DNA from: Parabacteroides faecis
GTDB taxonomy: Bacteria > Bacteroidota > Bacteroidia > Bacteroidales > Tannerellaceae
Direction: 5' to 3'
NCBI RefSeq assembly: GCF_014647375.1
Contig: NZ_BMPB01000006.1
Location: 62,001-126,000 of the forward strand
Length of the DNA: 64,000 bases
Below the pieces are notes generated by a model. That model made no database searches. It had not been told where the DNA came from and saw only the letters and a list, made by a program, of their open reading frames with translations. The position numbers and the translations under genes were made by a program. Position 1 is the first letter of the stretch. Each line of letters starts with the position of its first letter. Positions 1 through 64,000 of the stretch are shown piece after piece.

Positions 1-164
1 AATATAAAAGGGTTTTTGAACTTAGCCGATATAAAAATCTGAGCTATGCAGAGATTTCGGAAGAAATGGGTGTTTCCGTGAATGCTGTTAAATTGTATCA
101 GAAAAAGGCATTGGCACAACTCCGGCTGGTTTTGAAAGAGTATTTACCGGCTTCTCTGGACTAA
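1..164 (+). CDS. ECF-type RNA polymerase sigma factor, C-terminal fragment (5' end outside window)
   Basis: The open frame enters from the left edge and stops with TAA at 162-164. It encodes about 53 residues that look like sigma-70 region 4: a helix-turn-helix with 'LSYAEISEEMGVSVNAVK' followed by 'KALAQLRLVLKEYL'. This region binds the -35 element in ECF (RpoE/FecI-like) factors. In Bacteroidales such factors commonly control glycan-uptake loci together with FecR anti-sigma proteins, but no fecR follows here. The next gene starts about 180 bases downstream. Only the tail is visible, so its target cannot be judged. Confidence 0.85.
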   Translation, partial: YKRVFELSRYKNLSYAEISEEMGVSVNAVKLYQKKALAQLRLVLKEYLPASLD

Positions 165-342
165 TCGAATTGAAGTAATTTGTTATCATTCGGGTATAAA
201 TAGATTCTATTTCGTAGATTATTAACTTTTTTATGAACGAAAAGTAACATAATCTCAAAATATAAACGCATCTTTGTTGCGATAAGAAATGATCGGCTTA
301 TCAGTTGTCGGCTTGTTAACGCAACAACAATAATAAATACTT

Positions 343-3228
343 ATGAAAAAGATTCTTATACTTATTGTTTTGTTGGGATTACTGTATCCTGACCGACCGC
401 TTGCACAGAATAGTATCAAGCTGTATCCTTATCAAATGATCCCGTCTCATCATCCCGATTACCTGCGTCATCATGTGAAATCGCCGGATGCCTCTTTTTT
501 TAATAACAAAATTCAGTTTATAGCCCTTCGTGACCTTTCCGGGGATTATAAACAAAAACTCGATCAATGGGTGGTTAAAGATAAGCTCGGAGATATCCTC
601 TGGGTTTCCTATCCTCTGGTTTTTCAGGATAACCTGAAAGAGGTCGTTGCCGAGATAAAGAAAAGGAATCTTTATCTGTTTGACCTTTGGGGATATATTC
701 CCGGCTCCGGCCCGGGCGGATACTGGACCCAGTTCGTTATTCCTGACGGCGTACTGAATCTTTTTGAAACGGAACTAGGGGATCGTTGGCTGGGTATGGA
801 TAACGGTGAACAGGACGGTCGTTATGTCGGTAGCTTTGCTCCCCGGATGTATCCTTTAGGGGCAGACCGTCGACAACAATACTTTAATTTCCAACGTCAT
901 TTCCAGGAAATGGGCGACCAGTTGGGGAATAAAATGGCCACGCTGGTTTCTCTGAATTTCGGGCATTATTTCCTGAAGGAAGGAGTATATACGCTGATCG
1001 GAGCCGAGACAGCCCAGGGGTTACCCAATTCACAGATCTATTATTCTTTTATCCGTGGCGCCGGTAAGCAATATGGTGTTAACTGGTTCGGAAATGCTTC
1101 CGTATGGAACCGTTGGGGATATAAGACATACGATTCGAATGCGACTAATATTGATGAAGACTACGGTAGCGGAGGTCCGTTGAAGGGTACTTCGCTCGGA
1201 TTGCTGAAACGACTGATCTATACCCATCTGATGTATGATTGCGTGGCTGTTGGTTTTGAAGGCTCTATGCGGATCGACGATAAGCAGCTCAGCCCGATCG
1301 GTAAAATACAGCAGAGTGCTGTTAAATGGATAGATAAACACGGTGATCCGGGTATAATGTACACACCGGTGGCGTTGATGACCGATTTCTTTTCCGGCTG
1401 GTCATTCCCGCGTCATTTATATTCGGGACAGGCTTATAAGGTATGGGGCAATTTACCGTACGAATTACCGGATTATCTGACCGACGGTATGCTCGATATT
1501 TTATATCCGGGCTATCAGGATGCCTCTTATTATAAAGATGAAAGAGGGTTTATCGCTCCGAACCCTTACGGAGATATTGCCGACTGCCTGATGAGTGATG
1601 CTCCCCTCTGGGTGTTGAAACAGTATCCGGTATTGGTCATTGCGGATGAGCTACGTCCGGGCAAAGAAATTAATGATAAGCTGAATGCTTATGTGAATGA
1701 AGGCGGGCATCTGGTCATTACGGCCGGTTCTTTGAAGAATATGCCGGATGGAATAGCCGGTATCCGTACCGGAGAAAAGACCGTGGTATGTACTGCCCCG
1801 GTAACTTATAAAGGACAGTCGTTGAAGGAACGCGCACCTTATACGCTGGCGGAGTTGGTCTATCCTGCATCTGCTACCGTATTGCAAAAAAGTAATGAAC
1901 TTCCGGCTGCTGTCGAACTGAATGCCGGGAAAGGGAAAGTGACGGTTCTAGCTTCTCCTTATGGAGTTACGGAGCAACCGCAATGTGAATTACCCGTAAA
2001 GGTGATGGAAGAAAAGCCGTTGGACAAACCTTATCCCATACTGAATCATACAAAAGCATTGATGGAAGATATTTTTGCTTCTATGCAACTGTTTGAGACC
2101 AATCCGGAATTGAGCCTTGTGACTTGTTCCAGGGGAAGCGGTGAATATACCGTCCTGATCTCCAATGAATATTGGGAGCCGAAAGATTTCTCGATCAGGG
2201 CAAAGACGGGAAAGATCGTTTCCATCAAAGAATTGCCGACCGACTGTTCGGAAATGAAAGCGGTGGGTTATACTCCGAAAGTAATGTTGAATACATCGGT
2301 TGGTAAAAATACCTCCCATACGATAGCCGGTGGGAATGTCCGTATTTTCCGTGTCCGTCTGGATAATGAGGCGGATGTGGCAGTCATGCCGGAAAGTATC
2401 CCGGTCCCGAATACGACCGGACGGGCACTTGTGCTGCGTAATATCCGGGATGTGAAGGAAGAGATCCTTTCACGTCCGACGTTCTTCGAGCATTATGACC
2501 GCGTCGTGATCGACTGGCGCTATCTGCATAATAAGGAAAAAGAAGCCTTGAGGCAGGAAGCCGGTTGGCTGGGACGGCAAAAACTGAAAATGACAGTCGA
2601 TCTGACTTCCGGTTTGAACCTCTATCCTGATTTGAGGATCGTAAATAATGATCCTCCTTTCTATCAGAAAAGTATGGAGATTATGAAAGGTGTTATCGAT
2701 AAGATGGAAATACTGGGGGCTGACGAATTGCTGATATCTACCCAGCGGACCATCGAGAACAATTATACGATGGAACAGTTCTATGCCTCACTGAAAGAAT
2801 CTTTCCAGGTATTATCCGACTATGCGGCGAAGAGAAATATCCGTTTATTATTGAGACAATCTGTTTCCCGTACACCTGATACGATCGAAGGGCTTCAGAA
2901 ACTGGTGGGAGAAGTGAACCGTCCGAATTTTACTTTGGCACCGGCCCTGTCGCTGCTGTTGAATAATGAAGCCGGCCTGGATGACGATTTGAATCGCCTG
3001 AAACAAATGGATATCAGAGATATTCTTATTTCCGCTCCGGAAAAAGATATCCATGGTCAACTGTGGAACACCAATGCCCCCCTATACAGATCCGGTAAAG
3101 CAACGCTCATCCGTAAGATACTGGCTGCATTCCCACAGGCAAATTACGTGATGGATGGCCTGTATACTTCGCAGGATGAAGAGTATATGGACGGGAAAGC
3201 GATGGACGAATTTGTCACCAAAAAATAA
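343..3228 (+). CDS. Large exported protein: TIM-barrel-like, GATase-like and sugar-isomerase-like regions (function unknown)
   Basis: A 961-residue protein with a Sec signal peptide (hydrophobic ILILIVLLGLL, predicted cleavage after residue 21, LAQ|N). Residues about 25-400 are rich in Trp/Tyr/Gly and have glycoside-hydrolase-like patches such as 'GAETAQGLPNSQIYYSF'. Residues about 420-530 resemble the GATase-like domain found in some beta-galactosidases ('YPVLVIADE...YVNEGGHLVITAG'). Residues about 700-955 look like a TIM barrel of the sugar-phosphate isomerase/epimerase type ('VVIDWRYL', 'ADELLISTQRTIENN', 'AAKRNIRLLLRQ'). The domain assignments are inferred by eye; no catalytic pair can be named. 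Its stop is 6 bases before the next start, so the two genes are almost certainly one operon. A carbohydrate-active role is plausible but unproven. Confidence 0.6.
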   Translation: MKKILILIVLLGLLYPDRPLAQNSIKLYPYQMIPSHHPDYLRHHVKSPDASFFNNKIQFIALRDLSGDYKQKLDQWVVKDKLGDILWVSYPLVFQDNLKEVVAEIKKRNLYLFDLWGYIPGSGPGGYWTQFVIPDGVLNLFETELGDRWLGMDNGEQDGRYVGSFAPRMYPLGADRRQQYFNFQRHFQEMGDQLGNKMATLVSLNFGHYFLKEGVYTLIGAETAQGLPNSQIYYSFIRGAGKQYGVNWFGNASVWNRWGYKTYDSNATNIDEDYGSGGPLKGTSLGLLKRLIYTHLMYDCVAVGFEGSMRIDDKQLSPIGKIQQSAVKWIDKHGDPGIMYTPVALMTDFFSGWSFPRHLYSGQAYKVWGNLPYELPDYLTDGMLDILYPGYQDASYYKDERGFIAPNPYGDIADCLMSDAPLWVLKQYPVLVIADELRPGKEINDKLNAYVNEGGHLVITAGSLKNMPDGIAGIRTGEKTVVCTAPVTYKGQSLKERAPYTLAELVYPASATVLQKSNELPAAVELNAGKGKVTVLASPYGVTEQPQCELPVKVMEEKPLDKPYPILNHTKALMEDIFASMQLFETNPELSLVTCSRGSGEYTVLISNEYWEPKDFSIRAKTGKIVSIKELPTDCSEMKAVGYTPKVMLNTSVGKNTSHTIAGGNVRIFRVRLDNEADVAVMPESIPVPNTTGRALVLRNIRDVKEEILSRPTFFEHYDRVVIDWRYLHNKEKEALRQEAGWLGRQKLKMTVDLTSGLNLYPDLRIVNNDPPFYQKSMEIMKGVIDKMEILGADELLISTQRTIENNYTMEQFYASLKESFQVLSDYAAKRNIRLLLRQSVSRTPDTIEGLQKLVGEVNRPNFTLAPALSLLLNNEAGLDDDLNRLKQMDIRDILISAPEKDIHGQLWNTNAPLYRSGKATLIRKILAAFPQANYVMDGLYTSQDEEYMDGKAMDEFVTKK

Positions 3229-3234
3229 TCATCT

Positions 3235-6200
3235 ATGTGGAAAAAATTATTGATTACAGGATGTATGGCCTTCTGCCTGTTAAGCGGAGGGATACTATCC
3301 GCACAACCCAGTTGTGAGACGAAAGAGGAGGTTACCTCCGAACAACTGGACAGGACGCAAAAAGGACTGGTTGCCATGATGAAAGAGCTGAAAAACGACT
3401 CTTATTTTCAGGCGGAACTGGATAAAGCTGCTGCCCAGTCGACCCCATCCAAACAGATGGAAGCGTATAAGAGTTTGGCTGCCCGTTTGCTTTCTGTCCT
3501 GGAGATACAGGCAGAACTGGAATGGATGAAGCCGGAAGCGATTCAGGAAGCGTTGGGTATCATGAAGAAAAACTCCGGCTTTGATGCCGCATTGGCAGAT
3601 AAACGTTTCGGTGAACTGAAATCGTTGCTTGCCGGAGGATTTGACGGTATTTATACCGGTGATCCCCAGGCAGTCGATAAGGCAAACAAGGCATTGACGC
3701 TGAAACGTAAACTGATGCTGATGAGCCCGGATGTGAATGTCGACAAAATGTTGACGGTTAAGTTCGACCTGGGAGAAAGGGCTAATTTCGTAGGTGCGGG
3801 CAGTCTGGGTATCCAGCCGAATAACTGGTCGAACCTGAGCTCCGCGAGCCGTAAGAACTTCAAAGCCCAACTGGTTGAGTTATCCGGTCTGAAAAGTGGT
3901 GATCTCAGTGAAAAGACACTTTATAAACCGGCTGTAGACGGTTCCTCTGTCACTGACCTGGTATTGAACTGGGACGGGAAGCGATTGATGTTTACCGCTT
4001 TGGATACGGCACGGAGGTGGCAGGTACATGAACTGAATATCGATGGGGGAGACGCTAGACAGGTAACCAATATACCTGAACCGGATCTGGAGTTCTTTGA
4101 CGGAACTTATCTGCCTGACGGACGCATGCTGGCGATTTCCAATATCGGTTATCAGGGCGTTCCTTGTGTAAACGGCAGTGATGCGGTGGGTAATATGGTT
4201 TTGTATGACCCCAGTAACGGCTACCTGCGCCGCCTGACATTCGACCAGGATGCGAACTGGCATCCGGTAGTGATGGCAAACGGAAAAGTAATGTATGTAC
4301 GTTGGGAATATACCGACCTGACGCACTACTTCTCCCGCATAGTCATGCATATGAATCCGGACGGAACGGAACAAAAGTCGTTGTATGGCAGCGGTTCCAT
4401 GTTTCCGAACAGTATTTTCGACGTGCAGCCGTTACCGAAACGTACCAACCGTTTTGTCGGTGTTATCTCCGGGCATCACGGTGTGGCACGTTCCGGCCGT
4501 CTGATGATCTTTGACCCGGCAAAGAGCCGTAAAGAAGAAAAGGGTATGATCCAGGAATTGCCTTTCCGCGGTCGTCCGATCATCCCTGAAATAAAGGATG
4601 AGTTGGTGAACGGTGTATGGCCTCAGTTCATCAAACCGTATCCGCTGACCGACGAGACATTCCTCGTAACAGCCAAGCTGTCTCCGTATAGCCGTTGGGG
4701 TGTTTATCTGGTGGATATTTACGATAACCTGACATTGGTAGCCAATGCGGATGAAGCCGGTATGATCTATTCCGTTCCGGTAAAGAGTACGCCGGTTCCT
4801 CCGGCTATCCCTGACCGTATCAAACCAAATGAAAAGGAAGCGACAGTGTTTATCCAGGATATTTATGAAGGGGAAGGTTTGAGAGGCGTACCGCGCGGAG
4901 AGATCAAATCGTTCCGTGTCTATGCCTATGAATATGCTTATCGCCGGACCTTGTCCGACCATTATAATCATGGTATTCAGGCTGGCTGGGATATCAAACG
5001 CCTGCTGGGAACTGTTCCGGTGGAAGAAGACGGTTCTGCTATTTTCAAGATTCCGGCTAACACGCCTGTTTCCCTTCAACCGCTCGATGCACAGGGGCGT
5101 GCCGTACAGTGGATGCGCAGCTGGCTGACGGGTATGCCGGGCGAAGTGGTTTCGTGTGTCGGTTGCCATGAAGACCAGAACACGATACCTGTGCCGAAGA
5201 GGGTGCTGGCTTCTACCCGTAAGCCTCACGAACTGACGATTGCCGACGGCGGGGTTCGCTCTTATGCCTTTAAGTATGAGGTACAGCCGATACTCGACCG
5301 GGCTTGTGTAGCCTGCCATGACGGAAGTAAAGCCGGACGCCCGAATTTTAAAGATACGACTTCCGTAGGTATTACCGACTGGAGCGGTACGCGTTATTTC
5401 CAGAAGAGTTACCTGGCATTTCATCCTTATGTGAACCGTCAGGGACCGGAAGCGGATATGTATGTCATGAGTCCGTATGAATATCATGCATCTACCAGTG
5501 AGATCGTCCGTATGTTGGAACGGGGGCATTATAATGTGAAACTGACCGACAGTGAGTGGGATCATCTGGTGATGTGGATCGATATGAATGCTTCGGGACG
5601 CGGTGAGTTCGACGCCGATCCGCTGAATGGGTATGACCAGTATGAACGCCGTATCGAACTGGCTGATAAATATGCGAATAATGCAGGTGTGGACTGGCGT
5701 AAAGAGTTGGCCGATTATGCCTCTTATCTGAAAGATAAAGGCGAAATCCGTCCGGAAATGCCGGAAAAGGTAGCTCCTGTAAAACATAAAGAGGTGAAGA
5801 TGAAAGGCTGGCCGTTAACGACGGAAGATATTCAGGCGATGTTGTCAAAGGAAAAGGGACTTAGAAAAGAGATCGAAGTGGCCGACGGTGTCAAGATCGC
5901 TTTCGTTCGTGTTCCTGCCGGTAAGTTCGTGATGGGTACGAATAACGGTTATCCGGACCAGGCTCCTGAATTCAAAGCTGAAGTAAAACAAGGTTTCTGG
6001 ATGACAGAAAAAGAGTTGACGAACGCACAGTATAATGCCTTGGTTCCTGATCACGACAGTCGTATTTATGCACAGCATTGGAAAGATCATACGACTCCCG
6101 GTTATCCGGCGAATAAGCCGAACCAGCCGGTTATCCGTGTCAGCTACGAAGAGGCGATGAAATATTGTGAGATGCTTTCGGAAAAGACCGGATTGAAGGT

Positions 6201-6696
6201 GACGCTCCCGACTGAAGTACAGTGGGAGTGGGCTTGCCGTGGTGGTAGCGACCAGCCGTTCTGGTATGGTGCGATGGATGCGAACTTCGGTCCTTATGAA
6301 AACCTGGCCGATGTCCAGTTGGAAAAGATGGCAGTAACAGGTATCGATCCGCAGCCGATGGAGAAGGATAATCCCTGGTTCCCATATTATAATTACATGC
6401 CGAAGGTTGAAACGGTCAATGATGGAATGATGATCCCGACCGACGAATATAGTTATAAGCCGAACCCGTTCGGACTGATCAATATGCATGGAAATCTGCA
6501 GGAATGGACCCGTTCGTTGTATGTTCCTTATCCTTACAGCGAGAAAGCCCAGGCGGCAGCCAACCCCCGTCAGGTGGTAGCCCGTGGCGGTTCATGGGTA
6601 GATCGTCCGAAAGATGCCACAGCCACTGCGCGCCGTGTTTATCTGCCCTGGCAGCGTGTTAATAATGTAGGGCTTCGCCTGATTATTGAGGATTGA
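3235..6696 (+). CDS. Exported HzsA-like di-haem protein fused to a formylglycine-generating-enzyme (SUMF1/EgtB/PvdO) domain
   Basis: A 1153-residue exported protein with a signal peptide ending near 'GGILSAQ'. Residues about 200-600 contain propeller-like repeats of the PD40/hydrazine-synthase-alpha-related type ('PDGRMLAISNIGYQG', 'NPDGTEQKSLYGSG'). Two c-type haem motifs follow: CVGCH at residues 641-645 and CVACH at 691-695. The C-terminal part (about 870-1150) is a SUMF1/EgtB/PvdO domain: 'PAGKFVMGT', 'TLPTEVQWEWACRGG', 'NPFGLINMHGNLQEWTRS', 'ARGGSWVDRP'. Fusions of this kind are annotated in Bacteroidota and Planctomycetota, but their reaction is not established. Real hydrazine synthesis is not implied. 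Haem attachment would require cytochrome c maturation in the periplasm. The gene is co-transcribed with the preceding exported protein and followed by a strong terminator. Confidence 0.8.
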   Translation: MWKKLLITGCMAFCLLSGGILSAQPSCETKEEVTSEQLDRTQKGLVAMMKELKNDSYFQAELDKAAAQSTPSKQMEAYKSLAARLLSVLEIQAELEWMKPEAIQEALGIMKKNSGFDAALADKRFGELKSLLAGGFDGIYTGDPQAVDKANKALTLKRKLMLMSPDVNVDKMLTVKFDLGERANFVGAGSLGIQPNNWSNLSSASRKNFKAQLVELSGLKSGDLSEKTLYKPAVDGSSVTDLVLNWDGKRLMFTALDTARRWQVHELNIDGGDARQVTNIPEPDLEFFDGTYLPDGRMLAISNIGYQGVPCVNGSDAVGNMVLYDPSNGYLRRLTFDQDANWHPVVMANGKVMYVRWEYTDLTHYFSRIVMHMNPDGTEQKSLYGSGSMFPNSIFDVQPLPKRTNRFVGVISGHHGVARSGRLMIFDPAKSRKEEKGMIQELPFRGRPIIPEIKDELVNGVWPQFIKPYPLTDETFLVTAKLSPYSRWGVYLVDIYDNLTLVANADEAGMIYSVPVKSTPVPPAIPDRIKPNEKEATVFIQDIYEGEGLRGVPRGEIKSFRVYAYEYAYRRTLSDHYNHGIQAGWDIKRLLGTVPVEEDGSAIFKIPANTPVSLQPLDAQGRAVQWMRSWLTGMPGEVVSCVGCHEDQNTIPVPKRVLASTRKPHELTIADGGVRSYAFKYEVQPILDRACVACHDGSKAGRPNFKDTTSVGITDWSGTRYFQKSYLAFHPYVNRQGPEADMYVMSPYEYHASTSEIVRMLERGHYNVKLTDSEWDHLVMWIDMNASGRGEFDADPLNGYDQYERRIELADKYANNAGVDWRKELADYASYLKDKGEIRPEMPEKVAPVKHKEVKMKGWPLTTEDIQAMLSKEKGLRKEIEVADGVKIAFVRVPAGKFVMGTNNGYPDQAPEFKAEVKQGFWMTEKELTNAQYNALVPDHDSRIYAQHWKDHTTPGYPANKPNQPVIRVSYEEAMKYCEMLSEKTGLKVTLPTEVQWEWACRGGSDQPFWYGAMDANFGPYENLADVQLEKMAVTGIDPQPMEKDNPWFPYYNYMPKVETVNDGMMIPTDEYSYKPNPFGLINMHGNLQEWTRSLYVPYPYSEKAQAAANPRQVVARGGSWVDRPKDATATARRVYLPWQRVNNVGLRLIIED

Positions 6697-6709
6697 AAAT
6701 ATTAGTCTA

Positions 6710-6755
6710 ATATAAAAGAAGTTGTATTTCACATGAAATACAACTTCTTTTATAT
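6710..6755. terminator. Long hairpin terminator between convergent genes
   Basis: A near-perfect stem of about 20 bp pairs 6710-6730 with 6735-6755 around the 4-base loop ACAT. The stem ends are A/T-rich on both sides, so it can terminate transcription from either strand. It lies 14 bases after the stop of the haem/FGE fusion gene and faces the convergent WG-repeat gene. Confidence 0.85.
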
Positions 6756-7157
6756 TTAGAGTAAATAGCGTAGAGATTCAGGATTTCTTCTTGTGTCCCA
6801 GACTAATGCTATTCGGATATGTTTCTTTTCTATCGTGTAATATATTTTACAATTTCATCGGTTTGACTTAATCGGCTGATGGATAAACCTTTTGCAGAAT
6901 ATTTGAATTTCAGAAGTAACGATTTAGTAACCGTGCGTATTTCAGCGTTTTATAATGCAATACTATCAAATAACTCACGCTAAAAATAAACAAAACTAAT
7001 GCAATAAAGATCAGAAACTTCCAGTTCTAACAATTTTATCGAATCGATCTTCTGGAAGCTTTTAAATGTAACTACCATATTTCTTTATTGTTTATTTGAC
7101 TTTTATCTTCAATGCCTTCCTCCTTGCACTTCTTATTTAGCTCTTCTTCTTTTTTAT
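6756..7157. other. Gene-free A/T-rich stretch before the WG-repeat gene's 3' end
   Basis: About 400 bases with no supportable open frame on either strand. The only structure seen is a weak inverted repeat (CTTCCAG near 7018 and CTGGAAG near 7052) that could be a poor terminator for the minus-strand gene. Base composition drops towards A/T here compared with the plus-strand operon to the left. Confidence 0.4.
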
Positions 7158-8303
7158 TTATTCGGAGAGTTTTCGTCTCGTCTCGGTACAAATACGTTTA
7201 ACATCTTCCATTGATGCGCCATTGCCCTTTTTGTCCACTATACCTACTGAAATACCTTCTCTGCCGCCAACTTTCACTTGAAACAGTGGCTCGACAAAAT
7301 GCGCTGAACTTTGGTAATGCTTCATAAACGATGTAATGTATCTTTCCACTTGAGATATTGCGTTTAGCACCGTAGAATTGGCTTCTTTTTCGGTATATGT
7401 AATATCGAGGTTATCGAGGTTTAGTGTTATGAGGAACGAGAATATACCATATTTTTGAGTACGTACGCCTCGCGAGATTTCTGTGGTTGCTTTTGTTATC
7501 TCTATACTGTGAAACAAGTCGTCTGCCAATAATCCCCAATCAGATTCATATATTACTTTCAATACATCCAACTCACCCTGCAATCTTGTATCTCCCTCAT
7601 GAGTTATAAAAAGCCGATTAAAATCATCCAACTGAATCGTGTACTCTCGCCAAGCTTCATCTTTGCTTAATAAGAGACCGTGACCAGTAACCTTGACCTT
7701 TTTAAGCGATAATCCAGCCCCAGAAGACATATTTGCTACCTTACGTTCTTTTGCTAGCCGAAGGCTATCGGCAGCACGTTGGGTGGCCACAGCGCTATCT
7801 ACTCGAATTTTTTGCAGTTTTTGAGCCATAAGAACACTATCCCGACGTGTTTGCTCTTTTTGCTCTTTCACAATAATATTTGCGTCTACTTCAGACAAAC
7901 GGGCATAAAAATTGTTATATTTCCCTTTAATCTTTCGTCTTGAAACTATTTGAAGAGCTTTATCGTATTTCTTATTCTTTTGATTTTGAGAGTTCCCATA
8001 TTGGTATTTAATCAAGATATCTCCATTGAGATCAATGAAAGCCATTTGGATATTGTTTCCAACACCCCATACTGTTGGTTGATAATGGTTGTCTATAATA
8101 ACTTCTGCTATTCCGTCTTCATTAAAATCATAAGCTCTACTAAATTGTGGATGAATAATCCATTCTCCGAATAAATCTTGATATCCCCATTTTGAAACAA
8201 CATTTCGTTGAGCGGGCTTAATTTTTACATTATTTTGTGAGTAAGCAACAAAAGGTAAAATAGCTAATTGTGCTACAAGGAAGGCTTTAAATATAACTTT
8301 CAT
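7158..8303 (-). CDS. Exported WG-repeat protein with a charged helical middle
   Basis: A 381-residue protein with a signal peptide (ends near 'PFVAYSQ'). Residues about 35-95 hold one or two degenerate WG beta-repeats ('SKWGYQDLFGEWIIHPQFSRAY', with 'FIDLNGDILIKYQY'). WG repeats are short repeats of uncertain function, usually in exported or surface proteins. Residues about 140-190 are Lys/Arg/Glu/Gln-rich and likely helical. The last 180 residues are unrecognised. The gene stands alone between a terminator and the mobilization scar, and its region is poorer in G+C than the flanking operons, hinting at accessory DNA. The function is unknown. Confidence 0.6.
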   Translation of the reverse strand: MKVIFKAFLVAQLAILPFVAYSQNNVKIKPAQRNVVSKWGYQDLFGEWIIHPQFSRAYDFNEDGIAEVIIDNHYQPTVWGVGNNIQMAFIDLNGDILIKYQYGNSQNQKNKKYDKALQIVSRRKIKGKYNNFYARLSEVDANIIVKEQKEQTRRDSVLMAQKLQKIRVDSAVATQRAADSLRLAKERKVANMSSGAGLSLKKVKVTGHGLLLSKDEAWREYTIQLDDFNRLFITHEGDTRLQGELDVLKVIYESDWGLLADDLFHSIEITKATTEISRGVRTQKYGIFSFLITLNLDNLDITYTEKEANSTVLNAISQVERYITSFMKHYQSSAHFVEPLFQVKVGGREGISVGIVDKKGNGASMEDVKRICTETRRKLSE

Positions 8304-8440
8304 ATAGGATTACTCTTATTATCTTTTCGCCTGTAAATTTAGTAAATATCTGCAAATCAACCCTGTTTATCTTTTAAAACCTTTGCTTTTACCTACTTCA
8401 GGCTTTGCAGGGAGTTTTATATGCGGTTTTACGGTTTACT

Positions 8441-9151
8441 TTATTTCTTGGTATTTCTGTTTGAATCAGTCGAGGATATTCTGCCCATTGAGGGAAAGGC
8501 GGAGCTTGCCGAGGTTATCGGATTTTTTCTCGATTTTGAGTTGAACGTTTTTGGCTTGGAAATGCAGCTTGTGTCGGGAGAGTAGAATTTAACCGATTCA
8601 CCTGAAAGAGTTTTGCCGAATAAGAGCGAACGGATAGAATCGAAAGTAAGTCTGATTTGTTCGCATAATCCCACAATACGCATCTGTTCTTTCATTATCG
8701 GGAAATATTTGTTAATGATGTTCAATTCTTCCAGAGCTTTATAGGATTCATACTCTTGTAGGAGTTGTTCGAGTCGGGCTTTGATTTCGGTAATCTCTTT
8801 CTCCTTTTGCCGGATGTAATTGTACATATCGAGGAATTTCTCTTGCGCTTCGTTCTTGCAGTCGTGCAGATCGCGAACACTATCATAAACTTCTTCTTTT
8901 TGTTCTTGTAGTATCTTGATGTCTTCTTTCAAGTCTTCGTTCTTTGCATATAAATCCCGGTAAAACGGTGGAGTAAATATATGTCGGGTACCAGAGCCTT
9001 TAATACTTCGCTCTAGTCCGTATTTTACCATTTTCTCGGCATAGGTATACTGATACAATTTCAGGTTATCCCGCGTCATAATATTATTGGTACACAGACG
9101 GACGGTATCTTTCAGGCTTTTTCTGGCAAGTGGAGTCCATTTTATTACCAT
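8441..9151 (-). pseudogene. Chimeric remnant: ParE/RelE-like toxin start joined to a frameshifted MobV-type relaxase tail
   Basis: The first about 16 residues ('VIKWTPLARKSLKDT') look like the start of a ParE/RelE toxin. From about residue 18 on, the protein instead resembles the rear part of Bacteroidota MobV/Pre relaxases: 'LYQYTYAEKMVKYGLER', 'KGSGTRH', a long coiled coil (about residues 75-140), then 'GLCEQIRLTFDSIRSLLFG'. The usual MobV ending is present but in another frame: between about 8560 and 8450 the shifted frame reads 'AKNVQLKIEKKSDNLGKLRL' and 'SLNGQNILD', then TGA where Trp is expected, then 'FKQKYQEIK'. The N-terminal relaxase catalytic half is missing. The annotated tail of the open frame (from about 'SCISKPK') is therefore out-of-frame read-through. 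This is a deletion scar, not a working toxin or relaxase. Confidence 0.75.
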
Positions 9152-9384
9152 GACTGTATTTCTTTGTCCAGTTCATCAGAAGTGATGCTTAAACCTGCTT
9201 CATCTTCTTTTTCTGCCTGTGCCATATATTCTTTCAGTAAAGAAGAAGGCATTGTATAACTGGACTCTCCTTTCAGTTTGTGTACTAATTCCTGCAATTT
9301 ACGGATAGCCTCCTCGCTGTTAATGTCGGCAAGTATTTCTCGAATCAAGAGCGCTTTTCTTGCTTCTATTTCCATTGTTGTCAT
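9145..9384 (-). CDS. Putative antitoxin of a ParE/RelE-type pair, toxin lost
   Basis: 79 residues, acidic and helical ('REILADINSEEAIRKLQELV', 'DELDKEIQSW'), typical in size and composition of Bacteroidota antitoxins encoded just before ParE/RelE toxins. Its 3' end overlaps the start of the chimeric toxin remnant by 7 bases, the usual arrangement for such pairs. A minus-strand TATCTTTG (9426-9419) fits a -7 box about 35 bases before the ATG. Since only the toxin's first residues survive, the antitoxin is now orphaned. Family assignment is by context and composition, so it is moderately sure. Confidence 0.6.
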   Translation of the reverse strand: MTTMEIEARKALLIREILADINSEEAIRKLQELVHKLKGESSYTMPSSLLKEYMAQAEKEDEAGLSITSDELDKEIQSW

Positions 9385-9438
9385 ATTTAGGCTCCTTTCT
9401 TTAATCTATTATCTTATACAAAGATAAGCAACTTCTGC

Positions 9439-10140
9439 TTAAACGGCATTGTTGTCTTTCAATATTTCTGTTAATTCTTTCACTCCTTCGGATGCTCCTT
9501 TCCGGATAAAGCGGATATCGTTGCGGTAGGTTTTTACCTCTTTCGGGTCTATCAGGTAGATGGGTTGGCCACGGCGTACGTAATTCAGTAATCCGGCAGC
9601 CGGGTAGACGTTGAGGGAGGTTCCTATTACGACAAAGATATCGCACGACTCGACCATACGGATTGCGGGGTCGATCATCGGGACCGCTTCACCGAACCAG
9701 ACAATGAAAGGGCGGAGCTGTATGCCGTGAGGATCTTTATCGCCGATATGGATATCCGGATTTTCCGGAGAAAGGTCGTACGTCGTGTTCAGGTCCCGTA
9801 CGGAACAGGCCTTCATCAGTTCGCCGTGTAAATGGATCACATCGCTACTTCCTGCCTGTTCATGCAGGTTATCGATATTTTGTGTAATGATATGCACATC
9901 GAAATTCTTTTCCAGTTCAGCCAGTCCGATATGTCCCGCGTTGGGCTTGGTGTTAAGCAATTCCCTGCGTCGCTGGTTATAGAAGTTGAGGACCAGTTCG
10001 GGGTTGGAGGCAAAGCCTTCGGGGGTCGCAACGTCTTCCACCCGGTATTTTTCCCAAAGACCATCGGAGTCGCGAAAGGTCGAAATACCACTTTCAGCAC
10101 TCATACCGGCGCCGGTCAGTACGACTAATTTCTTTTTCAT
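9439..10140 (-). CDS. Sirtuin-family NAD-dependent protein deacylase, lacking the zinc cysteines
   Basis: 233 residues starting at 'MKKKLVVLTGAGMSAESGIS'; an upstream start would add 23 residues unlike the family, so it was not chosen. NAD-binding motifs are clear: GAGMSAESGISTFRD (10-24) and 'TQNIDNLHEQAG' (87-97). The catalytic His is H105 in 'HLHGEL'. Sirtuins transfer acyl groups from lysine to ADP-ribose in the cytoplasm. Classical members have four Zn cysteines after this His. Here the module has only one Cys ('KACSVRDLNTT') and continues directly to 'RPFIVWFGEAVP', so it is probably zinc-free, as in many Bacteroidota homologues. A TATCTTTG -7-like box lies at 10171-10164, and a stronger promoter inside the invertible segment also points towards this gene. 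Confidence 0.9.
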   Translation of the reverse strand: MKKKLVVLTGAGMSAESGISTFRDSDGLWEKYRVEDVATPEGFASNPELVLNFYNQRRRELLNTKPNAGHIGLAELEKNFDVHIITQNIDNLHEQAGSSDVIHLHGELMKACSVRDLNTTYDLSPENPDIHIGDKDPHGIQLRPFIVWFGEAVPMIDPAIRMVESCDIFVVIGTSLNVYPAAGLLNYVRRGQPIYLIDPKEVKTYRNDIRFIRKGASEGVKELTEILKDNNAV

Positions 10141-10281
10141 AAGGCTATTGTTTTTGTACTTTACAAAGATAGGTAATTCATGAAGGAGATCCTTGCAAAG
10201 GATAAACAAAAACAGCTTGTATTCTTATGTTTGGAGGATGTTTGTTTTCTTATAAAACGAATTGTTATTTTCTGTATAAAT

Positions 10282-10495
10282 AACATAGTCCTGCTGGAAC
10301 TAGGATGAATAAGATGTTGCAAATATATAAACAAATATAATACAAACAAATTTTAACCTAGCTTTTCGCAAATTATTTAATAAAGACCGGGAAATGTTGC
10401 CAAAGTAGAGCTTTGTAAGTGTAATGTTACTGAATATTCTTACTCTATCGCCTGTATATATCCATTGAATTATATAGTTCCAGCAGAACTTTGTT
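10282..10495. repeat. 21-bp inverted repeats bounding a 172-bp putative invertible segment
   Basis: Left arm 10282-10302 and right arm 10475-10495 are reverse complements at 19 of 21 positions (core CTGCTGGAACTA against TAGTTCCAGCAG). They enclose 10303-10474, which holds a promoter but no gene. The arrangement sits between a minus-strand sirtuin and a plus-strand susC/susD pair. Bacteroidota are known to flip promoters between short inverted repeats by site-specific recombination, including upstream of susC-like genes. The repeat arms and the promoter are seen directly; inversion is inferred. No recombinase gene lies in this window, so it would have to act from elsewhere. Confidence 0.7.
10320..10350 (-). 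promoter_or_regulatory. Bacteroidota-type promoter inside the invertible segment, pointing away from susC
   Basis: On the minus strand, TTTG at 10350-10347 is followed, 19 bases on, by TATATTTG at 10327-10320. This matches the -33 TTG / -7 TAnnTTTG consensus with exact spacing. Transcription would start near 10313 and run through the left repeat towards the sirtuin. If 10303-10474 were inverted, the -7 box would lie on the plus strand at about 10450-10457 and transcription would start near 10465, about 160 bases before the susC ATG. No TAnnTTTG box is present on the plus strand between the right repeat and susC. Confidence 0.7.
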
Positions 10496-10622
10496 GTTTT
10501 TTGTCATTGTCGATTCAGTGAGCAAAAAATTATTACTGGCAGGATGCATAAAAATCAAAGTTTCTTATGAAGATATTTTTAGATCTAAAATGTTGATAAA
10601 TGAACAATTAATTATTAAATTC

Positions 10623-13600
10623 ATGAAAAAACTGTTATGTTTATCGAATGCGAATAATGCCTTGCTCCTGAAAATCCCAAAACAAGCAGGCATTATCACC
10701 GGCATTTTACTGGCTTTTTCTCCGGTAACGAGTGTTAACGGGAACCCGGTGGCGGAACCGGAAATAGTGGTACAGGTTTCTCAGCAATCTTCGACGGTAA
10801 AAGGCGTTGTAGAGGACGATATGGGGCCTGTAGTAGGAGCAACGGTAGTAGTGAAAGGAACTACGAATGGTACGGTGACCGATATGGACGGTAATTTTTC
10901 TTTGCCGGGAGTGAAGAAGGGTAGCATATTGGTTGTTTCGTATGTAGGTTATCTTTCCGAGGAAATTACTTATACAGGACAATCCTCGCTTCGGATTCAA
11001 CTGAAAGAAGACTCGAAACAGCTGGATGAAGTGGTAGTTGTGGGATATGGTTCACAGAAAAAAGTGAATCTGACAGGTTCTGTAAGTACGGTAGACTCTA
11101 AGGTTCTTGAATCTCGCCCGGTGCAGAATGTATCACAGGCACTTCAAGGTGTTATTCCCGGTTTGAATATGTCGGTAGGCAGTAGCGGAGGTATGCTCGA
11201 TGGGTCGCTGAATATCAATATCCGTGGTGGAGGAACGATTGGCCAGGGATCGAGTGGTAGTCCATTGGTGCTGGTCGACGGGATCGAAGGGGATATGAAT
11301 ACCGTCAATCCGAATGATATTGAGAATATCAGTGTATTGAAAGACGCGGCTTCGTCTTCCATCTATGGTGCACGTGCCTCGTTCGGGGTGATCCTTATTA
11401 CAACTAAGAGTGGTAAATCTGGGAAGACCCGGGTGAATTATTCGGGTAATGTACGTTTCTCCGATGCCGTTCAGGTACCGGAGATGGTTGATTCTTATTC
11501 ATTTGCCCAATATTGGAATAGGGCAAATACGAATGGGGGAGGAAATCCGATATTTAATGACGACGCCATGAAAAATATCAGGGATTATATGGACGGTAAG
11601 TTCACCGACCCTACCAAACCGGAATACTATGGTACTGTTGCCGGATCTGATGGTAAATGGAATAACTATGGAGGCGCTTTTGCCAATACGGATTGGTTTT
11701 CAGAGTTCTATCGTGACTGGGTGCCTTCTACGGAACATAATCTTAGCCTGAGTGGTGGTACTGACAAGCTGACCTATATGCTCAGTGGCAGTTTCCTTGA
11801 CCAGACCGGCTTACTAAGGCATGGCGACGACAAGTTCAACCGTTATACAATGAATGCAAAGATCTCGGCAAAACTGGCCGACTGGGTTACTGTAAACTAC
11901 ACTGGCAAATGGACGCGCGAAGATTATCATCGCCCGACCTATCTGACGGGTCTGTTCTTTCATAATATTGCCCGCCGCTGGCCGACTTGTCCGGTTATCG
12001 ATCCGAACGGGCATTATCAGCGGGATATGGAAATAGTCCAGCTGGAAGACGGAGGTAAACAAACCAGCCAGAAGAACTGGTACACCCAGCAGTTGCAGGC
12101 TATTTTCGAACCTATTAAGGACTGGCGTATCGTTGCTGAAGGCAGCATGCGTTCTTACTACCGTAAACAGAGTTGGGCGGTATTGCCTATTTATGCTTAC
12201 GATGCTAAAAATGAACCGTATCTTCTTTCCTGGAACGGTGGTGCGGCCGGTTATTCAGAAGTATCGGATTCACGTGAGGATGAAGACTACTTCTCAACCA
12301 ATATCTATTCGGATTATACCAAATCACTGGGCAATCATAACTTTAAAGTAATGGCCGGTTTTAATGCCGAACTTTACCGTCCGAGCGGATTGACAGGTTT
12401 CGGTACGGACCTGATCTCACCGGATGTTCCGTCGCTCGGTCTGACGCAGGATAATAAGAAAGCAAGTTCCTGGGCACGTGAACGTGCTATTGCCGGTTTC
12501 TTCGGGCGTATCAACTACAATTATGCCGATCGTTACATGTTGGAAGCCAACCTGCGTTACGACGGTTCTTCCCGTTTTATCGGTGATCAGCGTTGGGGAC
12601 TTTTCCCTTCTTTCTCGGCTGGTTGGAATATTGCTCGTGAAGCATTTTTCGAACCCTTGAACGATGTAGTCGGAACATTGAAGGTAAGAGCATCCTGGGG
12701 ACAGCTCGGTAATAATAATACAGACAGCACCGATGCCTGGTATCCGTTCTATCAGAATATGCCGACCGGTACGGCTTCTTCCAGTTGGTTGATAAACGGC
12801 ACTCAGCAGAATGTGGCCGGACTTCCGGGCATCGTTAGCAGCCTGATGACCTGGGAAACGATCGAATCATGGAATGTCGGTCTCGACTGGGGATTGTTCA
12901 ACAACCGTCTGACCGGTTCGTTCGATTATTACAACCGTTATACATATGATATGATTGGGCCGGCTCCTCTTTTGCCTTCTGTTTTGGGCGCCAATGCTCC
13001 GCAAATTAATAACTGCGATATGAAGTCGTATGGATGGGAACTCGAAATGTCGTGGAGAGACCGTATTCAGAAGTTCGATTATGGGGTTCGCCTGGTGGTA
13101 TCCGACAACCTGCGTAAGATACTCCGGTATCCGAATGAAACAATGGCCTTGAGTACTTATTATAAAGGGCAGATTCTGGGGGATATCTGGGGATACCAGA
13201 CGGTCGGGATTGCACAAAGCCAGGAAGAAATGGACAAACATCTTGCCAATGGCGGTACGCCTAACTGGGGAACAAGCTGGGGACCGGGCGATATCATGTA
13301 TGCCAATTTGGATGGTAAAGACGGTGTAGACAGTGGAGCCAATACGCTCGACGATCATGGTGATATGAAGATCATTGGAAATAACACGCCGCGCTATAAC
13401 TTCGGTCTGACATTGGACGGTGCCTGGAACGGACTCGACTTCTCTATTTTCCTGCAAGGGATTATGAAAAGAGATTATATGTTGGGCGGTCCGTATTTCT
13501 GGGGTGCACAAGGCGGCCAATGGCAATCTTGTGCCTTCAGCGAACATATGGATTATTGGCGTCCGGAAGGCGACCCATTGGGAGCCAACACCGGAGCTTA

Positions 13601-13895
13601 CTATCCGAAACCCTATTTCAATACCGACAAAAACCAGCGTACTCAAACCCGGTATTTACAAAACGCAGCTTATATACGTTTAAAAAATATGCAGATCGGA
13701 TATACCCTACCGAGAATATGGACACAAAAAGCAGGGATGGAATCGGTTCGTATTTACGTTTCCGGTGACAATTTGCTGACTTTATCTGATATCAGCGGTG
13801 TATTCGATCCTGAATTGCTGGGTAGCGACTGGGGAGACGGTAAACTCTATCCTTTGCAGAAAACTATTTCAATCGGTTTAAATGTAAACTTTTAA
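10623..13895 (+). CDS. SusC/RagA-type TonB-dependent outer-membrane transporter (phase-variable candidate)
   Basis: About 1090 residues. I start at 10623, where the signal peptide begins (KKLLCL...GIITGILLAFSPVTS), rather than at upstream alternatives with no signal function. After it come a carboxypeptidase-regulatory-like domain ('VKGVVEDDMGPVVGATVV', 'TDMDGNFSLPGV'), a TonB box region ('LDEVVVVGYGSQKK'), the plug domain ('VDGIEGDMNTVNPNDIENI') and a long beta-barrel ending in '...ISIGLNVNF'. There is no STN signalling domain, so unlike the other three SusC proteins here it should not signal through FecR/ECF sigma. It imports an oligosaccharide with the SusD encoded 8 bases downstream. Its apparent promoter lies in the invertible segment. 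Confidence 0.93.
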   Translation: MKKLLCLSNANNALLLKIPKQAGIITGILLAFSPVTSVNGNPVAEPEIVVQVSQQSSTVKGVVEDDMGPVVGATVVVKGTTNGTVTDMDGNFSLPGVKKGSILVVSYVGYLSEEITYTGQSSLRIQLKEDSKQLDEVVVVGYGSQKKVNLTGSVSTVDSKVLESRPVQNVSQALQGVIPGLNMSVGSSGGMLDGSLNINIRGGGTIGQGSSGSPLVLVDGIEGDMNTVNPNDIENISVLKDAASSSIYGARASFGVILITTKSGKSGKTRVNYSGNVRFSDAVQVPEMVDSYSFAQYWNRANTNGGGNPIFNDDAMKNIRDYMDGKFTDPTKPEYYGTVAGSDGKWNNYGGAFANTDWFSEFYRDWVPSTEHNLSLSGGTDKLTYMLSGSFLDQTGLLRHGDDKFNRYTMNAKISAKLADWVTVNYTGKWTREDYHRPTYLTGLFFHNIARRWPTCPVIDPNGHYQRDMEIVQLEDGGKQTSQKNWYTQQLQAIFEPIKDWRIVAEGSMRSYYRKQSWAVLPIYAYDAKNEPYLLSWNGGAAGYSEVSDSREDEDYFSTNIYSDYTKSLGNHNFKVMAGFNAELYRPSGLTGFGTDLISPDVPSLGLTQDNKKASSWARERAIAGFFGRINYNYADRYMLEANLRYDGSSRFIGDQRWGLFPSFSAGWNIAREAFFEPLNDVVGTLKVRASWGQLGNNNTDSTDAWYPFYQNMPTGTASSSWLINGTQQNVAGLPGIVSSLMTWETIESWNVGLDWGLFNNRLTGSFDYYNRYTYDMIGPAPLLPSVLGANAPQINNCDMKSYGWELEMSWRDRIQKFDYGVRLVVSDNLRKILRYPNETMALSTYYKGQILGDIWGYQTVGIAQSQEEMDKHLANGGTPNWGTSWGPGDIMYANLDGKDGVDSGANTLDDHGDMKIIGNNTPRYNFGLTLDGAWNGLDFSIFLQGIMKRDYMLGGPYFWGAQGGQWQSCAFSEHMDYWRPEGDPLGANTGAYYPKPYFNTDKNQRTQTRYLQNAAYIRLKNMQIGYTLPRIWTQKAGMESVRIYVSGDNLLTLSDISGVFDPELLGSDWGDGKLYPLQKTISIGLNVNF

Positions 13896-13903
13896 TTCAT
13901 TGG

Positions 13904-15961
13904 ATGAATATGAGACTAAAATTAAAACATATATATGTCGGCGCATTGGTCGGTATCGGCGGATTGACAATGACGTCATGTAACGATTTTCTGGAACGTG
14001 CACCGATCAGCCAGATAACTCCGGAATCTTATTTCACCACAGTGGATCAGGTGGGTAATTACGTGCTTAATTATTACGATTCCCAACTCGAAAATTCCAA
14101 CGGAACCAAGATGTTTCATCAAACGGCCTGGAATTCCGGCGTGCAACGTAATGATGCCAATACCGATAACCTGCTCGCAGACGAAGGCAACCTTAATTAT
14201 TTTGCCGGAAACTGGCAGGTGTCAGCTGGTAAGACCACACAAGGTTTGTTATCCCGTGCCCGTGTATGGAACTATCTGTTCGAACAGGTGCTTCCTAAAG
14301 AAGAAGCCGGAACTATCCAGGGAGCGAGTGATCTGCTTCGTCATTATATTGGGGAAGCCTATTTCTTTCGTGCGTTGAGTTATTACGTGGCCCTTGTCAA
14401 ATATGGTGATTTCCCGATCGTGGAAGAGGTGTTGCCCGACCAGAGTGACGTGCTTATCGAACACAGCAAACGAGCTCCCCGCAATGAAGTGGCCCGCTTT
14501 ATCCTGAAAGACCTCGATGAAGCCATTTCCCGTCTTAAGGATCAGGGATTTCAGATGAACCAGCGTATCAATAAACAAACAGCGCTGCTGCTGAAATCGA
14601 GAGTCGCCCTTTTTGAGGCTACCTTCGAAAAATACCATCAGGGCACGGGCCGCGTACCGGGCGATGCGAACTGGCCGGGAGCTAAAATGGATTATAACAG
14701 CGGTAAATCGTTCGATATACCTGGCGAGATAGACTTTTTCCTGAGTCAGGCCATGGAGGCGGCAGCTGCAGTTGCTGATCAGACCACGCTGACAGATAAT
14801 TCCCATGTGATGAATCCTGTTTACGGACAGGTGTACGGTTGGAATCCCTATTTCGAAATGTTCAGTACGCCGGATGCGTCAGGGATTAGCGAAGTGTTAC
14901 TATGGAAGCAGTATAATAAAGGGTTGAGTATTTCCCATTGCGTGCCTACCCGTTTGCAGGTAGGCGACCGTACCGGGATGACTCGTGCATTGGTCAATAC
15001 TTTCCTGATGAAGAATGGCTTGCCCATTTATGCCGCCGGTTCGGGCTATCACGGAGATGTCACAGTGTCGCAGGAGAAAAAAGACCGCGACGAACGTCTG
15101 CAATTGTTTGTCTGGGGAGAAGAAGACGTGCAGCGCAGTGATACGAAAGACCCTGTTATAGCTGATACGGGTGTCGTAGTACATATGGCAAATTTCCGTA
15201 TCATTTCAGATGCCGAACAAAACCGGGATATCACCGGATACCGTCCGCGCAAGGCTTATACCTATGATTACGACCAGAATAAGAATGATGAATTGCTGGG
15301 TAGTAACGGCTGTGTCATTTTCAGGGCTGCGGAAGCCTATCTGAACTATATGGAAGCATGCTATGAGAAAAACGGTTCGCTCGATGCTAAAGCTCAGGGA
15401 TATTGGAAGGCCATCCGCCGTCGTGCCGGTGTGGATGAAGATTTCTCGAAAACCATCTCTGCAACCAATCTGGGTAATGAAAACGACCTGGCTGTTTATT
15501 CCGGCGATCAGCTGGTGGATGCAACGCTTTACAATATTCGTCGCGAACGTCGTTGCGAATTCAATGGCGAAGGCATGCGTTGGGACGATCTGATCCGGTG
15601 GCGTGCCTGGGATCAGCTGCTTACGAAGCCTTATGTCATTGAGGGTGTGAACTTCTGGGATGCCGCTTATCTGAAGTATACAAAAACAGTAGACGGAGTG
15701 GAAGTATCGGCAGTTGTTGCTGACGGTACGACCGAAGCAAACGTTTCCCGGAAGGAAGATAGTAAGTATCTGCGTCCACTGCGCAGGACCAGTATCAACA
15801 ACCAGCTTTATGATGGATTGACCTGGAGAAAAGCTTTTTATCTGAGTCCGATCGGTTTGCAGGATATGCAACTTGCTGCTACCAACCCGGAAGATATAAA
15901 CACTACGGTAATGTATCAGAATCCGTATTGGCCGATGGCTGCAGGTAAGGCTTTAGAATAA
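13904..15961 (+). CDS. SusD/RagB-type surface glycan-binding lipoprotein
   Basis: 685 residues with a lipoprotein signal and lipobox ending 'TMTSC'. The start at 13904 or the in-frame ATG at 13910 are equally good. Family hallmarks: 'CNDFLERAPISQITPESYF' right after the lipid cysteine, TPR-like helical middle ('IGEAYFFRALSYYVALVKYGDFPIV'), 'NIRRERRCEFNGEGMRWDDLIRW', and the C-terminal 'YLSPIGLQDMQ' segment. It caps the preceding SusC barrel on the cell surface and delivers glycan. The two genes form one operon, followed by a rho-independent terminator. No enzyme gene is in the operon, so its substrate cannot be read directly; the mannan enzymes on the opposite strand are a hint only. Confidence 0.93.
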   Translation: MNMRLKLKHIYVGALVGIGGLTMTSCNDFLERAPISQITPESYFTTVDQVGNYVLNYYDSQLENSNGTKMFHQTAWNSGVQRNDANTDNLLADEGNLNYFAGNWQVSAGKTTQGLLSRARVWNYLFEQVLPKEEAGTIQGASDLLRHYIGEAYFFRALSYYVALVKYGDFPIVEEVLPDQSDVLIEHSKRAPRNEVARFILKDLDEAISRLKDQGFQMNQRINKQTALLLKSRVALFEATFEKYHQGTGRVPGDANWPGAKMDYNSGKSFDIPGEIDFFLSQAMEAAAAVADQTTLTDNSHVMNPVYGQVYGWNPYFEMFSTPDASGISEVLLWKQYNKGLSISHCVPTRLQVGDRTGMTRALVNTFLMKNGLPIYAAGSGYHGDVTVSQEKKDRDERLQLFVWGEEDVQRSDTKDPVIADTGVVVHMANFRIISDAEQNRDITGYRPRKAYTYDYDQNKNDELLGSNGCVIFRAAEAYLNYMEACYEKNGSLDAKAQGYWKAIRRRAGVDEDFSKTISATNLGNENDLAVYSGDQLVDATLYNIRRERRCEFNGEGMRWDDLIRWRAWDQLLTKPYVIEGVNFWDAAYLKYTKTVDGVEVSAVVADGTTEANVSRKEDSKYLRPLRRTSINNQLYDGLTWRKAFYLSPIGLQDMQLAATNPEDINTTVMYQNPYWPMAAGKALE

Positions 15962-16015
15962 TACTACCATTTAAAGAGTACCTAAAGTTAACAAAATTGA
16001 TGGTTAACGAAATAG

Positions 16016-16051
16016 GGGAAGAGCGTTCGGGAGAATACTCTTCCCTTTTTT
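16016..16051 (+). terminator. Rho-independent terminator after susC/susD
   Basis: GGGAAGAG (16016-16023) pairs with CTCTTCCC (16038-16045) and is followed by six T's (16046-16051). It lies about 55 bases after the susD stop. Confidence 0.9.
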
Positions 16052-16378
16052 ATGTAAATATACGCAACACTCCTGGGACGAAGGATTATTGGAAATACAA
16101 ATGGCCTGCGGAGTTTATTCCGTACAGGACAGTATCCCCAAAACGCAGCGATTAGAAATGAATACTTCCCTGGGGAAGCATTTACAGTTTCTTGCCCGGA
16201 TGGCATCCAGCTGTTCAGTTGCAAGAAAGATGCATGCGGAATATACCCGGCATTTTATTAATGTAGAATACCTTTTAAGGCAAATGGGAAATAAGACTAA
16301 CTAGGTGGAGGAAGCCGGGAAAGTAATTTCTTTCTCCCTATAAACTAATTCAAAGGTCAGGACTCTTTTTTACCAGGG

Positions 16379-16466
16379 CGTACAGGGTGCCGGGACAAGG
16401 TGTACAGGGTGTTTCTTTAGGATGTACAGGTTGGCGGATTATCCTGTACAGGATAGTTATACAAAG
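16379..16466. repeat. Four GTACAGG octamers at exact 22-base spacing
   Basis: (T/C)GTACAGG occurs at 16379, 16401, 16423 and 16445, each 22 bases apart. The intervening bases are poorly conserved. A fifth isolated CGTACAGG is at 16121. About two helical turns separate the copies, so they face the same side of the DNA. They lie in the gene-free stretch 15962-16602 between convergent transcripts. This could be a decayed 22-bp tandem repeat or a protein-binding array. Apart from these repeats and two terminators, I see nothing in that 640-base stretch. Confidence 0.6.
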
Positions 16467-16538
16467 CCGGGAGTTAACAATTAGTCGGTCATAGGATTTG
16501 GCTTAATGAGACTGGAAGATAGTGATAGTTTACAGGAA

Positions 16539-16577
16539 CTATTTATCAAACAAGGTTTTGCCTTGTTTGATAAATAG
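16539..16577. terminator. 17-bp hairpin at the 3' side of the GH125 gene
   Basis: 16539-16555 pairs perfectly with 16561-16577 around a 5-base loop (core TTATCAAACAAGG / CCTTGTTTGATAA). It lies about 25 bases past the stop of the minus-strand GH125 gene, with no long T-tract on that side, so it may mainly stabilise the 3' end. It also faces the convergent susC/susD transcript. Confidence 0.65.
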
Positions 16578-16602
16578 CCTTGGATAACTTTATTATTTTC
16601 TA

Positions 16603-18072
16603 TTATCCCAGATTGTTCAGAATATCTGTTTTTCCTTCCTTTACTAGGCGGTAGATCATTTCTCCGAACAGGGTATTTACCCATGCAAACCAGGAACGGG
16701 TAAAGTTTTTCGGATCGTCTTTGTGGAACGATTCGTGCATGAAACCGGTATCGCCGTCCGTATCACGAAGCATTTTGACGCAATGACGTATTTCTTCTTT
16801 ATCGTTGGTGGTATTGCAACGCATAATGATACTCATCGGCCAGATAAAGTCGAATCCAATGTGCGGACCTCCGATACCTTCGCCGGCTTTCCCTTTGTAG
16901 AAATAAGGATTCATCGGGCTTAAAACCAGTTTACGGGTATTCTGGTAGACCGGATCGTTCACGTCGATGCATCCCAGATAAGGCATAGCCAGCAAGCTGG
17001 GCACGTTGGCATCGTCCATGAATACATGGTTATGGAAACCGTCTGCTTCGAAAGCATATACTTTTCCGAATTCAGGGTGTTCTACGATTCCGTATTTTTC
17101 GATGGCGGCAGCAACTTCGTCGGCTAATGAGTCGCACTGGCGGGCAAAGTCGTTATCCTTTTTGATGTCGCGCATCATCTCAGCCAGCTGGCGGAGTGAA
17201 GTGACGGCAAACATATTCGACGGGATCAGGAAACCGAACAGGGTCGCGTCGTCAGACGGACGGAAAGAAGATACGATCAATCCGACAGGGTTTACCGGAC
17301 TACCGTAGCCGTCGTTCAGCAATGTATCCCCCTGACGGTCTGTCTTACGGGAGAAACGATACGGGCCGAGTCCGTCCTTGCGTTGTTGTTCGATAAACGT
17401 TTTGTAGACGGTTTTCATTGCCTTTTCCCATTCTGCATCGAAAGGAGAGGTGTCGCCGGTCTTCTTCCAGAAATGATAAGCCAGGCGGATCGGATAACAG
17501 AGTGAGTCGATTTCCCATTTACGCTCATGAAGTTCTTTTTTCATATCTGTCCGGTCGCTTTCCCATTCGCTGCCTGTCGGGCCTTCGTTGAAGCCGTTGG
17601 CGTACGGATCGATATTGATGCACCAGGTCTGGCGGTTGATAACACCTGCCAACATTGTTTTTACTTTCGGATCTTCGTTTGCAAAAATGATATGCGGGAA
17701 AACCTGTGCGGATGAATCGCGCAACCACATCGCGTGGATATCGCCGGTAAGGACGAAAGTGTCGGGTTTACCGTTCACCATTTTGTGCTCACAAGTCGTG
17801 TCGAGTGTGTTGGGAAAACAATTCTCGAACATCCATGCCAGTTTCGGATCTTTCAGCTTGGCTTTTGTCGCCTGGATTGCCTTTTCGACTGCTGCGGAAG
17901 TGAACTGGCGTTTTTCCGGTGCCGGACGCTGGCAAGTGTACTGTAATGTGTTAGATACGAGAGGGGCGCCTGGTGTTGCCGATTCTGCTAAATGAGCAAA
18001 TGATTTCTGCCCGACCAACAGACCTGCCAAAGACAAACCTCCGGATTTTAGAAAGTTTCTACGTGTAGTCAT
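16603..18072 (-). CDS. GH125 exo-alpha-1,6-mannosidase
   Basis: 489 residues with a twin-arginine-like N-terminus ('TTRRNFLKSGGLSLAGLLVG'), so it is exported, probably to the periplasm. The body matches the GH125 (formerly DUF1237) family: 'TGDIHAMWLRDSSAQVFP', 'NGFNEGPTGSEWESDRTDM', 'ERKWEIDSLCYPIRLAYHFW', 'IGGPHIGFDFIWPMSIIMR', 'GDTGFMHESFH', 'FTRSWFAWVNTLFGEM'. Characterised members are inverting enzymes that remove alpha-1,6-linked mannose from the non-reducing end. The GH76 gene lies immediately upstream on the same strand (16-base gap), a pairing also seen in the yeast-mannan loci of Bacteroides. The two probably degrade an alpha-1,6-mannan backbone together. Confidence 0.9.
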   Translation of the reverse strand: MTTRRNFLKSGGLSLAGLLVGQKSFAHLAESATPGAPLVSNTLQYTCQRPAPEKRQFTSAAVEKAIQATKAKLKDPKLAWMFENCFPNTLDTTCEHKMVNGKPDTFVLTGDIHAMWLRDSSAQVFPHIIFANEDPKVKTMLAGVINRQTWCINIDPYANGFNEGPTGSEWESDRTDMKKELHERKWEIDSLCYPIRLAYHFWKKTGDTSPFDAEWEKAMKTVYKTFIEQQRKDGLGPYRFSRKTDRQGDTLLNDGYGSPVNPVGLIVSSFRPSDDATLFGFLIPSNMFAVTSLRQLAEMMRDIKKDNDFARQCDSLADEVAAAIEKYGIVEHPEFGKVYAFEADGFHNHVFMDDANVPSLLAMPYLGCIDVNDPVYQNTRKLVLSPMNPYFYKGKAGEGIGGPHIGFDFIWPMSIIMRCNTTNDKEEIRHCVKMLRDTDGDTGFMHESFHKDDPKNFTRSWFAWVNTLFGEMIYRLVKEGKTDILNNLG

Positions 18073-18088
18073 GGGTTTATTATTTTAT

Positions 18089-19273
18089 TTATTGAATGTT
18101 ACCTGTTTCTGCAAAAAGTTCGATCATACAGGCATTATCTAGCAGCCATTTGAACTTTTTATTATCAATCCCAGCCCAGTCGTTCCCAAGGAATCCGTTT
18201 TCATCCCGTGTATATTGCCAGGCATAACGGGCGTTATCCGCCATGGTATTAACAAATTCATACTTGTTATCCACTTTAGCCAAAGCAAGAAGACCGCGCA
18301 ATAAAATGACATTGAACCACGGATTTGAGGGATAAAAATAAGCATCTTTTCCATTAATACCAGTGCGTTTCTGCAAAAAATGTTTATAAGCTCCTTTTGC
18401 CGTGTTTTGTGCATCCTTCAGGAAGGCTTCGTCTGAAGTTGCCTGGTAAAGGAGTACGCCTGCCTGGATCATCTGTCCGCTGTTATATGTGAACTTGGCT
18501 TTGCCGATCGTTTTATCGAGTCCGATATTGTCCCAATAGACATGATCTGCCGGGTCACAGAGGTTTGCCTTTGTCCAGTTGTAGGTTGCTACAGCCTGTT
18601 CCAGATACTTCCGGTCTTTTGTCAAATTATATAGTTTCATACATAAAACGGTAGCGGGCGCATTTGAACAGGTATTTTTGGATGTCTTTTTCTGTTCGCA
18701 CCAATAGATACCTCCGCCCAACACATCGTCCCATCCGCTGAAAATGTAAGTATATAATTCTTCTGCTTTTTTCAGATAGCGTTCGTTTTGGGTGAGTGCA
18801 TATAGGTTGCAGTAATCAATGGCAAGCCAGTCGTTATCATCGTAAAAACGGTCGCTTTCACCGTTAAACATCGGATAACTTTGATAGCAGAACGGGGTGC
18901 GTGTGTCGTCCCAGTATTTTTCAAGGCCGGGAAGGATGCGTTCTTCCAGTATTTTCAGGTATTTCTCATTTCCGGTGACCTCATACAGCGAGATACAACC
19001 GGACAACATACCGGAATAAGGCCATAGGAAAGATACTTCCTGTCCCTTTTTCTGTTCGGTCCCTTCGGCAAGATAAGTGACGGTGTTTTCCGGATTGACA
19101 GGATAAGTCTCTGAAAGTAATCCATACTTTTCAACGTTGTATTTCGTAAGGATATTGTTCAATAGGGAGTCTGCAATAAGTATATCTCCGTTTGTTTGTT
19201 GAACTGGTTGTTTGTTGCATGAACAAATACAAAATGCAAGCACGCAACAATGAAGAATTGAAGCAAGTTTCAT
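18089..19273 (-). CDS. GH76-family alpha-1,6-mannanase-like lipoprotein
   Basis: 394 residues with a lipoprotein signal (lipobox 'FCICSC'). The (alpha/alpha)6-barrel motifs of GH76 are present: 'SFLWPYSGMLSGCISLYEVTG', 'FYDDNDWLAIDYCNLYALT' containing the paired catalytic Asp, 'LGGGIYWCEQKK', and 'TYNSGQMIQAGVLLYQAT'. GH76 enzymes cut internal alpha-1,6-mannosyl bonds. As a lipoprotein it may act at the outer membrane or periplasmic face, feeding shorter chains to the GH125 exo-enzyme encoded next. A minus-strand TACATTTG (19315-19308) sits about 35 bases before the start and is the likely -7 box; no clear -33 element is seen. Confidence 0.87.
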   Translation of the reverse strand: MKLASILHCCVLAFCICSCNKQPVQQTNGDILIADSLLNNILTKYNVEKYGLLSETYPVNPENTVTYLAEGTEQKKGQEVSFLWPYSGMLSGCISLYEVTGNEKYLKILEERILPGLEKYWDDTRTPFCYQSYPMFNGESDRFYDDNDWLAIDYCNLYALTQNERYLKKAEELYTYIFSGWDDVLGGGIYWCEQKKTSKNTCSNAPATVLCMKLYNLTKDRKYLEQAVATYNWTKANLCDPADHVYWDNIGLDKTIGKAKFTYNSGQMIQAGVLLYQATSDEAFLKDAQNTAKGAYKHFLQKRTGINGKDAYFYPSNPWFNVILLRGLLALAKVDNKYEFVNTMADNARYAWQYTRDENGFLGNDWAGIDNKKFKWLLDNACMIELFAETGNIQ

Positions 19274-19307
19274 GGTCTATATCGATTGAATTAAAAATTA
19301 AAACGTG

Positions 19308-19387
19308 CAAATGTAATACATTTTCTTGGATTCGTTAATAATAAGCGGACATACGTGATGTTTTTATATCAATATGATGTATTTTTG
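19308..19387. promoter_or_regulatory. Divergent -7 boxes between GH76 and the SGNH-like gene
   Basis: TACATTTG on the minus strand (19315-19308) faces the GH76 gene, and TATTTTTG on the plus strand (19380-19387) faces the gene at 19418. Both fit TAnnTTTG. Neither has a convincing TTG 19 bases upstream, so they may need an activator or another sigma factor. Confidence 0.45.
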
Positions 19388-19417
19388 CTAATGGGATAAT
19401 CTAAAAATTCTATAGAT

Positions 19418-20191
19418 ATGATGAAAAAACTGTTTTTAATATTTGTCGTACTGTTGAGTGTAATACCTTTATTCGGACAGGAAAATGTCCATTCTGCGAA
19501 ATATACCTTATTGTTGACCGGGGCTTCTTTTGCTTCCCCGGAGAATGGATGGTTTGAATTGGGATGTGAATCTTTGGACGCCGTACCCGTCAACCGGGCG
19601 GTAGGTGCGGAAGCGATTGCGAATACTGCCAATAAAATGGAAGATGGCACTCTTTATTCTTTGGAGGAGCTGGATGAAGTCGATGCATTTATCATTATGC
19701 ATGTGCATGATAAAGATGTATTTGATGAGACGCAGCTAAAAGAGAAATATACTGATTATTCAACTCCTTTCGACCGTTCCAATTATGCGGCGGCATACGA
19801 TTATGTCATCAAACGTTATATGACCGATTGTTATAATCAGCAATTCAATGAGCATTCCAGATATTACGGGAATAAATACGGTAAGCCTGTAAATATTATT
19901 TTCTGTACTCATTGGCACGATGCCCGTACTGTGTATAACTCGTCTATCCGTCGACTCGCCGCTAAATGGGGATTTCCGCTTATTGAATTTGATAAGTATA
20001 TCGGGTTTTCTAAAAATGTTCTCCATCCGGTAACCGGTAGCCAGTTTAGTCTGATCTATGCTCAGGATACCCAGGAAACGGATGGTGTTACATATGGCTG
20101 GCATCCGCAACGGGGAAAAGAGAAGTTCATTCAGCGAAAGATGGCGGCTATTTTTGCCGATGTGATGAGAAATGTGTTGCCGGTCAGATAA
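19418..20191 (+). CDS. Exported SGNH-hydrolase-like protein (DUF5040-like)
   Basis: 257 residues with a signal peptide ending near 'VIPLFGQ'. The mature start 'TLLLTGASFASPENGWFELG' resembles block I of SGNH esterases (Ser in GAS). The C-terminal 'YGWHPQRGKEKFIQRKM' could supply the block V His, although the usual Asp-x-x-His form is not obvious. Between them is 'EELDEVDAFIIMHVHDKDVF'. It may remove acyl groups or be a related carbohydrate-binding fold. It is encoded divergently from the GH76/GH125 pair and convergently with the DUF4874/4832 gene. The fold assignment is inferred, and activity is uncertain. Confidence 0.55.
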   Translation: MMKKLFLIFVVLLSVIPLFGQENVHSAKYTLLLTGASFASPENGWFELGCESLDAVPVNRAVGAEAIANTANKMEDGTLYSLEELDEVDAFIIMHVHDKDVFDETQLKEKYTDYSTPFDRSNYAAAYDYVIKRYMTDCYNQQFNEHSRYYGNKYGKPVNIIFCTHWHDARTVYNSSIRRLAAKWGFPLIEFDKYIGFSKNVLHPVTGSQFSLIYAQDTQETDGVTYGWHPQRGKEKFIQRKMAAIFADVMRNVLPVR

Positions 20192-20216
20192 AGGATTAAT
20201 CCGACCGGCTAACAGG

Positions 20217-21815
20217 TCAGCGGTGTGTTATCTTTAATGTCGTTAAGATGTTGATTCCGTATTTCTTGTCGGATGAATTCCACCATTCTGTATCTCCGTT
20301 GGCACAACGAATGGCATACCGGTTATTATATTTCAGACGTTCGGAACCATCCGGTATCCATAGGCCTACTCTATATTTGCCCGTTTTCAGATTTTCCGGA
20401 ATAGTAAATTGTCCTTTGATGGTATGAAGCAAAGGTTTACACTCCGGATCTGTGGGTTGGTATGGTTGAAAGCTGTTGACGTTCGTCTCGGTCAGGAACT
20501 CTGTAACCCGGTCCTGCTCATCGACCAGAACAAAATAAACGGGATGCTCATTGAATAAGGTAGAAAAACCTCTGTTAATCAGCGAAAGATCCAGCGAGAT
20601 TTCTTTTCCGGCTGCCAGGGTTCCGCTTATTTTGAGTTGTTGTAATTCCAGCCGGTAACCCAGATGATCCCGGATATAATCGAATACGTTTCGTGTAGCC
20701 GGACTTCCATCCTGATTTCTAAAGTAATGGTCGGAAACGGGCATATGGTTTTCAGACAAGAATGTTTCTTCCACAGGAGTTTCTTTCCAATACATCATTG
20801 AATATTTATCTTTGGTCCCTTTTTCCTTGTAATTATGAATGGCACTGAGCGAAGTATAATGCTGAAGGAAAAGCTGTCTGGCTGTCGCTATGCCGTCGAT
20901 AATCCATCCGGCTTCCGGATTGTCGGGATCTTCATTCATGCTCCAGGTACCCCAGGGAAGTTCTCCGTCTACGGCTAAATAAGGACTTTCTTCAACGATT
21001 TGGTTGAAATAAGGAGTTCCTTCATGCATGTTTCCGTCCCATTTATGAGGTTTTATAATGATGAAATCATCATGGAAAGATACTCTGTTATATGATTTAC
21101 TTTCTTTGTTTATCAGGTTTTTATATTCCGGGACTCTTACTTGCACCATTCTGTTTTCCGGAGTCATCCAGACTATCTTTTCCAGGATAGTACGCTTACT
21201 GTCGTTTGTGCTTTCCAGTCCGTGGTATGAACTGTGCCATTCGCCCCATGCACCGATGAATCCGGCTTGCACAACTTGAATGACATCTGTGTTTTGTGCA
21301 AGGAACGGTTTCAGTTGTTCCATATGGCGGAGCACATCCTCCAGGGTAGGGCCGCTTCCCGCTCTTCCCATAAAGGCGGTTTCATAAGCAAATCGCAATA
21401 CCGCTTTTTTACCTAATTCTCTTAGTTTGTTGAAATAGGTATCCATTGTGGTAAAAGCATCTTCCGATAAGTCTTTTCCTACGAATCCGGTGAGATAAAA
21501 ATAACTTTGAACCAGGCTGACACTGTCTGATGCATAGATAGCGGACTCTGATTCTAAATGGCTGGTTATGTCGGGGAATTGTTTAGGGTTCCAGACATCT
21601 TTCCCGCTGGCAATGTCGACTGCTATTTCCAATCGGAAGCCTCTTTCCGGATTGTATAGACCTTCCTGTCCGGCAGGGTCGTCGGCATAGATGCCGCGGA
21701 AGGTGATTGTCTTTGCTTTTCCGTTGCCTTTATCCGGGTTATTTCCGTGTATGCAACTAGCAAAGCAAAAGAATAACCCTGATAGAATAAGAATAAAGTA
21801 TCTTTTTTGTTTCAT
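20217..21815 (-). CDS. DUF4874/DUF4832 lipoprotein (probable TIM-barrel carbohydrate-active protein)
   Basis: 532 residues with a lipoprotein signal (lipobox 'CFASC'). The N-terminal half has the DUF4874 signature 'GLYNPERGFRLE' and barrel-like segments ('GKKAVLRFAYETAFMG', 'QVVQAGFIGAWGEWHSSYHG', with acidic residues in 'GAWGEWH'). The C-terminal part ('PVSDHYFRNQDGSPATRNVFDYIRDHLGYRLEL', then a beta-sandwich 'RFSTLFNEHPVYFVLVD'-like stretch) fits DUF4832. Proteins of this architecture often sit in glycan loci, and glycosidase activity is suspected but not shown. It follows the susC/susD pair on the same strand, separated by a hairpin. Confidence 0.75.
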   Translation of the reverse strand: MKQKRYFILILSGLFFCFASCIHGNNPDKGNGKAKTITFRGIYADDPAGQEGLYNPERGFRLEIAVDIASGKDVWNPKQFPDITSHLESESAIYASDSVSLVQSYFYLTGFVGKDLSEDAFTTMDTYFNKLRELGKKAVLRFAYETAFMGRAGSGPTLEDVLRHMEQLKPFLAQNTDVIQVVQAGFIGAWGEWHSSYHGLESTNDSKRTILEKIVWMTPENRMVQVRVPEYKNLINKESKSYNRVSFHDDFIIIKPHKWDGNMHEGTPYFNQIVEESPYLAVDGELPWGTWSMNEDPDNPEAGWIIDGIATARQLFLQHYTSLSAIHNYKEKGTKDKYSMMYWKETPVEETFLSENHMPVSDHYFRNQDGSPATRNVFDYIRDHLGYRLELQQLKISGTLAAGKEISLDLSLINRGFSTLFNEHPVYFVLVDEQDRVTEFLTETNVNSFQPYQPTDPECKPLLHTIKGQFTIPENLKTGKYRVGLWIPDGSERLKYNNRYAIRCANGDTEWWNSSDKKYGINILTTLKITHR

Positions 21816-21835
21816 GATATATGATTTAAGAGAGA

Positions 21836-21872
21836 ATAAGCCCTATACTAAACTATCTAGTATAAGGCTTAT
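21836..21872 (-). terminator. Hairpin between susD and the DUF4832 gene
   Basis: 21836-21850 pairs with 21858-21872 (one mismatch in 15) around a 7-base loop. It lies just after the susD stop on the minus strand. The weak T-tract on that strand suggests partial termination or a transcript-stabilising end, leaving some read-through into the downstream gene. Confidence 0.55.
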
Positions 21873-21894
21873 CTGTTTTATAATTAATTAGTTG

Positions 21895-23817
21895 TTACCA
21901 AAGAGGGTTCTGTACCAGAAGCCGGCTTTTTTGTATTTCATCCTGTGGTATCGGATAAAGGTACATGGCACGTCTCCAGGCACGGTTTTCAAGAACGATG
22001 CGGGTAAAGAAAGAATTGTTGGCTCCGATCGGTTGGTCTTTGTATCCGTTCATATTCATTGAGTGGAGAACGCTTTGATCTGCCTCTTCACCTTCTCCGC
22101 AAATCATCCAGCGCCGGATGTCGAAGTAGTGTTGTCCTTCCATAAACAATTCAACAGTACGTTCGCGTTGAATCATTTTTCGTTGCAGTTCCTGATTGCC
22201 GATAATATTCTTTTTACCGGAAGCGGCCAGTTCTTTATATCCGGGAATACCGGCACGTTGTCTTACCATATCCAGGTATTTGATGATATTGGGATCGTTC
22301 GGGTCTATTTCATTACAAACTTCTGCATAGTACAGATAAAAGTCTGCCAAACGGAATAGAATGGAAGGACGTGCCCAGGCCTTCAAATAGTTTCCGGTAA
22401 ACAGGATTTGGCGGTTTTTGAATTTAGTTGGCAGGTAACCGGTACGAGGGTTATCGGCAGATGAGTTGTCGCAACCTTCCCCTTTGGCAAATCCGATTGT
22501 GTAATCGGGTCTTCCGACCGGTTGAATATGCCAGCTTTTACCTTCATACCCTACGCCGGCATAGAAACGAGGTTCGCGGTTGGCATACATATTGAATACA
22601 TTTGTATCTACCCGCTTGTTTTCGTTACATGGGTTAACGACATCGGTAAAACCGTCTTCTTTATACATGCTACCCGGATCGTCGATTGTTAATCCGTCAT
22701 TAACGAAGAAGGCATCCACTAAATTCTGTGAAACTCCAAGATATCCCCAACCTGTGTAGCAGTCTCTGGGGTTGGTGTTCTGTTCCATTGTCGAACCGTT
22801 CCAAAGGTTATCTCCGGTAGCCCACAATATTTCGTCATTGTAGTTCTGGAATAATTGATAGACCGATTCATCCGGATTAATGGTTCCGTCTGTATTATAT
22901 ACGGTAAACAAGGTGTGCTTGTTTTGTTCTGCATTATTCAATAGATCTTCCAGGCGGCTTTTAGCGGTGAGCCATCTGTTGGCATCGTAAGAAGCAAATA
23001 TTTTTTTACCGTCGGTATTGGCAACATCCAGTGTTTCTTTGTAACCACCATTGAATAGAGGCGAAGCTGCATATACCCAAAGCTTGGCTCTTAATGCTTT
23101 AGCAGCAGTCACTGTCGGACGGACGATCTCATTCAGATTGTACCGGTCGTTTCCGGTAGCTGAATGATTCTGGATAATTGATTCAGGCAGGTCGCCGGAT
23201 TCGATGACTTCTTTTAATAAGTTATCGATGTATTCAACGGTTTCATCCACGGATGCTCTGGCATAATCCAGGCCTTTATCTTCCGGATCGGCTAGTTCAT
23301 CCAGGATAGGAACCGGACCATACAGTTCGAAGAGTGAGAAATAACTGTAAGCGATAAGGTATTTTGCTTCAGCCTTCATTCTCTTAACATCTGCCTCCGT
23401 TAATTGATATTGGTCGTTAATGTTACCTTTAGGATTTACTCTTTCCAGAAAAATATTAGCATCACGAATATATTGATACAGGTTCGCCCAGCGTTGTTGG
23501 AATGGGGCATTGGCAGAAGTGAAACCGGATATCATTTCACTCATACCGACACCACTAAGAGTTGTTTCTCCGCACATGGATACCCACACTCCGGAAAATC
23601 CATTGGCTTTATTCTTACCGATACTGGAATATTCAGAAATACTGTTGAACAAATTACCATGCCAACGGCGCATGTAGTTGGGGTTATCGAAAACTTCATC
23701 TAATGTAAGGTTTTCTGCCACTTCATCCGATACATCCAGATAATCGCTACATCCTGTGAGGGCTAGAGTTAGAAAGCATGCAGAAGCAATTGATGTTATT
23801 TTATTTAAGAATTTCAT
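21895..23817 (-). CDS. SusD/RagB-type surface glycan-binding lipoprotein
   Basis: 640 residues from the ATG at 23817. A longer frame from 23868 would overlap the end of susC and place 17 residues before the signal peptide, so it was rejected. Lipobox 'LALTGC' is followed by 'SDYLDVSDEVAENLTLDEVF'. Typical features: 'AEAKYLIAYSYFSLFELYGPVPIL', 'ILFRLADFYLYYAEVCNEIDPN', 'RERTVELFMEGQHYFDIRRW', and 'YLYPIPQDEIQKS'. It partners with the SusC encoded 11 bases upstream. Together with fecR, sigma, GH76 and GH125 nearby this may form one alpha-mannan-directed locus, but that link is inferred from position. Confidence 0.92.
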   Translation of the reverse strand: MKFLNKITSIASACFLTLALTGCSDYLDVSDEVAENLTLDEVFDNPNYMRRWHGNLFNSISEYSSIGKNKANGFSGVWVSMCGETTLSGVGMSEMISGFTSANAPFQQRWANLYQYIRDANIFLERVNPKGNINDQYQLTEADVKRMKAEAKYLIAYSYFSLFELYGPVPILDELADPEDKGLDYARASVDETVEYIDNLLKEVIESGDLPESIIQNHSATGNDRYNLNEIVRPTVTAAKALRAKLWVYAASPLFNGGYKETLDVANTDGKKIFASYDANRWLTAKSRLEDLLNNAEQNKHTLFTVYNTDGTINPDESVYQLFQNYNDEILWATGDNLWNGSTMEQNTNPRDCYTGWGYLGVSQNLVDAFFVNDGLTIDDPGSMYKEDGFTDVVNPCNENKRVDTNVFNMYANREPRFYAGVGYEGKSWHIQPVGRPDYTIGFAKGEGCDNSSADNPRTGYLPTKFKNRQILFTGNYLKAWARPSILFRLADFYLYYAEVCNEIDPNDPNIIKYLDMVRQRAGIPGYKELAASGKKNIIGNQELQRKMIQRERTVELFMEGQHYFDIRRWMICGEGEEADQSVLHSMNMNGYKDQPIGANNSFFTRIVLENRAWRRAMYLYPIPQDEIQKSRLLVQNPLW

Positions 23818-23828
23818 ATTTGTTGTTT

Positions 23829-26800
23829 TTAAAATGTTACTTCTAATCCAAGAGAATATGTGCTGCATATAGGATATTTGGCACCTGAATTCGCACTGCC
23901 TAATTCAGGATCCCAGAATTTGATGTTATCCCAAACTGCCACATTGTTCCCTTGCAAATAAACTCTCAAATTTTTCATACGGAGTTGCTTGAGTATTTTA
24001 TCATTGAATTGATAACCTATCTCGATGTTCTTCAGTCGGAGAAATCCAGCATTACGATGCCACCAGGTACTTGCTTGTGTGTTATGACTGAAGTTGCTGG
24101 TATGCAAACGTGGAAAAAAGACATCTTGATTGTATGGACTCTCTGCTAGCCAGCGGTCTGAAATTTCTGTCCGGCCCGACCCATTATCAACCCCTTGTGT
24201 GAATGGAAGCAGGGCATAATTGTTTGCTAACATATTGGCGGATGTATGTGCTGTCCCCTGGAAGAAGACGCCAACGAAGAATCCTTTCCATTCTGCATTT
24301 ACTCCGAATCCATAGACGATTTCCGGTGTCGCTTGATAATATTTATGATCATAAGTACGGTCATAAGAGTCAATGACACCGTCATTATTCAAATCTTTGT
24401 ATTTGATATCACCAGGGGCAACATTTGCTGCGGGGGTGGGTAGGCCGTCTTTCAATTTATAAGTCTGGCCGCCGTATTCGTTTGTTGTAATATTGAAATC
24501 ATCCGGAGTATAAAGTCCTTCCGCTATATATAGCAACGGCTTGTCAATAGAGTTTCCTGTATATGTCTGATAATCGTATTTCTGAGGGATTTCGTCTCGT
24601 TCAAGGATCTTGTTTTTTGCATAAGTCAAGTTACCTCGTGCAGAGAGATCTACATTTCCTACTTTCTGTTTCACTATAAGATTGGCATCGACTCCCTGAT
24701 TTCTAACAATACCGAAATTCTGGTATGGCTTTACCCGGAGACCGGAAACGTTTGAAACGGTTTCTCTTTGCAATAAGATATCGCTACGACGGTTATAGAA
24801 ATAATCGGCACTTAAATCGACACGTCCTCTGAATAATCCCAGGTCGATACCAGTATTCAGTTTCTTTTCAATTTCCCATGACAGGTTGGGCATGGCGAAA
24901 CTACCTTCTGCAATCCCACTGCCCGGAGAGTTTCCTTTACCGCCATTGGCACCCGGTGTTAGTCCGAAACTGTAACTATCGAGACCTGTATTAATATTTT
25001 CTCTGTATGGGAAACGTGTGTTTTCACCAATATTATCATTTCCGGTTATACCGTAAGAAACTCTTAATTTCAGTTTACTGATATAATCTTCCACTCCTCT
25101 CATGAACTTTTCATGGCTGACAAACCAAGCTGCACCTACGGCAGGGAAAATTCCCCATCTATGGCCTTGCGCAAAGTTTTCACTACCGGTCATACCCATA
25201 CTGGCTTCCAGCATATACCGGTCATCGTATCCATAAGTCGCACGGGCAACCACACTTTGCTTGCGATACGGTAAGAGTTGTAAACCATCTTTATTCTGAT
25301 ATTGCGTCTCTTTTTGCATGTACAATACCATACCGGTTACATCGTGTACTTTATTGAAGGAACGTTGATAATCCAATGAGGCTTCCAGGTAGATCTTTTT
25401 CGTACCATCACGACCGGATATGGCGGGGTTACCTAAAGCAGAACTTTCTTTGATCGTCTTTTTATCGAGGCTTCCGTCTTCATTTCTACCTAACGCATAA
25501 AAGGTTTGCGGAGTTTTCGATCTCTTCATGGTTGAATAGAAGTCGGCATCAAAGCTGACAGACCCCTTTACTGATAATCCTTCTGTGATGAATTTTAGGT
25601 CTTGCTTCAACGTCACTTTGGTTTGTAAGAAAGCACTCCATGTTTTGTTGTATCCGCTATTGTTTAACATGTTGTATGGCTGATATTCAACCCCCCAGCC
25701 GGGAGCACCATGATCCGAGGCTGTACCGTCGGAATAGTACATCGGAATAACATGTACAGGGAAGTGGCTGATATAATTGAAGATTTCATCTGAGGTATAT
25801 CCCGGTTGATTTTTCTTCAAATACTGGCCGCTCATGTCGATGGATAGTTGAGTTGTTTTTGTCAGGTCCATATCCACGTTGGAACGCAGGTTGAAACGTT
25901 GCAATCCGATATTGGCATTGTAATCCTCTTTGGGAGTAGAATCGAAGATACCGTCTTCTGAATAGTAAGCTCCTGAAGCAAAAAAACGTACTTTCTCGGA
26001 ACCACCTCTGAAGTTTACCGTATATCTCTGGCTTTGTGTGTGATTCTGTAGTAAATCATACCAGTTTACAGAAGGATATAGATCCCGGTCTATCCCGGTT
26101 CTGTATTTTTCAAGTGTTTCGTCGGAATATTGGGGATTGAAATATTCTTTGTTCGGATTACCCTGGTCATTCCACAATGCTTCATTATATAATGACAGGT
26201 AGTCATAAGAATTTAATGTTTCAGGCATGCGTGTCGGAGTGACAATACTGTATTGTGCACTGAAGTTGACAGATGTTTTCTGTGCTTTACCTCGTTTGGA
26301 AGTAATCAATACAACCCCATTAGCTCCTTCTGCACCATAAACGGCAGTTGCTGCAGCATCTTTTAAAACGGTGAAACTTTCGATTTCGTCTACGTCGATA
26401 TCGTCCATACTTCTGGGAACACCGTCTACTAATACCAATGCGGATGTACCGCCGGCATATGAACTTTGTCCGCGAATATAGAATGCGGCTGCATCGTTAC
26501 CTGGTTCACCACTGCGTTGTACGGCAATGACACCGGCTATTTGTCCGGCCAACGTATTACGCAAGTTTCGTTGTTTTACATTTAACTCAGCCGGTCCGAT
26601 CGTGTTTAATGAAGAAACAACGCTTTCTTTTTTCTGTTGACCGTAACCGATAACAACAACATCCTCCAGGCCTACGGTAGCTTCCATCATGCGGATGTTG
26701 ATGGATGCTTCGCCTTTATAGGTTTTTTCTTCCGTGTTAAATCCGATATATCGGAACTCAATAACGTCACCTTCGTTGACGTTATTGAGTATATATTTAC

Positions 26801-27302
26801 CATCTATATCAGTTGTTACACCATGGGTGGTACCTTTGATAGTGACCGTTGCTCCGATAACCGGATTCCCGTCAGCGTCGGTTAATAAACCTGTCACTGT
26901 TTTTTTCTGTTGATCGGAATTTAACACCTCGGTGTTTTCTTTTGTCGGTGTTTTTTTGACAATGATCTGTCGGCCTTTTATGGAATAGGTCTCATTTGTT
27001 CCTGCAAAAACTTCATGAAGGATTGCTTGAACCGGTTGGTCACTGAGATTTATGGATACTTTTCTGTCCAGGTCGATTTTAGTACCCTGATAGATAAAAA
27101 TGAATTCGCTGTTTTTTTCGATATGGGAAAATACATCCCGTACCGTTTTGTTATTCATTTTTACAGTGAAGTAAACTTGTGTTGAATAATTTTCTGTGAA
27201 ATTGGCAGCTGCTTCTCCTGCAAAACATAATAAACAGCTACTTAAACAAATACTTTTTAGATAATTAAATCTTTTAGATTTGATACTCTTTTGTTTTTTC
27301 AT
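23829..27302 (-). CDS. SusC/RagA TonB-dependent transporter with STN signalling domain
   Basis: 1157 residues: signal peptide (about 12-34), STN domain about 45-115 ('VRDVFSHIEKNSEFIFIYQG', 'QPVQAILHEVFAGTNETYSI'), carboxypeptidase-regulatory-like domain ('DADGNPVIGATVTIKGTTHG'), TonB-box region ('EDVVVIGYGQQKK'), plug ('LVDGVPRSMDDIDVDEIES') and barrel ending 'SLGLEVTF'. The STN domain contacts a FecR anti-sigma protein in the periplasm, and fecR and an ECF sigma gene lie directly upstream. So substrate binding should induce the locus. The start codon at 27302 abuts an antisense-strand -7 box (TACATTTG), part of a candidate antisense RNA. Confidence 0.93.
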   Translation of the reverse strand: MKKQKSIKSKRFNYLKSICLSSCLLCFAGEAAANFTENYSTQVYFTVKMNNKTVRDVFSHIEKNSEFIFIYQGTKIDLDRKVSINLSDQPVQAILHEVFAGTNETYSIKGRQIIVKKTPTKENTEVLNSDQQKKTVTGLLTDADGNPVIGATVTIKGTTHGVTTDIDGKYILNNVNEGDVIEFRYIGFNTEEKTYKGEASINIRMMEATVGLEDVVVIGYGQQKKESVVSSLNTIGPAELNVKQRNLRNTLAGQIAGVIAVQRSGEPGNDAAAFYIRGQSSYAGGTSALVLVDGVPRSMDDIDVDEIESFTVLKDAAATAVYGAEGANGVVLITSKRGKAQKTSVNFSAQYSIVTPTRMPETLNSYDYLSLYNEALWNDQGNPNKEYFNPQYSDETLEKYRTGIDRDLYPSVNWYDLLQNHTQSQRYTVNFRGGSEKVRFFASGAYYSEDGIFDSTPKEDYNANIGLQRFNLRSNVDMDLTKTTQLSIDMSGQYLKKNQPGYTSDEIFNYISHFPVHVIPMYYSDGTASDHGAPGWGVEYQPYNMLNNSGYNKTWSAFLQTKVTLKQDLKFITEGLSVKGSVSFDADFYSTMKRSKTPQTFYALGRNEDGSLDKKTIKESSALGNPAISGRDGTKKIYLEASLDYQRSFNKVHDVTGMVLYMQKETQYQNKDGLQLLPYRKQSVVARATYGYDDRYMLEASMGMTGSENFAQGHRWGIFPAVGAAWFVSHEKFMRGVEDYISKLKLRVSYGITGNDNIGENTRFPYRENINTGLDSYSFGLTPGANGGKGNSPGSGIAEGSFAMPNLSWEIEKKLNTGIDLGLFRGRVDLSADYFYNRRSDILLQRETVSNVSGLRVKPYQNFGIVRNQGVDANLIVKQKVGNVDLSARGNLTYAKNKILERDEIPQKYDYQTYTGNSIDKPLLYIAEGLYTPDDFNITTNEYGGQTYKLKDGLPTPAANVAPGDIKYKDLNNDGVIDSYDRTYDHKYYQATPEIVYGFGVNAEWKGFFVGVFFQGTAHTSANMLANNYALLPFTQGVDNGSGRTEISDRWLAESPYNQDVFFPRLHTSNFSHNTQASTWWHRNAGFLRLKNIEIGYQFNDKILKQLRMKNLRVYLQGNNVAVWDNIKFWDPELGSANSGAKYPICSTYSLGLEVTF

Positions 27303-27309
27303 ACATTTG
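27279..27309 (+). promoter_or_regulatory. Antisense promoter overlapping the susC start codon
   Basis: On the plus strand, TTTG (27279-27282) is followed after 19 bases by TACATTTG (27302-27309), an exact -33/-7 match for the Bacteroidota housekeeping promoter. It points away from susC into its own leader, opposite to the susC transcript. Confidence 0.65.
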
Positions 27310-27315
27310 TACGTA

Positions 27316-27387
27316 TTTTTTAGTAACGAACTAGATTAATACTATCCTGAGCCAGGCAATATGACAGTATTGTCTGGCTTTTTTTGT
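27316..27387 (+). ncRNA. Candidate cis-antisense RNA to the susC leader
   Basis: A start near 27316 is predicted from the promoter above. The end is set by a terminator: 27350-27361 pairs with 27368-27379 (12 bp with one G-U), followed by seven T's (27379-27385). The product would be about 70 bases and complementary to the 5' leader of the minus-strand susC. Short antisense RNAs in this position have been described in Bacteroides PULs controlled by ECF/anti-sigma pairs (DonS type), where they lower susC expression. Expression here is inferred. Confidence 0.55.
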
Positions 27388-27487
27388 ATCATAATACATT
27401 CTCTCTTAAGGTAAGGGGGAGAGGTGGAATTCCCTTTTTCATTTCGTGTGTTTATTTCATAAGCAAATATTTTTTAAGGTTAAACAT

Positions 27488-28555
27488 TTATTGAAAGATC
27501 CGGATATTTCCATCCGGGGTGGTCTCATATTTAATATCCAGTAACTCTGTAAGAATATCCAGAGAGTTGTTTATACCATTTTTTAAATCCAGTTTTCCTG
27601 AAACCAGATATGAAGCTATCGATGGTTCGTATTCAATTTGAACACCATAATAACGTGATAAACGTGTAAATACATCTCCGACACGATGCTCAGCAAACAG
27701 CATGATATAATCTTTCCATGAAATATATTCATTTACATCTACGGTACTGACTGTTGATTCTCCTTGGGTAATAGCGATTTTTTCATTCGGTCTGATGGTG
27801 GTTTTGTGATTGTTGTTATCCACTTCCACTTTACCTTCTACCAATACAACGGAAGCTATGGCATCGTCTTTGTAGGCGGATACGTTAAACGTTGTGCCCA
27901 ATACTTTTACATCGAAATCCTTTGTCTTAACGAAGAATGGACGTTTGGGGTCCTTGGCTACTTCCAGGTAGACTTCTCCTTCTACAAGAATTTCCCTTTT
28001 GTCTTTTTCAAAGTCGGAAGGATAAATAACATGACTTCCGGAGTTGATATACATAGATGTTCCGTCTGAAAAGGTTATAGTAGCCCTTTTCCCTTTCGGG
28101 ACAATAATGTGGTTGAGTTTTTCTTTGCTGTGGACGGAACTTTCTTTAGTAACATTTTCTTTGTTTACCTGTAGTGTCCCATTTTTTTTGTATTCCAAAG
28201 AGGCTTCATTGGAAAGTTTCATCCGGTCGTTTTGGGTGATCAAGGTGATCTCCTTCTCTTGGTGAGGTATGCTATCGTTTAGTAAGGAGGTTGCTAATAT
28301 GTCCCAGTCGTAGGAGTTAGGAGAATATAGAAAGTTGATTGATAAGGTTATTATCAATACCGAAGCGGCAGCGGAAGCCGCATAAAGCCATAGTCTTCTC
28401 TGTTTGTGTCGTCTCTGATATCTGTTTTTTAGATCTTCCAGAGATTGTTCAATTATTTGCGGGTCGACCTTTTCGGCCTCCTGTATATTATCGATCAATG
28501 CCTGTCCGGCCTTTTTGAAAGAAGTTTTTCGTATGTTGTTTTCTGTTTTATTCAT
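27488..28555 (-). CDS. FecR-family anti-sigma factor
   Basis: 355 residues. A cytoplasmic N-terminal segment is followed by one membrane helix (about residues 58-77, 'WLYAASAAASVLIITLSINF'). The periplasmic FecR domain follows: 'HIIVPKGKRATITFSDGTSM', 'SDFEKDKREILVEGEVYLEV', 'KDFDVKVLGTTFNVSAY'. The C-terminal DUF4974-like part ends 'YETTPDGNIRIFQ'. It would hold the ECF sigma encoded upstream inactive until the SusC STN domain signals that substrate is bound. Order on the minus strand is sigma, fecR, susC, susD. Confidence 0.92.
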   Translation of the reverse strand: MNKTENNIRKTSFKKAGQALIDNIQEAEKVDPQIIEQSLEDLKNRYQRRHKQRRLWLYAASAAASVLIITLSINFLYSPNSYDWDILATSLLNDSIPHQEKEITLITQNDRMKLSNEASLEYKKNGTLQVNKENVTKESSVHSKEKLNHIIVPKGKRATITFSDGTSMYINSGSHVIYPSDFEKDKREILVEGEVYLEVAKDPKRPFFVKTKDFDVKVLGTTFNVSAYKDDAIASVVLVEGKVEVDNNNHKTTIRPNEKIAITQGESTVSTVDVNEYISWKDYIMLFAEHRVGDVFTRLSRYYGVQIEYEPSIASYLVSGKLDLKNGINNSLDILTELLDIKYETTPDGNIRIFQ

Positions 28556-28627
28556 GCTTTTTTCATTGTCTCTCTATTATAAGTACGGTGAAATTGAGAA
28601 AAGGTACTTGTAAGAAACCGAAAAAAG

Positions 28628-29173
28628 TCATTTTTTATTCAGGAAAAATATTTTACGTAATTGTACGAGTGACTGAGAAAGTCTGTTTTTGCTTGATTGA
28701 TAGTTGATATTCAATATGTCGGCGATCTCTTTGTGAGATATGCCTTTGATATAAAAAAGATATAATATTTCTTTTTGCTTGGCAGAAAGTTCCTGATAGG
28801 CCGACGACAGATTACTTATATCTTCTTTGAGGGCCGTTTCTTCTTCGGTCGTAGCGTGGTCTACTTCCGGTATTTCGTCGATAAAGATGAAATCATTGTG
28901 CTTCTCTTCTTTTTCAAGACTGTCAAGCAAATTATTGCGGAAGGCTTTAAGCAGATAACCTTTTACAGATGGGGTATCCGATAAGTTACGTGATTTAGAC
29001 ATCAGTTTTATAAATAAATTCTGAATACAATCCTGTACCATATCCTGATTGGAAGAGAGTCTGCATCCGTAATTCAAAAGTAATGGATAGTATCGTCTGT
29101 ATATCTGTTCAAGGGCTTCTTTGTCCCCTTTCAGATAAAGTGACCATAGTATTTCATCAGACTGATTTTCCAT
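28628..29173 (-). CDS. ECF-type RNA polymerase sigma factor (RpoE/FecI-like)
   Basis: 181 residues. Region 2: 'YRRYYPLLLNYGCRLSSNQD' and 'MVQDCIQNLFIKLMSKSRNL'. Region 4: 'AKQKEILYLFYIKGISHKEI' and 'ADILNINYQSSKNRLSQSLV'. It should direct transcription of the susC/susD pair downstream once released by the FecR protein encoded 72 bases after it. A minus-strand TACATTTG (29247-29240) about 67 bases before the ATG is a probable -7 box for constitutive expression. Confidence 0.93.
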   Translation of the reverse strand: MENQSDEILWSLYLKGDKEALEQIYRRYYPLLLNYGCRLSSNQDMVQDCIQNLFIKLMSKSRNLSDTPSVKGYLLKAFRNNLLDSLEKEEKHNDFIFIDEIPEVDHATTEEETALKEDISNLSSAYQELSAKQKEILYLFYIKGISHKEIADILNINYQSSKNRLSQSLVQLRKIFFLNKK

Positions 29174-29292
29174 TAATGAGTATTTGAATTGTTTAAAACT
29201 ATGTGGATAAATTTAAGAAATCTCCTCGTATCCCGTCTGCAAATGTATGATATTTTTGTGGATAGAATATAATTATTCGATTGTTTTCAAAG

Positions 29293-29342
29293 AAAGCGGC
29301 TGCTCGAAAGTATCGGAAAAGATATCTTCGGGCAACCGCTTT
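29293..29342 (-). terminator. Hairpin terminator after the sulfatase operon
   Basis: AAAGCGG (29293-29299) pairs with CCGCTTT (29336-29342), with further imperfect pairing inside. It lies 25 bases past the sulfatase stop and before the next sigma gene, separating the two glycan loci. Confidence 0.65.
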
Positions 29343-29367
29343 TATATTCATTAAAATTAGCTATCGT

Positions 29368-30792
29368 TTAAAATTCAGTAGATAATAAAGGCCAGTTTGC
29401 ATCTTTGGTATGGACCTGTTCCATTAATGTTTTCAGTTCGGCAAACTTTTCGGGATTACGGTCGATCATGTTATGTACTTCGGACGGATCGGCAGCAATG
29501 TTGTACAATTCGTATTTCGGTTCTTTCTGGATATTCAGTAAGATCAGTTTCCAGTTTCCTTTGATAATAGCCTGTCGACCGTTCATCTCATGGAATTCAA
29601 AGTAGAAATAATCATGTTGTTTCTGATTTTTTTCTCCTTTTAATGTTGGAAGGATACTGATACCATCACACTCAGGTACTTTTTTAGTGTTGATGACTTC
29701 GGCGAAAGTCGGCATCATATCCCAAAAGGCACAAGGATGATGAGAGATGGTTCCCTCTTCGATCTGTCCGGGCCATGCTGCGATCATCGGGACACGAATT
29801 CCCCCTTCATACAAGTCTCTTTTGATACCCCGGTAGATCCCGTTGCTGTTAAAGAATTCGGGATCGGCTCCTCCTTCGCGGTGCGGACCGTTATCGCTGG
29901 TAAAAATGATCAGGGTGTTATCATAGAGTCCTTCTTCTTTCAGTTTGGCGACAATCTGTCCGACATATACATCATAACGATACACCATAGCCGCAAATGT
30001 CGCATGCGGATAGACCTGTGAACAATATCCTCCTTTGCGGAACATAGGACCGGAGTCTGTTCCGTGGTGAGGTTGTTCCGGATACATTCCCCTGAACTTT
30101 TGAATGATACTGTCTTCCGGCACCAACAATTCGGCATGAGGCAATACATAGGGAATGAACAGGAAGAATGGTTCTTCTTTATTGTCGTCGATGAATTTTA
30201 GGGCATGTTTATGGATCTCATCCTGTGAATAAGTGCCGTAGGCTCCGTTGGCATTTTCCGGATAGTCGACTCGCTTGTCGTTGTCCCACATGTGGTCGGG
30301 ATAATAATTGTGCGCCAGAAGCTGGCTGTTATATCCGAAGAAAGTATCTACGAACTGCTTGTTCGGATCGCCGGTACTGCCGACTTCTCCCAAACCCCAT
30401 TTGCCGAATGCTCCGGTTTTGTATCCCGCTTCTTTGAATATCTTGAAGATCGTATTTATGCCGGTGGGCAGGGCTACTTCATAATCCGGATTCACGCTTG
30501 AGTTACCACGTATGCAGGCATTTCCGGTATGTCTGCCGGTCACCAGGCTGCAACGGGAGGGGGCACTGACCGTCGTCCCCGAATAGCACTGGGTAAAACG
30601 CATACCCCGTTGTGCCAGTTCATCTATATTAGGGGTCTGGAATTTTTCCTGTCCGTAACAACTCAGGTCACCGTAGCCAAGATCGTCTGCGAGGATAAAA
30701 ACGACATTTGTTTTCTCCTTAGCTACCAGGGAGACAGTACTGCTGCCTGCAGTGAGCAGGCAGAGACTGTAAAGTGAAATATTTCTTTTCAT
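29368..30792 (-). CDS. Exported S1-family sulfatase, serine type
   Basis: 474 residues with a signal peptide (cleaved near 'LVAKEK'). Metal site: 'FILADDLGYGDLSCYG' (D36, D37). The active-site motif is S76-A-P-S-R (within 'TVSAPSRCSLVTGRH'), so the residue converted to formylglycine is Ser rather than Cys. Maturation would need a radical-SAM anaerobic sulfatase-maturing enzyme (anSME), not an oxygen-dependent FGE. Other motifs: 'GKWGLGEVGSTGDP', 'LIIFTSDNGPHREGGADPEF', 'YEGGIRVPMIAAWPG'. It follows the susD of this operon after a 14-base gap. It probably removes sulfate from a host or algal glycan imported by the pair. Confidence 0.92.
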   Translation of the reverse strand: MKRNISLYSLCLLTAGSSTVSLVAKEKTNVVFILADDLGYGDLSCYGQEKFQTPNIDELAQRGMRFTQCYSGTTVSAPSRCSLVTGRHTGNACIRGNSSVNPDYEVALPTGINTIFKIFKEAGYKTGAFGKWGLGEVGSTGDPNKQFVDTFFGYNSQLLAHNYYPDHMWDNDKRVDYPENANGAYGTYSQDEIHKHALKFIDDNKEEPFFLFIPYVLPHAELLVPEDSIIQKFRGMYPEQPHHGTDSGPMFRKGGYCSQVYPHATFAAMVYRYDVYVGQIVAKLKEEGLYDNTLIIFTSDNGPHREGGADPEFFNSNGIYRGIKRDLYEGGIRVPMIAAWPGQIEEGTISHHPCAFWDMMPTFAEVINTKKVPECDGISILPTLKGEKNQKQHDYFYFEFHEMNGRQAIIKGNWKLILLNIQKEPKYELYNIAADPSEVHNMIDRNPEKFAELKTLMEQVHTKDANWPLLSTEF

Positions 30793-30806
30793 GGAATTTA
30801 AACTAT

Positions 30807-32714
30807 TTATTCAGCATTGGAACGTGGATAACCTTCGTTCTGATCCAGATTCTGATTCAGCAGCAGTTCGTTGCTAGGCAACGGGAACAGGTAATGACGG
30901 TCTACCCATCCGACCGGTTTACTGAAGAATACGATGCGTCCTTCATCACCGTTGCGGTCCAGTTTCAGTTTGAAGTTGGACGGATTGGCCTTATCACCCA
31001 TATGGCGTGTGTCTTCCAGGTCTGATTTTTTCAGGTAAACACCGAATTGTTGTGTATTCATGTATTCAGCCTTTTTCCAGCGGCGCAGGTCATCGAAACG
31101 GTATCCTTCGAACATCAGTTCCACACGGCGTTCACGGCGGATTTCCCATAAAACCGGATCGACGCTCTGGTCTCTTTTCGGGTCGAATGAAGCATTGATT
31201 TCGCTGACTTTCATATCTGCGACATGTGCTCGTTTGCGTAATACATTGATCGTAGCATCGGCAACGCTCTGATTGAACTGTCCCAGTTCCCAGGCTGCTT
31301 CTGCGTGATTTACCATCACTTCACCCATACGGAACAGCGGAAAGTCGGTGGAGTTTACGCTACCTGCCGAGTTGACCGGAGTAACCGTGTTATAATATTT
31401 CCATACATAGTAACCGCCGTAAGAGGTCATAAAACCTTGTCCCATATTATATGAGTTTTCGCGGAAATGAGGAACCTCACGTAATATCTGTCCGGCCCAT
31501 TGTAAAGCAGGAAGTGTCTTTGTCGAACCGGCTGTATTCGAGATCTGAGCCATCAGGTCGATATATTCTTTATCTCTCGGATCGTCCGTGAAAGTGACTT
31601 TCGACATATCCATATTGGTTGCTGACGGGCTGTTCACCTTGTAAGGCGGACATACATTATAATATAACCGGTAGTCCCTGTTTCTGAATTCGGTATATAC
31701 ATCGGCGTCTCCCGTTTCTTTATTTCCTTCGAACAGGTCGCTGGTATAGATCGGTTTGCCGTCCTGGCAAAGATAAGCTGCGATACCATCCGAGCTGATC
31801 TCCGAATAATGGGAAGATGTTCTTACGTAACGGGTCATATTGTGGCCTTTTCCGTCAGACAGGAAGTTTTTGTAAAGCAAGATCCCTGTCGTGCCTTGTA
31901 ATTCTTCGGAGTTGAACAGTTCATCGTAATGATTGTGTACAGTAGGATGCGCGTTAATCAGTTCCTTTGAAGCATCGAAACTTGCTTGGAGATATTTCAG
32001 ACCATCAGAGATGCTGTGATATTTCTGCCAGGTTCCTTCAAACAGTCCGTAACGGGAGATCAGTGCACAGACAACATCACGGTTGATCGTATTTTCTCCG
32101 TCACCGTCCGGATTAATGTTCTCTTTGGCATATTCCAGCATTTCCAGTACTTTGGCTGCCAGTTCCGTACGAGGAGTTCTTTTGGCATACAAAATTTCCG
32201 TATCGGTATCTTTCAAGGCATTTTCTACCCAGATAGCACTTCCATAATGAGCGATCAAACGGTAATATTCATTCGCTTTAAAGAAATACCCGAGACTGCG
32301 CCAATGCGCTTTTTCCGATTCTGTCATTTGTGAATTGTCCAGGTTGTCCAGCATGATATTGATGGCACGGATACGTTCGTACGGTTTACTCCATTCGTCG
32401 GCCGTACTGGGAACGGTTGTTTTTTCAGGCCATGTCCAGGGATTTTCACTGCCCGGATTCCCGTAAAAACCATTATCGGAATAACTATCAAAAATATATT
32501 TTTCGTTAGGTCCTCCTTTGATCGCTGTCGGTCCGGCATAAGCTGTCAGATAGGTATAGAATTTCCAGGAGTATGTTTTAAAATTGTCATAACTCACAAA
32601 TACGGTCTCTTCTGTCTGCTTATCGAGCGGAAGTCTTTCCAGGTAGTCGTTGTTCAGACATGACTGAAACAGGGTGGTACCTATTGCCAGGAAACTTATT
32701 AATAACTTTTTCAT
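30807..32714 (-). CDS. SusD/RagB-type surface glycan-binding lipoprotein
   Basis: 635 residues with a lipoprotein signal (lipobox 'LFQSC') followed by 'LNNDYLERLPLDKQTEETVF'. Hallmarks: 'YFFKANEYYRLIAHYGSAIWV', 'PLFRMGEVMVNHAEAAWELG', 'EIRRERRVELMFEGYRFDDL', and the C-terminal 'HYLFPLPSNELLLNQ'. It is encoded 21 bases after its susC partner and 14 bases before the sulfatase, so all three share a transcript. The presence of the sulfatase suggests a sulfated glycan ligand. Confidence 0.93.
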   Translation of the reverse strand: MKKLLISFLAIGTTLFQSCLNNDYLERLPLDKQTEETVFVSYDNFKTYSWKFYTYLTAYAGPTAIKGGPNEKYIFDSYSDNGFYGNPGSENPWTWPEKTTVPSTADEWSKPYERIRAINIMLDNLDNSQMTESEKAHWRSLGYFFKANEYYRLIAHYGSAIWVENALKDTDTEILYAKRTPRTELAAKVLEMLEYAKENINPDGDGENTINRDVVCALISRYGLFEGTWQKYHSISDGLKYLQASFDASKELINAHPTVHNHYDELFNSEELQGTTGILLYKNFLSDGKGHNMTRYVRTSSHYSEISSDGIAAYLCQDGKPIYTSDLFEGNKETGDADVYTEFRNRDYRLYYNVCPPYKVNSPSATNMDMSKVTFTDDPRDKEYIDLMAQISNTAGSTKTLPALQWAGQILREVPHFRENSYNMGQGFMTSYGGYYVWKYYNTVTPVNSAGSVNSTDFPLFRMGEVMVNHAEAAWELGQFNQSVADATINVLRKRAHVADMKVSEINASFDPKRDQSVDPVLWEIRRERRVELMFEGYRFDDLRRWKKAEYMNTQQFGVYLKKSDLEDTRHMGDKANPSNFKLKLDRNGDEGRIVFFSKPVGWVDRHYLFPLPSNELLLNQNLDQNEGYPRSNAE

Positions 32715-32735
32715 ATATAGTGAATCTCCTTTACT

Positions 32736-35700
32736 TTAGAATGTTACATTAATACCAAAAGAAAATTGTCTCATCAACGGATATGACCATCCTGCAGCTT
32801 TCGAGTCGCCTTCGATATTAGCGTTCACCTTGTTGCTACCCGGTGCCATGCTGTATGAGTCAGGATAATAACCTTCCGGCAGATGATGCCATGTGAAAAG
32901 GTTTTCACCACTGAAGAATACTCTCAGTTTCTGAATGTACAGTTTGTTGCACAGATCGGCCGGTAAATTATAACCGACAGTCAGGTTCTTTAAGCGTACA
33001 TACGAACCGTCTTTCAGGTATTTGGTCTGGCGTTTGTTGTTGTAACTGTTGTTACCGCCTTCTCCGTATACTCTCGGATAGTAAGCATTCTGGTTGTCTT
33101 CCTGCCAGTAATCGGTCTGGTAGTCGAATACGGAGGAAACGAACTGTCCGTTAGGAGCCCATAGATCACTGATCCATAAATCGCGTTTGCCGACACCAGT
33201 GAAGAATAAAGACAGGTCGAAATCTTTATAAGAGATACCGGCATTGATACCATACTGGAAGCGTGGAGTGCTGTTCCCGATTTTGCGCAGGTCGCCCGGG
33301 TTGTTTTCCGAGTTGTCTCCGTTACTGATCTTTCCATCGCCGTCGAAGTCTTTGTATAAGATATCTCCGGGCTTTACGTTATCTCTGTTTTGACCCAGGA
33401 ATACAGGAATATCATCTTTCAGCTTTCCATCAACGAAGTCGTTTTCCGTGTAGAAGCGATCTGTTGTATAACCCCAGATTTCACCAAATTCCATACCTTC
33501 GCGATAATACATTTTTTCGATATTGTTATCTGAAGCATCTGTATAAGTCAACAAGTTATCGTCATTACTGTATTTAGTGATTCTTGAACGAGAGTCATAC
33601 AGGTTCAGGCCGATATTGTAACGGATATCCTTACCGATCTTGTCGCTCCATGTAATAGCCAATTCCCAACCTTTGCTGCGCATATCAGCCGCATTCACTT
33701 TCGGTGCTGTTGCACCCAGTACGGCCGGTAACGGTTTGGCTGCTGTAAGCATATCCTTCGTATCGCGTTGGTACCAGTCGAAAACAATGCCGAGACGGTT
33801 GAACAGGTTCAGGTCGACACCAATGTCCAAAGTATTGACTGTTTCCCAGGTAAATGATGAACTTACCAGTCCCGGAACACCTAATGTAGTTACATATTTA
33901 TCTGTACCCGGCAGAATCCAGTTATAGTCGTTTTTCGCATCGATCGTCGGCAGATAAGCATAATAATCCACATTCTGGTTACCGATACTACCCCAGGAAG
34001 CTCTCACTTTCAGGTTGTTCATCCAGTCTTTTGTATCTTCCATAAATGATTCTTCCGAAATACGCCATCCGGCAGAGAAAGAAGGGAAGAAACCGAAGCG
34101 GTCGTTTTTCGGGAAACGCGACGAGCCGTCATAACGTCCGTTGGCTTCTACCAGATATTTACCTTTGTAAGAATAAGTCAGACGATAGAACAAACTTCTA
34201 AGAGCATATTCTTTGAATGAGTCTTCGGAAGTGATCGTTCCGGTAGATTGTGAGATAGATGGCAACCCCTGGTTGATAGGGTCTTCACGGGTTGCTTTCA
34301 GTGATTCGTAATACCAGTTTTCCTGATTATAACCACCCATGACAGAGAAAGAATGATCGTCGATATCTTTGGAATAGGTCGCAAAAATGTTGATTGCATT
34401 CGTCGTTTCAAAGAACTGTTTCATCTGATACTTTGAGTTCGTATAAGTATCTTTCTTTTCTCCTGTTACGGGTGCAATATATTTATAAATTTCATTGAAC
34501 TGTTTTTCCGAACCCCAGTTACGGTTGAAGCTGTATTCTCCGATGATGTCCAGACCTGTAAACGGTTTGATCATGACACGGCCCAGGATACGGGTGTTGT
34601 TTGCCCGGTTGATTTTAGGTGAAGCCAGTCGCAACAGGTTGGACGGCGTACCGTAAGGCAGTAATTCGTTATCATCTTCGGTGGCATAGTCATAACCCAG
34701 CGGGCACATACTCGGCATACTGCTGGCAAATGACCAAACCGCATTTTCCCCATGTTCGGAGGTTCCGGATTGTGCCGTCGATGTTTTTGAATCCGTATAA
34801 CGGAAGTCAGCTTGTAAAGTCAGCCATTTGTTGGCATCCATACTAACGAATGCAGATGCATTATAACGTTTGTAAGAGTCCTTGTCAGTCACCAGGATAC
34901 CGTCTTCGTCCATCATACCGAAAGATACGCGGTAAGTCGCTTTGCTGCTACCGCCTGTTACGGAAACATTATGCTGTTGCTGGAAACCGAAGTTATCCAT
35001 CATATCATCGATCACATCGGTCGGAGCCAGGTTGTAACGTACACCGTCCGACCATACATAACCATCCTTGTGTTGTCCGTTGCGATATTCGTCCAGGTAT
35101 CCTAGCCATTGTTCCGTATCCTGTCCGCCATAATAACGTTTCAGACCCATATTGGCATACGTTTGAACCGTTGTATAAGGGTCGACCTTATTCGGCAGGG
35201 CAGCCGGAGTGGAGAAAGAGAAGTTATTGTTATAGCTTACACGCATCGGTGTATCTTTTTTTCCTTGTTTTGTTGTGATCAGGATTACACCGAAAGCAGC
35301 ACGGGCACCGTAGATCGCTGAAGCGGCGGCATCTTTCAATGTCGTAACGCTTTCAATATCATTCGGGTCCAGCAAATCGATATCCATCGGTACGTTGTCG
35401 ACCAATACCAGCGGGGCACCATTCGTATCGTCATTGATACTGGTTGCACCACGAACGTTCATATTGATGGTTGTACCCGGTTTACCATTGTTGCGGCTGA
35501 CCTGCAGACCGGGGATCGCTCCTTCCAAAGCCTGTGCCGTATTACCGACCGGGCGGTTACCTACGACATCTTCCATTTTAACGGTTGTGATCGCACCGGT
35601 CAGGTTTACCTTTTTCTGGGCACCGTAACCAACCACTACCACTTCGTCGAGTGCCTGGCTGTCTTCTTCCAGCAGGATGTTGAGGGTAGATTCGTTGCCA

Positions 35701-36299
35701 ACCTTTACCTCTTTGGTGTTATAACCGATATAAGAAACTAGCAACGTTGCTCCGGGTTGTACGGTCAGGGAGAATTTACCGTCTATGTCTGTAATGGTAC
35801 CGTTCGTGGTCCCTTTTTCGACGATGTTGGCACCGATCACTTCCAGTCCGCTTTTATCTTTGATAATACCGGTGATCGTTTTCCCGTCCTGCTGGGATTG
35901 AGAACTGATGCTTTTCCCAGGAATGTTATTTTTCATGGAGAGCACAATGTGTTTGCCTTCCATTTCATAGGTTATATTCGTCCCGTTGAAAAGATCGGAC
36001 AACACTTTGTCCACAGTTTTGTCTTTTGCTTTCACGGAAGTCACACGGTTCACATTTACATTATTCTTGTTGTAAATGAACAAGTAATCGGTTTGCGACT
36101 CGATTGTATTTAAGATTTTGCTGACTGCCACGTTATTCTCGTTCAGAGTAACTTTGGCGTTCTGAGAACTTACATTTCCCGCAATGGAAGTGAATGTGCA
36201 AGTTAACAGAAGGAATGTTGATAATTTCATAATCCGTCCCAAATGGTTTGATTTGCGCTTTTTAGGCACAAAAAAGGTTTGACAAAGAAAATTTATCAT
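32736..36299 (-). CDS. SusC/RagA TonB-dependent transporter with STN signalling domain
   Basis: 1187 residues from the ATG at 36299, or 1164 from the ATG at 36230 where the signal peptide proper ('KLSTFLLLTCTFTSIAGN') begins. The longer start gives the basic extension common in this subfamily. STN domain about 55-125 ('VAVSKILNTIESQTDYLFIY', 'TVDKVLSDLFNGTNITYEME'), then a regulatory-like beta domain ('DKSGLEVIGANIVEKGTTNG'), TonB-box region ('LDEVVVVGYGAQKK'), plug ('LVDNVPMDIDLLDPNDIESV') and a barrel ending 'FSFGINVTF'. fecR is upstream but no sigma gene. The start at 36299 abuts an antisense TAACTTTG box. Confidence 0.93.
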   Translation of the reverse strand: MINFLCQTFFVPKKRKSNHLGRIMKLSTFLLLTCTFTSIAGNVSSQNAKVTLNENNVAVSKILNTIESQTDYLFIYNKNNVNVNRVTSVKAKDKTVDKVLSDLFNGTNITYEMEGKHIVLSMKNNIPGKSISSQSQQDGKTITGIIKDKSGLEVIGANIVEKGTTNGTITDIDGKFSLTVQPGATLLVSYIGYNTKEVKVGNESTLNILLEEDSQALDEVVVVGYGAQKKVNLTGAITTVKMEDVVGNRPVGNTAQALEGAIPGLQVSRNNGKPGTTINMNVRGATSINDDTNGAPLVLVDNVPMDIDLLDPNDIESVTTLKDAAASAIYGARAAFGVILITTKQGKKDTPMRVSYNNNFSFSTPAALPNKVDPYTTVQTYANMGLKRYYGGQDTEQWLGYLDEYRNGQHKDGYVWSDGVRYNLAPTDVIDDMMDNFGFQQQHNVSVTGGSSKATYRVSFGMMDEDGILVTDKDSYKRYNASAFVSMDANKWLTLQADFRYTDSKTSTAQSGTSEHGENAVWSFASSMPSMCPLGYDYATEDDNELLPYGTPSNLLRLASPKINRANNTRILGRVMIKPFTGLDIIGEYSFNRNWGSEKQFNEIYKYIAPVTGEKKDTYTNSKYQMKQFFETTNAINIFATYSKDIDDHSFSVMGGYNQENWYYESLKATREDPINQGLPSISQSTGTITSEDSFKEYALRSLFYRLTYSYKGKYLVEANGRYDGSSRFPKNDRFGFFPSFSAGWRISEESFMEDTKDWMNNLKVRASWGSIGNQNVDYYAYLPTIDAKNDYNWILPGTDKYVTTLGVPGLVSSSFTWETVNTLDIGVDLNLFNRLGIVFDWYQRDTKDMLTAAKPLPAVLGATAPKVNAADMRSKGWELAITWSDKIGKDIRYNIGLNLYDSRSRITKYSNDDNLLTYTDASDNNIEKMYYREGMEFGEIWGYTTDRFYTENDFVDGKLKDDIPVFLGQNRDNVKPGDILYKDFDGDGKISNGDNSENNPGDLRKIGNSTPRFQYGINAGISYKDFDLSLFFTGVGKRDLWISDLWAPNGQFVSSVFDYQTDYWQEDNQNAYYPRVYGEGGNNSYNNKRQTKYLKDGSYVRLKNLTVGYNLPADLCNKLYIQKLRVFFSGENLFTWHHLPEGYYPDSYSMAPGSNKVNANIEGDSKAAGWSYPLMRQFSFGINVTF

Positions 36300-36312
36300 A
36301 ACTTTGTGTGGA

Positions 36313-36401
36313 TTTAAATGTTAATAATGAGATAATTAAAAAGTCGTCTCTTGTTAGCTCCGGCCGGAAGATGTGGGGACATTTTCCGGCTTTCTTTTTT
36401 G
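36313..36401 (+). ncRNA. Candidate cis-antisense RNA to the second susC leader
   Basis: A plus-strand TAACTTTG (36299-36306) with TTTG 17 bases before it (36278-36281) predicts a start near 36313. The terminator is strong: 36363-36374 pairs with 36379-36390 (12 bp, one G-U, GGGG loop), followed by TTTCTTTTTT (36391-36400). No plus-strand gene needs this terminator, which supports an antisense transcript of about 90 bases across the minus-strand susC leader. The -33 spacing is two bases shorter than ideal. Confidence 0.5.
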
Positions 36402-36446
36402 ATTATGGGTCTCTGTTCATAAGATGTAGATTAGAAGGTGAATGAA

Positions 36447-37385
36447 TTATATAATTGTAATTGAATTTAATTCGTCGTTTCTGAGATATTTGAATTTTAC
36501 GTCTTTTTGAAGAACTCTCAAGGCGTATTCAATGCCGTCGGTTTGCCTGAACTTTCCGGTGCATTTGTATTTCAATACATTCGGGTTGTTAATAACAATG
36601 TCTATGCCATAATACACGGCGAACTTTCTCATCAGGTTCTCAAAAGGTTCGTCATCCAGGCAGATCAGTCCTTCCCGCCAACGTAAATGTTCCGGATTAT
36701 TAATTGTGTCTTTTTGTAGGATACCATCTATTTCTGTCACCTTTTCGTTCGGCGTGAGCGATATCCATTCAGTCTGGTCACCGGTGGATACATCGATCGC
36801 TCCTTCCAGCAGGGAGGTTTCAAATGCACTTAATTTGTTTTGATAAGCAGATACGTTGAATGTCGTACCCAATACTTTGATGTCGTATTTTCTGGTTTTG
36901 ACAATAAAAGGAGCTTTTTCGTTTTTCGTAACTTCGAAATAACCTTCTCCGTCCAATTCTACTTCTCGTATGTTTTTTCCGAAAGAGGTAGGGTAAGTGA
37001 AGGTCGATTTAGAGTTCAGCCACACTTTTGTACCGTCTCCCAGGACGAGTTGTACTCGTTGCCCGGCCGGAACCATGACAGCCTGCAGGCTTTGCGGTTC
37101 TTCTTTGTTGGCGGTGAAAATAATCCAGGATAGGGATATCAGTAAAGCTATGGAGGCAGCAATACTACCTATTTTCCAAAGAATAAATGATTTATTCTGA
37201 GCTGAGAAGGTTGAAGCCTTCTCAGCAGATGTTGTATAGTGAATTAAGAGTGCGTTCCAGATTTTGCGCTCTTCCAGATATTGCCGGTAATTACCGGCCG
37301 AAGCCTCCGCCCAATCCATAACCTGTTTTTCTTCCTGTGGGGAAGTGTCGCCTCTGAAATATTTATGTAGTAATTCTTTTTCCAT
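36447..37385 (-). CDS. FecR-family anti-sigma factor without an adjacent sigma gene
   Basis: 312 residues. The N-terminal cytoplasmic part ('FRGDTSPQEEKQVMDWAEAS') is followed by a membrane helix at about 70-90 ('IGSIAASIALLISLSWIIFT'). The FecR domain ('VMVPAGQRVQLVLGDGTKVW', 'VELDGEGYFEVTKNEKAPFI', 'YDIKVLGTTFNVSAY') leads into a C-terminal secretin-like DUF4974 part ('DEPFENLMRKFAVYYGIDIV'). It should transduce the signal from the STN-containing SusC next to it. Its expected ECF sigma partner is not upstream; the neighbour is a small exported protein instead. Confidence 0.92.
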   Translation of the reverse strand: MEKELLHKYFRGDTSPQEEKQVMDWAEASAGNYRQYLEERKIWNALLIHYTTSAEKASTFSAQNKSFILWKIGSIAASIALLISLSWIIFTANKEEPQSLQAVMVPAGQRVQLVLGDGTKVWLNSKSTFTYPTSFGKNIREVELDGEGYFEVTKNEKAPFIVKTRKYDIKVLGTTFNVSAYQNKLSAFETSLLEGAIDVSTGDQTEWISLTPNEKVTEIDGILQKDTINNPEHLRWREGLICLDDEPFENLMRKFAVYYGIDIVINNPNVLKYKCTGKFRQTDGIEYALRVLQKDVKFKYLRNDELNSITII

Positions 37386-37552
37386 TCTTTCGTATTGATT
37401 TAGGTTCCCGTTCGGGCCCTTTCGTTATAATAACACATCACTTCCGGTTTACCCTAACGAAGAATGGAATATTTTTTCAAATAAATAAAATCCTACACCT
37501 CTGATGCCTATAAAAACAGGATGAATGAGATCGGACTTATTTTGAAAATCAA

Positions 37553-37882
37553 TTAGTCTTTGAAGTAACTGTGTTCTTTGACCACTACACCTTTATCATC
37601 GAAATAAACTTTCTTTTCTTTGCCTTCACGTGTTTCCAGTACTACTTTATATTTTACATACGTGCTGTTATTGGATACGTAAACCGATTTGATCCGGCAA
37701 TCCTGATAAGCATTATTCACTCCTTCCTGCAGAATTTGGGGAATGGCTGTAATGTCTATCTCGTAGAACTTATCTTGCTTTTCAACTTTTGTTTTGTCAT
37801 TACCCGGTGTGTTTTGTGCCTGGATCTGTGACGTAAAAGCGGCGCACATGGCAATCACTGCCATTAAAACAATCTTTTTCAT
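37553..37882 (-). CDS. Small exported PepSY-like (BLIP-like) protein
   Basis: 109 residues with a clear signal peptide (cleaved near 'QIQAQ'). The mature domain ('ITAIPQILQEGVNNAYQDCR', 'VKYKVVLETREGKEKKVYFD', 'DKGVVVKEHSYFKD') fits the PepSY-like family that folds as small alpha/beta repeats and is often periplasmic in Bacteroidota. It stands where the ECF sigma gene would normally precede fecR. The 167-base gap to fecR makes co-transcription uncertain. Function unknown. Confidence 0.65.
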   Translation of the reverse strand: MKKIVLMAVIAMCAAFTSQIQAQNTPGNDKTKVEKQDKFYEIDITAIPQILQEGVNNAYQDCRIKSVYVSNNSTYVKYKVVLETREGKEKKVYFDDKGVVVKEHSYFKD

Positions 37883-38342
37883 ACTTTTTCTTTTTACTTA
37901 AAAAACTAAAACTAATACCTTAATTTGCCTTTTGCTCCTATTGCCCAATATCCGTGCCAAAAATGCAGAATGAACTATCTTTTATGCTAAATGGTTGTAA
38001 ACAGACGATTTATATTTCAGCCGGGCAGTCCGATAAAATGATATGATTTTGCCGAGTGGGGAATTTTTCCATATTGGAGTGGGGCTTTCTACAAAAGATA
38101 CGGTGAATATCGGATTTTAGTGATTGACAAAATGATATTACTATCCCATGTAAATGGGATTAATATAGCGGCTAAATGAAATTAGTATGGCGACTAATAT
38201 TTTTTAACGTATTAAAAGGGTAGCAAAAAACGATTTGTCAGGTCAAATTGTCAAAGTCAATTATGGGTGTCGCCTTTACTTTGAAATGTGGAAGAGTACC
38301 AAAAAATTACTACCTTTGTACGAATTCTGATAGAAATAAAAG
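37883..38342. other. Divergent intergenic region upstream of the zinc-transport genes
   Basis: 460 bases with no supportable gene. It contains a short hairpin (ATCCCAT/ATGGGAT near 38143-38160), two similar segments around TAGCGGCTAA and TGGCGACTAA (about 38165-38203), and a plus-strand -7 box TACCTTTG at 38311-38318, 25 bases before the metal-binding-protein start. No TTG is found at the right distance upstream, so a regulator such as Zur may act here, but I cannot recognise its site. Confidence 0.4.
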
Positions 38343-39266
38343 ATGAAACAAACGAGTATACTGATCACTATCCTCTCGATCCTTTTGTTGACGGCCTGTG
38401 TGACCAAACAGACGGATGAGAAGATCGTAACTGTTACGATCGAACCCCAACGTTATTTTGCAGAGCAGATAGCGGGAGATAAATTTAAGATCAATTGTGT
38501 GGTTCCGGCCGGACAAAGTCCTGAGACGTACGACCCTACTCCCCAACAGATGATACAGGTCGGCAGAAGTGTCGCTTACCTGCAAATCGGGCATATCGGC
38601 TTCGAACTGGCGTGGATGGATAAGATACGTGAGAATAATCCGAAATTGACGTTCTTCGATACTTCGGAAGGATTTAATCTGTTGAAAGAGACTGCAGAAG
38701 AACATGACCATGGACATGATGCACACGATCATGATGCCCATGCCGGAGAGGGAACACACCACCACCATCATCACGGTGGGGTAGACCCGCATATCTGGAG
38801 TTCCATTGCTGGAGCTAAAGCGATTGCCTGGAATACATTGAACGCTTTTATCGCACTGGATCCGGATAATACGGATTATTTCTGGCAGAATTATAATAAA
38901 CTGTCGGACGAGATAGATAAAACGGATGCGGAGATCAAAAAATTGCTCGATCCGTTGACCGACCGGACATTTATTATTTATCATCCGGCACTGACCTATT
39001 TTGCCAATGAGTTCAATCTCACGCAGCTTTGTATCGAGATGGACGGCAAGGAACCCTCACCAGCCCAGTTGAAGCAGCTGGTGGAAACGGCTCGTGCCAA
39101 TAACGCCCGTGTCGTATTTATCCAGCAGGAGTTCGACCAGAAGAATGCCGAACTGATCGCCAGGGAAACCGGTTGTAAACTAACAGTGATCAATCCGTTG
39201 GCTTATGACTGGTCTAAAGAAATGATTCATATAGCAAAAGCGTTGGCAGATGGACAAACTCATTGA
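38343..39266 (+). CDS. znuA: Metal (probably zinc) ABC transporter substrate-binding lipoprotein, ZnuA-like
   Basis: 307 residues with a lipoprotein signal (lipobox 'LLTAC', Cys19). Cluster A-1 solute-binding fold: 'VTIEPQRYFAEQIAGDKFKI' and 'VVPAGQSPETYDPTPQQM', where metal-ligand residues usually lie. A His/Asp-rich loop at 121-145 ends in a run of six His, typical of zinc-binding members. 'GGVDPHIWSSI' supplies another ligand His. It captures zinc in the periplasm for the ABC transporter whose ATPase gene overlaps its 3' end by 17 bases. Zinc rather than manganese is inferred from the His loop. Confidence 0.9.
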   Translation: MKQTSILITILSILLLTACVTKQTDEKIVTVTIEPQRYFAEQIAGDKFKINCVVPAGQSPETYDPTPQQMIQVGRSVAYLQIGHIGFELAWMDKIRENNPKLTFFDTSEGFNLLKETAEEHDHGHDAHDHDAHAGEGTHHHHHHGGVDPHIWSSIAGAKAIAWNTLNAFIALDPDNTDYFWQNYNKLSDEIDKTDAEIKKLLDPLTDRTFIIYHPALTYFANEFNLTQLCIEMDGKEPSPAQLKQLVETARANNARVVFIQQEFDQKNAELIARETGCKLTVINPLAYDWSKEMIHIAKALADGQTH

Positions 39267-40008
39267 AATAGATCATATAACAGCCGCCTATGGGAATAAG
39301 GTTGTTCTGAAAGATGTTTCCCTGACCGTATGGAAAGATGATTTCCTGGGAATAATAGGCCCTAACGGAGGAGGTAAGACGACTTTACTGAAGGTGATCC
39401 TCGGATTGCTGCAGCCAGTATCCGGTGCTATCCGCTTTTTTCGGGATGGGGCGGAGGTGTCTTCTTTACGGATCGGTTATTTGCCGCAGCTGAATAATAT
39501 AGACCGTAAATTCCCGATCTCTGTCTGGGAGGTGATCGCTTCGGGTCTGGCTGCGGAAAAGCCCCGTTTCCGTTCCTATACGGATGCTCAGAAGAAACGT
39601 ATCGAGGAGGTGATCCGGCAGATGGGACTGGAAGATTTGTACACCCGTTCGATCGGTGAGTTGTCGGGAGGACAGTTACAGCGTGTTTTATTGGGACGCT
39701 CTATCGTTTCCCGTCCGCAGCTCCTGATTCTGGACGAACCGAATTCGTATGTCGATAAACGCTTTGAATCTCGTTTTTATCAGTTACTGGAGGAGATCAA
39801 TAAAGAGAGTGCAATCATCCTGGTATCCCATGATATCGGAACGGTGCTGGCAATGGTCAAGAATATCGCTTGCGTGAACGAGACATTGCACTATCATCCC
39901 GGTGCGGATGTATCCGAGGAATGGCTCGGTGAGAAATATGCCTGCCCGATCGAGCTGGTCGGCCACGGAAATTTGCCGCATCGCGTATTGAAAACACACG
40001 AACATTAA
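39250..40008 (+). CDS. znuC: Metal ABC transporter ATP-binding protein, ZnuC-like
   Basis: 252 residues. Walker A 'GPNGGGKTT' (37-45), signature 'ELSGGQLQRVLLGRSI', Walker B 'LLILDEP', and H-loop 'ILVSHDIG' are all intact, so it should hydrolyse ATP. It overlaps the binding-protein gene by 17 bases. The membrane permease (ZnuB) that normally completes the set is not encoded next; the following genes are a small membrane protein and an epimerase. Confidence 0.92.
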   Translation: MDKLIEIDHITAAYGNKVVLKDVSLTVWKDDFLGIIGPNGGGKTTLLKVILGLLQPVSGAIRFFRDGAEVSSLRIGYLPQLNNIDRKFPISVWEVIASGLAAEKPRFRSYTDAQKKRIEEVIRQMGLEDLYTRSIGELSGGQLQRVLLGRSIVSRPQLLILDEPNSYVDKRFESRFYQLLEEINKESAIILVSHDIGTVLAMVKNIACVNETLHYHPGADVSEEWLGEKYACPIELVGHGNLPHRVLKTHEH

Positions 40009-40020
40009 TATTCTATTCCC

Positions 40021-40227
40021 ATGTCACACACACTTTGTTTAATCTCATTACCGGAAATCGGATTTATCGTAGGCATTGCCGTTATCCTGTTTGGCTGTAA
40101 GGCTGTCATGCAGAATCCGTTTATCTCCAGGGGGCAGAAAATCGTATGGATACTGATCATTGTTGTACTTAACTGGATTGGGCTGTTATGGTATTATTAT
40201 ACCTATTATATGAAGAATAAAGACTAA
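40021..40227 (+). CDS. Small two-helix membrane protein (PLDc_N-like)
   Basis: 68 residues with two predicted membrane helices ('IGFIVGIAVILFGCKAV' and 'IVWILIIVVLNWIGLLWYYY') separated by a short basic turn and ending in a charged tail. The pattern resembles the PLDc_N domain found before phospholipase D catalytic regions, here alone. Gaps of 12 and 3 bases to its neighbours place it in the zinc-transport/epimerase operon. It is far too small to be the ABC permease. Function unknown. Confidence 0.7.
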   Translation: MSHTLCLISLPEIGFIVGIAVILFGCKAVMQNPFISRGQKIVWILIIVVLNWIGLLWYYYTYYMKNKD

Positions 40228-40230
40228 GAT

Positions 40231-41238
40231 ATGAAGATACTGATTACAGGGGCAAGCGGATTTATCGGGGGCTTTCTGGTAAAAGAGGCGTTGCGTCGGG
40301 GATATGAGACCTGGGCAGGGGTGCGTGCTACGAGCAGCCGTGAGAACCTGCAGGACGAACGGATCCGTTTTATCGATCTGAAATATAATAACCGGGAAGC
40401 CTTAACTACCCAGTTGGCGGATTTTGCCCGTGAACAGGGGGGATGGGATTATGTGATCCACAATGCCGGACTGACCAAGACTTTGGATAAACGAAATTTC
40501 TTTCGTATAAATGCGGAGAATACACATAACTTTATAGAAGCATTGGCGGCCGCCGATTGTATGCCCAGGAAATTTTTATTGATGAGTAGCCTGAGCAGTT
40601 ATGGGCGCGGAGACGAAGAAACTTTCCGTCCGATCCGCCTGGATGATCCGCAAGAACCAGATACTGCTTATGGACAGAGTAAGCTGGAGGCGGAGAACTA
40701 TGTGCGCAGCCAGTCTTATTTTCCTTATGTGATCCTGCGTCCGACCGGTGTGTATGGCCCCGGCGAGAAGGATTATTTTATGGAGATCAAGAGCGTGAAG
40801 TCCGGATTCGATTTTGCTGTGGGGTATACTCCCCAGCGTATTACATTTATTTATGTAAAAGACCTGGCGCGGGTCGCTTTCCTGGCGTTAGAGAATGAAG
40901 CGATATGTAACCGGCATTATTTTGTGGCAGACGGAGATGTACATACCGACGAATCGTTTGCCCGGATGATACAGGAACTTTTGGGAAAGAAGCATGTATT
41001 GCATACCCGTATCCCACTGGGACTGGTAAATGTGGCATGCCATTGTTCCGAATGGATCGGCAAGTTGCTGAATAAAGGTATGACACTGAATACCGATAAA
41101 TATATCATCCTGAAACAACGCAACTGGATTTGTGATGTTGCGCCGCTTCAGGATGAATTAGGTTTTACTCCGGAATATCCCTTGCGTAAAGGGCTGGAGG
41201 AAAGTATCGAATGGTATCGGAAAGAAGGATGGTTATAA
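40231..41238 (+). CDS. NAD(P)-dependent epimerase/dehydratase (extended SDR)
   Basis: 335 residues with a Rossmann motif 'ITGASGFIGGFLV' at the N-terminus and the catalytic 'YGQSKLEAENYV' (Tyr-x-x-x-Lys). Further extended-SDR features are 'LRPTGVYGPGEKDYF' and 'FIYVKDLARVAFLAL'. It probably modifies a nucleotide sugar or a related ketone, and its substrate is not evident. It is the last gene of the operon begun by the zinc-binding protein, with a hairpin terminator 3' of it. A link to metal uptake is not apparent. Confidence 0.88.
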   Translation: MKILITGASGFIGGFLVKEALRRGYETWAGVRATSSRENLQDERIRFIDLKYNNREALTTQLADFAREQGGWDYVIHNAGLTKTLDKRNFFRINAENTHNFIEALAAADCMPRKFLLMSSLSSYGRGDEETFRPIRLDDPQEPDTAYGQSKLEAENYVRSQSYFPYVILRPTGVYGPGEKDYFMEIKSVKSGFDFAVGYTPQRITFIYVKDLARVAFLALENEAICNRHYFVADGDVHTDESFARMIQELLGKKHVLHTRIPLGLVNVACHCSEWIGKLLNKGMTLNTDKYIILKQRNWICDVAPLQDELGFTPEYPLRKGLEESIEWYRKEGWL

Positions 41239-41240
41239 CC

Positions 41241-41270
41241 CGTTGTAATCCGGCCTTTGCCGGATAAACG
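41241..41270. terminator. Hairpin between convergent genes
   Basis: ATCCGGC (41248-41254) pairs with GCCGGAT (41259-41265) with a 4-base loop, and an outer CGTT/AACG pair extends it. It separates the epimerase gene from the convergent head-GIN gene and probably serves both. Confidence 0.7.
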
Positions 41271-41275
41271 GTTGG

Positions 41276-42079
41276 TCAATCCACTTTCTTAACGGAACCT
41301 AATCCCGCTTTATCCACTTTGACGGAAGGGTTTCCTTTATATTTTACTGTACCCATTCCGGCTATCTCGGCATCGATCTGATCCTTTGCAAATGTTTCGA
41401 TCAGTCCTTTTCCGGCAATTTCGCATGATAATGTCGAAAGTTCATAATCAAATGCGTGCACTTTGCCGCTCCCGGCTATTTCAAAGTCAGCTTTTTCGCC
41501 TGCCCCTTTCAGGTTGAACGTTCCTTTTCCGGCGATTTCACCTTTAAACACTCTTGCATATAGGGCGTTAGCATTCAATGTGGCTTGACCTGCCGTACTT
41601 ACTTCCATTTGATCGACAGTCACTGTATCTCTTAACTCTATTCTCGTACTGCCTGCCGTACTGAATTTCACTTTCTCATTGGATGCGAATTTACCGTTCA
41701 GGTTAAAAACTTTCACCCCACCCATATCGGCTTTTTTCAATGAGGAGGAGTTGGAAGTGATCGTAAATTCTGTCGGACGGAATCTGATCTGTTTCTTGCT
41801 ACGTTCTTTAGGCCGAATCACCAGTTTTTCCCCGTCCGTTTTAAACTCAAACAAATCGTAAATATTCTGATCGACCGTTACGCTCAGAGCCGGAGCAGAC
41901 TCCTGCTGTGAATAATTGAATATGATTGAAGTGCCCTGCACTTCAATTTCATCGTAATCGGCAATATCGATTGTCTGGGTAATTACGTTTCCGTCACCTC
42001 TGACAGACGGCATAAAGATGCATCCCGAAGCGAGCAACAAGATGGCGGATAGTACTGAAAAATAGAGTGTTTGTTTCAT
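41276..42079 (-). CDS. Head-GIN (DUF2807) lipoprotein
   Basis: 267 residues with a lipobox ('LLLASGC'). The mature protein begins with the family's 'RGDGNVITQTIDIADYDEIE', then 'GTSIIFNYSQQESAPALSVT' and repeated Gly-rich beta turns ('STAGSTRIELRD', 'STAGQATLNAN', 'IAGKGTFNL', 'IAGSGKVHAFD', 'IAGKGLIETF', 'IAGMGTVKY'). These fit a right-handed beta-helix adhesin-like fold. Such proteins are exported; their role is unclear. It forms a tandem pair with the gene 9 bases upstream, divergent from the ECF sigma gene. Confidence 0.88.
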   Translation of the reverse strand: MKQTLYFSVLSAILLLASGCIFMPSVRGDGNVITQTIDIADYDEIEVQGTSIIFNYSQQESAPALSVTVDQNIYDLFEFKTDGEKLVIRPKERSKKQIRFRPTEFTITSNSSSLKKADMGGVKVFNLNGKFASNEKVKFSTAGSTRIELRDTVTVDQMEVSTAGQATLNANALYARVFKGEIAGKGTFNLKGAGEKADFEIAGSGKVHAFDYELSTLSCEIAGKGLIETFAKDQIDAEIAGMGTVKYKGNPSVKVDKAGLGSVKKVD

Positions 42080-42088
42080 ATCGTTTTA

Positions 42089-42874
42089 TTATTTTACTTC
42101 TTCTACGGAGCCTTTGCCCAATACCTTCTGCTGGACGGCTGTCGGGCCTTTGTAGCGGATTTTTCCTTTACCGACGATGTTGGCCTTCAGGTTATTGGTG
42201 GCATGAACTTCCATTGAACCGTTTCCTGTCATTTTACAGCTTAACTCAGGAACGGCTACTCCGAAAGCCATGATTTCACCGCTGCTGGTGATACTGTATG
42301 CTCCTTCTTTCGCATCTCCCTTTTTCAGGTTGATAGTACCTGAACCATTGATGCTGCATTCCAGTTTGTCTGCCTGCAATTCGTTGATAACCATATTGGC
42401 ACTGCCTGATACATTCAGGTCGAGCTTTCCCATTTTTACCGGTTCTTTCAGTTGAACCAGGCAGTTAGAGTTAGCATTGATCTTTATTTCGTCTCCGGTC
42501 AGCGGACTGTTTACCATGAAGTTGGCATTACCGGCAGCTTTCACCTCTTTCAGCCATTTGGAGTTCGTTTTTACGATGAACTTGGTGTAATGGTCTACTT
42601 TCACCCCTTTGAAACCAACGGAGAGTTCCCTGTCTTTTATATTGATATTGACATATTCATGCAGGTTTTCATCTACAGTCACTTCAATATAAGGTGCTGC
42701 ATCTGATTGTTCATAATTGAAATCAATTACCCCATCAATTTTAATTGAATTATAGTCATCGATAGTGATCTTTTTACTGGATAGTTTTCCGTTACCTTTT
42801 ACGTGGTCTGCTGCCTGAGCAGTGAATAACAATCCCAATAACATGATAATAGATAATAAGCCTTTTGTTCTCAT
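42089..42874 (-). CDS. Head-GIN (DUF2807) exported protein
   Basis: 261 residues with a signal peptide cleaved near 'LLFTAQA'. The body matches its tandem neighbour: 'VKGNGKLSSKKITIDDYNSI', 'VIDFNYEQSDAAPYIEVTVD', then repeats such as 'AAGNANFMVNS', 'VSGSANMVINE', 'INGSGTINLK' and 'MTGNGSMEVHA'. It is the first gene of the pair. A minus-strand TATTTTTG (42942-42935) is a possible -7 box in the divergent region shared with the sigma gene at 42999. Surface or periplasmic adhesion is only a guess. Confidence 0.88.
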   Translation of the reverse strand: MRTKGLLSIIMLLGLLFTAQAADHVKGNGKLSSKKITIDDYNSIKIDGVIDFNYEQSDAAPYIEVTVDENLHEYVNINIKDRELSVGFKGVKVDHYTKFIVKTNSKWLKEVKAAGNANFMVNSPLTGDEIKINANSNCLVQLKEPVKMGKLDLNVSGSANMVINELQADKLECSINGSGTINLKKGDAKEGAYSITSSGEIMAFGVAVPELSCKMTGNGSMEVHATNNLKANIVGKGKIRYKGPTAVQQKVLGKGSVEEVK

Positions 42875-42934
42875 AATTTATTTGTTTAGTATTGCCTTTC
42901 CTTATAATAGACGTGACCTTGACAGGGTCGGTTA

Positions 42935-42973
42935 CAAAAATAGGAGTAATTTAATTTATAATTCCTACATTTG
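42935..42973. promoter_or_regulatory. Divergent -7 boxes between the head-GIN pair and the ECF sigma gene
   Basis: TATTTTTG on the minus strand (42942-42935) faces the head-GIN genes, and TACATTTG on the plus strand (42966-42973) lies 25 bases before the sigma ATG. Neither shows a TTG at 19-base distance. Confidence 0.4.
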
Positions 42974-42998
42974 CTATATTTTTATATGGAATTAAGTT

Positions 42999-43565
42999 AT
43001 GGAACAGCGTTTGTTTAGCTCTGGCAAAGAGGATTATTCGAAAATATATGCGATATATTTTCCCAAACTGGTACGCTTTTCACAGACCTATTTGCATTCG
43101 CAGGAAGATGCAGAAAATCTGGTACAGGATATTTTTCTTTATCTTTGGGAGAACCGGGAGCAAATACCTTCGCTGGGGAATATGAACGCTTATCTGTTTA
43201 CGGTAGTCAAGAACCGTTGTATCGATTTTCTCCGCAGACAGACAAAAAATGATGAAAAAAAACGATCTTTGTCTGAACTGGAAGAAAAGGAATTGCAGTT
43301 TAAATTATATTCTTTGCAGAAATTTGATGAAAACAATTTCTCTATAGCAGATATTGAACATCTGATTTCACAGGCGGTAGATTCGTTGCCTGCCCGTTGT
43401 AAAGAGATATTTATATTGAGCCGTATGGAAGGACTTCGGCATAAGGAAATTTCCGAGCGTCTGAATATATCTGTGAATACAATTGAAAGCCAGATTGCCA
43501 TTGCTTTGAAAAAACTGAAAGTAGCACTGAAGGATTATATGCCTTTGTTTATTTTTATTATTTGA
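42999..43565 (+). CDS. ECF-type RNA polymerase sigma factor (RpoE/FecI-like)
   Basis: 188 residues. Region 2: 'YAIYFPKLVRFSQTYLHSQE' and 'DAENLVQDIFLYLWENREQI'. Region 4: 'PARCKEIFILSRMEGLRHKE' and 'ISERLNISVNTIESQIAIAL'. It should control the downstream susC/susD/GH20 unit, restrained by the FecR encoded next. About 145 bases separate it from fecR, with no gene between. Close in design to the sigma gene at 28628 but not a recent duplicate. Confidence 0.93.
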   Translation: MEQRLFSSGKEDYSKIYAIYFPKLVRFSQTYLHSQEDAENLVQDIFLYLWENREQIPSLGNMNAYLFTVVKNRCIDFLRRQTKNDEKKRSLSELEEKELQFKLYSLQKFDENNFSIADIEHLISQAVDSLPARCKEIFILSRMEGLRHKEISERLNISVNTIESQIAIALKKLKVALKDYMPLFIFII

Positions 43566-43711
43566 TCGTACCCCTAAAGAATTTCAACCTCCCTTTGAGA
43601 GTTTTATAAGAAAAGGAGTGACTACCCAAATGTTAAAATCATATTTTTTTGATTTTTTCTTTGGCGGCATTTCTTCTTTCTGCGTCATACCTATAAAGAA
43701 GTAATAATTTT

Positions 43712-44674
43712 ATGAAAGAACAATTAGATAAATATTTTGCAGGGACACTGGCGGATACCGAGAAGTTGACTCTTTTCCGGCAGATGGAAGAAGATGCCGC
43801 TCTGAAAGATGAAATGGCGGATATGCAGAATATTATGGCTCTATCCGGAATGATGGATAGGGATGGTGACGATCTGTTGGTAACAACAAAGATCAAAGAG
43901 TTGGAACAGCGGGCCAATAAACGGAGAATGTTTCGTTTGTCGATTGCTGTTCTGAAGTATGCCGTCGCTGCGACTTTGCTTTTCTGTACCTGGTTTTTAT
44001 CTGAAAAATATACCTTGGATAAACATAAAAGTGAAATGATCCGGATAGAAGCGCCACAGGGGCAACGGGTGTATCTGACATTGGCGGATGGAACAGAGGC
44101 ATGGCTCAGTTCGCGGACGAAGCTGAATATTCCGCATCAGTTCAATGACAAAGAACGGGTAATAGAGTTGGACGGGGAAGGTTTCTTTGCGGTAAAGAAA
44201 GATGCGAAGCGGCCGTTTATTGTGAAGACTAAACAATATAACGTACAGGTTTTGGGTACGCAGTTCAATGTGTTTGCTTATTCGGAAAGTACGGATTTTG
44301 AAACCGATTTGCTGGAAGGTTCGGTATATGTGTATCATAAGAACAATGAAGCCGGCGGACTTTACATGAAACCGGATGAAAAGGTCTTTTTAAAAGGTGG
44401 TGAGCTGTTGAAGACAACTTCCAATTTTAAGCAGTCTAAATATTTAAAAAACGGAATATTCACGTTTGAAGATAAACCTTTCGGTGAATTGTTGACCCGC
44501 CTGGAACTATGGTATGACGTCAAGTTCAAGGTAAGCCGTCCGGAGATCAGGAAGTATGTTTTTTCGGGTAAGTTCCGGCAAAGTGATGACATAGCGAATA
44601 TCCTGCAAGCTATTCAGGAAGTGGGAAAATTTAATTTCCGCATGATCACGGAAAATGAGATAGAGATTTATTAA
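43712..44674 (+). CDS. FecR-family anti-sigma factor
   Basis: 320 residues. Cytoplasmic N-terminal part ('FAGTLADTEKLTLFRQMEED'), a membrane helix near residues 78-96 ('IAVLKYAVAATLLFCTWFLS'), the FecR domain ('IEAPQGQRVYLTLADGTEAW', 'VIELDGEGFFAVKKDAKRPF', 'QYNVQVLGTQFNVFAYSEST') and a C-terminal DUF4974 part ('EDKPFGELLTRLELWYDVKF'). It would bind the ECF sigma from the gene before it and receive the substrate signal from the STN domain of the SusC encoded after it. Confidence 0.92.
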   Translation: MKEQLDKYFAGTLADTEKLTLFRQMEEDAALKDEMADMQNIMALSGMMDRDGDDLLVTTKIKELEQRANKRRMFRLSIAVLKYAVAATLLFCTWFLSEKYTLDKHKSEMIRIEAPQGQRVYLTLADGTEAWLSSRTKLNIPHQFNDKERVIELDGEGFFAVKKDAKRPFIVKTKQYNVQVLGTQFNVFAYSESTDFETDLLEGSVYVYHKNNEAGGLYMKPDEKVFLKGGELLKTTSNFKQSKYLKNGIFTFEDKPFGELLTRLELWYDVKFKVSRPEIRKYVFSGKFRQSDDIANILQAIQEVGKFNFRMITENEIEIY

Positions 44675-44740
44675 CCTTATTTGTAGAACACTATAAAAAA
44701 AGAATGTTGCCTATGTAAATACCAGAAATGAATTGGATAG

Positions 44741-44831
44741 GACAAAACAAGGGAGTGTTGGTACCACTCCCCTGAAGTAGTCAATACTATCATCTTAGCG
44801 TTGTGACCTAAATAAAAGTATTAACATTATT
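44741..44831 (-). ncRNA. Candidate cis-antisense RNA to the third susC leader
   Basis: On the minus strand TAACTTTG (44845-44838) abuts the susC start codon and predicts a start near 44831. A hairpin (44751-44757 with 44765-44771, GGGAGTG/CACTCCC) followed on that strand by TTGTTTTG ends the transcript near 44741. No clear TTG element is seen at the right distance, so the promoter is weaker than in the first case. The placement is the same as at the other two sigma/FecR-type susC genes, with orientation mirrored. Confidence 0.45.
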
Positions 44832-44844
44832 ATTCAGCAAAGTT

Positions 44845-47800
44845 ATGAAAAAAAACTTGTTGCAGACATGCTATTATGTTATAAGAGAACTTAAATCAAG
44901 AAAAATAGTTCGGATTATGAAATTATCAATCTTTTACTTCTTCCTGTTTATATTGCAGTTACATGCTGAAAACGTACAGTCGCAGACAGCCAGTGTAGCT
45001 CTTAACAAGGAAGCGCTCACGTTGAATGAACTGATATCGGAGATTGAATCGCAAACCGATTATCTGTTTATTTACAGCAAAAACGACATTAATGTGAGTC
45101 GGCGTGTGAAGATCAATACACGTAGCCGGCAGGTCTCTGATATACTGAACGATATTTTTACGGGCAGTGATATTACCTATAAATTTGCCAACAATTATAT
45201 CTCATTGCGAAAGATAAATGAGAAGATGGCAGCCGGAACTCCCGCTCCGGAACAGGCAAAAAGAATTACCATCTCGGGAAAGGTGCTGGACTCGTTCGGC
45301 GATCCGGTTATCGGAGCTAATATTGTGGAAGATAAAACCACGAATGGCACGGTCTCCAATATAGACGGTAACTTCAGTATGGCTGTGGCGGATGATGCTG
45401 TTCTGAATGTTTCCTTTATCGGATATATCGAGCAGAAGATACCGGTAAAGAATAAAACGACTTTTACCATTAAGCTGAATGAAGATTTGCAGAAGCTGGA
45501 CGAGGTGGTCGTGGTCGGTTATGGTAGCATGAAAAAGAGCGACCTGACAGGATCGGTTGTTTCTCTGAAAGCCGAAGAGATCAATTCTCCCAATAACTCC
45601 AGTTTGGTGCAGATGATGCAGGGGCGTGCTGCGGGGGTTGTTATTACCCAGAACAGCACCCAGCCGGGTGGTGCAGCCGATGTGCGTATCCGTGGTCTTT
45701 CTTCTGTAAATGCAAGTAAGACACCGTTGTATGTTGTGGATGGTTTCCCGGTGGATAATACGAACTTTTATCCCGGTTCGGGCGATGTGTTCGACGGTCC
45801 GAAGAAAGACCCGCTGAATAGTATCAACCCGTCGGATATCGAGAGCATGGAAGTTCTGAAAGACGCCTCGGCTACGGCTATCTACGGATCGCGTGCGGCT
45901 AATGGTGTTATCCTTATTACCACTAAACAGGGGAAAGAAGGTAAGGCGAAAGTCACTTTGAATTCTTCTTTCGGTATCCAGACGATCGCCAAGCGGTTCG
46001 ATTTTCTTTCCGGCACTGATTTTGCCCGGGTGACAAACGAAATGAATGCTCTGTACAAAAAAGATCCATTTTATACGGATGCAGAAATTGCTTCCTTTGG
46101 GAAAGGGACGGACTGGTTGGATGAAGTGACGCACACAGGTATGGTGACCAACCATGATGTGTCTTTGCAAGGTGGAACGGCATCTACAAAATATATGGTA
46201 TCTGCCAGCTATCATTTAAACAATGGTATAGTAAAAGAGAGCTCTTTTGAACGTTATAGCTTCCGTGTAAATCTGGAACAGAAAATATCTTCTATTTTCA
46301 GTGTCAATGTGTCCAGCTTTATGAGTAATACTTCGGATAAGAATGTGGCAGTCGGAACCCGTGCGGAAGATACGGGGGTATTGTCCGGTGCTTATGCTTT
46401 CCCTGCCAATGTCCCGGTTCGTGACGAGGATGGCAAATTTTCTAAAAACCCGAGATATGCATTGTTGCCTAACCCGGTTTCTTTGTTGGATATTGACGAT
46501 AAGACCCGCTCGAAGAGGTCGATGTTGAATGGCTCATTGAATATTACTCCTACCGATTATCTGTTTATTAAGTTACAGGCCGGTACGGATATGCAGGATT
46601 CAAAACGAGAATATTACAATCCCAAAACTACCCGTAATGGTGCGGATGCCAATGGTATCGCTTCCGTAACGGCTACCCAGGGGCGCAGTAATCTGTTTGA
46701 AGGAACAGCTACCTTCAAAAAAGAATTCAATAAAGTGCATAAGTTGGATATCATGGCGGGTTATACCTATCAGGATTTCACTTATGAGGAACTGACGGCT
46801 AAAGTCTCAAATTTCTTTACGGATTATTTTGGTTATAATAATATTGGTATAGGCGAGACTTACAGTGCTCCGGGTACTACGAAAAGGATGAATAAACTTT
46901 TATCCGGCATTGCCCGTGTAAATTATAATTTCGCAGATCGTTATTTGCTAACCGCAACATTCAGAGCAGACGGATCATCTAAATTCGATAAGGATCACCG
47001 CTTCGGTTATTTCCCTTCTTTCTCTGCTGCATGGCGTATCTCCAACGAGGAGTTTATGAAAGGACTGACCTCTTTGTCGAATATGAAATTGCGTGTAGGT
47101 TACGGTGAAACAGGTAATCAGGATATCGGTAATAACAGTTACCAGAATTTATTGAAGAAAGGATATGAATATGTATTCGGAAATTCACCGGTGACTACGA
47201 TCATTCCGGGTAATGCCGGGAATCCTCTGTTGATGTGGGAAACAGCCAAACAATTCAATGTTGGTTTGGATATGGGTTTCTTTAATAACCGTGTTTCCGG
47301 AACGCTTGAATATTATCAGATCAATACGGATAATCTGTTGCTTCAATTCTCTACCCCGGCTTATTCCGGTTATACATCCCAGTGGAGGAATGCTGGTGAG
47401 ATCGTAAACCGCGGGGTTGAATTTACTCTAAATACGACCAATATCCGTACCCGTGATTTCCAATGGGAGACATTGCTGACTGTCTCTCATAATAAGAATA
47501 AATGGAAAGACCGTGCCGGATTACCTAAACCTTATATCGGAGCTTCTGAAGATGATCCTGTAAATGCTATTTACGGTTACACGTACGACGGTATCTGGCA
47601 GGAAGGCGATGATATTAAGAATAGTGCACAGCCGAATTCTGTACCTGGAAATATCCGTTACAAAGACATCGGCGGCCGTGATGCTGACGGAAACTTTGTT
47701 CCGGGGCCGGATGGAAAGATCAATGATGCCGATATCAGCTTCCTGGGTACACCGGACCCGAAAGTGGAATTAGGCTTTGGTAATGACCTGACTTATAAGA

Positions 47801-48219
47801 ACTGGAACCTGAATATTTTCTTTAATGCCCGTCTGGGTGGGAAGAAGTACAATCAGTTCCGGGCTTATTATGAAAATCCTTCCAGGGTATATGAAGGTTT
47901 CAGCGCATTCAGTAGTGTGATGGATCGCTGGAGTCCTACTAATACAGGCAGTCAGATCCATTCGGGCGCAGCTAATCCTTACGGAAGTGATGTGAATACG
48001 TTCTATGTGGAAGATGCATCGTTCTTACGGCTGAAGTCTGTCAGACTGACTTATAATACGAAGCTTTATTCCTGTCCTCTAAGTGTGTATGTGGATGCCC
48101 AGAACCTGTTTACTATAACAGGATATTCAGGTTATGACCCTGAAATTGGCGGAACAAACGATTATAATACATATCCTGCTTGCCGTACATTCCTGGCAGG
48201 TTTAAGAATTAGTTTTTAA
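44845..48219 (+). CDS. SusC/RagA TonB-dependent transporter with STN signalling domain
   Basis: 1124 residues from the ATG at 44845, or 1100 from the ATG at 44917 where the signal peptide ('KLSIFYFFLFILQLHAENVQ') begins. STN domain about 50-120 ('TLNELISEIESQTDYLFIYS', 'RQVSDILNDIFTGSDITYKF'), regulatory-like domain ('DSFGDPVIGANIVEDKTTNG'), TonB-box region ('LDEVVVVGYGSMKK'), plug ('YVVDGFPVDNTNFYPGSGD') and barrel ending 'FLAGLRISF'. It pairs with the SusD 12 bases downstream. The STN domain fits the adjacent fecR and sigma genes. Confidence 0.93.
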   Translation: MKKNLLQTCYYVIRELKSRKIVRIMKLSIFYFFLFILQLHAENVQSQTASVALNKEALTLNELISEIESQTDYLFIYSKNDINVSRRVKINTRSRQVSDILNDIFTGSDITYKFANNYISLRKINEKMAAGTPAPEQAKRITISGKVLDSFGDPVIGANIVEDKTTNGTVSNIDGNFSMAVADDAVLNVSFIGYIEQKIPVKNKTTFTIKLNEDLQKLDEVVVVGYGSMKKSDLTGSVVSLKAEEINSPNNSSLVQMMQGRAAGVVITQNSTQPGGAADVRIRGLSSVNASKTPLYVVDGFPVDNTNFYPGSGDVFDGPKKDPLNSINPSDIESMEVLKDASATAIYGSRAANGVILITTKQGKEGKAKVTLNSSFGIQTIAKRFDFLSGTDFARVTNEMNALYKKDPFYTDAEIASFGKGTDWLDEVTHTGMVTNHDVSLQGGTASTKYMVSASYHLNNGIVKESSFERYSFRVNLEQKISSIFSVNVSSFMSNTSDKNVAVGTRAEDTGVLSGAYAFPANVPVRDEDGKFSKNPRYALLPNPVSLLDIDDKTRSKRSMLNGSLNITPTDYLFIKLQAGTDMQDSKREYYNPKTTRNGADANGIASVTATQGRSNLFEGTATFKKEFNKVHKLDIMAGYTYQDFTYEELTAKVSNFFTDYFGYNNIGIGETYSAPGTTKRMNKLLSGIARVNYNFADRYLLTATFRADGSSKFDKDHRFGYFPSFSAAWRISNEEFMKGLTSLSNMKLRVGYGETGNQDIGNNSYQNLLKKGYEYVFGNSPVTTIIPGNAGNPLLMWETAKQFNVGLDMGFFNNRVSGTLEYYQINTDNLLLQFSTPAYSGYTSQWRNAGEIVNRGVEFTLNTTNIRTRDFQWETLLTVSHNKNKWKDRAGLPKPYIGASEDDPVNAIYGYTYDGIWQEGDDIKNSAQPNSVPGNIRYKDIGGRDADGNFVPGPDGKINDADISFLGTPDPKVELGFGNDLTYKNWNLNIFFNARLGGKKYNQFRAYYENPSRVYEGFSAFSSVMDRWSPTNTGSQIHSGAANPYGSDVNTFYVEDASFLRLKSVRLTYNTKLYSCPLSVYVDAQNLFTITGYSGYDPEIGGTNDYNTYPACRTFLAGLRISF

Positions 48220-48231
48220 AAAATTACGATT

Positions 48232-49710
48232 ATGAAGACACTCAAAATATATTTGCTGGCGGGTTTGACCTGCTTACTTTCTTCTTGTCTGGATACACAG
48301 TTGTATAATGAGATAGCTGTAGACGACTTCTTCAATACGGAATCGGATGCACGGGCATATCTGAATGGTGTGTACGGTGGTTTCCGCGACAGAAGTGCCC
48401 GTAATTATATTCCGGCAGGCGAATATGCCTTTCAAATGTTGAATGAGATAGCGGGAGACGGCCTTATCTTCGGTCCCGGAGCACAGAGTGGAAAAGGGAG
48501 CCAGTATGAAAAGGCTGAATGGGGAATCGATTTTTATGTGACATCTTCGCTTTGGAATGATTTGTATCTGGCTATTGTACGTGCCAATATCGGGATCGAT
48601 AATCTGGGAAAAGTGCAGACGAACGATACCAAGCTGGTAGAACAATTTGTAGCGGAAGCACGTGTGGCAAGAGCCTGGTTCTATGCAGACCTTACTTATC
48701 TGTATGGTGATGTGCCTTTGATTACAGATTCTAAATTTGATCTTACTTCTAATCCGGGGCGTGAGCCGAAGGATAAGATTATAGAATTCTGTATTTCTGA
48801 GATACTGGCTTCTATCGATAAACTGCCGGAAAGTTATCCGGCGGAGGATTACGGGCGATTTACAAAAGCCGCTGCACAAGCCAAACTTTGTAAAATATAC
48901 CTGGAAGCCAAACGTTGGAAAGAATGTGCCGATATGGCGAATGAGATCATTAACAACTCTCCCCATAAACTGGTTTCAGACTGGGGTAAATTGTGGGGTG
49001 TCGAAAATGAGAAGAATATAGAGACCATATTCTCTATCTCTTGTTTGCCTCCACGCTATCAGCATTCCGCTTATGCAGCCCATTTCCATCCGGCTGACTT
49101 CCTGATTGAAGGAGGTGGTTCTATCGGTTGGGATTATTATCGCTGTACCTGGGATTTTTATAACACATTCGATCCGGCGGATAAACGAAGGGCAGACATG
49201 TTGACTTCTTATGTGACGGTTAAAAAGGATGCAGACGGCAATTATATACGGAAAGAAGTCGGTCACGGTGGCGGCGAAGGTCCGATCCCGAACAAATTCC
49301 CGTTAGATCCGGCTCATATCGGTTGGACAGAAGGTACGGATGTCGTATTGATCCGTTTGGCTGATATTATCCTGGCGCGTGCAGAGGCTCTGAATGAATT
49401 GAACGGTCCGAACCAGGAATCTATCGATCTGATCAATCGAATACGTACAAGGGCGTTTGGAGATGATTCGCGTAACCTGAAACTGGCGGATTTTGGAACG
49501 AAAGAGAGCTTGCGTGATGCTGTTTTGAAGGAAAGAGGATGGGAATTGTTCCTGGAAGGATACCGTCGTCTCGACCTGATACGTCACGGAGTTTATATCG
49601 ATGCAATGAAGAAGAAAGGTTCAACGTTCGTTTCCAACAGTCAGTTGTTGTTACCGATACCGATAAGCGAGATCAACCTGAACCCGAATCTGACACAGAA
49701 CGATTATTGA
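48232..49710 (+). CDS. SusD/RagB-type surface glycan-binding lipoprotein
   Basis: 492 residues, shorter than the other SusD proteins here but typical of the SusD_3/RagB group. Lipobox 'LTCLLSSC' is followed by 'LDTQLYNEIAVDDFFNTESD'. Features: 'EARVARAWFYADLTYLYGDV' and 'PLITDSKFDLTSNPGREPKD', then 'VLIRLADIILARAEALNELN', 'KERGWELFLEGYRRLDLIRH' and the C-terminal 'LLLPIPISEINLNPNLTQN'. It captures the ligand for the SusC before it. The GH20 gene after the terminator suggests an N-acetylhexosamine-containing glycan. Confidence 0.93.
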   Translation: MKTLKIYLLAGLTCLLSSCLDTQLYNEIAVDDFFNTESDARAYLNGVYGGFRDRSARNYIPAGEYAFQMLNEIAGDGLIFGPGAQSGKGSQYEKAEWGIDFYVTSSLWNDLYLAIVRANIGIDNLGKVQTNDTKLVEQFVAEARVARAWFYADLTYLYGDVPLITDSKFDLTSNPGREPKDKIIEFCISEILASIDKLPESYPAEDYGRFTKAAAQAKLCKIYLEAKRWKECADMANEIINNSPHKLVSDWGKLWGVENEKNIETIFSISCLPPRYQHSAYAAHFHPADFLIEGGGSIGWDYYRCTWDFYNTFDPADKRRADMLTSYVTVKKDADGNYIRKEVGHGGGEGPIPNKFPLDPAHIGWTEGTDVVLIRLADIILARAEALNELNGPNQESIDLINRIRTRAFGDDSRNLKLADFGTKESLRDAVLKERGWELFLEGYRRLDLIRHGVYIDAMKKKGSTFVSNSQLLLPIPISEINLNPNLTQNDY

Positions 49711-49738
49711 TAAATAGTCTTTAAGGTAAAACAGATGG

Positions 49739-49787
49739 AAGGCAACCGGGTAAGAGATAGAGTATTTTATCTTCCGGTTGCCTTTTT
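49739..49787 (+). terminator. Rho-independent terminator after susC/susD
   Basis: AAGGCAACCGG (49739-49749) pairs with CCGGTTGCCTT (49774-49784), with T's at 49783-49787. A possible -7 box for the GH20 gene (TACTTTTG, 49791-49798) follows directly. Confidence 0.85.
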
Positions 49788-49819
49788 CATTACTTTTGAG
49801 TCTTTAAAACAGAACGGAT

Positions 49820-51973
49820 ATGAAAATACGACTGAATATATTCCTTTTATGCTGCCTTTTGGGGGTTGTTGAATTGCATGGTCAAAAAACGGACTGGACA
49901 CTTCCGACGCCTGATACAGATAAGTTGCCCACTGCTTTGATCCCTTATCCGGATGAGGTGATAAGGAAAGAGGGGGTGACGGAGTTTTCTGTAATAAAAG
50001 CAGATAAGAACTCTTTGGATAAGTTGAGAGATGGTAAGCGTATCGGTGAGGAACTGAATGATGTTTGTATGTTCTGGAATATGCCGGAGCGGCCGACCGG
50101 TAGAATATGCCGGATCTATTTTGAACAGCTTCCGGCGCAGCAGGATGTTTTGAAGAGAGAAGCCTATAAACTGGTTGTATCGGATGATAAGGTGGTTATT
50201 TCTGCCGGAGAGTTTGCCGGTTTCTTCAATGCCTTACAAACATTGCGGCAGTTGGTGAAGGAAACACCGGATGCTTATGAATTGCCCAATTGTGTAATTA
50301 ATGATTCTCCGGCTTTTTCAATTCGGGGTATTATGCTCGATGTGGGGCGTAATTATGCTTCGGCTCCCTTTATAAAAGAGGTAGTACGAAAGTTGTCTTA
50401 TTATAAGATCAATCTGCTCCATTTGCATCTGACGGATGATCCGGGATGGCGGATAGAGGTGAAAAACATGCCGGAACTGACGGCGCCGTCTACTTACTGG
50501 AAAACCCGCCAGCCGGGTAAATATTATACGCAAGACGAACTGAGTGCGCTGGACGTGTATTGTTCTACATTGAATATGCGTGTGGTTCCTGAAGTGGATA
50601 TGCCCGGTCATAGCGCTTATTTTGAGAAAGCAACCGGCCTGAAACTCCAGACACCCGAAGGAATGGCTGCTTTACAAAAGGCATTGGATGAGGTAATACC
50701 TTTATTCAAAGATTCTCTCTTCCATATCGGCTCGGATGAGGTGCGTTTTGAGATGGATGATTTTATGCCGGAAATGATAAAATACATTCGCAGTAAAGGG
50801 AAAGAGGTTGTTACCTGGTATCCCGGTTATTCACCGGACAAGAAGGCGGTACGAATGTGCTGGGGAGAGAATGAAGCCGGCCATATCCTCGATAAGTCGG
50901 CGCAATATATCGATAGTAATGGTTTCTATATGGATTATATGGATTCGCAGGGAGGCATGCTGCAAACATTTTTCCAGCAACCTTGTGAAGTTCCGGCAGG
51001 AAATGAGAATGCACTTGGCAGTATCATGTGCGTCTGGACGGATGGAGCATTGAGTTCGGAAAAACGATTGTTGGAACAGTATCCTTTTTATCCTTGTATG
51101 TTGACATTTGCCGAACGTATCTGGCGGGGTGCCAAAGAGAAAAGACGCGATCTGATGGCGCAATTCCCTTCGGCTGGTACACCGGCATGGACGGCTATCT
51201 CAGAATTTGAAGATCGTCTGGTCTATCACCGGGATCATTATTTCCGCCATATTCCGTTCCCTTATGTGAAACAGGCGGATATCAAATGGCGTTTGATCGG
51301 TCCGTTCGATCATCAAGGAGTGAATGACCGGTCTTTCGAACCCGAAAAGATCATTAAGAAGACCTATACATGGAATGATACGGTATTTAAATGGACCGAA
51401 TCCCCAGTGTATGGCGGTGAAGTTCAGATACGTAGCTTTTATGCAATGTTCAACGCGCACCAGGGTAAATATCGGTTGGACCATTGGCCGACAACCATGT
51501 CGCCTCTTGTTGGAAAAGAGGGTGGAACCTGTTATGCTGTTACTTATATAAAAAGTCCCGTCGAACAGGACGTTTACCTGATGTTCGGATTGAATGGGAT
51601 GTGGGGACATTCCGGTGGTTATCGCACGGCAAGAGCTCCTGAACAGGGGAATTGGGATTTCAGCGGTGGCGATATCTGGCTGAATGATGAACGGGTAAGT
51701 CCTCCTCACTGGCCGTTTGAAAGTCTGCCCTGGACAGGGTGGGGACAAGGGCGCATCGAAACTCCGCTGACGGAAGAAGGTTATTTTTATCGTCCTCCTG
51801 TAAAGATAAAACTAAAAAAAGGTTTGAACAAAGTGCTTGTCCGTAGTGTCTTCGGACATTGGAAAGGGGATGACGGACAGCGTAAATGGCAGTTTTGTTG
51901 TATCCCTGTTCAATGGGATGGCATACATTATACGGAAGTTCCCGGTCTTGAGTTTGTAGACTGGATAGAATAA
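49820..51973 (+). CDS. Exported GH20 beta-N-acetylhexosaminidase
   Basis: 717 residues with a signal peptide ending near 'VELHGQ'. A GH20b-like N-terminal domain (about 35-165) precedes the (beta/alpha)8 catalytic domain: 'FSIRGIMLDVGRNYASAPFI', 'YYKINLLHLHLTDDPGWRIE', 'VVPEVDMPGHSAYF', and the Asp306-Glu307 catalytic pair in 'FHIGSDEVRF', used in substrate-assisted removal of terminal GlcNAc or GalNAc. The last about 250 residues form beta-rich accessory domains. The Tyr and Trp that line the sugar site appear conserved in 'VWTDGALS' and nearby. It belongs functionally to the preceding sigma/FecR/SusC/D unit, pointing to host-type N-acetylated glycans. Confidence 0.92.
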   Translation: MKIRLNIFLLCCLLGVVELHGQKTDWTLPTPDTDKLPTALIPYPDEVIRKEGVTEFSVIKADKNSLDKLRDGKRIGEELNDVCMFWNMPERPTGRICRIYFEQLPAQQDVLKREAYKLVVSDDKVVISAGEFAGFFNALQTLRQLVKETPDAYELPNCVINDSPAFSIRGIMLDVGRNYASAPFIKEVVRKLSYYKINLLHLHLTDDPGWRIEVKNMPELTAPSTYWKTRQPGKYYTQDELSALDVYCSTLNMRVVPEVDMPGHSAYFEKATGLKLQTPEGMAALQKALDEVIPLFKDSLFHIGSDEVRFEMDDFMPEMIKYIRSKGKEVVTWYPGYSPDKKAVRMCWGENEAGHILDKSAQYIDSNGFYMDYMDSQGGMLQTFFQQPCEVPAGNENALGSIMCVWTDGALSSEKRLLEQYPFYPCMLTFAERIWRGAKEKRRDLMAQFPSAGTPAWTAISEFEDRLVYHRDHYFRHIPFPYVKQADIKWRLIGPFDHQGVNDRSFEPEKIIKKTYTWNDTVFKWTESPVYGGEVQIRSFYAMFNAHQGKYRLDHWPTTMSPLVGKEGGTCYAVTYIKSPVEQDVYLMFGLNGMWGHSGGYRTARAPEQGNWDFSGGDIWLNDERVSPPHWPFESLPWTGWGQGRIETPLTEEGYFYRPPVKIKLKKGLNKVLVRSVFGHWKGDDGQRKWQFCCIPVQWDGIHYTEVPGLEFVDWIE

Positions 51974-51985
51974 GGAATAAAAAAT

Positions 51986-52036
51986 AACCCGGAAATTATC
52001 TTTTCACCATGCCATAGCGAAAGGTAATTCCGGGTT
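51986..52036. terminator. Hairpin between GH20 and the convergent head-GIN gene
   Basis: AACCCGGAA (51986-51994) pairs with TTCCGGGTT (52028-52036). The stem has A-rich and T-rich flanks, allowing termination from both sides. Confidence 0.75.
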
Positions 52037-52061
52037 TTCCAACTCCCAATATATTGATTTC

Positions 52062-52886
52062 TTAATTTACCGGATCGATATCGCTTGAACCGCTGGAGTG
52101 TTTTTTGACTTTCGGATTCCCTTTATATTTGATATCACTGCTGCCGGAAGCAGAGGCATTCAACGATTCGGTAACTGTGGTTAAAATATCGCTGCTACCG
52201 CTTGCCGAGCATTCCAATGTTTTCAGGGTGAAACCATACGCTTTGATATCGCTGCTGCCGCTACAGTTGTATTTCCCTTCGTTGGCTTTCCCATTCAGAT
52301 ACAGGTCGCTGGAGCCGGATGAGTGGGTTTCTATTCTGTGACATTCCAGATCGCTTGTTTTCAGGTCGCTGGCTCCACTCAGGTTGATCTTGCATAAATT
52401 GGCTATGCGCATCGGTTTTTCCAGATATACGTCGCTGGCTCCGGATGCGTTGATCTCGATATTATCACCTGATAGCGAACTTTCCAGGATAAAGTCGAAA
52501 CTACTCGAAACTCCCAGTTTCTTTAGTTCGGCCGAATGAGTATCTATGACCAATCTGCTCGGATTGATCCTGGTTCCTCTCTGTGTTTCTATTTTTAAGA
52601 TACCACCTTCGGTATTGAACTTTATCAGAGGAAGAAGGTTTTCATCTATCGTGATCTTCAAACCTGCTTTTCCTGTTTGCTGGGAATAGTTGATTTGCGG
52701 AGATTTATTCTTACCGGTAAAAAAGCTTCCGTTGCTTTCAATACCCTGGCTTACTATCAATCCGGTATAATCGGCTACCTGTATTTCTTTAGTGATGATA
52801 TTTCCGTTCCCCTTGATCTTTTCTGCGTAGCAACTGATCGTGCCGAAGGCTATTAATCCGATGAATGCTAAAGCTAATTTTTTCAT
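52062..52886 (-). CDS. Head-GIN (DUF2807) exported protein with repeated SGSSD turns
   Basis: 274 residues with a signal peptide whose 'FGTISC' could be a lipobox. It opens with 'IKGNGNIITKEIQVADYTGL'. The C-terminal half is built of short repeats with S-G-(S/A)-S-D at each turn ('NASGASDVYLEK', 'LSGASDLKTSD', 'SSGSSDLYLNG', 'CSGSSDIKAYG', 'ASGSSDILTT', 'ASGSSDIKYKG', 'SSGSSDIDPVN'). The regular repeat fits a beta-helix with an aligned Ser/Asp ladder. It is the second gene of a pair with 52912. The exact role is unknown. Confidence 0.86.
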   Translation of the reverse strand: MKKLALAFIGLIAFGTISCYAEKIKGNGNIITKEIQVADYTGLIVSQGIESNGSFFTGKNKSPQINYSQQTGKAGLKITIDENLLPLIKFNTEGGILKIETQRGTRINPSRLVIDTHSAELKKLGVSSSFDFILESSLSGDNIEINASGASDVYLEKPMRIANLCKINLSGASDLKTSDLECHRIETHSSGSSDLYLNGKANEGKYNCSGSSDIKAYGFTLKTLECSASGSSDILTTVTESLNASASGSSDIKYKGNPKVKKHSSGSSDIDPVN

Positions 52887-52911
52887 GACATTTATTATTT
52901 AGTTCGTTCTT

Positions 52912-53730
52912 TTAATTTGCGTCTTTCAGTTTTCCTGATCCGATAACACTCTTGCTGGTTGTCGGATTTCCTTTGTAATAAACGTTACCGCTACCGACGA
53001 TGTTGGCTTCCAGATGGTTCTTAGCATAAGCCTGGATATTACCGCTACCGGCAATATTGCATTCAACTTTGTTGGTGAGGCAATCGTAAGCTTTGATGTT
53101 ACCGCTTGCGGCCAGATTGTATTCTGCTTTTTCGGTATTTCCTCCAACCTGAATGAAACCGCTTCCTGCCAAACTACATTCAACATCTTTCAAGTTAATA
53201 TCGGTGGCGACAACGCTACCTGAACTAGCCAGGTTTATTTCCAACTTGTTCCCTGTCACTTTCTTTTTCAGAAGGATGTTGCCGCTACCGGCCATATTGA
53301 TTTCCAGTTTGATTATATTCAATGGGCTGGCAACAATAAAATCGCCGGAAGAAACAACATTCAGTTCCTTAATTTCACGCGAATTGGTTACAACCTTGAA
53401 GGTTGTCGGTTTCAGGTTGTACGTATTTCCGTTACGGCTGTTTTCGTTAATTCTTTTCGGACCGACTTTCAGTTCTTTGCCGTCCACCTGCATTTGAAGT
53501 AACGGGAGCAGGTTTTCATCGATTTCCACTTCCAGATAAGGAGCGGCATCCGATTGTTCGTAAACGAACTCCATAACTCCGACTGTCGATATCTCATTAT
53601 AATCACTGATGGAAATTCTTTTAGTGATGACATTACCGTTACCTTCTACTGTTTCTGTAGTACGGGCAAATCCGGTCAGTGCCACCAATAAACAGGCGAT
53701 AAAGAGTGATGCTTTTGTTTTCATCTGCAT
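52912..53730 (-). CDS. Head-GIN (DUF2807) exported protein
   Basis: 272 residues with a signal peptide ending near 'ALTGFA'. 'VEGNGNVITKRISISDYNEI' and 'VGVMEFVYEQSDAAPYLEVE' match the other head-GIN genes in this window. Repeats 'MAGSGNILLKK', 'LASSGSVVATD', 'LAGSGFIQVGG', 'LAASGNIKAYD', 'IAGSGNIQAYA' and 'IVGSGNVYYKG' form the beta-helix. The first ATG at 53730 overlaps the stop of a possible short upstream frame (TAATG). It pairs with the next gene 25 bases downstream. Confidence 0.88.
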   Translation of the reverse strand: MQMKTKASLFIACLLVALTGFARTTETVEGNGNVITKRISISDYNEISTVGVMEFVYEQSDAAPYLEVEIDENLLPLLQMQVDGKELKVGPKRINENSRNGNTYNLKPTTFKVVTNSREIKELNVVSSGDFIVASPLNIIKLEINMAGSGNILLKKKVTGNKLEINLASSGSVVATDINLKDVECSLAGSGFIQVGGNTEKAEYNLAASGNIKAYDCLTNKVECNIAGSGNIQAYAKNHLEANIVGSGNVYYKGNPTTSKSVIGSGKLKDAN

Positions 53731-53825
53731 TATTTTTTAGTTCTTTTCTTTATAAGACGAGGCTGTTGGTGTTTAGGTTGCAGATTTTGTAAATTATTTT
53801 TGAAAAAAAGAGGGTGCGCAAACAA

Positions 53826-53947
53826 TAAAAAAACCGCGATCCGAAATAATAACGGATGCGGTCTTTTTGCTTCCCAACGAAGCAATCTCACGATTCCTCC
53901 TTTGCAAAGACTTGTTAACCTTAGATCTAAAATACTATGAAAAAAAC
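53826..53947 (-). ncRNA. Candidate small RNA or attenuated leader upstream of a head-GIN gene
   Basis: On the minus strand TTG (53983-53981) and TATATTTG (53961-53954) with 19-base spacing form an exact promoter, giving a start near 53947. About 85 bases later comes a hairpin (53863-53853 with 53843-53834, one bulge) followed by seven T's, a good rho-independent terminator. A small GCTTC/GAAGC hairpin precedes it. The transcript contains a perfect AAGGAGG, 4 bases before a GTG at 53891 that opens a 53-codon frame through the terminator and ends in TAATG at the head-GIN start. So this may be a free RNA or a leader with controlled read-through. Confidence 0.5.
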
Positions 53948-54051
53948 TCGATGCAAATATAAGAGGAAATATATTATATGCAATATACTATTGTATCAAT
54001 TTATTGTAGTAATGTCACTTTATAATATAAAAGTATCATTTTTGGAACTAT

Positions 54052-55041
54052 TTAGTCCGCAATTCCGAACTTTTCCGGAATAGAATCCATTATATCAAAC
54101 AGTTCGGATACCGTTTCAGCGCGAAGCATGGCAACGCGTGTCTGCTTGAAATCAGAAATACCCTTGAAAAGAGGGGTGGCTGCCAGGTGGCGTCGGATAT
54201 GTAAGATGCCACGGCGTTCGTCCAAACGCTCCACACTTTGGTTGACCTGCTGTTTGAGGATATCCAGATACCAGGAGAATTTTTCTTCCGGTAACGCTTC
54301 TCCGGTAGTCAGGAAATGTTTTACTTCACGGAATATCCAGGGGCGGCCGATGCTTCCGCGACCGATCATCACGCCATCCACTCCGTAGTCTTCGAAACGC
54401 TGTTTGCATATTTCTGCAGAAGTCACGTCTCCGTTTCCGATAATGGGAATATGCATGCGCGGATTCTTTTTAACTTCACCGATCAGTGTCCAGTCCGCTT
54501 CACCGGTGTACATCTGGGCGCGGGTTCGTCCGTGAATGGAAAGGGCGGCGATACCGCAGTCCTGCAATTGTTCGGCCAGATCGACGATGATCTTGTTATC
54601 GGCATCCCATCCCAGGCGGGTTTTCACTGTGACCGGAATATTGACGGCTTTCACAACTTCTTTCGTTATCTCGAGCATCAGGGGAATATTACGGAGCATG
54701 CCTGCCCCGGCTCCTTTACCCGCCACTTTTTTTACGGGACAACCGAAATTGATGTCGAGGATATCCGGACGGGCAGCTTCGCATATCCGGGCAGCTTCCA
54801 CCATGGCGCTGACTTCCTTGCCATATATCTGTATAGCGACCGGCCGTTCATCTTCTGCAACGGTCAGTTTTTCTTGTGTCTTGTTGACGCTGCGGATCAA
54901 TGCATCGCTCGATACAAATTCCGTATATACCATATCTGCACCGAAACGTTTACACATCAGACGGAAAGAGATATCCGTAACATCTTCCATCGGTGCCAGA
55001 AACACCGGGTGTTCACCTAAATCTATTGAGCCTATCTTCAT
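54052..55041 (-). CDS. dus: tRNA-dihydrouridine synthase, DusB-like
   Basis: 329 residues. FMN-binding TIM barrel: 'FLAPMEDVTDISFRLMCKRFG', catalytic Cys101 in 'DINFGCPVKKVAGKGAGAG', 'SIHGRTRAQMYTGEADW', 'IIGNGDVTSAEIC', 'GVMIGRGSIGRPWIF'. It reduces uridine to dihydrouridine in the tRNA D-loop with NAD(P)H. Length and motifs are normal for the DusB group. It is a single gene, divergent from the BlaI-like repressor, and followed by the candidate small RNA. Confidence 0.93.
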   Translation of the reverse strand: MKIGSIDLGEHPVFLAPMEDVTDISFRLMCKRFGADMVYTEFVSSDALIRSVNKTQEKLTVAEDERPVAIQIYGKEVSAMVEAARICEAARPDILDINFGCPVKKVAGKGAGAGMLRNIPLMLEITKEVVKAVNIPVTVKTRLGWDADNKIIVDLAEQLQDCGIAALSIHGRTRAQMYTGEADWTLIGEVKKNPRMHIPIIGNGDVTSAEICKQRFEDYGVDGVMIGRGSIGRPWIFREVKHFLTTGEALPEEKFSWYLDILKQQVNQSVERLDERRGILHIRRHLAATPLFKGISDFKQTRVAMLRAETVSELFDIMDSIPEKFGIAD

Positions 55042-55114
55042 ACCTTCTTATTATAGACTGCAAAAGTACAGCTTTTCCGCTAAGAATGATGATAGAATCT
55101 CCTCCATTATGAAG

Positions 55115-55154
55115 TCTACTATGTTTTATAGTAGATTAACTATGTATTGTAGTT
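55115..55154. promoter_or_regulatory. Two dyad operators upstream of the BlaI-like gene
   Basis: TCTACTAT-N5-ATAGTAGA (55115-55135) is a perfect 8-bp dyad. AACTA-N7-TAGTT (55138-55154) is a second, imperfect relative. Both resemble BlaI/MecI operators in form. The second one overlaps the -33 TTG (55153-55155) of the gene's promoter, so binding should block polymerase. The region also lies upstream of the divergent dus gene. Confidence 0.65.
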
Positions 55155-55182
55155 GTATTACTGGAAAATATAGTTATATTTG
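55153..55182 (+). promoter_or_regulatory. Promoter of the BlaI/M56 operon
   Basis: TTG (55153-55155) and TATATTTG (55175-55182) with exactly 19 bases between. Transcription would begin near 55189, about 20 bases before the ATG. Confidence 0.7.
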
Positions 55183-55209
55183 GGCATTCCTTTAATAAAA
55201 CGACAGATT

Positions 55210-55566
55210 ATGAAACGATTGACATCGAAAGAAGAAGAGATATTAGGCTATTTTTGGGCGAAAGGACCTTTGTTTGTCCGCGAATTACTCGACTTGCAGG
55301 AAGAGCCTAAGCCGCATTACAACACGCTTTCCACCATTGTCCGTACCCTGGAAGAGAAAGGGTATATCGGTTATAAGGCTTTTGGGAATACGCATCAATA
55401 TTATGCCTTGATCTCGGAAGACGAATACCGCAAGACTACATTGAAGCAGGTTGTCAACAAGTATTTTGATAATTCTTATACCCGTGTCGTCTCTACGCTG
55501 ATCGAGGAAGAAGCGTTGACGCTGGATGAATTGCAGGAGTTGATCCGGCAGATCAAGAACAAATAA
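55210..55566 (+). CDS. BlaI/MecI-family winged-helix repressor
   Basis: 118 residues from the ATG at 55210. An upstream frame would begin before the predicted transcription start, so it was not used. The N-terminal winged helix ('LTSKEEEILGYFWAKGPLFV', 'YNTLSTIVRTLEEKGYIGYK') binds DNA, and the C-terminal helices dimerise ('VSTLIEEEALTLDELQELIR'). It probably represses its own operon through the two dyads just upstream, and is inactivated by the M56 peptidase encoded 12 bases downstream. In Bacteroidota such pairs are often unrelated to beta-lactams. Confidence 0.9.
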   Translation: MKRLTSKEEEILGYFWAKGPLFVRELLDLQEEPKPHYNTLSTIVRTLEEKGYIGYKAFGNTHQYYALISEDEYRKTTLKQVVNKYFDNSYTRVVSTLIEEEALTLDELQELIRQIKNK

Positions 55567-55578
55567 AAGACTGGGTTT

Positions 55579-57270
55579 ATGGGTACTTTACTTCTATACA
55601 TATTAAAATCCACTGTTTGCCTGATCCTGTTTTATCTCGGGTTCAAGGCTTTGCTGAGTAATGATACGTTCTTTCGTTTCAACCGATGGGTGTTGTTAGG
55701 GGGAATGAGTATATGTATGTTGTTGCCTGCAATCAAGATAAAGACAGCCGAGCCGCTATTGATACAGCAACCTCTTATTCATCTGGAAGAGATGATCATG
55801 GGGGAGAGGGCAACCTCTGCGGTTCTTCCCGGTGCGGTTTCGGAAACGATGGTTACTCCAGCTGTCGAACCTGCTATGGCTATCGACTGGGGACAGGTTT
55901 TATTTCTGGTTTATCTGGCCGGAGTTCTTGTCTGTCTGGCGGTCACGTTGCTGTCGTTTCGAAAAATGTTTGTTCTTATCCGGAGTGGGCGTCAGTTGCG
56001 GCAAGGGCGTTATACATTAATATTGACTCCGGATGCCGTTTCCCCTTTTAGCTGGGGGCGGTATATCATCTTATCCGAAGATGATTATGGAAAGTATCCG
56101 GATGAGATCCTTACCCATGAAAAAATACATTTGAAATCCCGCCATTCTGTCGATCTGCTTTTTATGGAAGTGATCCTCTGGCTTCACTGGTTCAATCCGG
56201 CTGCCTGGCTGTTGAAACGCGAACTGAAGGATATCCATGAATACCAAGCCGATAAGGGCGTACTTGCTCAAGGTATCGATGCAACAAAATATCAACTGTT
56301 ACTCGTGAAAAAAGCTGTCGGCTCCAGCCTCTACACTCTTGCCAACAGCTTTAACCACAGTAAAATTAAAAAACGTATTACTATGATGTTAAAAGGTAAA
56401 TCAAACAATTGGGCCCGGTTGAAGCTGCTGCTCCTGGTTCCCGTGGGACTTATCGTCCTCAATGCTTTTGCCCGTCCGGAAGTGAACCGGCAGTTGGAGA
56501 CGCTTATCCAAAGCAAAGATAAGGATACTCCGCCGGAAGAACAACAGGATTTGAAAGAATTCTTTAAAACGGAGTTGGACAAGTATGTGAATGATACGGT
56601 TATAACGGCTTCTGCCGATAAGACCAGTGCATTTCTGAAGAAGAATACGAACATGTACGAGCTGTTTATGAATGCAAACAGTGTCGTTTTATTGAATTAC
56701 GATAAGATGCTTTCGATAGAGGAATTGCCACCTGTGCTGCAGGAACAGTTTGCTTCTCAGAAAAAGAACGGAAAGCCTGTCTCTTTTTATTTTAAGCAGG
56801 ATATAAATACACCGAAAGAAAAGGTCGATCGTACGTTGGAGATGGTAAAGGAGGCATTCCAGCAACAACAAGCAACCGTTGGAACTGATAAAGCCCCTTT
56901 CCTTTTGTTTGAAGATAGCAAACATCATATGCTCTTTTCGACGGAGAAGAAGAAGATACAAGCACCTTCTGATAATAAGAATGTGCTTCCCCCTCCTCCG
57001 CCACCCCATCCGGATGGAACAATCACTTTCAAATATAAGAGTGGGAAAGAAGACCAGGATATTCTCTTTTACGCACGCCATGCCCAGCGAGGGAAAGGGT
57101 TGGAAGGACGTATAGATAAGATATATAGCGATGATATATCGACGGTCACTATCACACTGTTTAAGAAAGCTCCGGATGGTTTGCTGGAAGGCGTGCAAGA
57201 TATTTTAAAGGATAAGATCAAGTATGACGTCGAGTATATAGTTCAGAGAAAAGAATCCATAGGTAGCTGA
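55579..57270 (+). CDS. M56-family membrane metallopeptidase, BlaR1-like, no penicillin sensor
   Basis: 563 residues. N-terminal membrane helices (about 5-25, 37-55, 105-128) flank the zinc-peptidase core: H180-E181-x-x-H184 ('LTHEKIHLKSRHSVD') with Glu221 in 'HEYQADKGV' as the likely third ligand. A further membrane helix lies near 285-300 ('LLLLVPVGLIVLNAFA'). The last 260 residues are periplasmic, contain a proline run and 'GTITFKYKSGKEDQDILFYA', and lack the penicillin-binding domain of BlaR1. It probably senses another envelope signal and triggers cleavage of the BlaI-like repressor. Confidence 0.88.
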   Translation: MGTLLLYILKSTVCLILFYLGFKALLSNDTFFRFNRWVLLGGMSICMLLPAIKIKTAEPLLIQQPLIHLEEMIMGERATSAVLPGAVSETMVTPAVEPAMAIDWGQVLFLVYLAGVLVCLAVTLLSFRKMFVLIRSGRQLRQGRYTLILTPDAVSPFSWGRYIILSEDDYGKYPDEILTHEKIHLKSRHSVDLLFMEVILWLHWFNPAAWLLKRELKDIHEYQADKGVLAQGIDATKYQLLLVKKAVGSSLYTLANSFNHSKIKKRITMMLKGKSNNWARLKLLLLVPVGLIVLNAFARPEVNRQLETLIQSKDKDTPPEEQQDLKEFFKTELDKYVNDTVITASADKTSAFLKKNTNMYELFMNANSVVLLNYDKMLSIEELPPVLQEQFASQKKNGKPVSFYFKQDINTPKEKVDRTLEMVKEAFQQQQATVGTDKAPFLLFEDSKHHMLFSTEKKKIQAPSDNKNVLPPPPPPHPDGTITFKYKSGKEDQDILFYARHAQRGKGLEGRIDKIYSDDISTVTITLFKKAPDGLLEGVQDILKDKIKYDVEYIVQRKESIGS

Positions 57271-57291
57271 AAAGAATAGGAAGAATAGTAG

Positions 57292-57315
57292 AGGAAGGCT
57301 TTGATAGGCCTTCCT
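57292..57315 (+). terminator. Hairpin after the M56 peptidase gene
   Basis: AGGAAGGC (57292-57299) pairs with GCCTTCCT (57308-57315). It is followed by a T-containing stretch and ends the BlaI/M56 operon. Confidence 0.7.
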
Positions 57316-57477
57316 TTGCTATACTTTTAGTCTGTTCATCACTCTCATTAATTATTTTTCTCCTGTACTTTGCCACTAATATATAACGGCCAAAAAACTC
57401 AATAATAAGGAACAGAGCATTAAAAGTTCGCTAGTGAGGTGGCAGAGTATAAGTAGAAGCTTGTATCTTTGTCGCTT

Positions 57478-58704
57478 ATGATAGGGATATTCTTTTTTAT
57501 TTGTCTGCTTGTCTCCTGTTCTTCCGGAGCCGGACGGCAAGAGGCCATACCTGCCGAATCTCTTCTCCGGCAGGCTGCATTCTATGAAGAACGGTTGCAA
57601 TATCTTCCTGCTTTAGCGATGTATCAACAGGCAGCGAGGTTGGCTGAAAAGGAAAAAGACAGTGTTGCTTTATCTGCTGCTTACCGGAGGATGGGAAATA
57701 TATACCGGAACCAATCCTTGAAGCATGAAGCGTTGCAATGCGAAAAAAAGGCCTTGTCTTACATCGGTAACGCCAACGATTCCCTGCGGATGGAGCTTTA
57801 TCGGGAAATAGGCGATATCCATGCCTTGACCGGAGAGGCGGATAGTGCATGCTATTATTATCAGATAGGCGGTTGCCGGATCAGTCAGGCAAAGATATTA
57901 CAACAGGGAGGACGCTGCCGGGAAGCCGAACTGTTATTGAAAGAGGAACTCGAACAAGATATTTCCGGAGAAGAGAAAGCGGAGCTCTGTCTGGCATTGG
58001 CCGACCTGAAAATCTCTTCAGGCGAATTGGAAGAAGCCGAGGACTATCTAAGCCATGTGCCCGCTTCCCATCCACATGTATATGCTTCCCTGTCCCGGAT
58101 TGCCGAGAGTCGTGGAGACAGTTTGCAGGCTGACTTTTACCGTAAAAACTATTCCCATTATTTGTCTTCCCTGCGGCAGGAGAAAGAACAGAATCAGATA
58201 GCCCAGCTACTTTTTACTTCTGAACAGAGAACGTGGGAGAATCGTTTGTCGAATGCTGAAAAGACACAAAAAGGGCAGGCCTTTCTCTGGATCGGTCTGC
58301 TGGCCGTTTGTGGAATCGGGGGCTGGGGCTATTTCCGTTACTGGAAGAAGAAGACCGTTGTTGCGTTGTCTGAAACAGAGTTCCACTCTTCTGAAGTGTA
58401 TCAGCGTTTCCACAGAAAAGAAGAATGGAAGCCGGCACCTAAAGACTGGGAAGAGTTGCTGCAGGCAGTGAACGGCACCTATCCCGAATTTCGTGAACGG
58501 CTGAAAAGGAAGATTCCGAAATTGAGTGAACAGGAATGGCGCATGTGTTGCCTGATTAAAATGGCTGTTCCCCCTTCGGTAACCGCCATGCTGCTGTGTT
58601 GTACGAATCAGGCTATTTCGATGCGCCGTGTCCGCCTGTATCAGAAAATGACGGGAGAAAAGGGGACACCGGAGCTATGCGATGCCTTTATTCGTGATTT
58701 TTAA
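57478..58704 (+). CDS. TPR-repeat membrane-anchored regulator-like protein
   Basis: 408 residues from the ATG at 57478 (the frame also has an upstream TTG, not used). N-terminal lipoprotein-type signal ('IGIFFFICLLVSC'). TPR repeats fill about residues 25-220 ('ALAMYQQAARLAEKEKDSVA', 'SAAYRRMGNIYRNQSLKHEA'). A coiled-coil stretch precedes one membrane helix at about 265-283 ('AFLWIGLLAVCGIGGWGYF'). The C-terminal cytoplasmic region ends 'LCCTNQAISMRRVRLYQKMT', reminiscent of LuxR-like helix-turn-helix parts. This architecture is widespread in Bacteroidota and thought to couple envelope sensing to transcription. TATCTTTG (57464-57471) is so close that the mRNA may be nearly leaderless. Confidence 0.75.
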   Translation: MIGIFFFICLLVSCSSGAGRQEAIPAESLLRQAAFYEERLQYLPALAMYQQAARLAEKEKDSVALSAAYRRMGNIYRNQSLKHEALQCEKKALSYIGNANDSLRMELYREIGDIHALTGEADSACYYYQIGGCRISQAKILQQGGRCREAELLLKEELEQDISGEEKAELCLALADLKISSGELEEAEDYLSHVPASHPHVYASLSRIAESRGDSLQADFYRKNYSHYLSSLRQEKEQNQIAQLLFTSEQRTWENRLSNAEKTQKGQAFLWIGLLAVCGIGGWGYFRYWKKKTVVALSETEFHSSEVYQRFHRKEEWKPAPKDWEELLQAVNGTYPEFRERLKRKIPKLSEQEWRMCCLIKMAVPPSVTAMLLCCTNQAISMRRVRLYQKMTGEKGTPELCDAFIRDF

Positions 58705-58770
58705 GCAGATGTGAACTGATGTGAAACCGCGAAAAGAGGCTTTCTTCTACTTTTGTCTGAAAAAAAGCGT

Positions 58771-59967
58771 ATGAAAAAGGTATTGTTCGGGCTCATGGCA
58801 GCCATTCTTATTAGTACCGGATGCGGATCGAAAAAGTCTTCCGGTGAGTTGCTTCAGATCGATCTGACGGCAAAAGACTTTGCTTCCGGTCAGGTGGAAA
58901 TAGCAGACGAGATAGAATCCGTCGAATACATTCCTCTGGAACTGACGGACGAATCTTTGATCGCCAATATATTGGATATAGCGGTTACCGATGAGTATAT
59001 ATTCGTTTATTCTACCCGTCAGGACGGTGTGTTGCAGTTCGACCGGAAAGGTCATTTTCTTCGTCGGATAGCGAAGACAGGAAACGGTCCGGGGGAAACG
59101 GGGCAGATCATATCGTTCACTGTGGATGAAGAAAACCGTCTTTTCTGTGTCAGTGAGTACTTCTCTACCTCTTTTTATTCTTTCTACGGAGAGTTTATCA
59201 AGAAGATAACAAGTTTGCATCCTTATTCTTATCAGCTTTCCGTCGGACCGAACGTGATGGCCGAATTGGGCAGAATGTATGTTCCGTTGAATGTTCCGGG
59301 TATGTTCAGTCTGGGAATCTTTAACTGGGCGACGGATGATACGATCGCGCTTCGCCCGACCATTGGGAATATAAACCTGATGCCGTTGGAAGAAACCAGC
59401 CTGAAAGGATGGATATATAACGGAAGCATGGACGGTTGGTTTTGCTATTCAGAAGGAACCGACACGGTCTGGAATGTGAATGCAAAAACGATTTCGCCGG
59501 CTTTCCTTGTTAACAACGGCTATTCCGCATCGGAGGAGAAGGAAATGCGTTCGTCTAAAACCGGCAATGCCTCTGTCGACGGCACATATAGTGTTTTTAA
59601 TCTCTTCGAAACGCCCCGTTTTTATTTTGCCAAATGCTTCCAAAGCTCCAATGAATCTAAATTCTTTTTATATCGACTGGATAAGCAGACCGGGGCCTTG
59701 ATCCGTGAAGCATCAGATATTGACGCCATGGAGCTATTCAAACACAACAGGGCGTTGACCGGCATCGGCATCCGCAATGAAACGGATGGCGGACTTCCTA
59801 TCTGGCCTTTCTTCTCTTATCCGGCTAAAAAGCTGATGATACAGGTGAATACAGCGGTAGAAATTGAATATCTGAAAGAAAAAGATCCGAAGTTAAAGGA
59901 ACATCCTGTGTTGCAGAAAATAACAGAAGAATCGAATCCGCTGGTTACTATTTATCATTTGCGCTAA
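58771..59967 (+). CDS. Six-bladed beta-propeller lipoprotein
   Basis: 398 residues from the ATG at 58771, which begins the lipoprotein signal (lipobox 'LISTGC'). The mature domain has propeller-like blades ('VEYIPLELTDESLIANILDI', 'YIFVYSTRQDGVLQFDRKGH', 'FLRRIAKTGNGPGETGQIIS'), as in the BF3134-like/DUF4934 families common in gut Bacteroidales. A -7 box TACTTTTG at 58748-58755 leaves a leader of about 9 bases. It lies 66 bases after the TPR regulator, likely functionally linked. Its ligand is unknown. Confidence 0.82.
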   Translation: MKKVLFGLMAAILISTGCGSKKSSGELLQIDLTAKDFASGQVEIADEIESVEYIPLELTDESLIANILDIAVTDEYIFVYSTRQDGVLQFDRKGHFLRRIAKTGNGPGETGQIISFTVDEENRLFCVSEYFSTSFYSFYGEFIKKITSLHPYSYQLSVGPNVMAELGRMYVPLNVPGMFSLGIFNWATDDTIALRPTIGNINLMPLEETSLKGWIYNGSMDGWFCYSEGTDTVWNVNAKTISPAFLVNNGYSASEEKEMRSSKTGNASVDGTYSVFNLFETPRFYFAKCFQSSNESKFFLYRLDKQTGALIREASDIDAMELFKHNRALTGIGIRNETDGGLPIWPFFSYPAKKLMIQVNTAVEIEYLKEKDPKLKEHPVLQKITEESNPLVTIYHLR

Positions 59968-60001
59968 TAAAAGGCACGAATAAATTTTGCCCACAATAAA
60001 A

Positions 60002-60048
60002 GGTCCTGTTTCTTTAAGAAACCAAAGTGTTCTTATTGAAACAGGACC
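60002..60048. terminator. Bidirectional hairpin between the propeller gene and the efflux operon
   Basis: GGTCCTGTTTC (60002-60012) pairs with GAAACAGGACC (60038-60048), with an inner TAAGAA/TTCTTA stem. It lies between two convergent genes. Confidence 0.8.
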
Positions 60049-60098
60049 GATTGTAAATTAAGGTTTGGTTAAAGTATTATGAATTCTCAAATGTTGCT

Positions 60099-61460
60099 TT
60101 ATTCTCTACCGCCACCCAACGCATGATAGAGGTTTATCATGCTTTGTATCTCGGTGAATCGGTTGGCGGTTTGTGACAATTGTGCACTTAACAGTGATTG
60201 ACGGGCTGTCAGTACTTCCAGATAGGTATTTGTTCCGTATTCCATCAATAAGGAGGTACTCTCCAACGCTTTTTCCAAAGACGTAATTTGTTTCTCGTAC
60301 AAGGCTGTCTTTGCTTTGCTGCTTTGGCAAGCCACTAATGCATCGTTGACTTCACTTCCGGCATTCAAAAGAGCCTGCTGGAATGCCAGGCTAGCTTCTT
60401 CCTGCTGGGCTTTGGCTATGCGATATTGAGCTGTGATTTGTCCTTTGTTGAACAAGGGCTGTGTCAATGAACCGACAGCCGATGCCAGGAATTTACCCGG
60501 ATTGACAATCATGCCTCCGGCCGAGTTGGTCCAACCGGCGCTTCCGCTCAACACGATAGAGGGGTAGAAAGCTGCACGCGCTTGATTTGTTGCATAGAAA
60601 GCCTGTTCCAATGAACGTTCGGCAGAACGGACATCAGGACGGTTTGCCAACAACTGCATAGGGATTCCGACAGCTATATCTTCCGGAAACTGCTGTTCGG
60701 CCAATTTGCCGCGCTCGTACCGACGAGGAGTTTCAGCAAGCAATAACGAAAGGCTGTTTTCTACCTGATTGATTTGTTCTTTCAGGTCGACTATGGATGT
60801 TTGCACACTGTAGTAGGCAGCTTCCATTTGTGAAGTGGCTGCCTCGTTTGCTAAACCGGCATCCATCAATGCACGAGTAGAAGCTACCGCCTCTTTCCAG
60901 GACTCTTCCGTTTGTTGAGAGATTAATAACTGCTCGTCCAGCATCAATAGCGTATAATAGGTGTTTGCTATTCCGGCAATCAGTTGGGTACGTATGGCCT
61001 GTTGATAGTCTTTGCTTTGGGCGTATAACGCTTTTGCTTGTTGCTTGGCATTGCGCAGACGTCCGAAAATGTCTAATTCCCAGCTGGCAGTGACAGGCAA
61101 TGTATATGTTTGAGTTGCTTTGCCACCATCGAAACTGCTTACTGTTCCTTGTGGAGTAAGGGCCAGTGAAGGCAAAAAGGCCAGTTTTGCCGACAGCAAT
61201 GATGCTTCCGCTTCTTCCACTCTCAGTTGGGCGGACGAAAGGTCTGTATTGTTTTGCAACCCCTGTTCGATAAGTGTTTGCAGCTGCGGGTCTGTAAAAA
61301 GTTCCCGCCAGTTGATATTACCGAAGTTTGTTGTATCGTTGACGACCACCTCTTCTCCGTATAAATTATCTGGAGTTGTTGTGGCCGGTTGATATTTGGT
61401 GTATATGCCGCAACTGCTAAGTAAGGCAGTTGCGGTTGTCAATACAATTATTTTCTTCAT
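60099..61460 (-). CDS. TolC/NodT-family outer-membrane efflux lipoprotein
   Basis: 453 residues with a lipobox ('TALLSSC'). Two outer-membrane efflux repeats: 'LIEQGLQNNTDLSSAQLRVE' with long coiled helices, and 'IPMQLLANRPDVRSAERSLE' with 'ARAAFYPSIVLSGSAGWTNS', the classic NodT/OprM features. It forms the outer-membrane exit duct of a tripartite RND pump. It follows the RND permease gene after only 3 bases. Exported compounds cannot be deduced. Confidence 0.93.
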   Translation of the reverse strand: MKKIIVLTTATALLSSCGIYTKYQPATTTPDNLYGEEVVVNDTTNFGNINWRELFTDPQLQTLIEQGLQNNTDLSSAQLRVEEAEASLLSAKLAFLPSLALTPQGTVSSFDGGKATQTYTLPVTASWELDIFGRLRNAKQQAKALYAQSKDYQQAIRTQLIAGIANTYYTLLMLDEQLLISQQTEESWKEAVASTRALMDAGLANEAATSQMEAAYYSVQTSIVDLKEQINQVENSLSLLLAETPRRYERGKLAEQQFPEDIAVGIPMQLLANRPDVRSAERSLEQAFYATNQARAAFYPSIVLSGSAGWTNSAGGMIVNPGKFLASAVGSLTQPLFNKGQITAQYRIAKAQQEEASLAFQQALLNAGSEVNDALVACQSSKAKTALYEKQITSLEKALESTSLLMEYGTNTYLEVLTARQSLLSAQLSQTANRFTEIQSMINLYHALGGGRE

Positions 61461-61463
61461 GTC

Positions 61464-64000
61464 TTAATTCTTTTCATTGTTTAAACCGTCACGTTCGTCC
61501 TTGCTTTTTTGTTTTTCCAACGCAACTTGGATATCGGTTTCCACTTCCATTGGCGGACGAATCTTTTCTTGCAGATACTCGAAAATGATATAGAATACCG
61601 GTACAACAAACAATAAGGCCAATGTTCCAACAGCCATACCACCGACAACGCCTGTTCCCAATGAACTGTTACCGTTAGCACCGGCTCCGGAAGCGAACAT
61701 CAGCGGAAGCATACCGAAAATCATGGTAAGTACGGTCATCAGGATCGGACGCAGACGGGCCTGTGCTGCCGAATAGGCCGATTCGACGATGCCCATTCCC
61801 TGGCGGCGACGCTCGATGGCAAACTCTGTAATCAAAATAGCCGTTTTAGCCAAAAGACCAATTAACATAATTACACCAGTCTGCAAGTAAATGTTGTTTT
61901 CCAATCCGAATAATTTAGCGAACAGGAATGAACCCATCAAACCAAACGGGACGGAAAGGATAACCGCCCAAGGCACAAGGAAGCTTTCGTAAAGACAAGC
62001 CAGAATCAAGTAGATAAGCAAGATACAGACGGCATAGATAAAGAGTGTTTGAGAACCTCCGCTGCTAGCCTCTTCGCGTGCCATACCACCATATTCGTAA
62101 CCGTAGCCTGTAGGTAACATTTGTGCGGCCACCTCTTCTATAGCTTTCTGTACTTCACCTGTAGAATAGCCCGGAACCGGATTTACATTCACTGTGATAC
62201 AGCTAAACAGGTTGAAACGGTTGGCGACTTCCGGACCTAATACGCGTTTGAGCGTTACGAACTGGCTAATCGGTGCCATTTCTGTACCGTTTCTTACGAA
62301 CATGTTGTTCAGCGCTTGTTCATCCAAACGGTATTCCGGTGAAGCCTGCGACATGACGCGATATACTTTTCCGAATTGGTTGTAGTTGGAAACGTAGGCA
62401 CCACCGCAATAACTACCCAGTACATCAAGCACTGTTGAAGGTGAAATACCCGCACGTTTACATTTGGCAGCATCTACATCCACTGCAATTTGGGGGAAGT
62501 TCATTGCATACGAAGTATAAGCCATAGCCACTTCCGGACGCTGGTTTAATGCTCCGATATATTGCATGGCTTTTTGGTAGAACGTGCCCATATCCCCTCC
62601 GGTACGATCCTGCAAGTTAAGCTCAATGGAGTTACCCATACCGTAACCCGGAATCATACCCGGCTGGAAGCAGAATATCTGCGCCTCTTTGATTTGAGCG
62701 AATTGTGCATTCAATCGGGTGATTACGGCATCGGAAACATGTTCGCTGCCTTTACGCTCACTCCAGTCTTTCAAACGGATGATAGCCATACCATAAGATG
62801 TACCCTGACCAGCCAGGAAACCGTAACCGGCTACTCGGGAGTAGTGTTCTATCTCAGGGGTGTTTTTGAGGATGTCTTCCACCTTGTCCAACACCTTGGT
62901 TGTCTCTGCCAGCGTACTACCCGGAGCAATTGCCACGTTGGCCATGATAGTTCCTTGGTCTTCCTGAGGAACAAGACCTGTTTTGGTACTGCTGATCAAC
63001 CATCCTAATAAGACGATAGCTCCTACCATACCGACCCACACCATCCAACGGTGGTGGATAAAGAACATCACTCCTTTTTTGTATTTGCCCAATACGGCGT
63101 TGAACGAAGCATTATAAGCGGCGCGCACCCGTCCGTTGAAACTTTTGGCACTCTTGGTTCCATCGCTAGGACGCATCATCATGGCACAAAGAGCCGGACA
63201 GAGTGTCAAGGCACAAATCATCGAAAGACCTACGGAGGTTGCCATAGTTACACCAAACTGCGTGTAGAAGATACCGGATGTTCCTCCCATAAAAGTAACA
63301 GGAATAAACACGGCCATAAACACACACGTACAAGATATAACGGCCATGGTTACATCCCCCATCGCATCTTTTGTTGCCTGATAAGCGGATTGATAACCTG
63401 CATCGAATTTGGCTTGTACGGCTTCTACCACCACAATGGCATCATCCACCACCGTACCGATGGCAAGCACCAATGCAAACAGTGTCAGGATGTTGATTGT
63501 GAACCCGGCAGCTGTTAAGCAGGCAAATGTACCGATCAGTGAAACAATGATGGCGATAGAAGGAATAAGCGTACTCTTGAAGTCCTGCAGGAAGAAATAT
63601 ACCACCAAGATTACAAGTATGATGGCGACGATCAATGTCTCTACTACATTATATATAGAAGCGAAAAGGAAGTCGTTGGAACTCATCATCGTGATAAATT
63701 CCATACCGGCGGGCAATTCCTTTTCTATCTCTTTCAATTCGGCTGCAATGCGTTCGTTTACTTCTGTTGCATTGGAGCCTGCTACTTGGTAAATCATGAA
63801 GGTCACGGCTGGTTTACCATCCATCTGGCTGTCGAAGCCATAGCTCAATGTCCCCAATTCTACTTTGGCCACATCTTTCAGACGCAACACGGAGCCATCT
63901 TCTTGGGCACGGACAACGATGTTTTGAAACTCTTCCACGCTTTTCAAACGTCCGCGATATTTCATGGTATATTGGAATACATTCTTTGAGTTTTCACCTA
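61464..64000 (-). CDS. RND (HAE1/AcrB-type) efflux pump permease, 5' end outside window
   Basis: The frame runs off the right edge. Residues before the first in-window Met ('NSKNVFQYTMKYRGRL') match the AcrB porter domain, so 63965 is not the start. About 845 residues are visible of the about 1040 expected. TM4 carries the proton-relay 'VVDDAIVVVEAV' pair of Asp; further helices ('YAVCILLIYLILACLYES', 'VIMLIGLLAKTAILITEFAI', 'ILMTVLTMIFGMLPLMFA') are intact. It pumps lipophilic compounds using proton entry. The periplasmic adaptor gene presumably lies just beyond 64000. Confidence 0.94.
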   Translation of the reverse strand, partial: GENSKNVFQYTMKYRGRLKSVEEFQNIVVRAQEDGSVLRLKDVAKVELGTLSYGFDSQMDGKPAVTFMIYQVAGSNATEVNERIAAELKEIEKELPAGMEFITMMSSNDFLFASIYNVVETLIVAIILVILVVYFFLQDFKSTLIPSIAIIVSLIGTFACLTAAGFTINILTLFALVLAIGTVVDDAIVVVEAVQAKFDAGYQSAYQATKDAMGDVTMAVISCTCVFMAVFIPVTFMGGTSGIFYTQFGVTMATSVGLSMICALTLCPALCAMMMRPSDGTKSAKSFNGRVRAAYNASFNAVLGKYKKGVMFFIHHRWMVWVGMVGAIVLLGWLISSTKTGLVPQEDQGTIMANVAIAPGSTLAETTKVLDKVEDILKNTPEIEHYSRVAGYGFLAGQGTSYGMAIIRLKDWSERKGSEHVSDAVITRLNAQFAQIKEAQIFCFQPGMIPGYGMGNSIELNLQDRTGGDMGTFYQKAMQYIGALNQRPEVAMAYTSYAMNFPQIAVDVDAAKCKRAGISPSTVLDVLGSYCGGAYVSNYNQFGKVYRVMSQASPEYRLDEQALNNMFVRNGTEMAPISQFVTLKRVLGPEVANRFNLFSCITVNVNPVPGYSTGEVQKAIEEVAAQMLPTGYGYEYGGMAREEASSGGSQTLFIYAVCILLIYLILACLYESFLVPWAVILSVPFGLMGSFLFAKLFGLENNIYLQTGVIMLIGLLAKTAILITEFAIERRRQGMGIVESAYSAAQARLRPILMTVLTMIFGMLPLMFASGAGANGNSSLGTGVVGGMAVGTLALLFVVPVFYIIFEYLQEKIRPPMEVETDIQVALEKQKSKDERDGLNNEKN

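Follow-up and report, generated by a model that had tools for sequence, protein, structure and literature searches.

A putative phase-variable promoter switch upstream of a susC/susD pair in Parabacteroides faecis and its sister elements in the same genome

Upstream of a susC/susD pair in P. faecis, we identified two inverted arms enclosing a 172-nt segment that carries a promoter directed away from susC. This element is very probably a phase-variable promoter inverton, inverted by a tyrosine recombinase acting in trans and represented here in its OFF orientation; most likely, it is a simple on/off inverton of the Bacteroides fragilis Tsr0667 kind. The initial annotation had proposed a phase-variable promoter switch, and this is still the best reading that the sequence offers, since the element belongs to a class of at least 34 loci in the genome and both promoter orientations occur at homologous loci of the genus. 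Not noted in the initial annotation were this class membership, a likely recombinase, the SIR2 gene toward which the promoter now points and the sister elements preceding sigma genes.

In the window, i.e., the whole 64-kb stretch of DNA that was analysed, the 21-nt arms at 10282-10302 and 10475-10495 (19/21 complementary), previously described together with their 172-nt spacer, were recovered unchanged. They are the sole inverted pair of the window in a scan for 21-nt arms with at least 19 matches and a spacer of 60-600 nt, and no pair was found under the same criteria in eight random windows generated with a first-order Markov model. When the arms are extended to 10278-10302 and 10475-10499, 22 of the 25 positions pair. 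The arm core has the form AGTTC-N5-GAACT, with the left arm one base off the consensus (GGACT), and a degenerate arm pattern with at most three mismatches matched the window twice vs 0.03 matches expected.

Between the arms there is a promoter with a -7 box of the TAnnTTTG type, as in Bacteroides promoter invertons in general; TAnnTTTG is the Bacteroides -7 consensus given in the available part of PMC4747536. The box lies on the minus strand and faces away from susC, as initially described. The promoter had further been defined by a TTG located 19 nt from the box. A TTTG is indeed present 19 nt upstream of TATATTTG, but a TTG or TTTG 19-21 nt before the box is not common to the sister elements; therefore, the stronger evidence comes from the -7 box and from how far it lies from the arm. 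A strict -33 consensus was sought for the class and none was found. A second minus-strand TATATTTG, at 10339..10332, has no TTG 17-23 nt away. On the plus strand, the only TAnnTTTG of the region 9301-10800 is located at 10226-10233, to the left of the element, so that the interval from the right arm to susC contains none, in agreement with the initial annotation. The coordinates of the features are shown in Table 1.

Table 1. Location of the features discussed in the text. Coordinates without a prefix are positions in the window.
Feature	Location	Strand	Remarks
Left inverted arm	10278..10302	+	15-nt core 10287-10301; outward, AGTTCCAGCAGGACT on the minus strand
Right inverted arm	10475..10499	+	15-nt core 10476-10490; outward, AGTTCCAGCAGAACT on the plus strand
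Putative invertible spacer, 172 nt	10303..10474	.	Poorly conserved in four genus homologues except for the promoter end
-7 box TATATTTG of the predicted invertible promoter	10320..10327	-	18 nt from the left-arm core; facing away from susC
Possible -33 element, TTTG	10347..10350	-	19 nt upstream of the -7 box; not shared by the sister elements
susC/ragA TonB-dependent outer-membrane transporter, 1090 aa	10623..13895	+	Pfam; TIGR04056; without STN domain; putative target of the switch
susD-family lipoprotein, 685 aa	13904..15961	+	8 nt after susC
SIR2-family gene, putative NAD-dependent deacylase	9439..10140	-	NCBIfam matches below cut-offs
Candidate tyrosine recombinase, 387 aa	G000:C3:454683-455843		Arm-DNA-bind_5, Phage_int_SAM_5 and Phage_integrase domains
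Loci before sigma-70-family genes	L048:3277-3822, L050:4248-4778, L052:4131-4706, L055:3388-4044, L066:3274-3849, L074:3221-3802
Variant site pair, GTACT halves	L135:4259-4654, L136:4260-4654		Upstream of 84%-identical SusC genes

In the mechanism that we propose, a tyrosine recombinase acting in trans would recombine the AGTTC-N5-GAACT arms and flip the 172-nt segment together with its promoter. As assembled, the sequence has its promoter directed leftward and no box facing susC/susD, which would be the OFF state. If the segment is inverted around the arm cores, so that position x moves to 20777 - x, the -7 box comes to lie at 10450-10457 of the plus strand, with about 158 nt separating it from the probable susC ATG (10623); this calculation reproduces the position proposed initially and comes close to the transcription start some 160 bases before susC that had been estimated. 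In this ON state, the susC/susD mRNA would start approximately 158 nt before the ATG and run through the right arm. Alternatively, susC could start at the in-frame ATG found at 10590, and we infer that susC and susD belong to the same operon. Opposite to this pair and convergent with it, GH125 and GH76 genes are located at 16603-19273. Elsewhere in the window, the region 3235-6696 encodes a 1153-aa protein with an odd combination of FGE-sulfatase and HZS_alpha domains.

Based on a search of the 6.66-Mb genome (33 contigs), paired sites of the AGTTC-N5-GAACT kind were identified at no fewer than 34 loci. This number is a lower bound, obtained from 33 loci in 32 of the 38 regions examined plus the locus of the window; L061 contains two pairs, and L065, L067, L069, L071, L079 and L081 contain none. 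The exact sequence TAGTTCN5GAACTA occurs at 31 sites vs 0 for the reversed control, and the corresponding counts for AGTTCN5GAACTNTG with at most one mismatch are 67/65 vs 9/6. Among the 34 loci listed, 23, including that of the window, have a TAnnTTTG box 14-21 nt inside one arm, and no locus has it inside both; with shuffled spacers (200 trials), a mean of 0.4 loci and a maximum of 3 had a box at this distance. Of the 11 listed loci without a box at 14-21 nt, L045, L054 and L072 have one 31-34 nt from the arm, and the other eight have no box near either arm.

The central five bases of the sites are closely matched within each locus. For pairs selected by their 5-nt arms alone, with one mismatch of 10 allowed in each (n = 36), the central bases were identical in the inverted sense in 35 pairs and in the direct sense in none, and centres of different loci were identical in 14 of 1250 comparisons. 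Tyrosine recombinases require matching sequence between their cleavage points; thus, strand exchange between the arms would depend on identical inverted centres such as these. The shared centre would also keep the loci apart from each other, making the two arms of a locus pair with one another and not with the other sites of the genome. Some loci have a common centre, e.g., L049 and L063, so that such a pairing code would not be perfect. We consider the chances evenly balanced that a single recombinase serves at least 34 inversion loci in one genome with the central five bases as the pairing code. If true, each site would flip with its own partner, and more than 30 promoters of surface proteins and sigma factors would switch independently without the chromosome being rearranged. 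At L061:4065-4260, upstream of a susC, we observed three sites with the same centre, i.e., one left arm and two possible right arms 34 nt apart.

The distribution of the centres also bears on whether the arms are a plain inverted repeat with a different role, such as an operator, a transcript hairpin or a terminator. Their near-palindromic, operator-like form (AGTTC-N5-GAACT) would suit such a role, which is nevertheless highly improbable given that the two arms of a locus have centres identical in the inverted sense, that centres of different loci mostly do not match, and that the promoter has opposite orientations at homologous loci.

These homologous loci are those of the four SusC proteins of the genus set that are most similar to the SusC discussed here (65-66% identity), encoded in G013, G021, G014 and, as the C1 paralogue, the same genome. 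All four have an element upstream, the right arm of which ends 89-155 nt ahead of the matched start. The promoter box is directed toward susC in G021 and G014 and away from it in G013 and the C1 paralogue; hence, both promoter orientations are present among homologous loci of different species. An alignment of the four loci, all turned to the same promoter direction, shows conspicuous conservation of the arms and the -7 box (mean column identity 58%). The initial annotation had named variable arms around a conserved spacer as evidence against a switch, and the opposite was found: the arms and the -7 box are kept, and the spacer is for the most part variable. Beyond the arms, the flanking regions are not alike among these homologues, and no SIR2 match adjoins the element in G013, G021 or G014, so the element seems to travel together with susC. 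When the inverted form of the spacer was sought at the DNA level in 39 genus genomes, only the locus itself and two fragments of about 30 nt were returned, and an exact 26-mer search of viral contigs for the spacer gave no match.

In its left arm, the element deviates from the consensus by the single change noted above, and 3 of the 25 positions of the extended arms do not pair, as might be expected of a once active inverton now locked or decayed in the OFF orientation in this strain. We regard this as unlikely, since the centre is intact and similar single changes occur elsewhere, e.g., at L070 and at the G014 locus, where the box faces susC. For the element of the window, we infer that the segment inverts and that it controls susC.

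Beyond the four closest homologues, no paired sites were found upstream of the 63% homologue in G036 or the 57% homologues in G022 and G009. The closest SusC relatives found come from two B. fragilis genomes, with identities of 84% (L135, L136) and of 75% and 77% (L137, L138). Upstream of the 84%-identical genes, L135 and L136 contain the variant pairs AGTTCTCCAGGTACT / AGTACTCCAGGTACT and AGTTTTCCAGGTACT / AGTATTCCAGGTACT, whose sites are separated by about 365 nt and located some 345 nt upstream of susC. Neither locus has a box 14-21 nt from an arm; the only TAnnTTTG between their arms faces away from susC and lies 87 nt from the arm. No paired sites were found upstream of susC in L137 or L138. 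Thus, a wider AGT...ACT site pair is retained in two of the four B. fragilis relatives, and the simple form seen in the window is not common to the nearest protein relatives.

Among the 34 loci listed, 19 adjoin a SusC ORF, in mixed orientations; these SusC calls were made with three BLAST references, which were confirmed as SusC-like. The box faces away from susC at 12 of the 19 (9 if only boxes at 14-21 nt are counted) and toward it at three (L053, L063 and the second L061 element), no box is present at another three, and the remaining one (L068) has a divergent susC on either side. A sigma-70-family (ECF-type) gene lies directly behind 6 of the 34 loci listed; the box faces the sigma gene in L048 and L074, is directed away from it in L050 and L066, and is missing in L052 and L055. 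The elements before sigma genes could render an entire sigma-controlled system phase-variable. Three other susC genes of the window (at 23829, 32736 and 44845) all have an N-terminal STN domain and an adjacent FecR gene, accompanied in two cases by a sigma gene. As the initial annotation had indicated, no sigma or FecR gene was found among the scanned neighbours of the susC at 10623, which has no STN domain. Given these differences and the six loci that stand before sigma genes, the class seems to act in two modes, in one on susC itself, as at this locus, and in the other on a sigma factor.

On the other side of the element, 147 nt from the left-arm core, is the divergent SIR2 gene, toward which the promoter points in the assembled sequence. 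The switch could therefore be two-way, with the promoter driving SIR2 at present and susC/susD after the flip, so that the two would be expressed alternately. No terminator-like site was found between the promoter and SIR2, which would allow read-through, and a two-way arrangement does occur in the class: at L068:3584-4022, divergent susC genes flank an element on both sides, so that one or the other could be driven depending on its orientation. Nevertheless, we consider alternate expression improbable. The SIR2 gene has its own -7 box, TATCTTTG, at 10164-10171, 31 nt before the ATG, a spacing of 31-32 nt being found in six of the eight closest other SIR2 loci (L226 and L232 excepted). We compared it with 29 other SIR2 loci out of 39 further matches; TAnnTTTG was present within 15-60 nt of the start in 13 of the 30 loci examined, its own included, and AGTTC-N5-GAACT sites, with one mismatch allowed, were found within 700 nt upstream in none of the 29 others. 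Furthermore, as stated above, SIR2 does not accompany the element in G013, G021 or G014. Based on its own -7 box and on the absence of sites at other SIR2 loci, SIR2 was set aside as a second target and taken as a probable bystander of a simple on/off switch of susC/susD.

The initial annotation had suggested looking for recombinases in the genome. A genome-wide search returned 23 Phage_integrase matches, 22 of them above the cut-off, among which the 387-aa tyrosine recombinase of Table 1 is probably the invertase of the class and the best candidate available. By eye, R (GLRFSD), H-R (HTARH), H (LGHK) and Y (TEIY) can be made out in its sequence. Full-length orthologues (at least 59% identity) are present in 19 of the 39 genus genomes, and at least one exact site was found in all 19 vs 6 of the 20 genomes without an orthologue (Fisher 3e-6); in the better 27 genomes alone, the figures are 15/15 vs 4/12 (2e-4). 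These p-values overstate the case, since the genomes of the genus share ancestry. The reversed control pattern occurs in 9 of 19 genomes with an orthologue and 9 of 20 without. A SusC match is present in 18 of the 19 regions around the orthologues, the exception being a 4-kb contig, and 6 of the 19 (G002-G006 and G019) have paired sites about 4.5-5.5 kb from the orthologue; in the genome under study, no paired sites were found in the region around the candidate.

Additionally, the candidate and a protein of B. fragilis Q1F2 are reciprocal best matches (57% identity). The Q1F2 relative is present in two identical copies, each located between susC genes and flanked by inverted AGTCTTTGCAGAACT sites; in Q1F2, the degenerate motif is barely more frequent than the control (37/36 vs 31/33).

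A different tyrosine recombinase of the genome might invert the class instead, a possibility that we consider less probable. Besides the number of Phage_integrase matches, it is favoured by G022, which has 13 exact sites and nothing above about 37% identity to the candidate, and for which another enzyme, or sequence missing from a fragmented assembly, might account; G010 contains a 75%-identical end fragment of the candidate at a contig edge, and G008 and G011 contain partial ones. Homologues of L096 show a similar but weaker association with the sites, which occur in 13 of 14 genomes having an L096 match at E 1e-120 vs 12 of 25 without (Fisher 0.006), and in 8 of 8 vs 17 of 31 when the threshold is 90% identity (0.03). 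Though so associated, L096 was put aside as the invertase for its narrower distribution, its orthologues of at least 90% identity being found in 8 of the 25 genomes with sites, compared with 19 of 25 for full-length orthologues of the candidate at 59% or above, cut-offs that differ between the two. The small recombinases L098-L103 were rejected because their local inverted repeats have other arm sequences. In the comparison with Q1F2, the only reciprocal best matches that were neither near-identical nor below 40% were the candidate and two Xer-like proteins. Overall, the 387-aa recombinase remains the most likely invertase.

Two further observations concern the recombinases of this genome. The small tyrosine recombinases L098-L103 each have a local inverted pair near the gene end, with arms such as ACCTTATTTATATAATAAGGG and GTCTCTTGGTAAGAGAC, and these repeats are apparently separate inverton classes. 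The integrase G000:C1:781269 (L095) is 100% identical over 411 aa to L148 of B. fragilis, which suggests a recently shared mobile element.

The Tsr0667 regions described by Nakayama-Imaohji et al. in 2009 reportedly have the motif AGTYYYN4GDACT. Both AGTTCCAGCAGAACT and AGTTCCAGCAGGACT fit this motif. In B. fragilis, Tsr0667 is a single tyrosine recombinase that inverts susC/susD regions, according to the available sections of PMC4747536 and PMC11852207. The system proposed here is similar in that the element lies beside susC/susD, in that a putative single tyrosine recombinase would act at distant loci and in that the 57% relative in Q1F2 lies between susC genes. In contrast, it belongs to a different genus, is a simple two-arm switch rather than a shufflon, comprises at least 34 loci vs the three shufflon clusters and nine other regions mentioned in the accessible text of PMC4747536, and includes loci that stand before sigma genes.

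The serine recombinase Mpi of B. fragilis, for which 7 of 13 regions are polysaccharide promoters in the part of PMC4747536 that was available, resembles the proposed system as one master invertase flipping many distant promoters; the candidate here, however, is a tyrosine recombinase. According to the available portion of PMC12118408, CPS-type invertons have GTTAC...GTAAC arms, an invertase beside the switch and capsule loci as targets; they share with the present class a promoter between inverted repeats with a palindromic core, integrase/invertase genes and an association with surface molecules. The P. distasonis arm given there, GCTACTYRGNRAGTAGC, differs from the AGTTC...GAACT / GGACT arms of the window, which do not have the GTTAC...GTAAC core. 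The accessible parts of PMC4747536, PMC12632263, PMC8748976, PMC12118408, PMC5903667, PMC11852207 and PMC12691588 contain no description of AGTTC-N5-GAACT in Parabacteroides.

The system is thus of a known type, present here at a large number of loci in one genome. With the locus of the window, Parabacteroides gains a further SusC/SusD switch that is well supported. Greater use may be made of the wider set, which comprises no fewer than 34 sister loci whose site code can be read, together with a candidate enzyme and, apparently, two modes of action. With this set, it is now possible to test how many nutrient-uptake systems a gut symbiont may vary at random, and whether these are kept independent of each other through the central bases of their sites.
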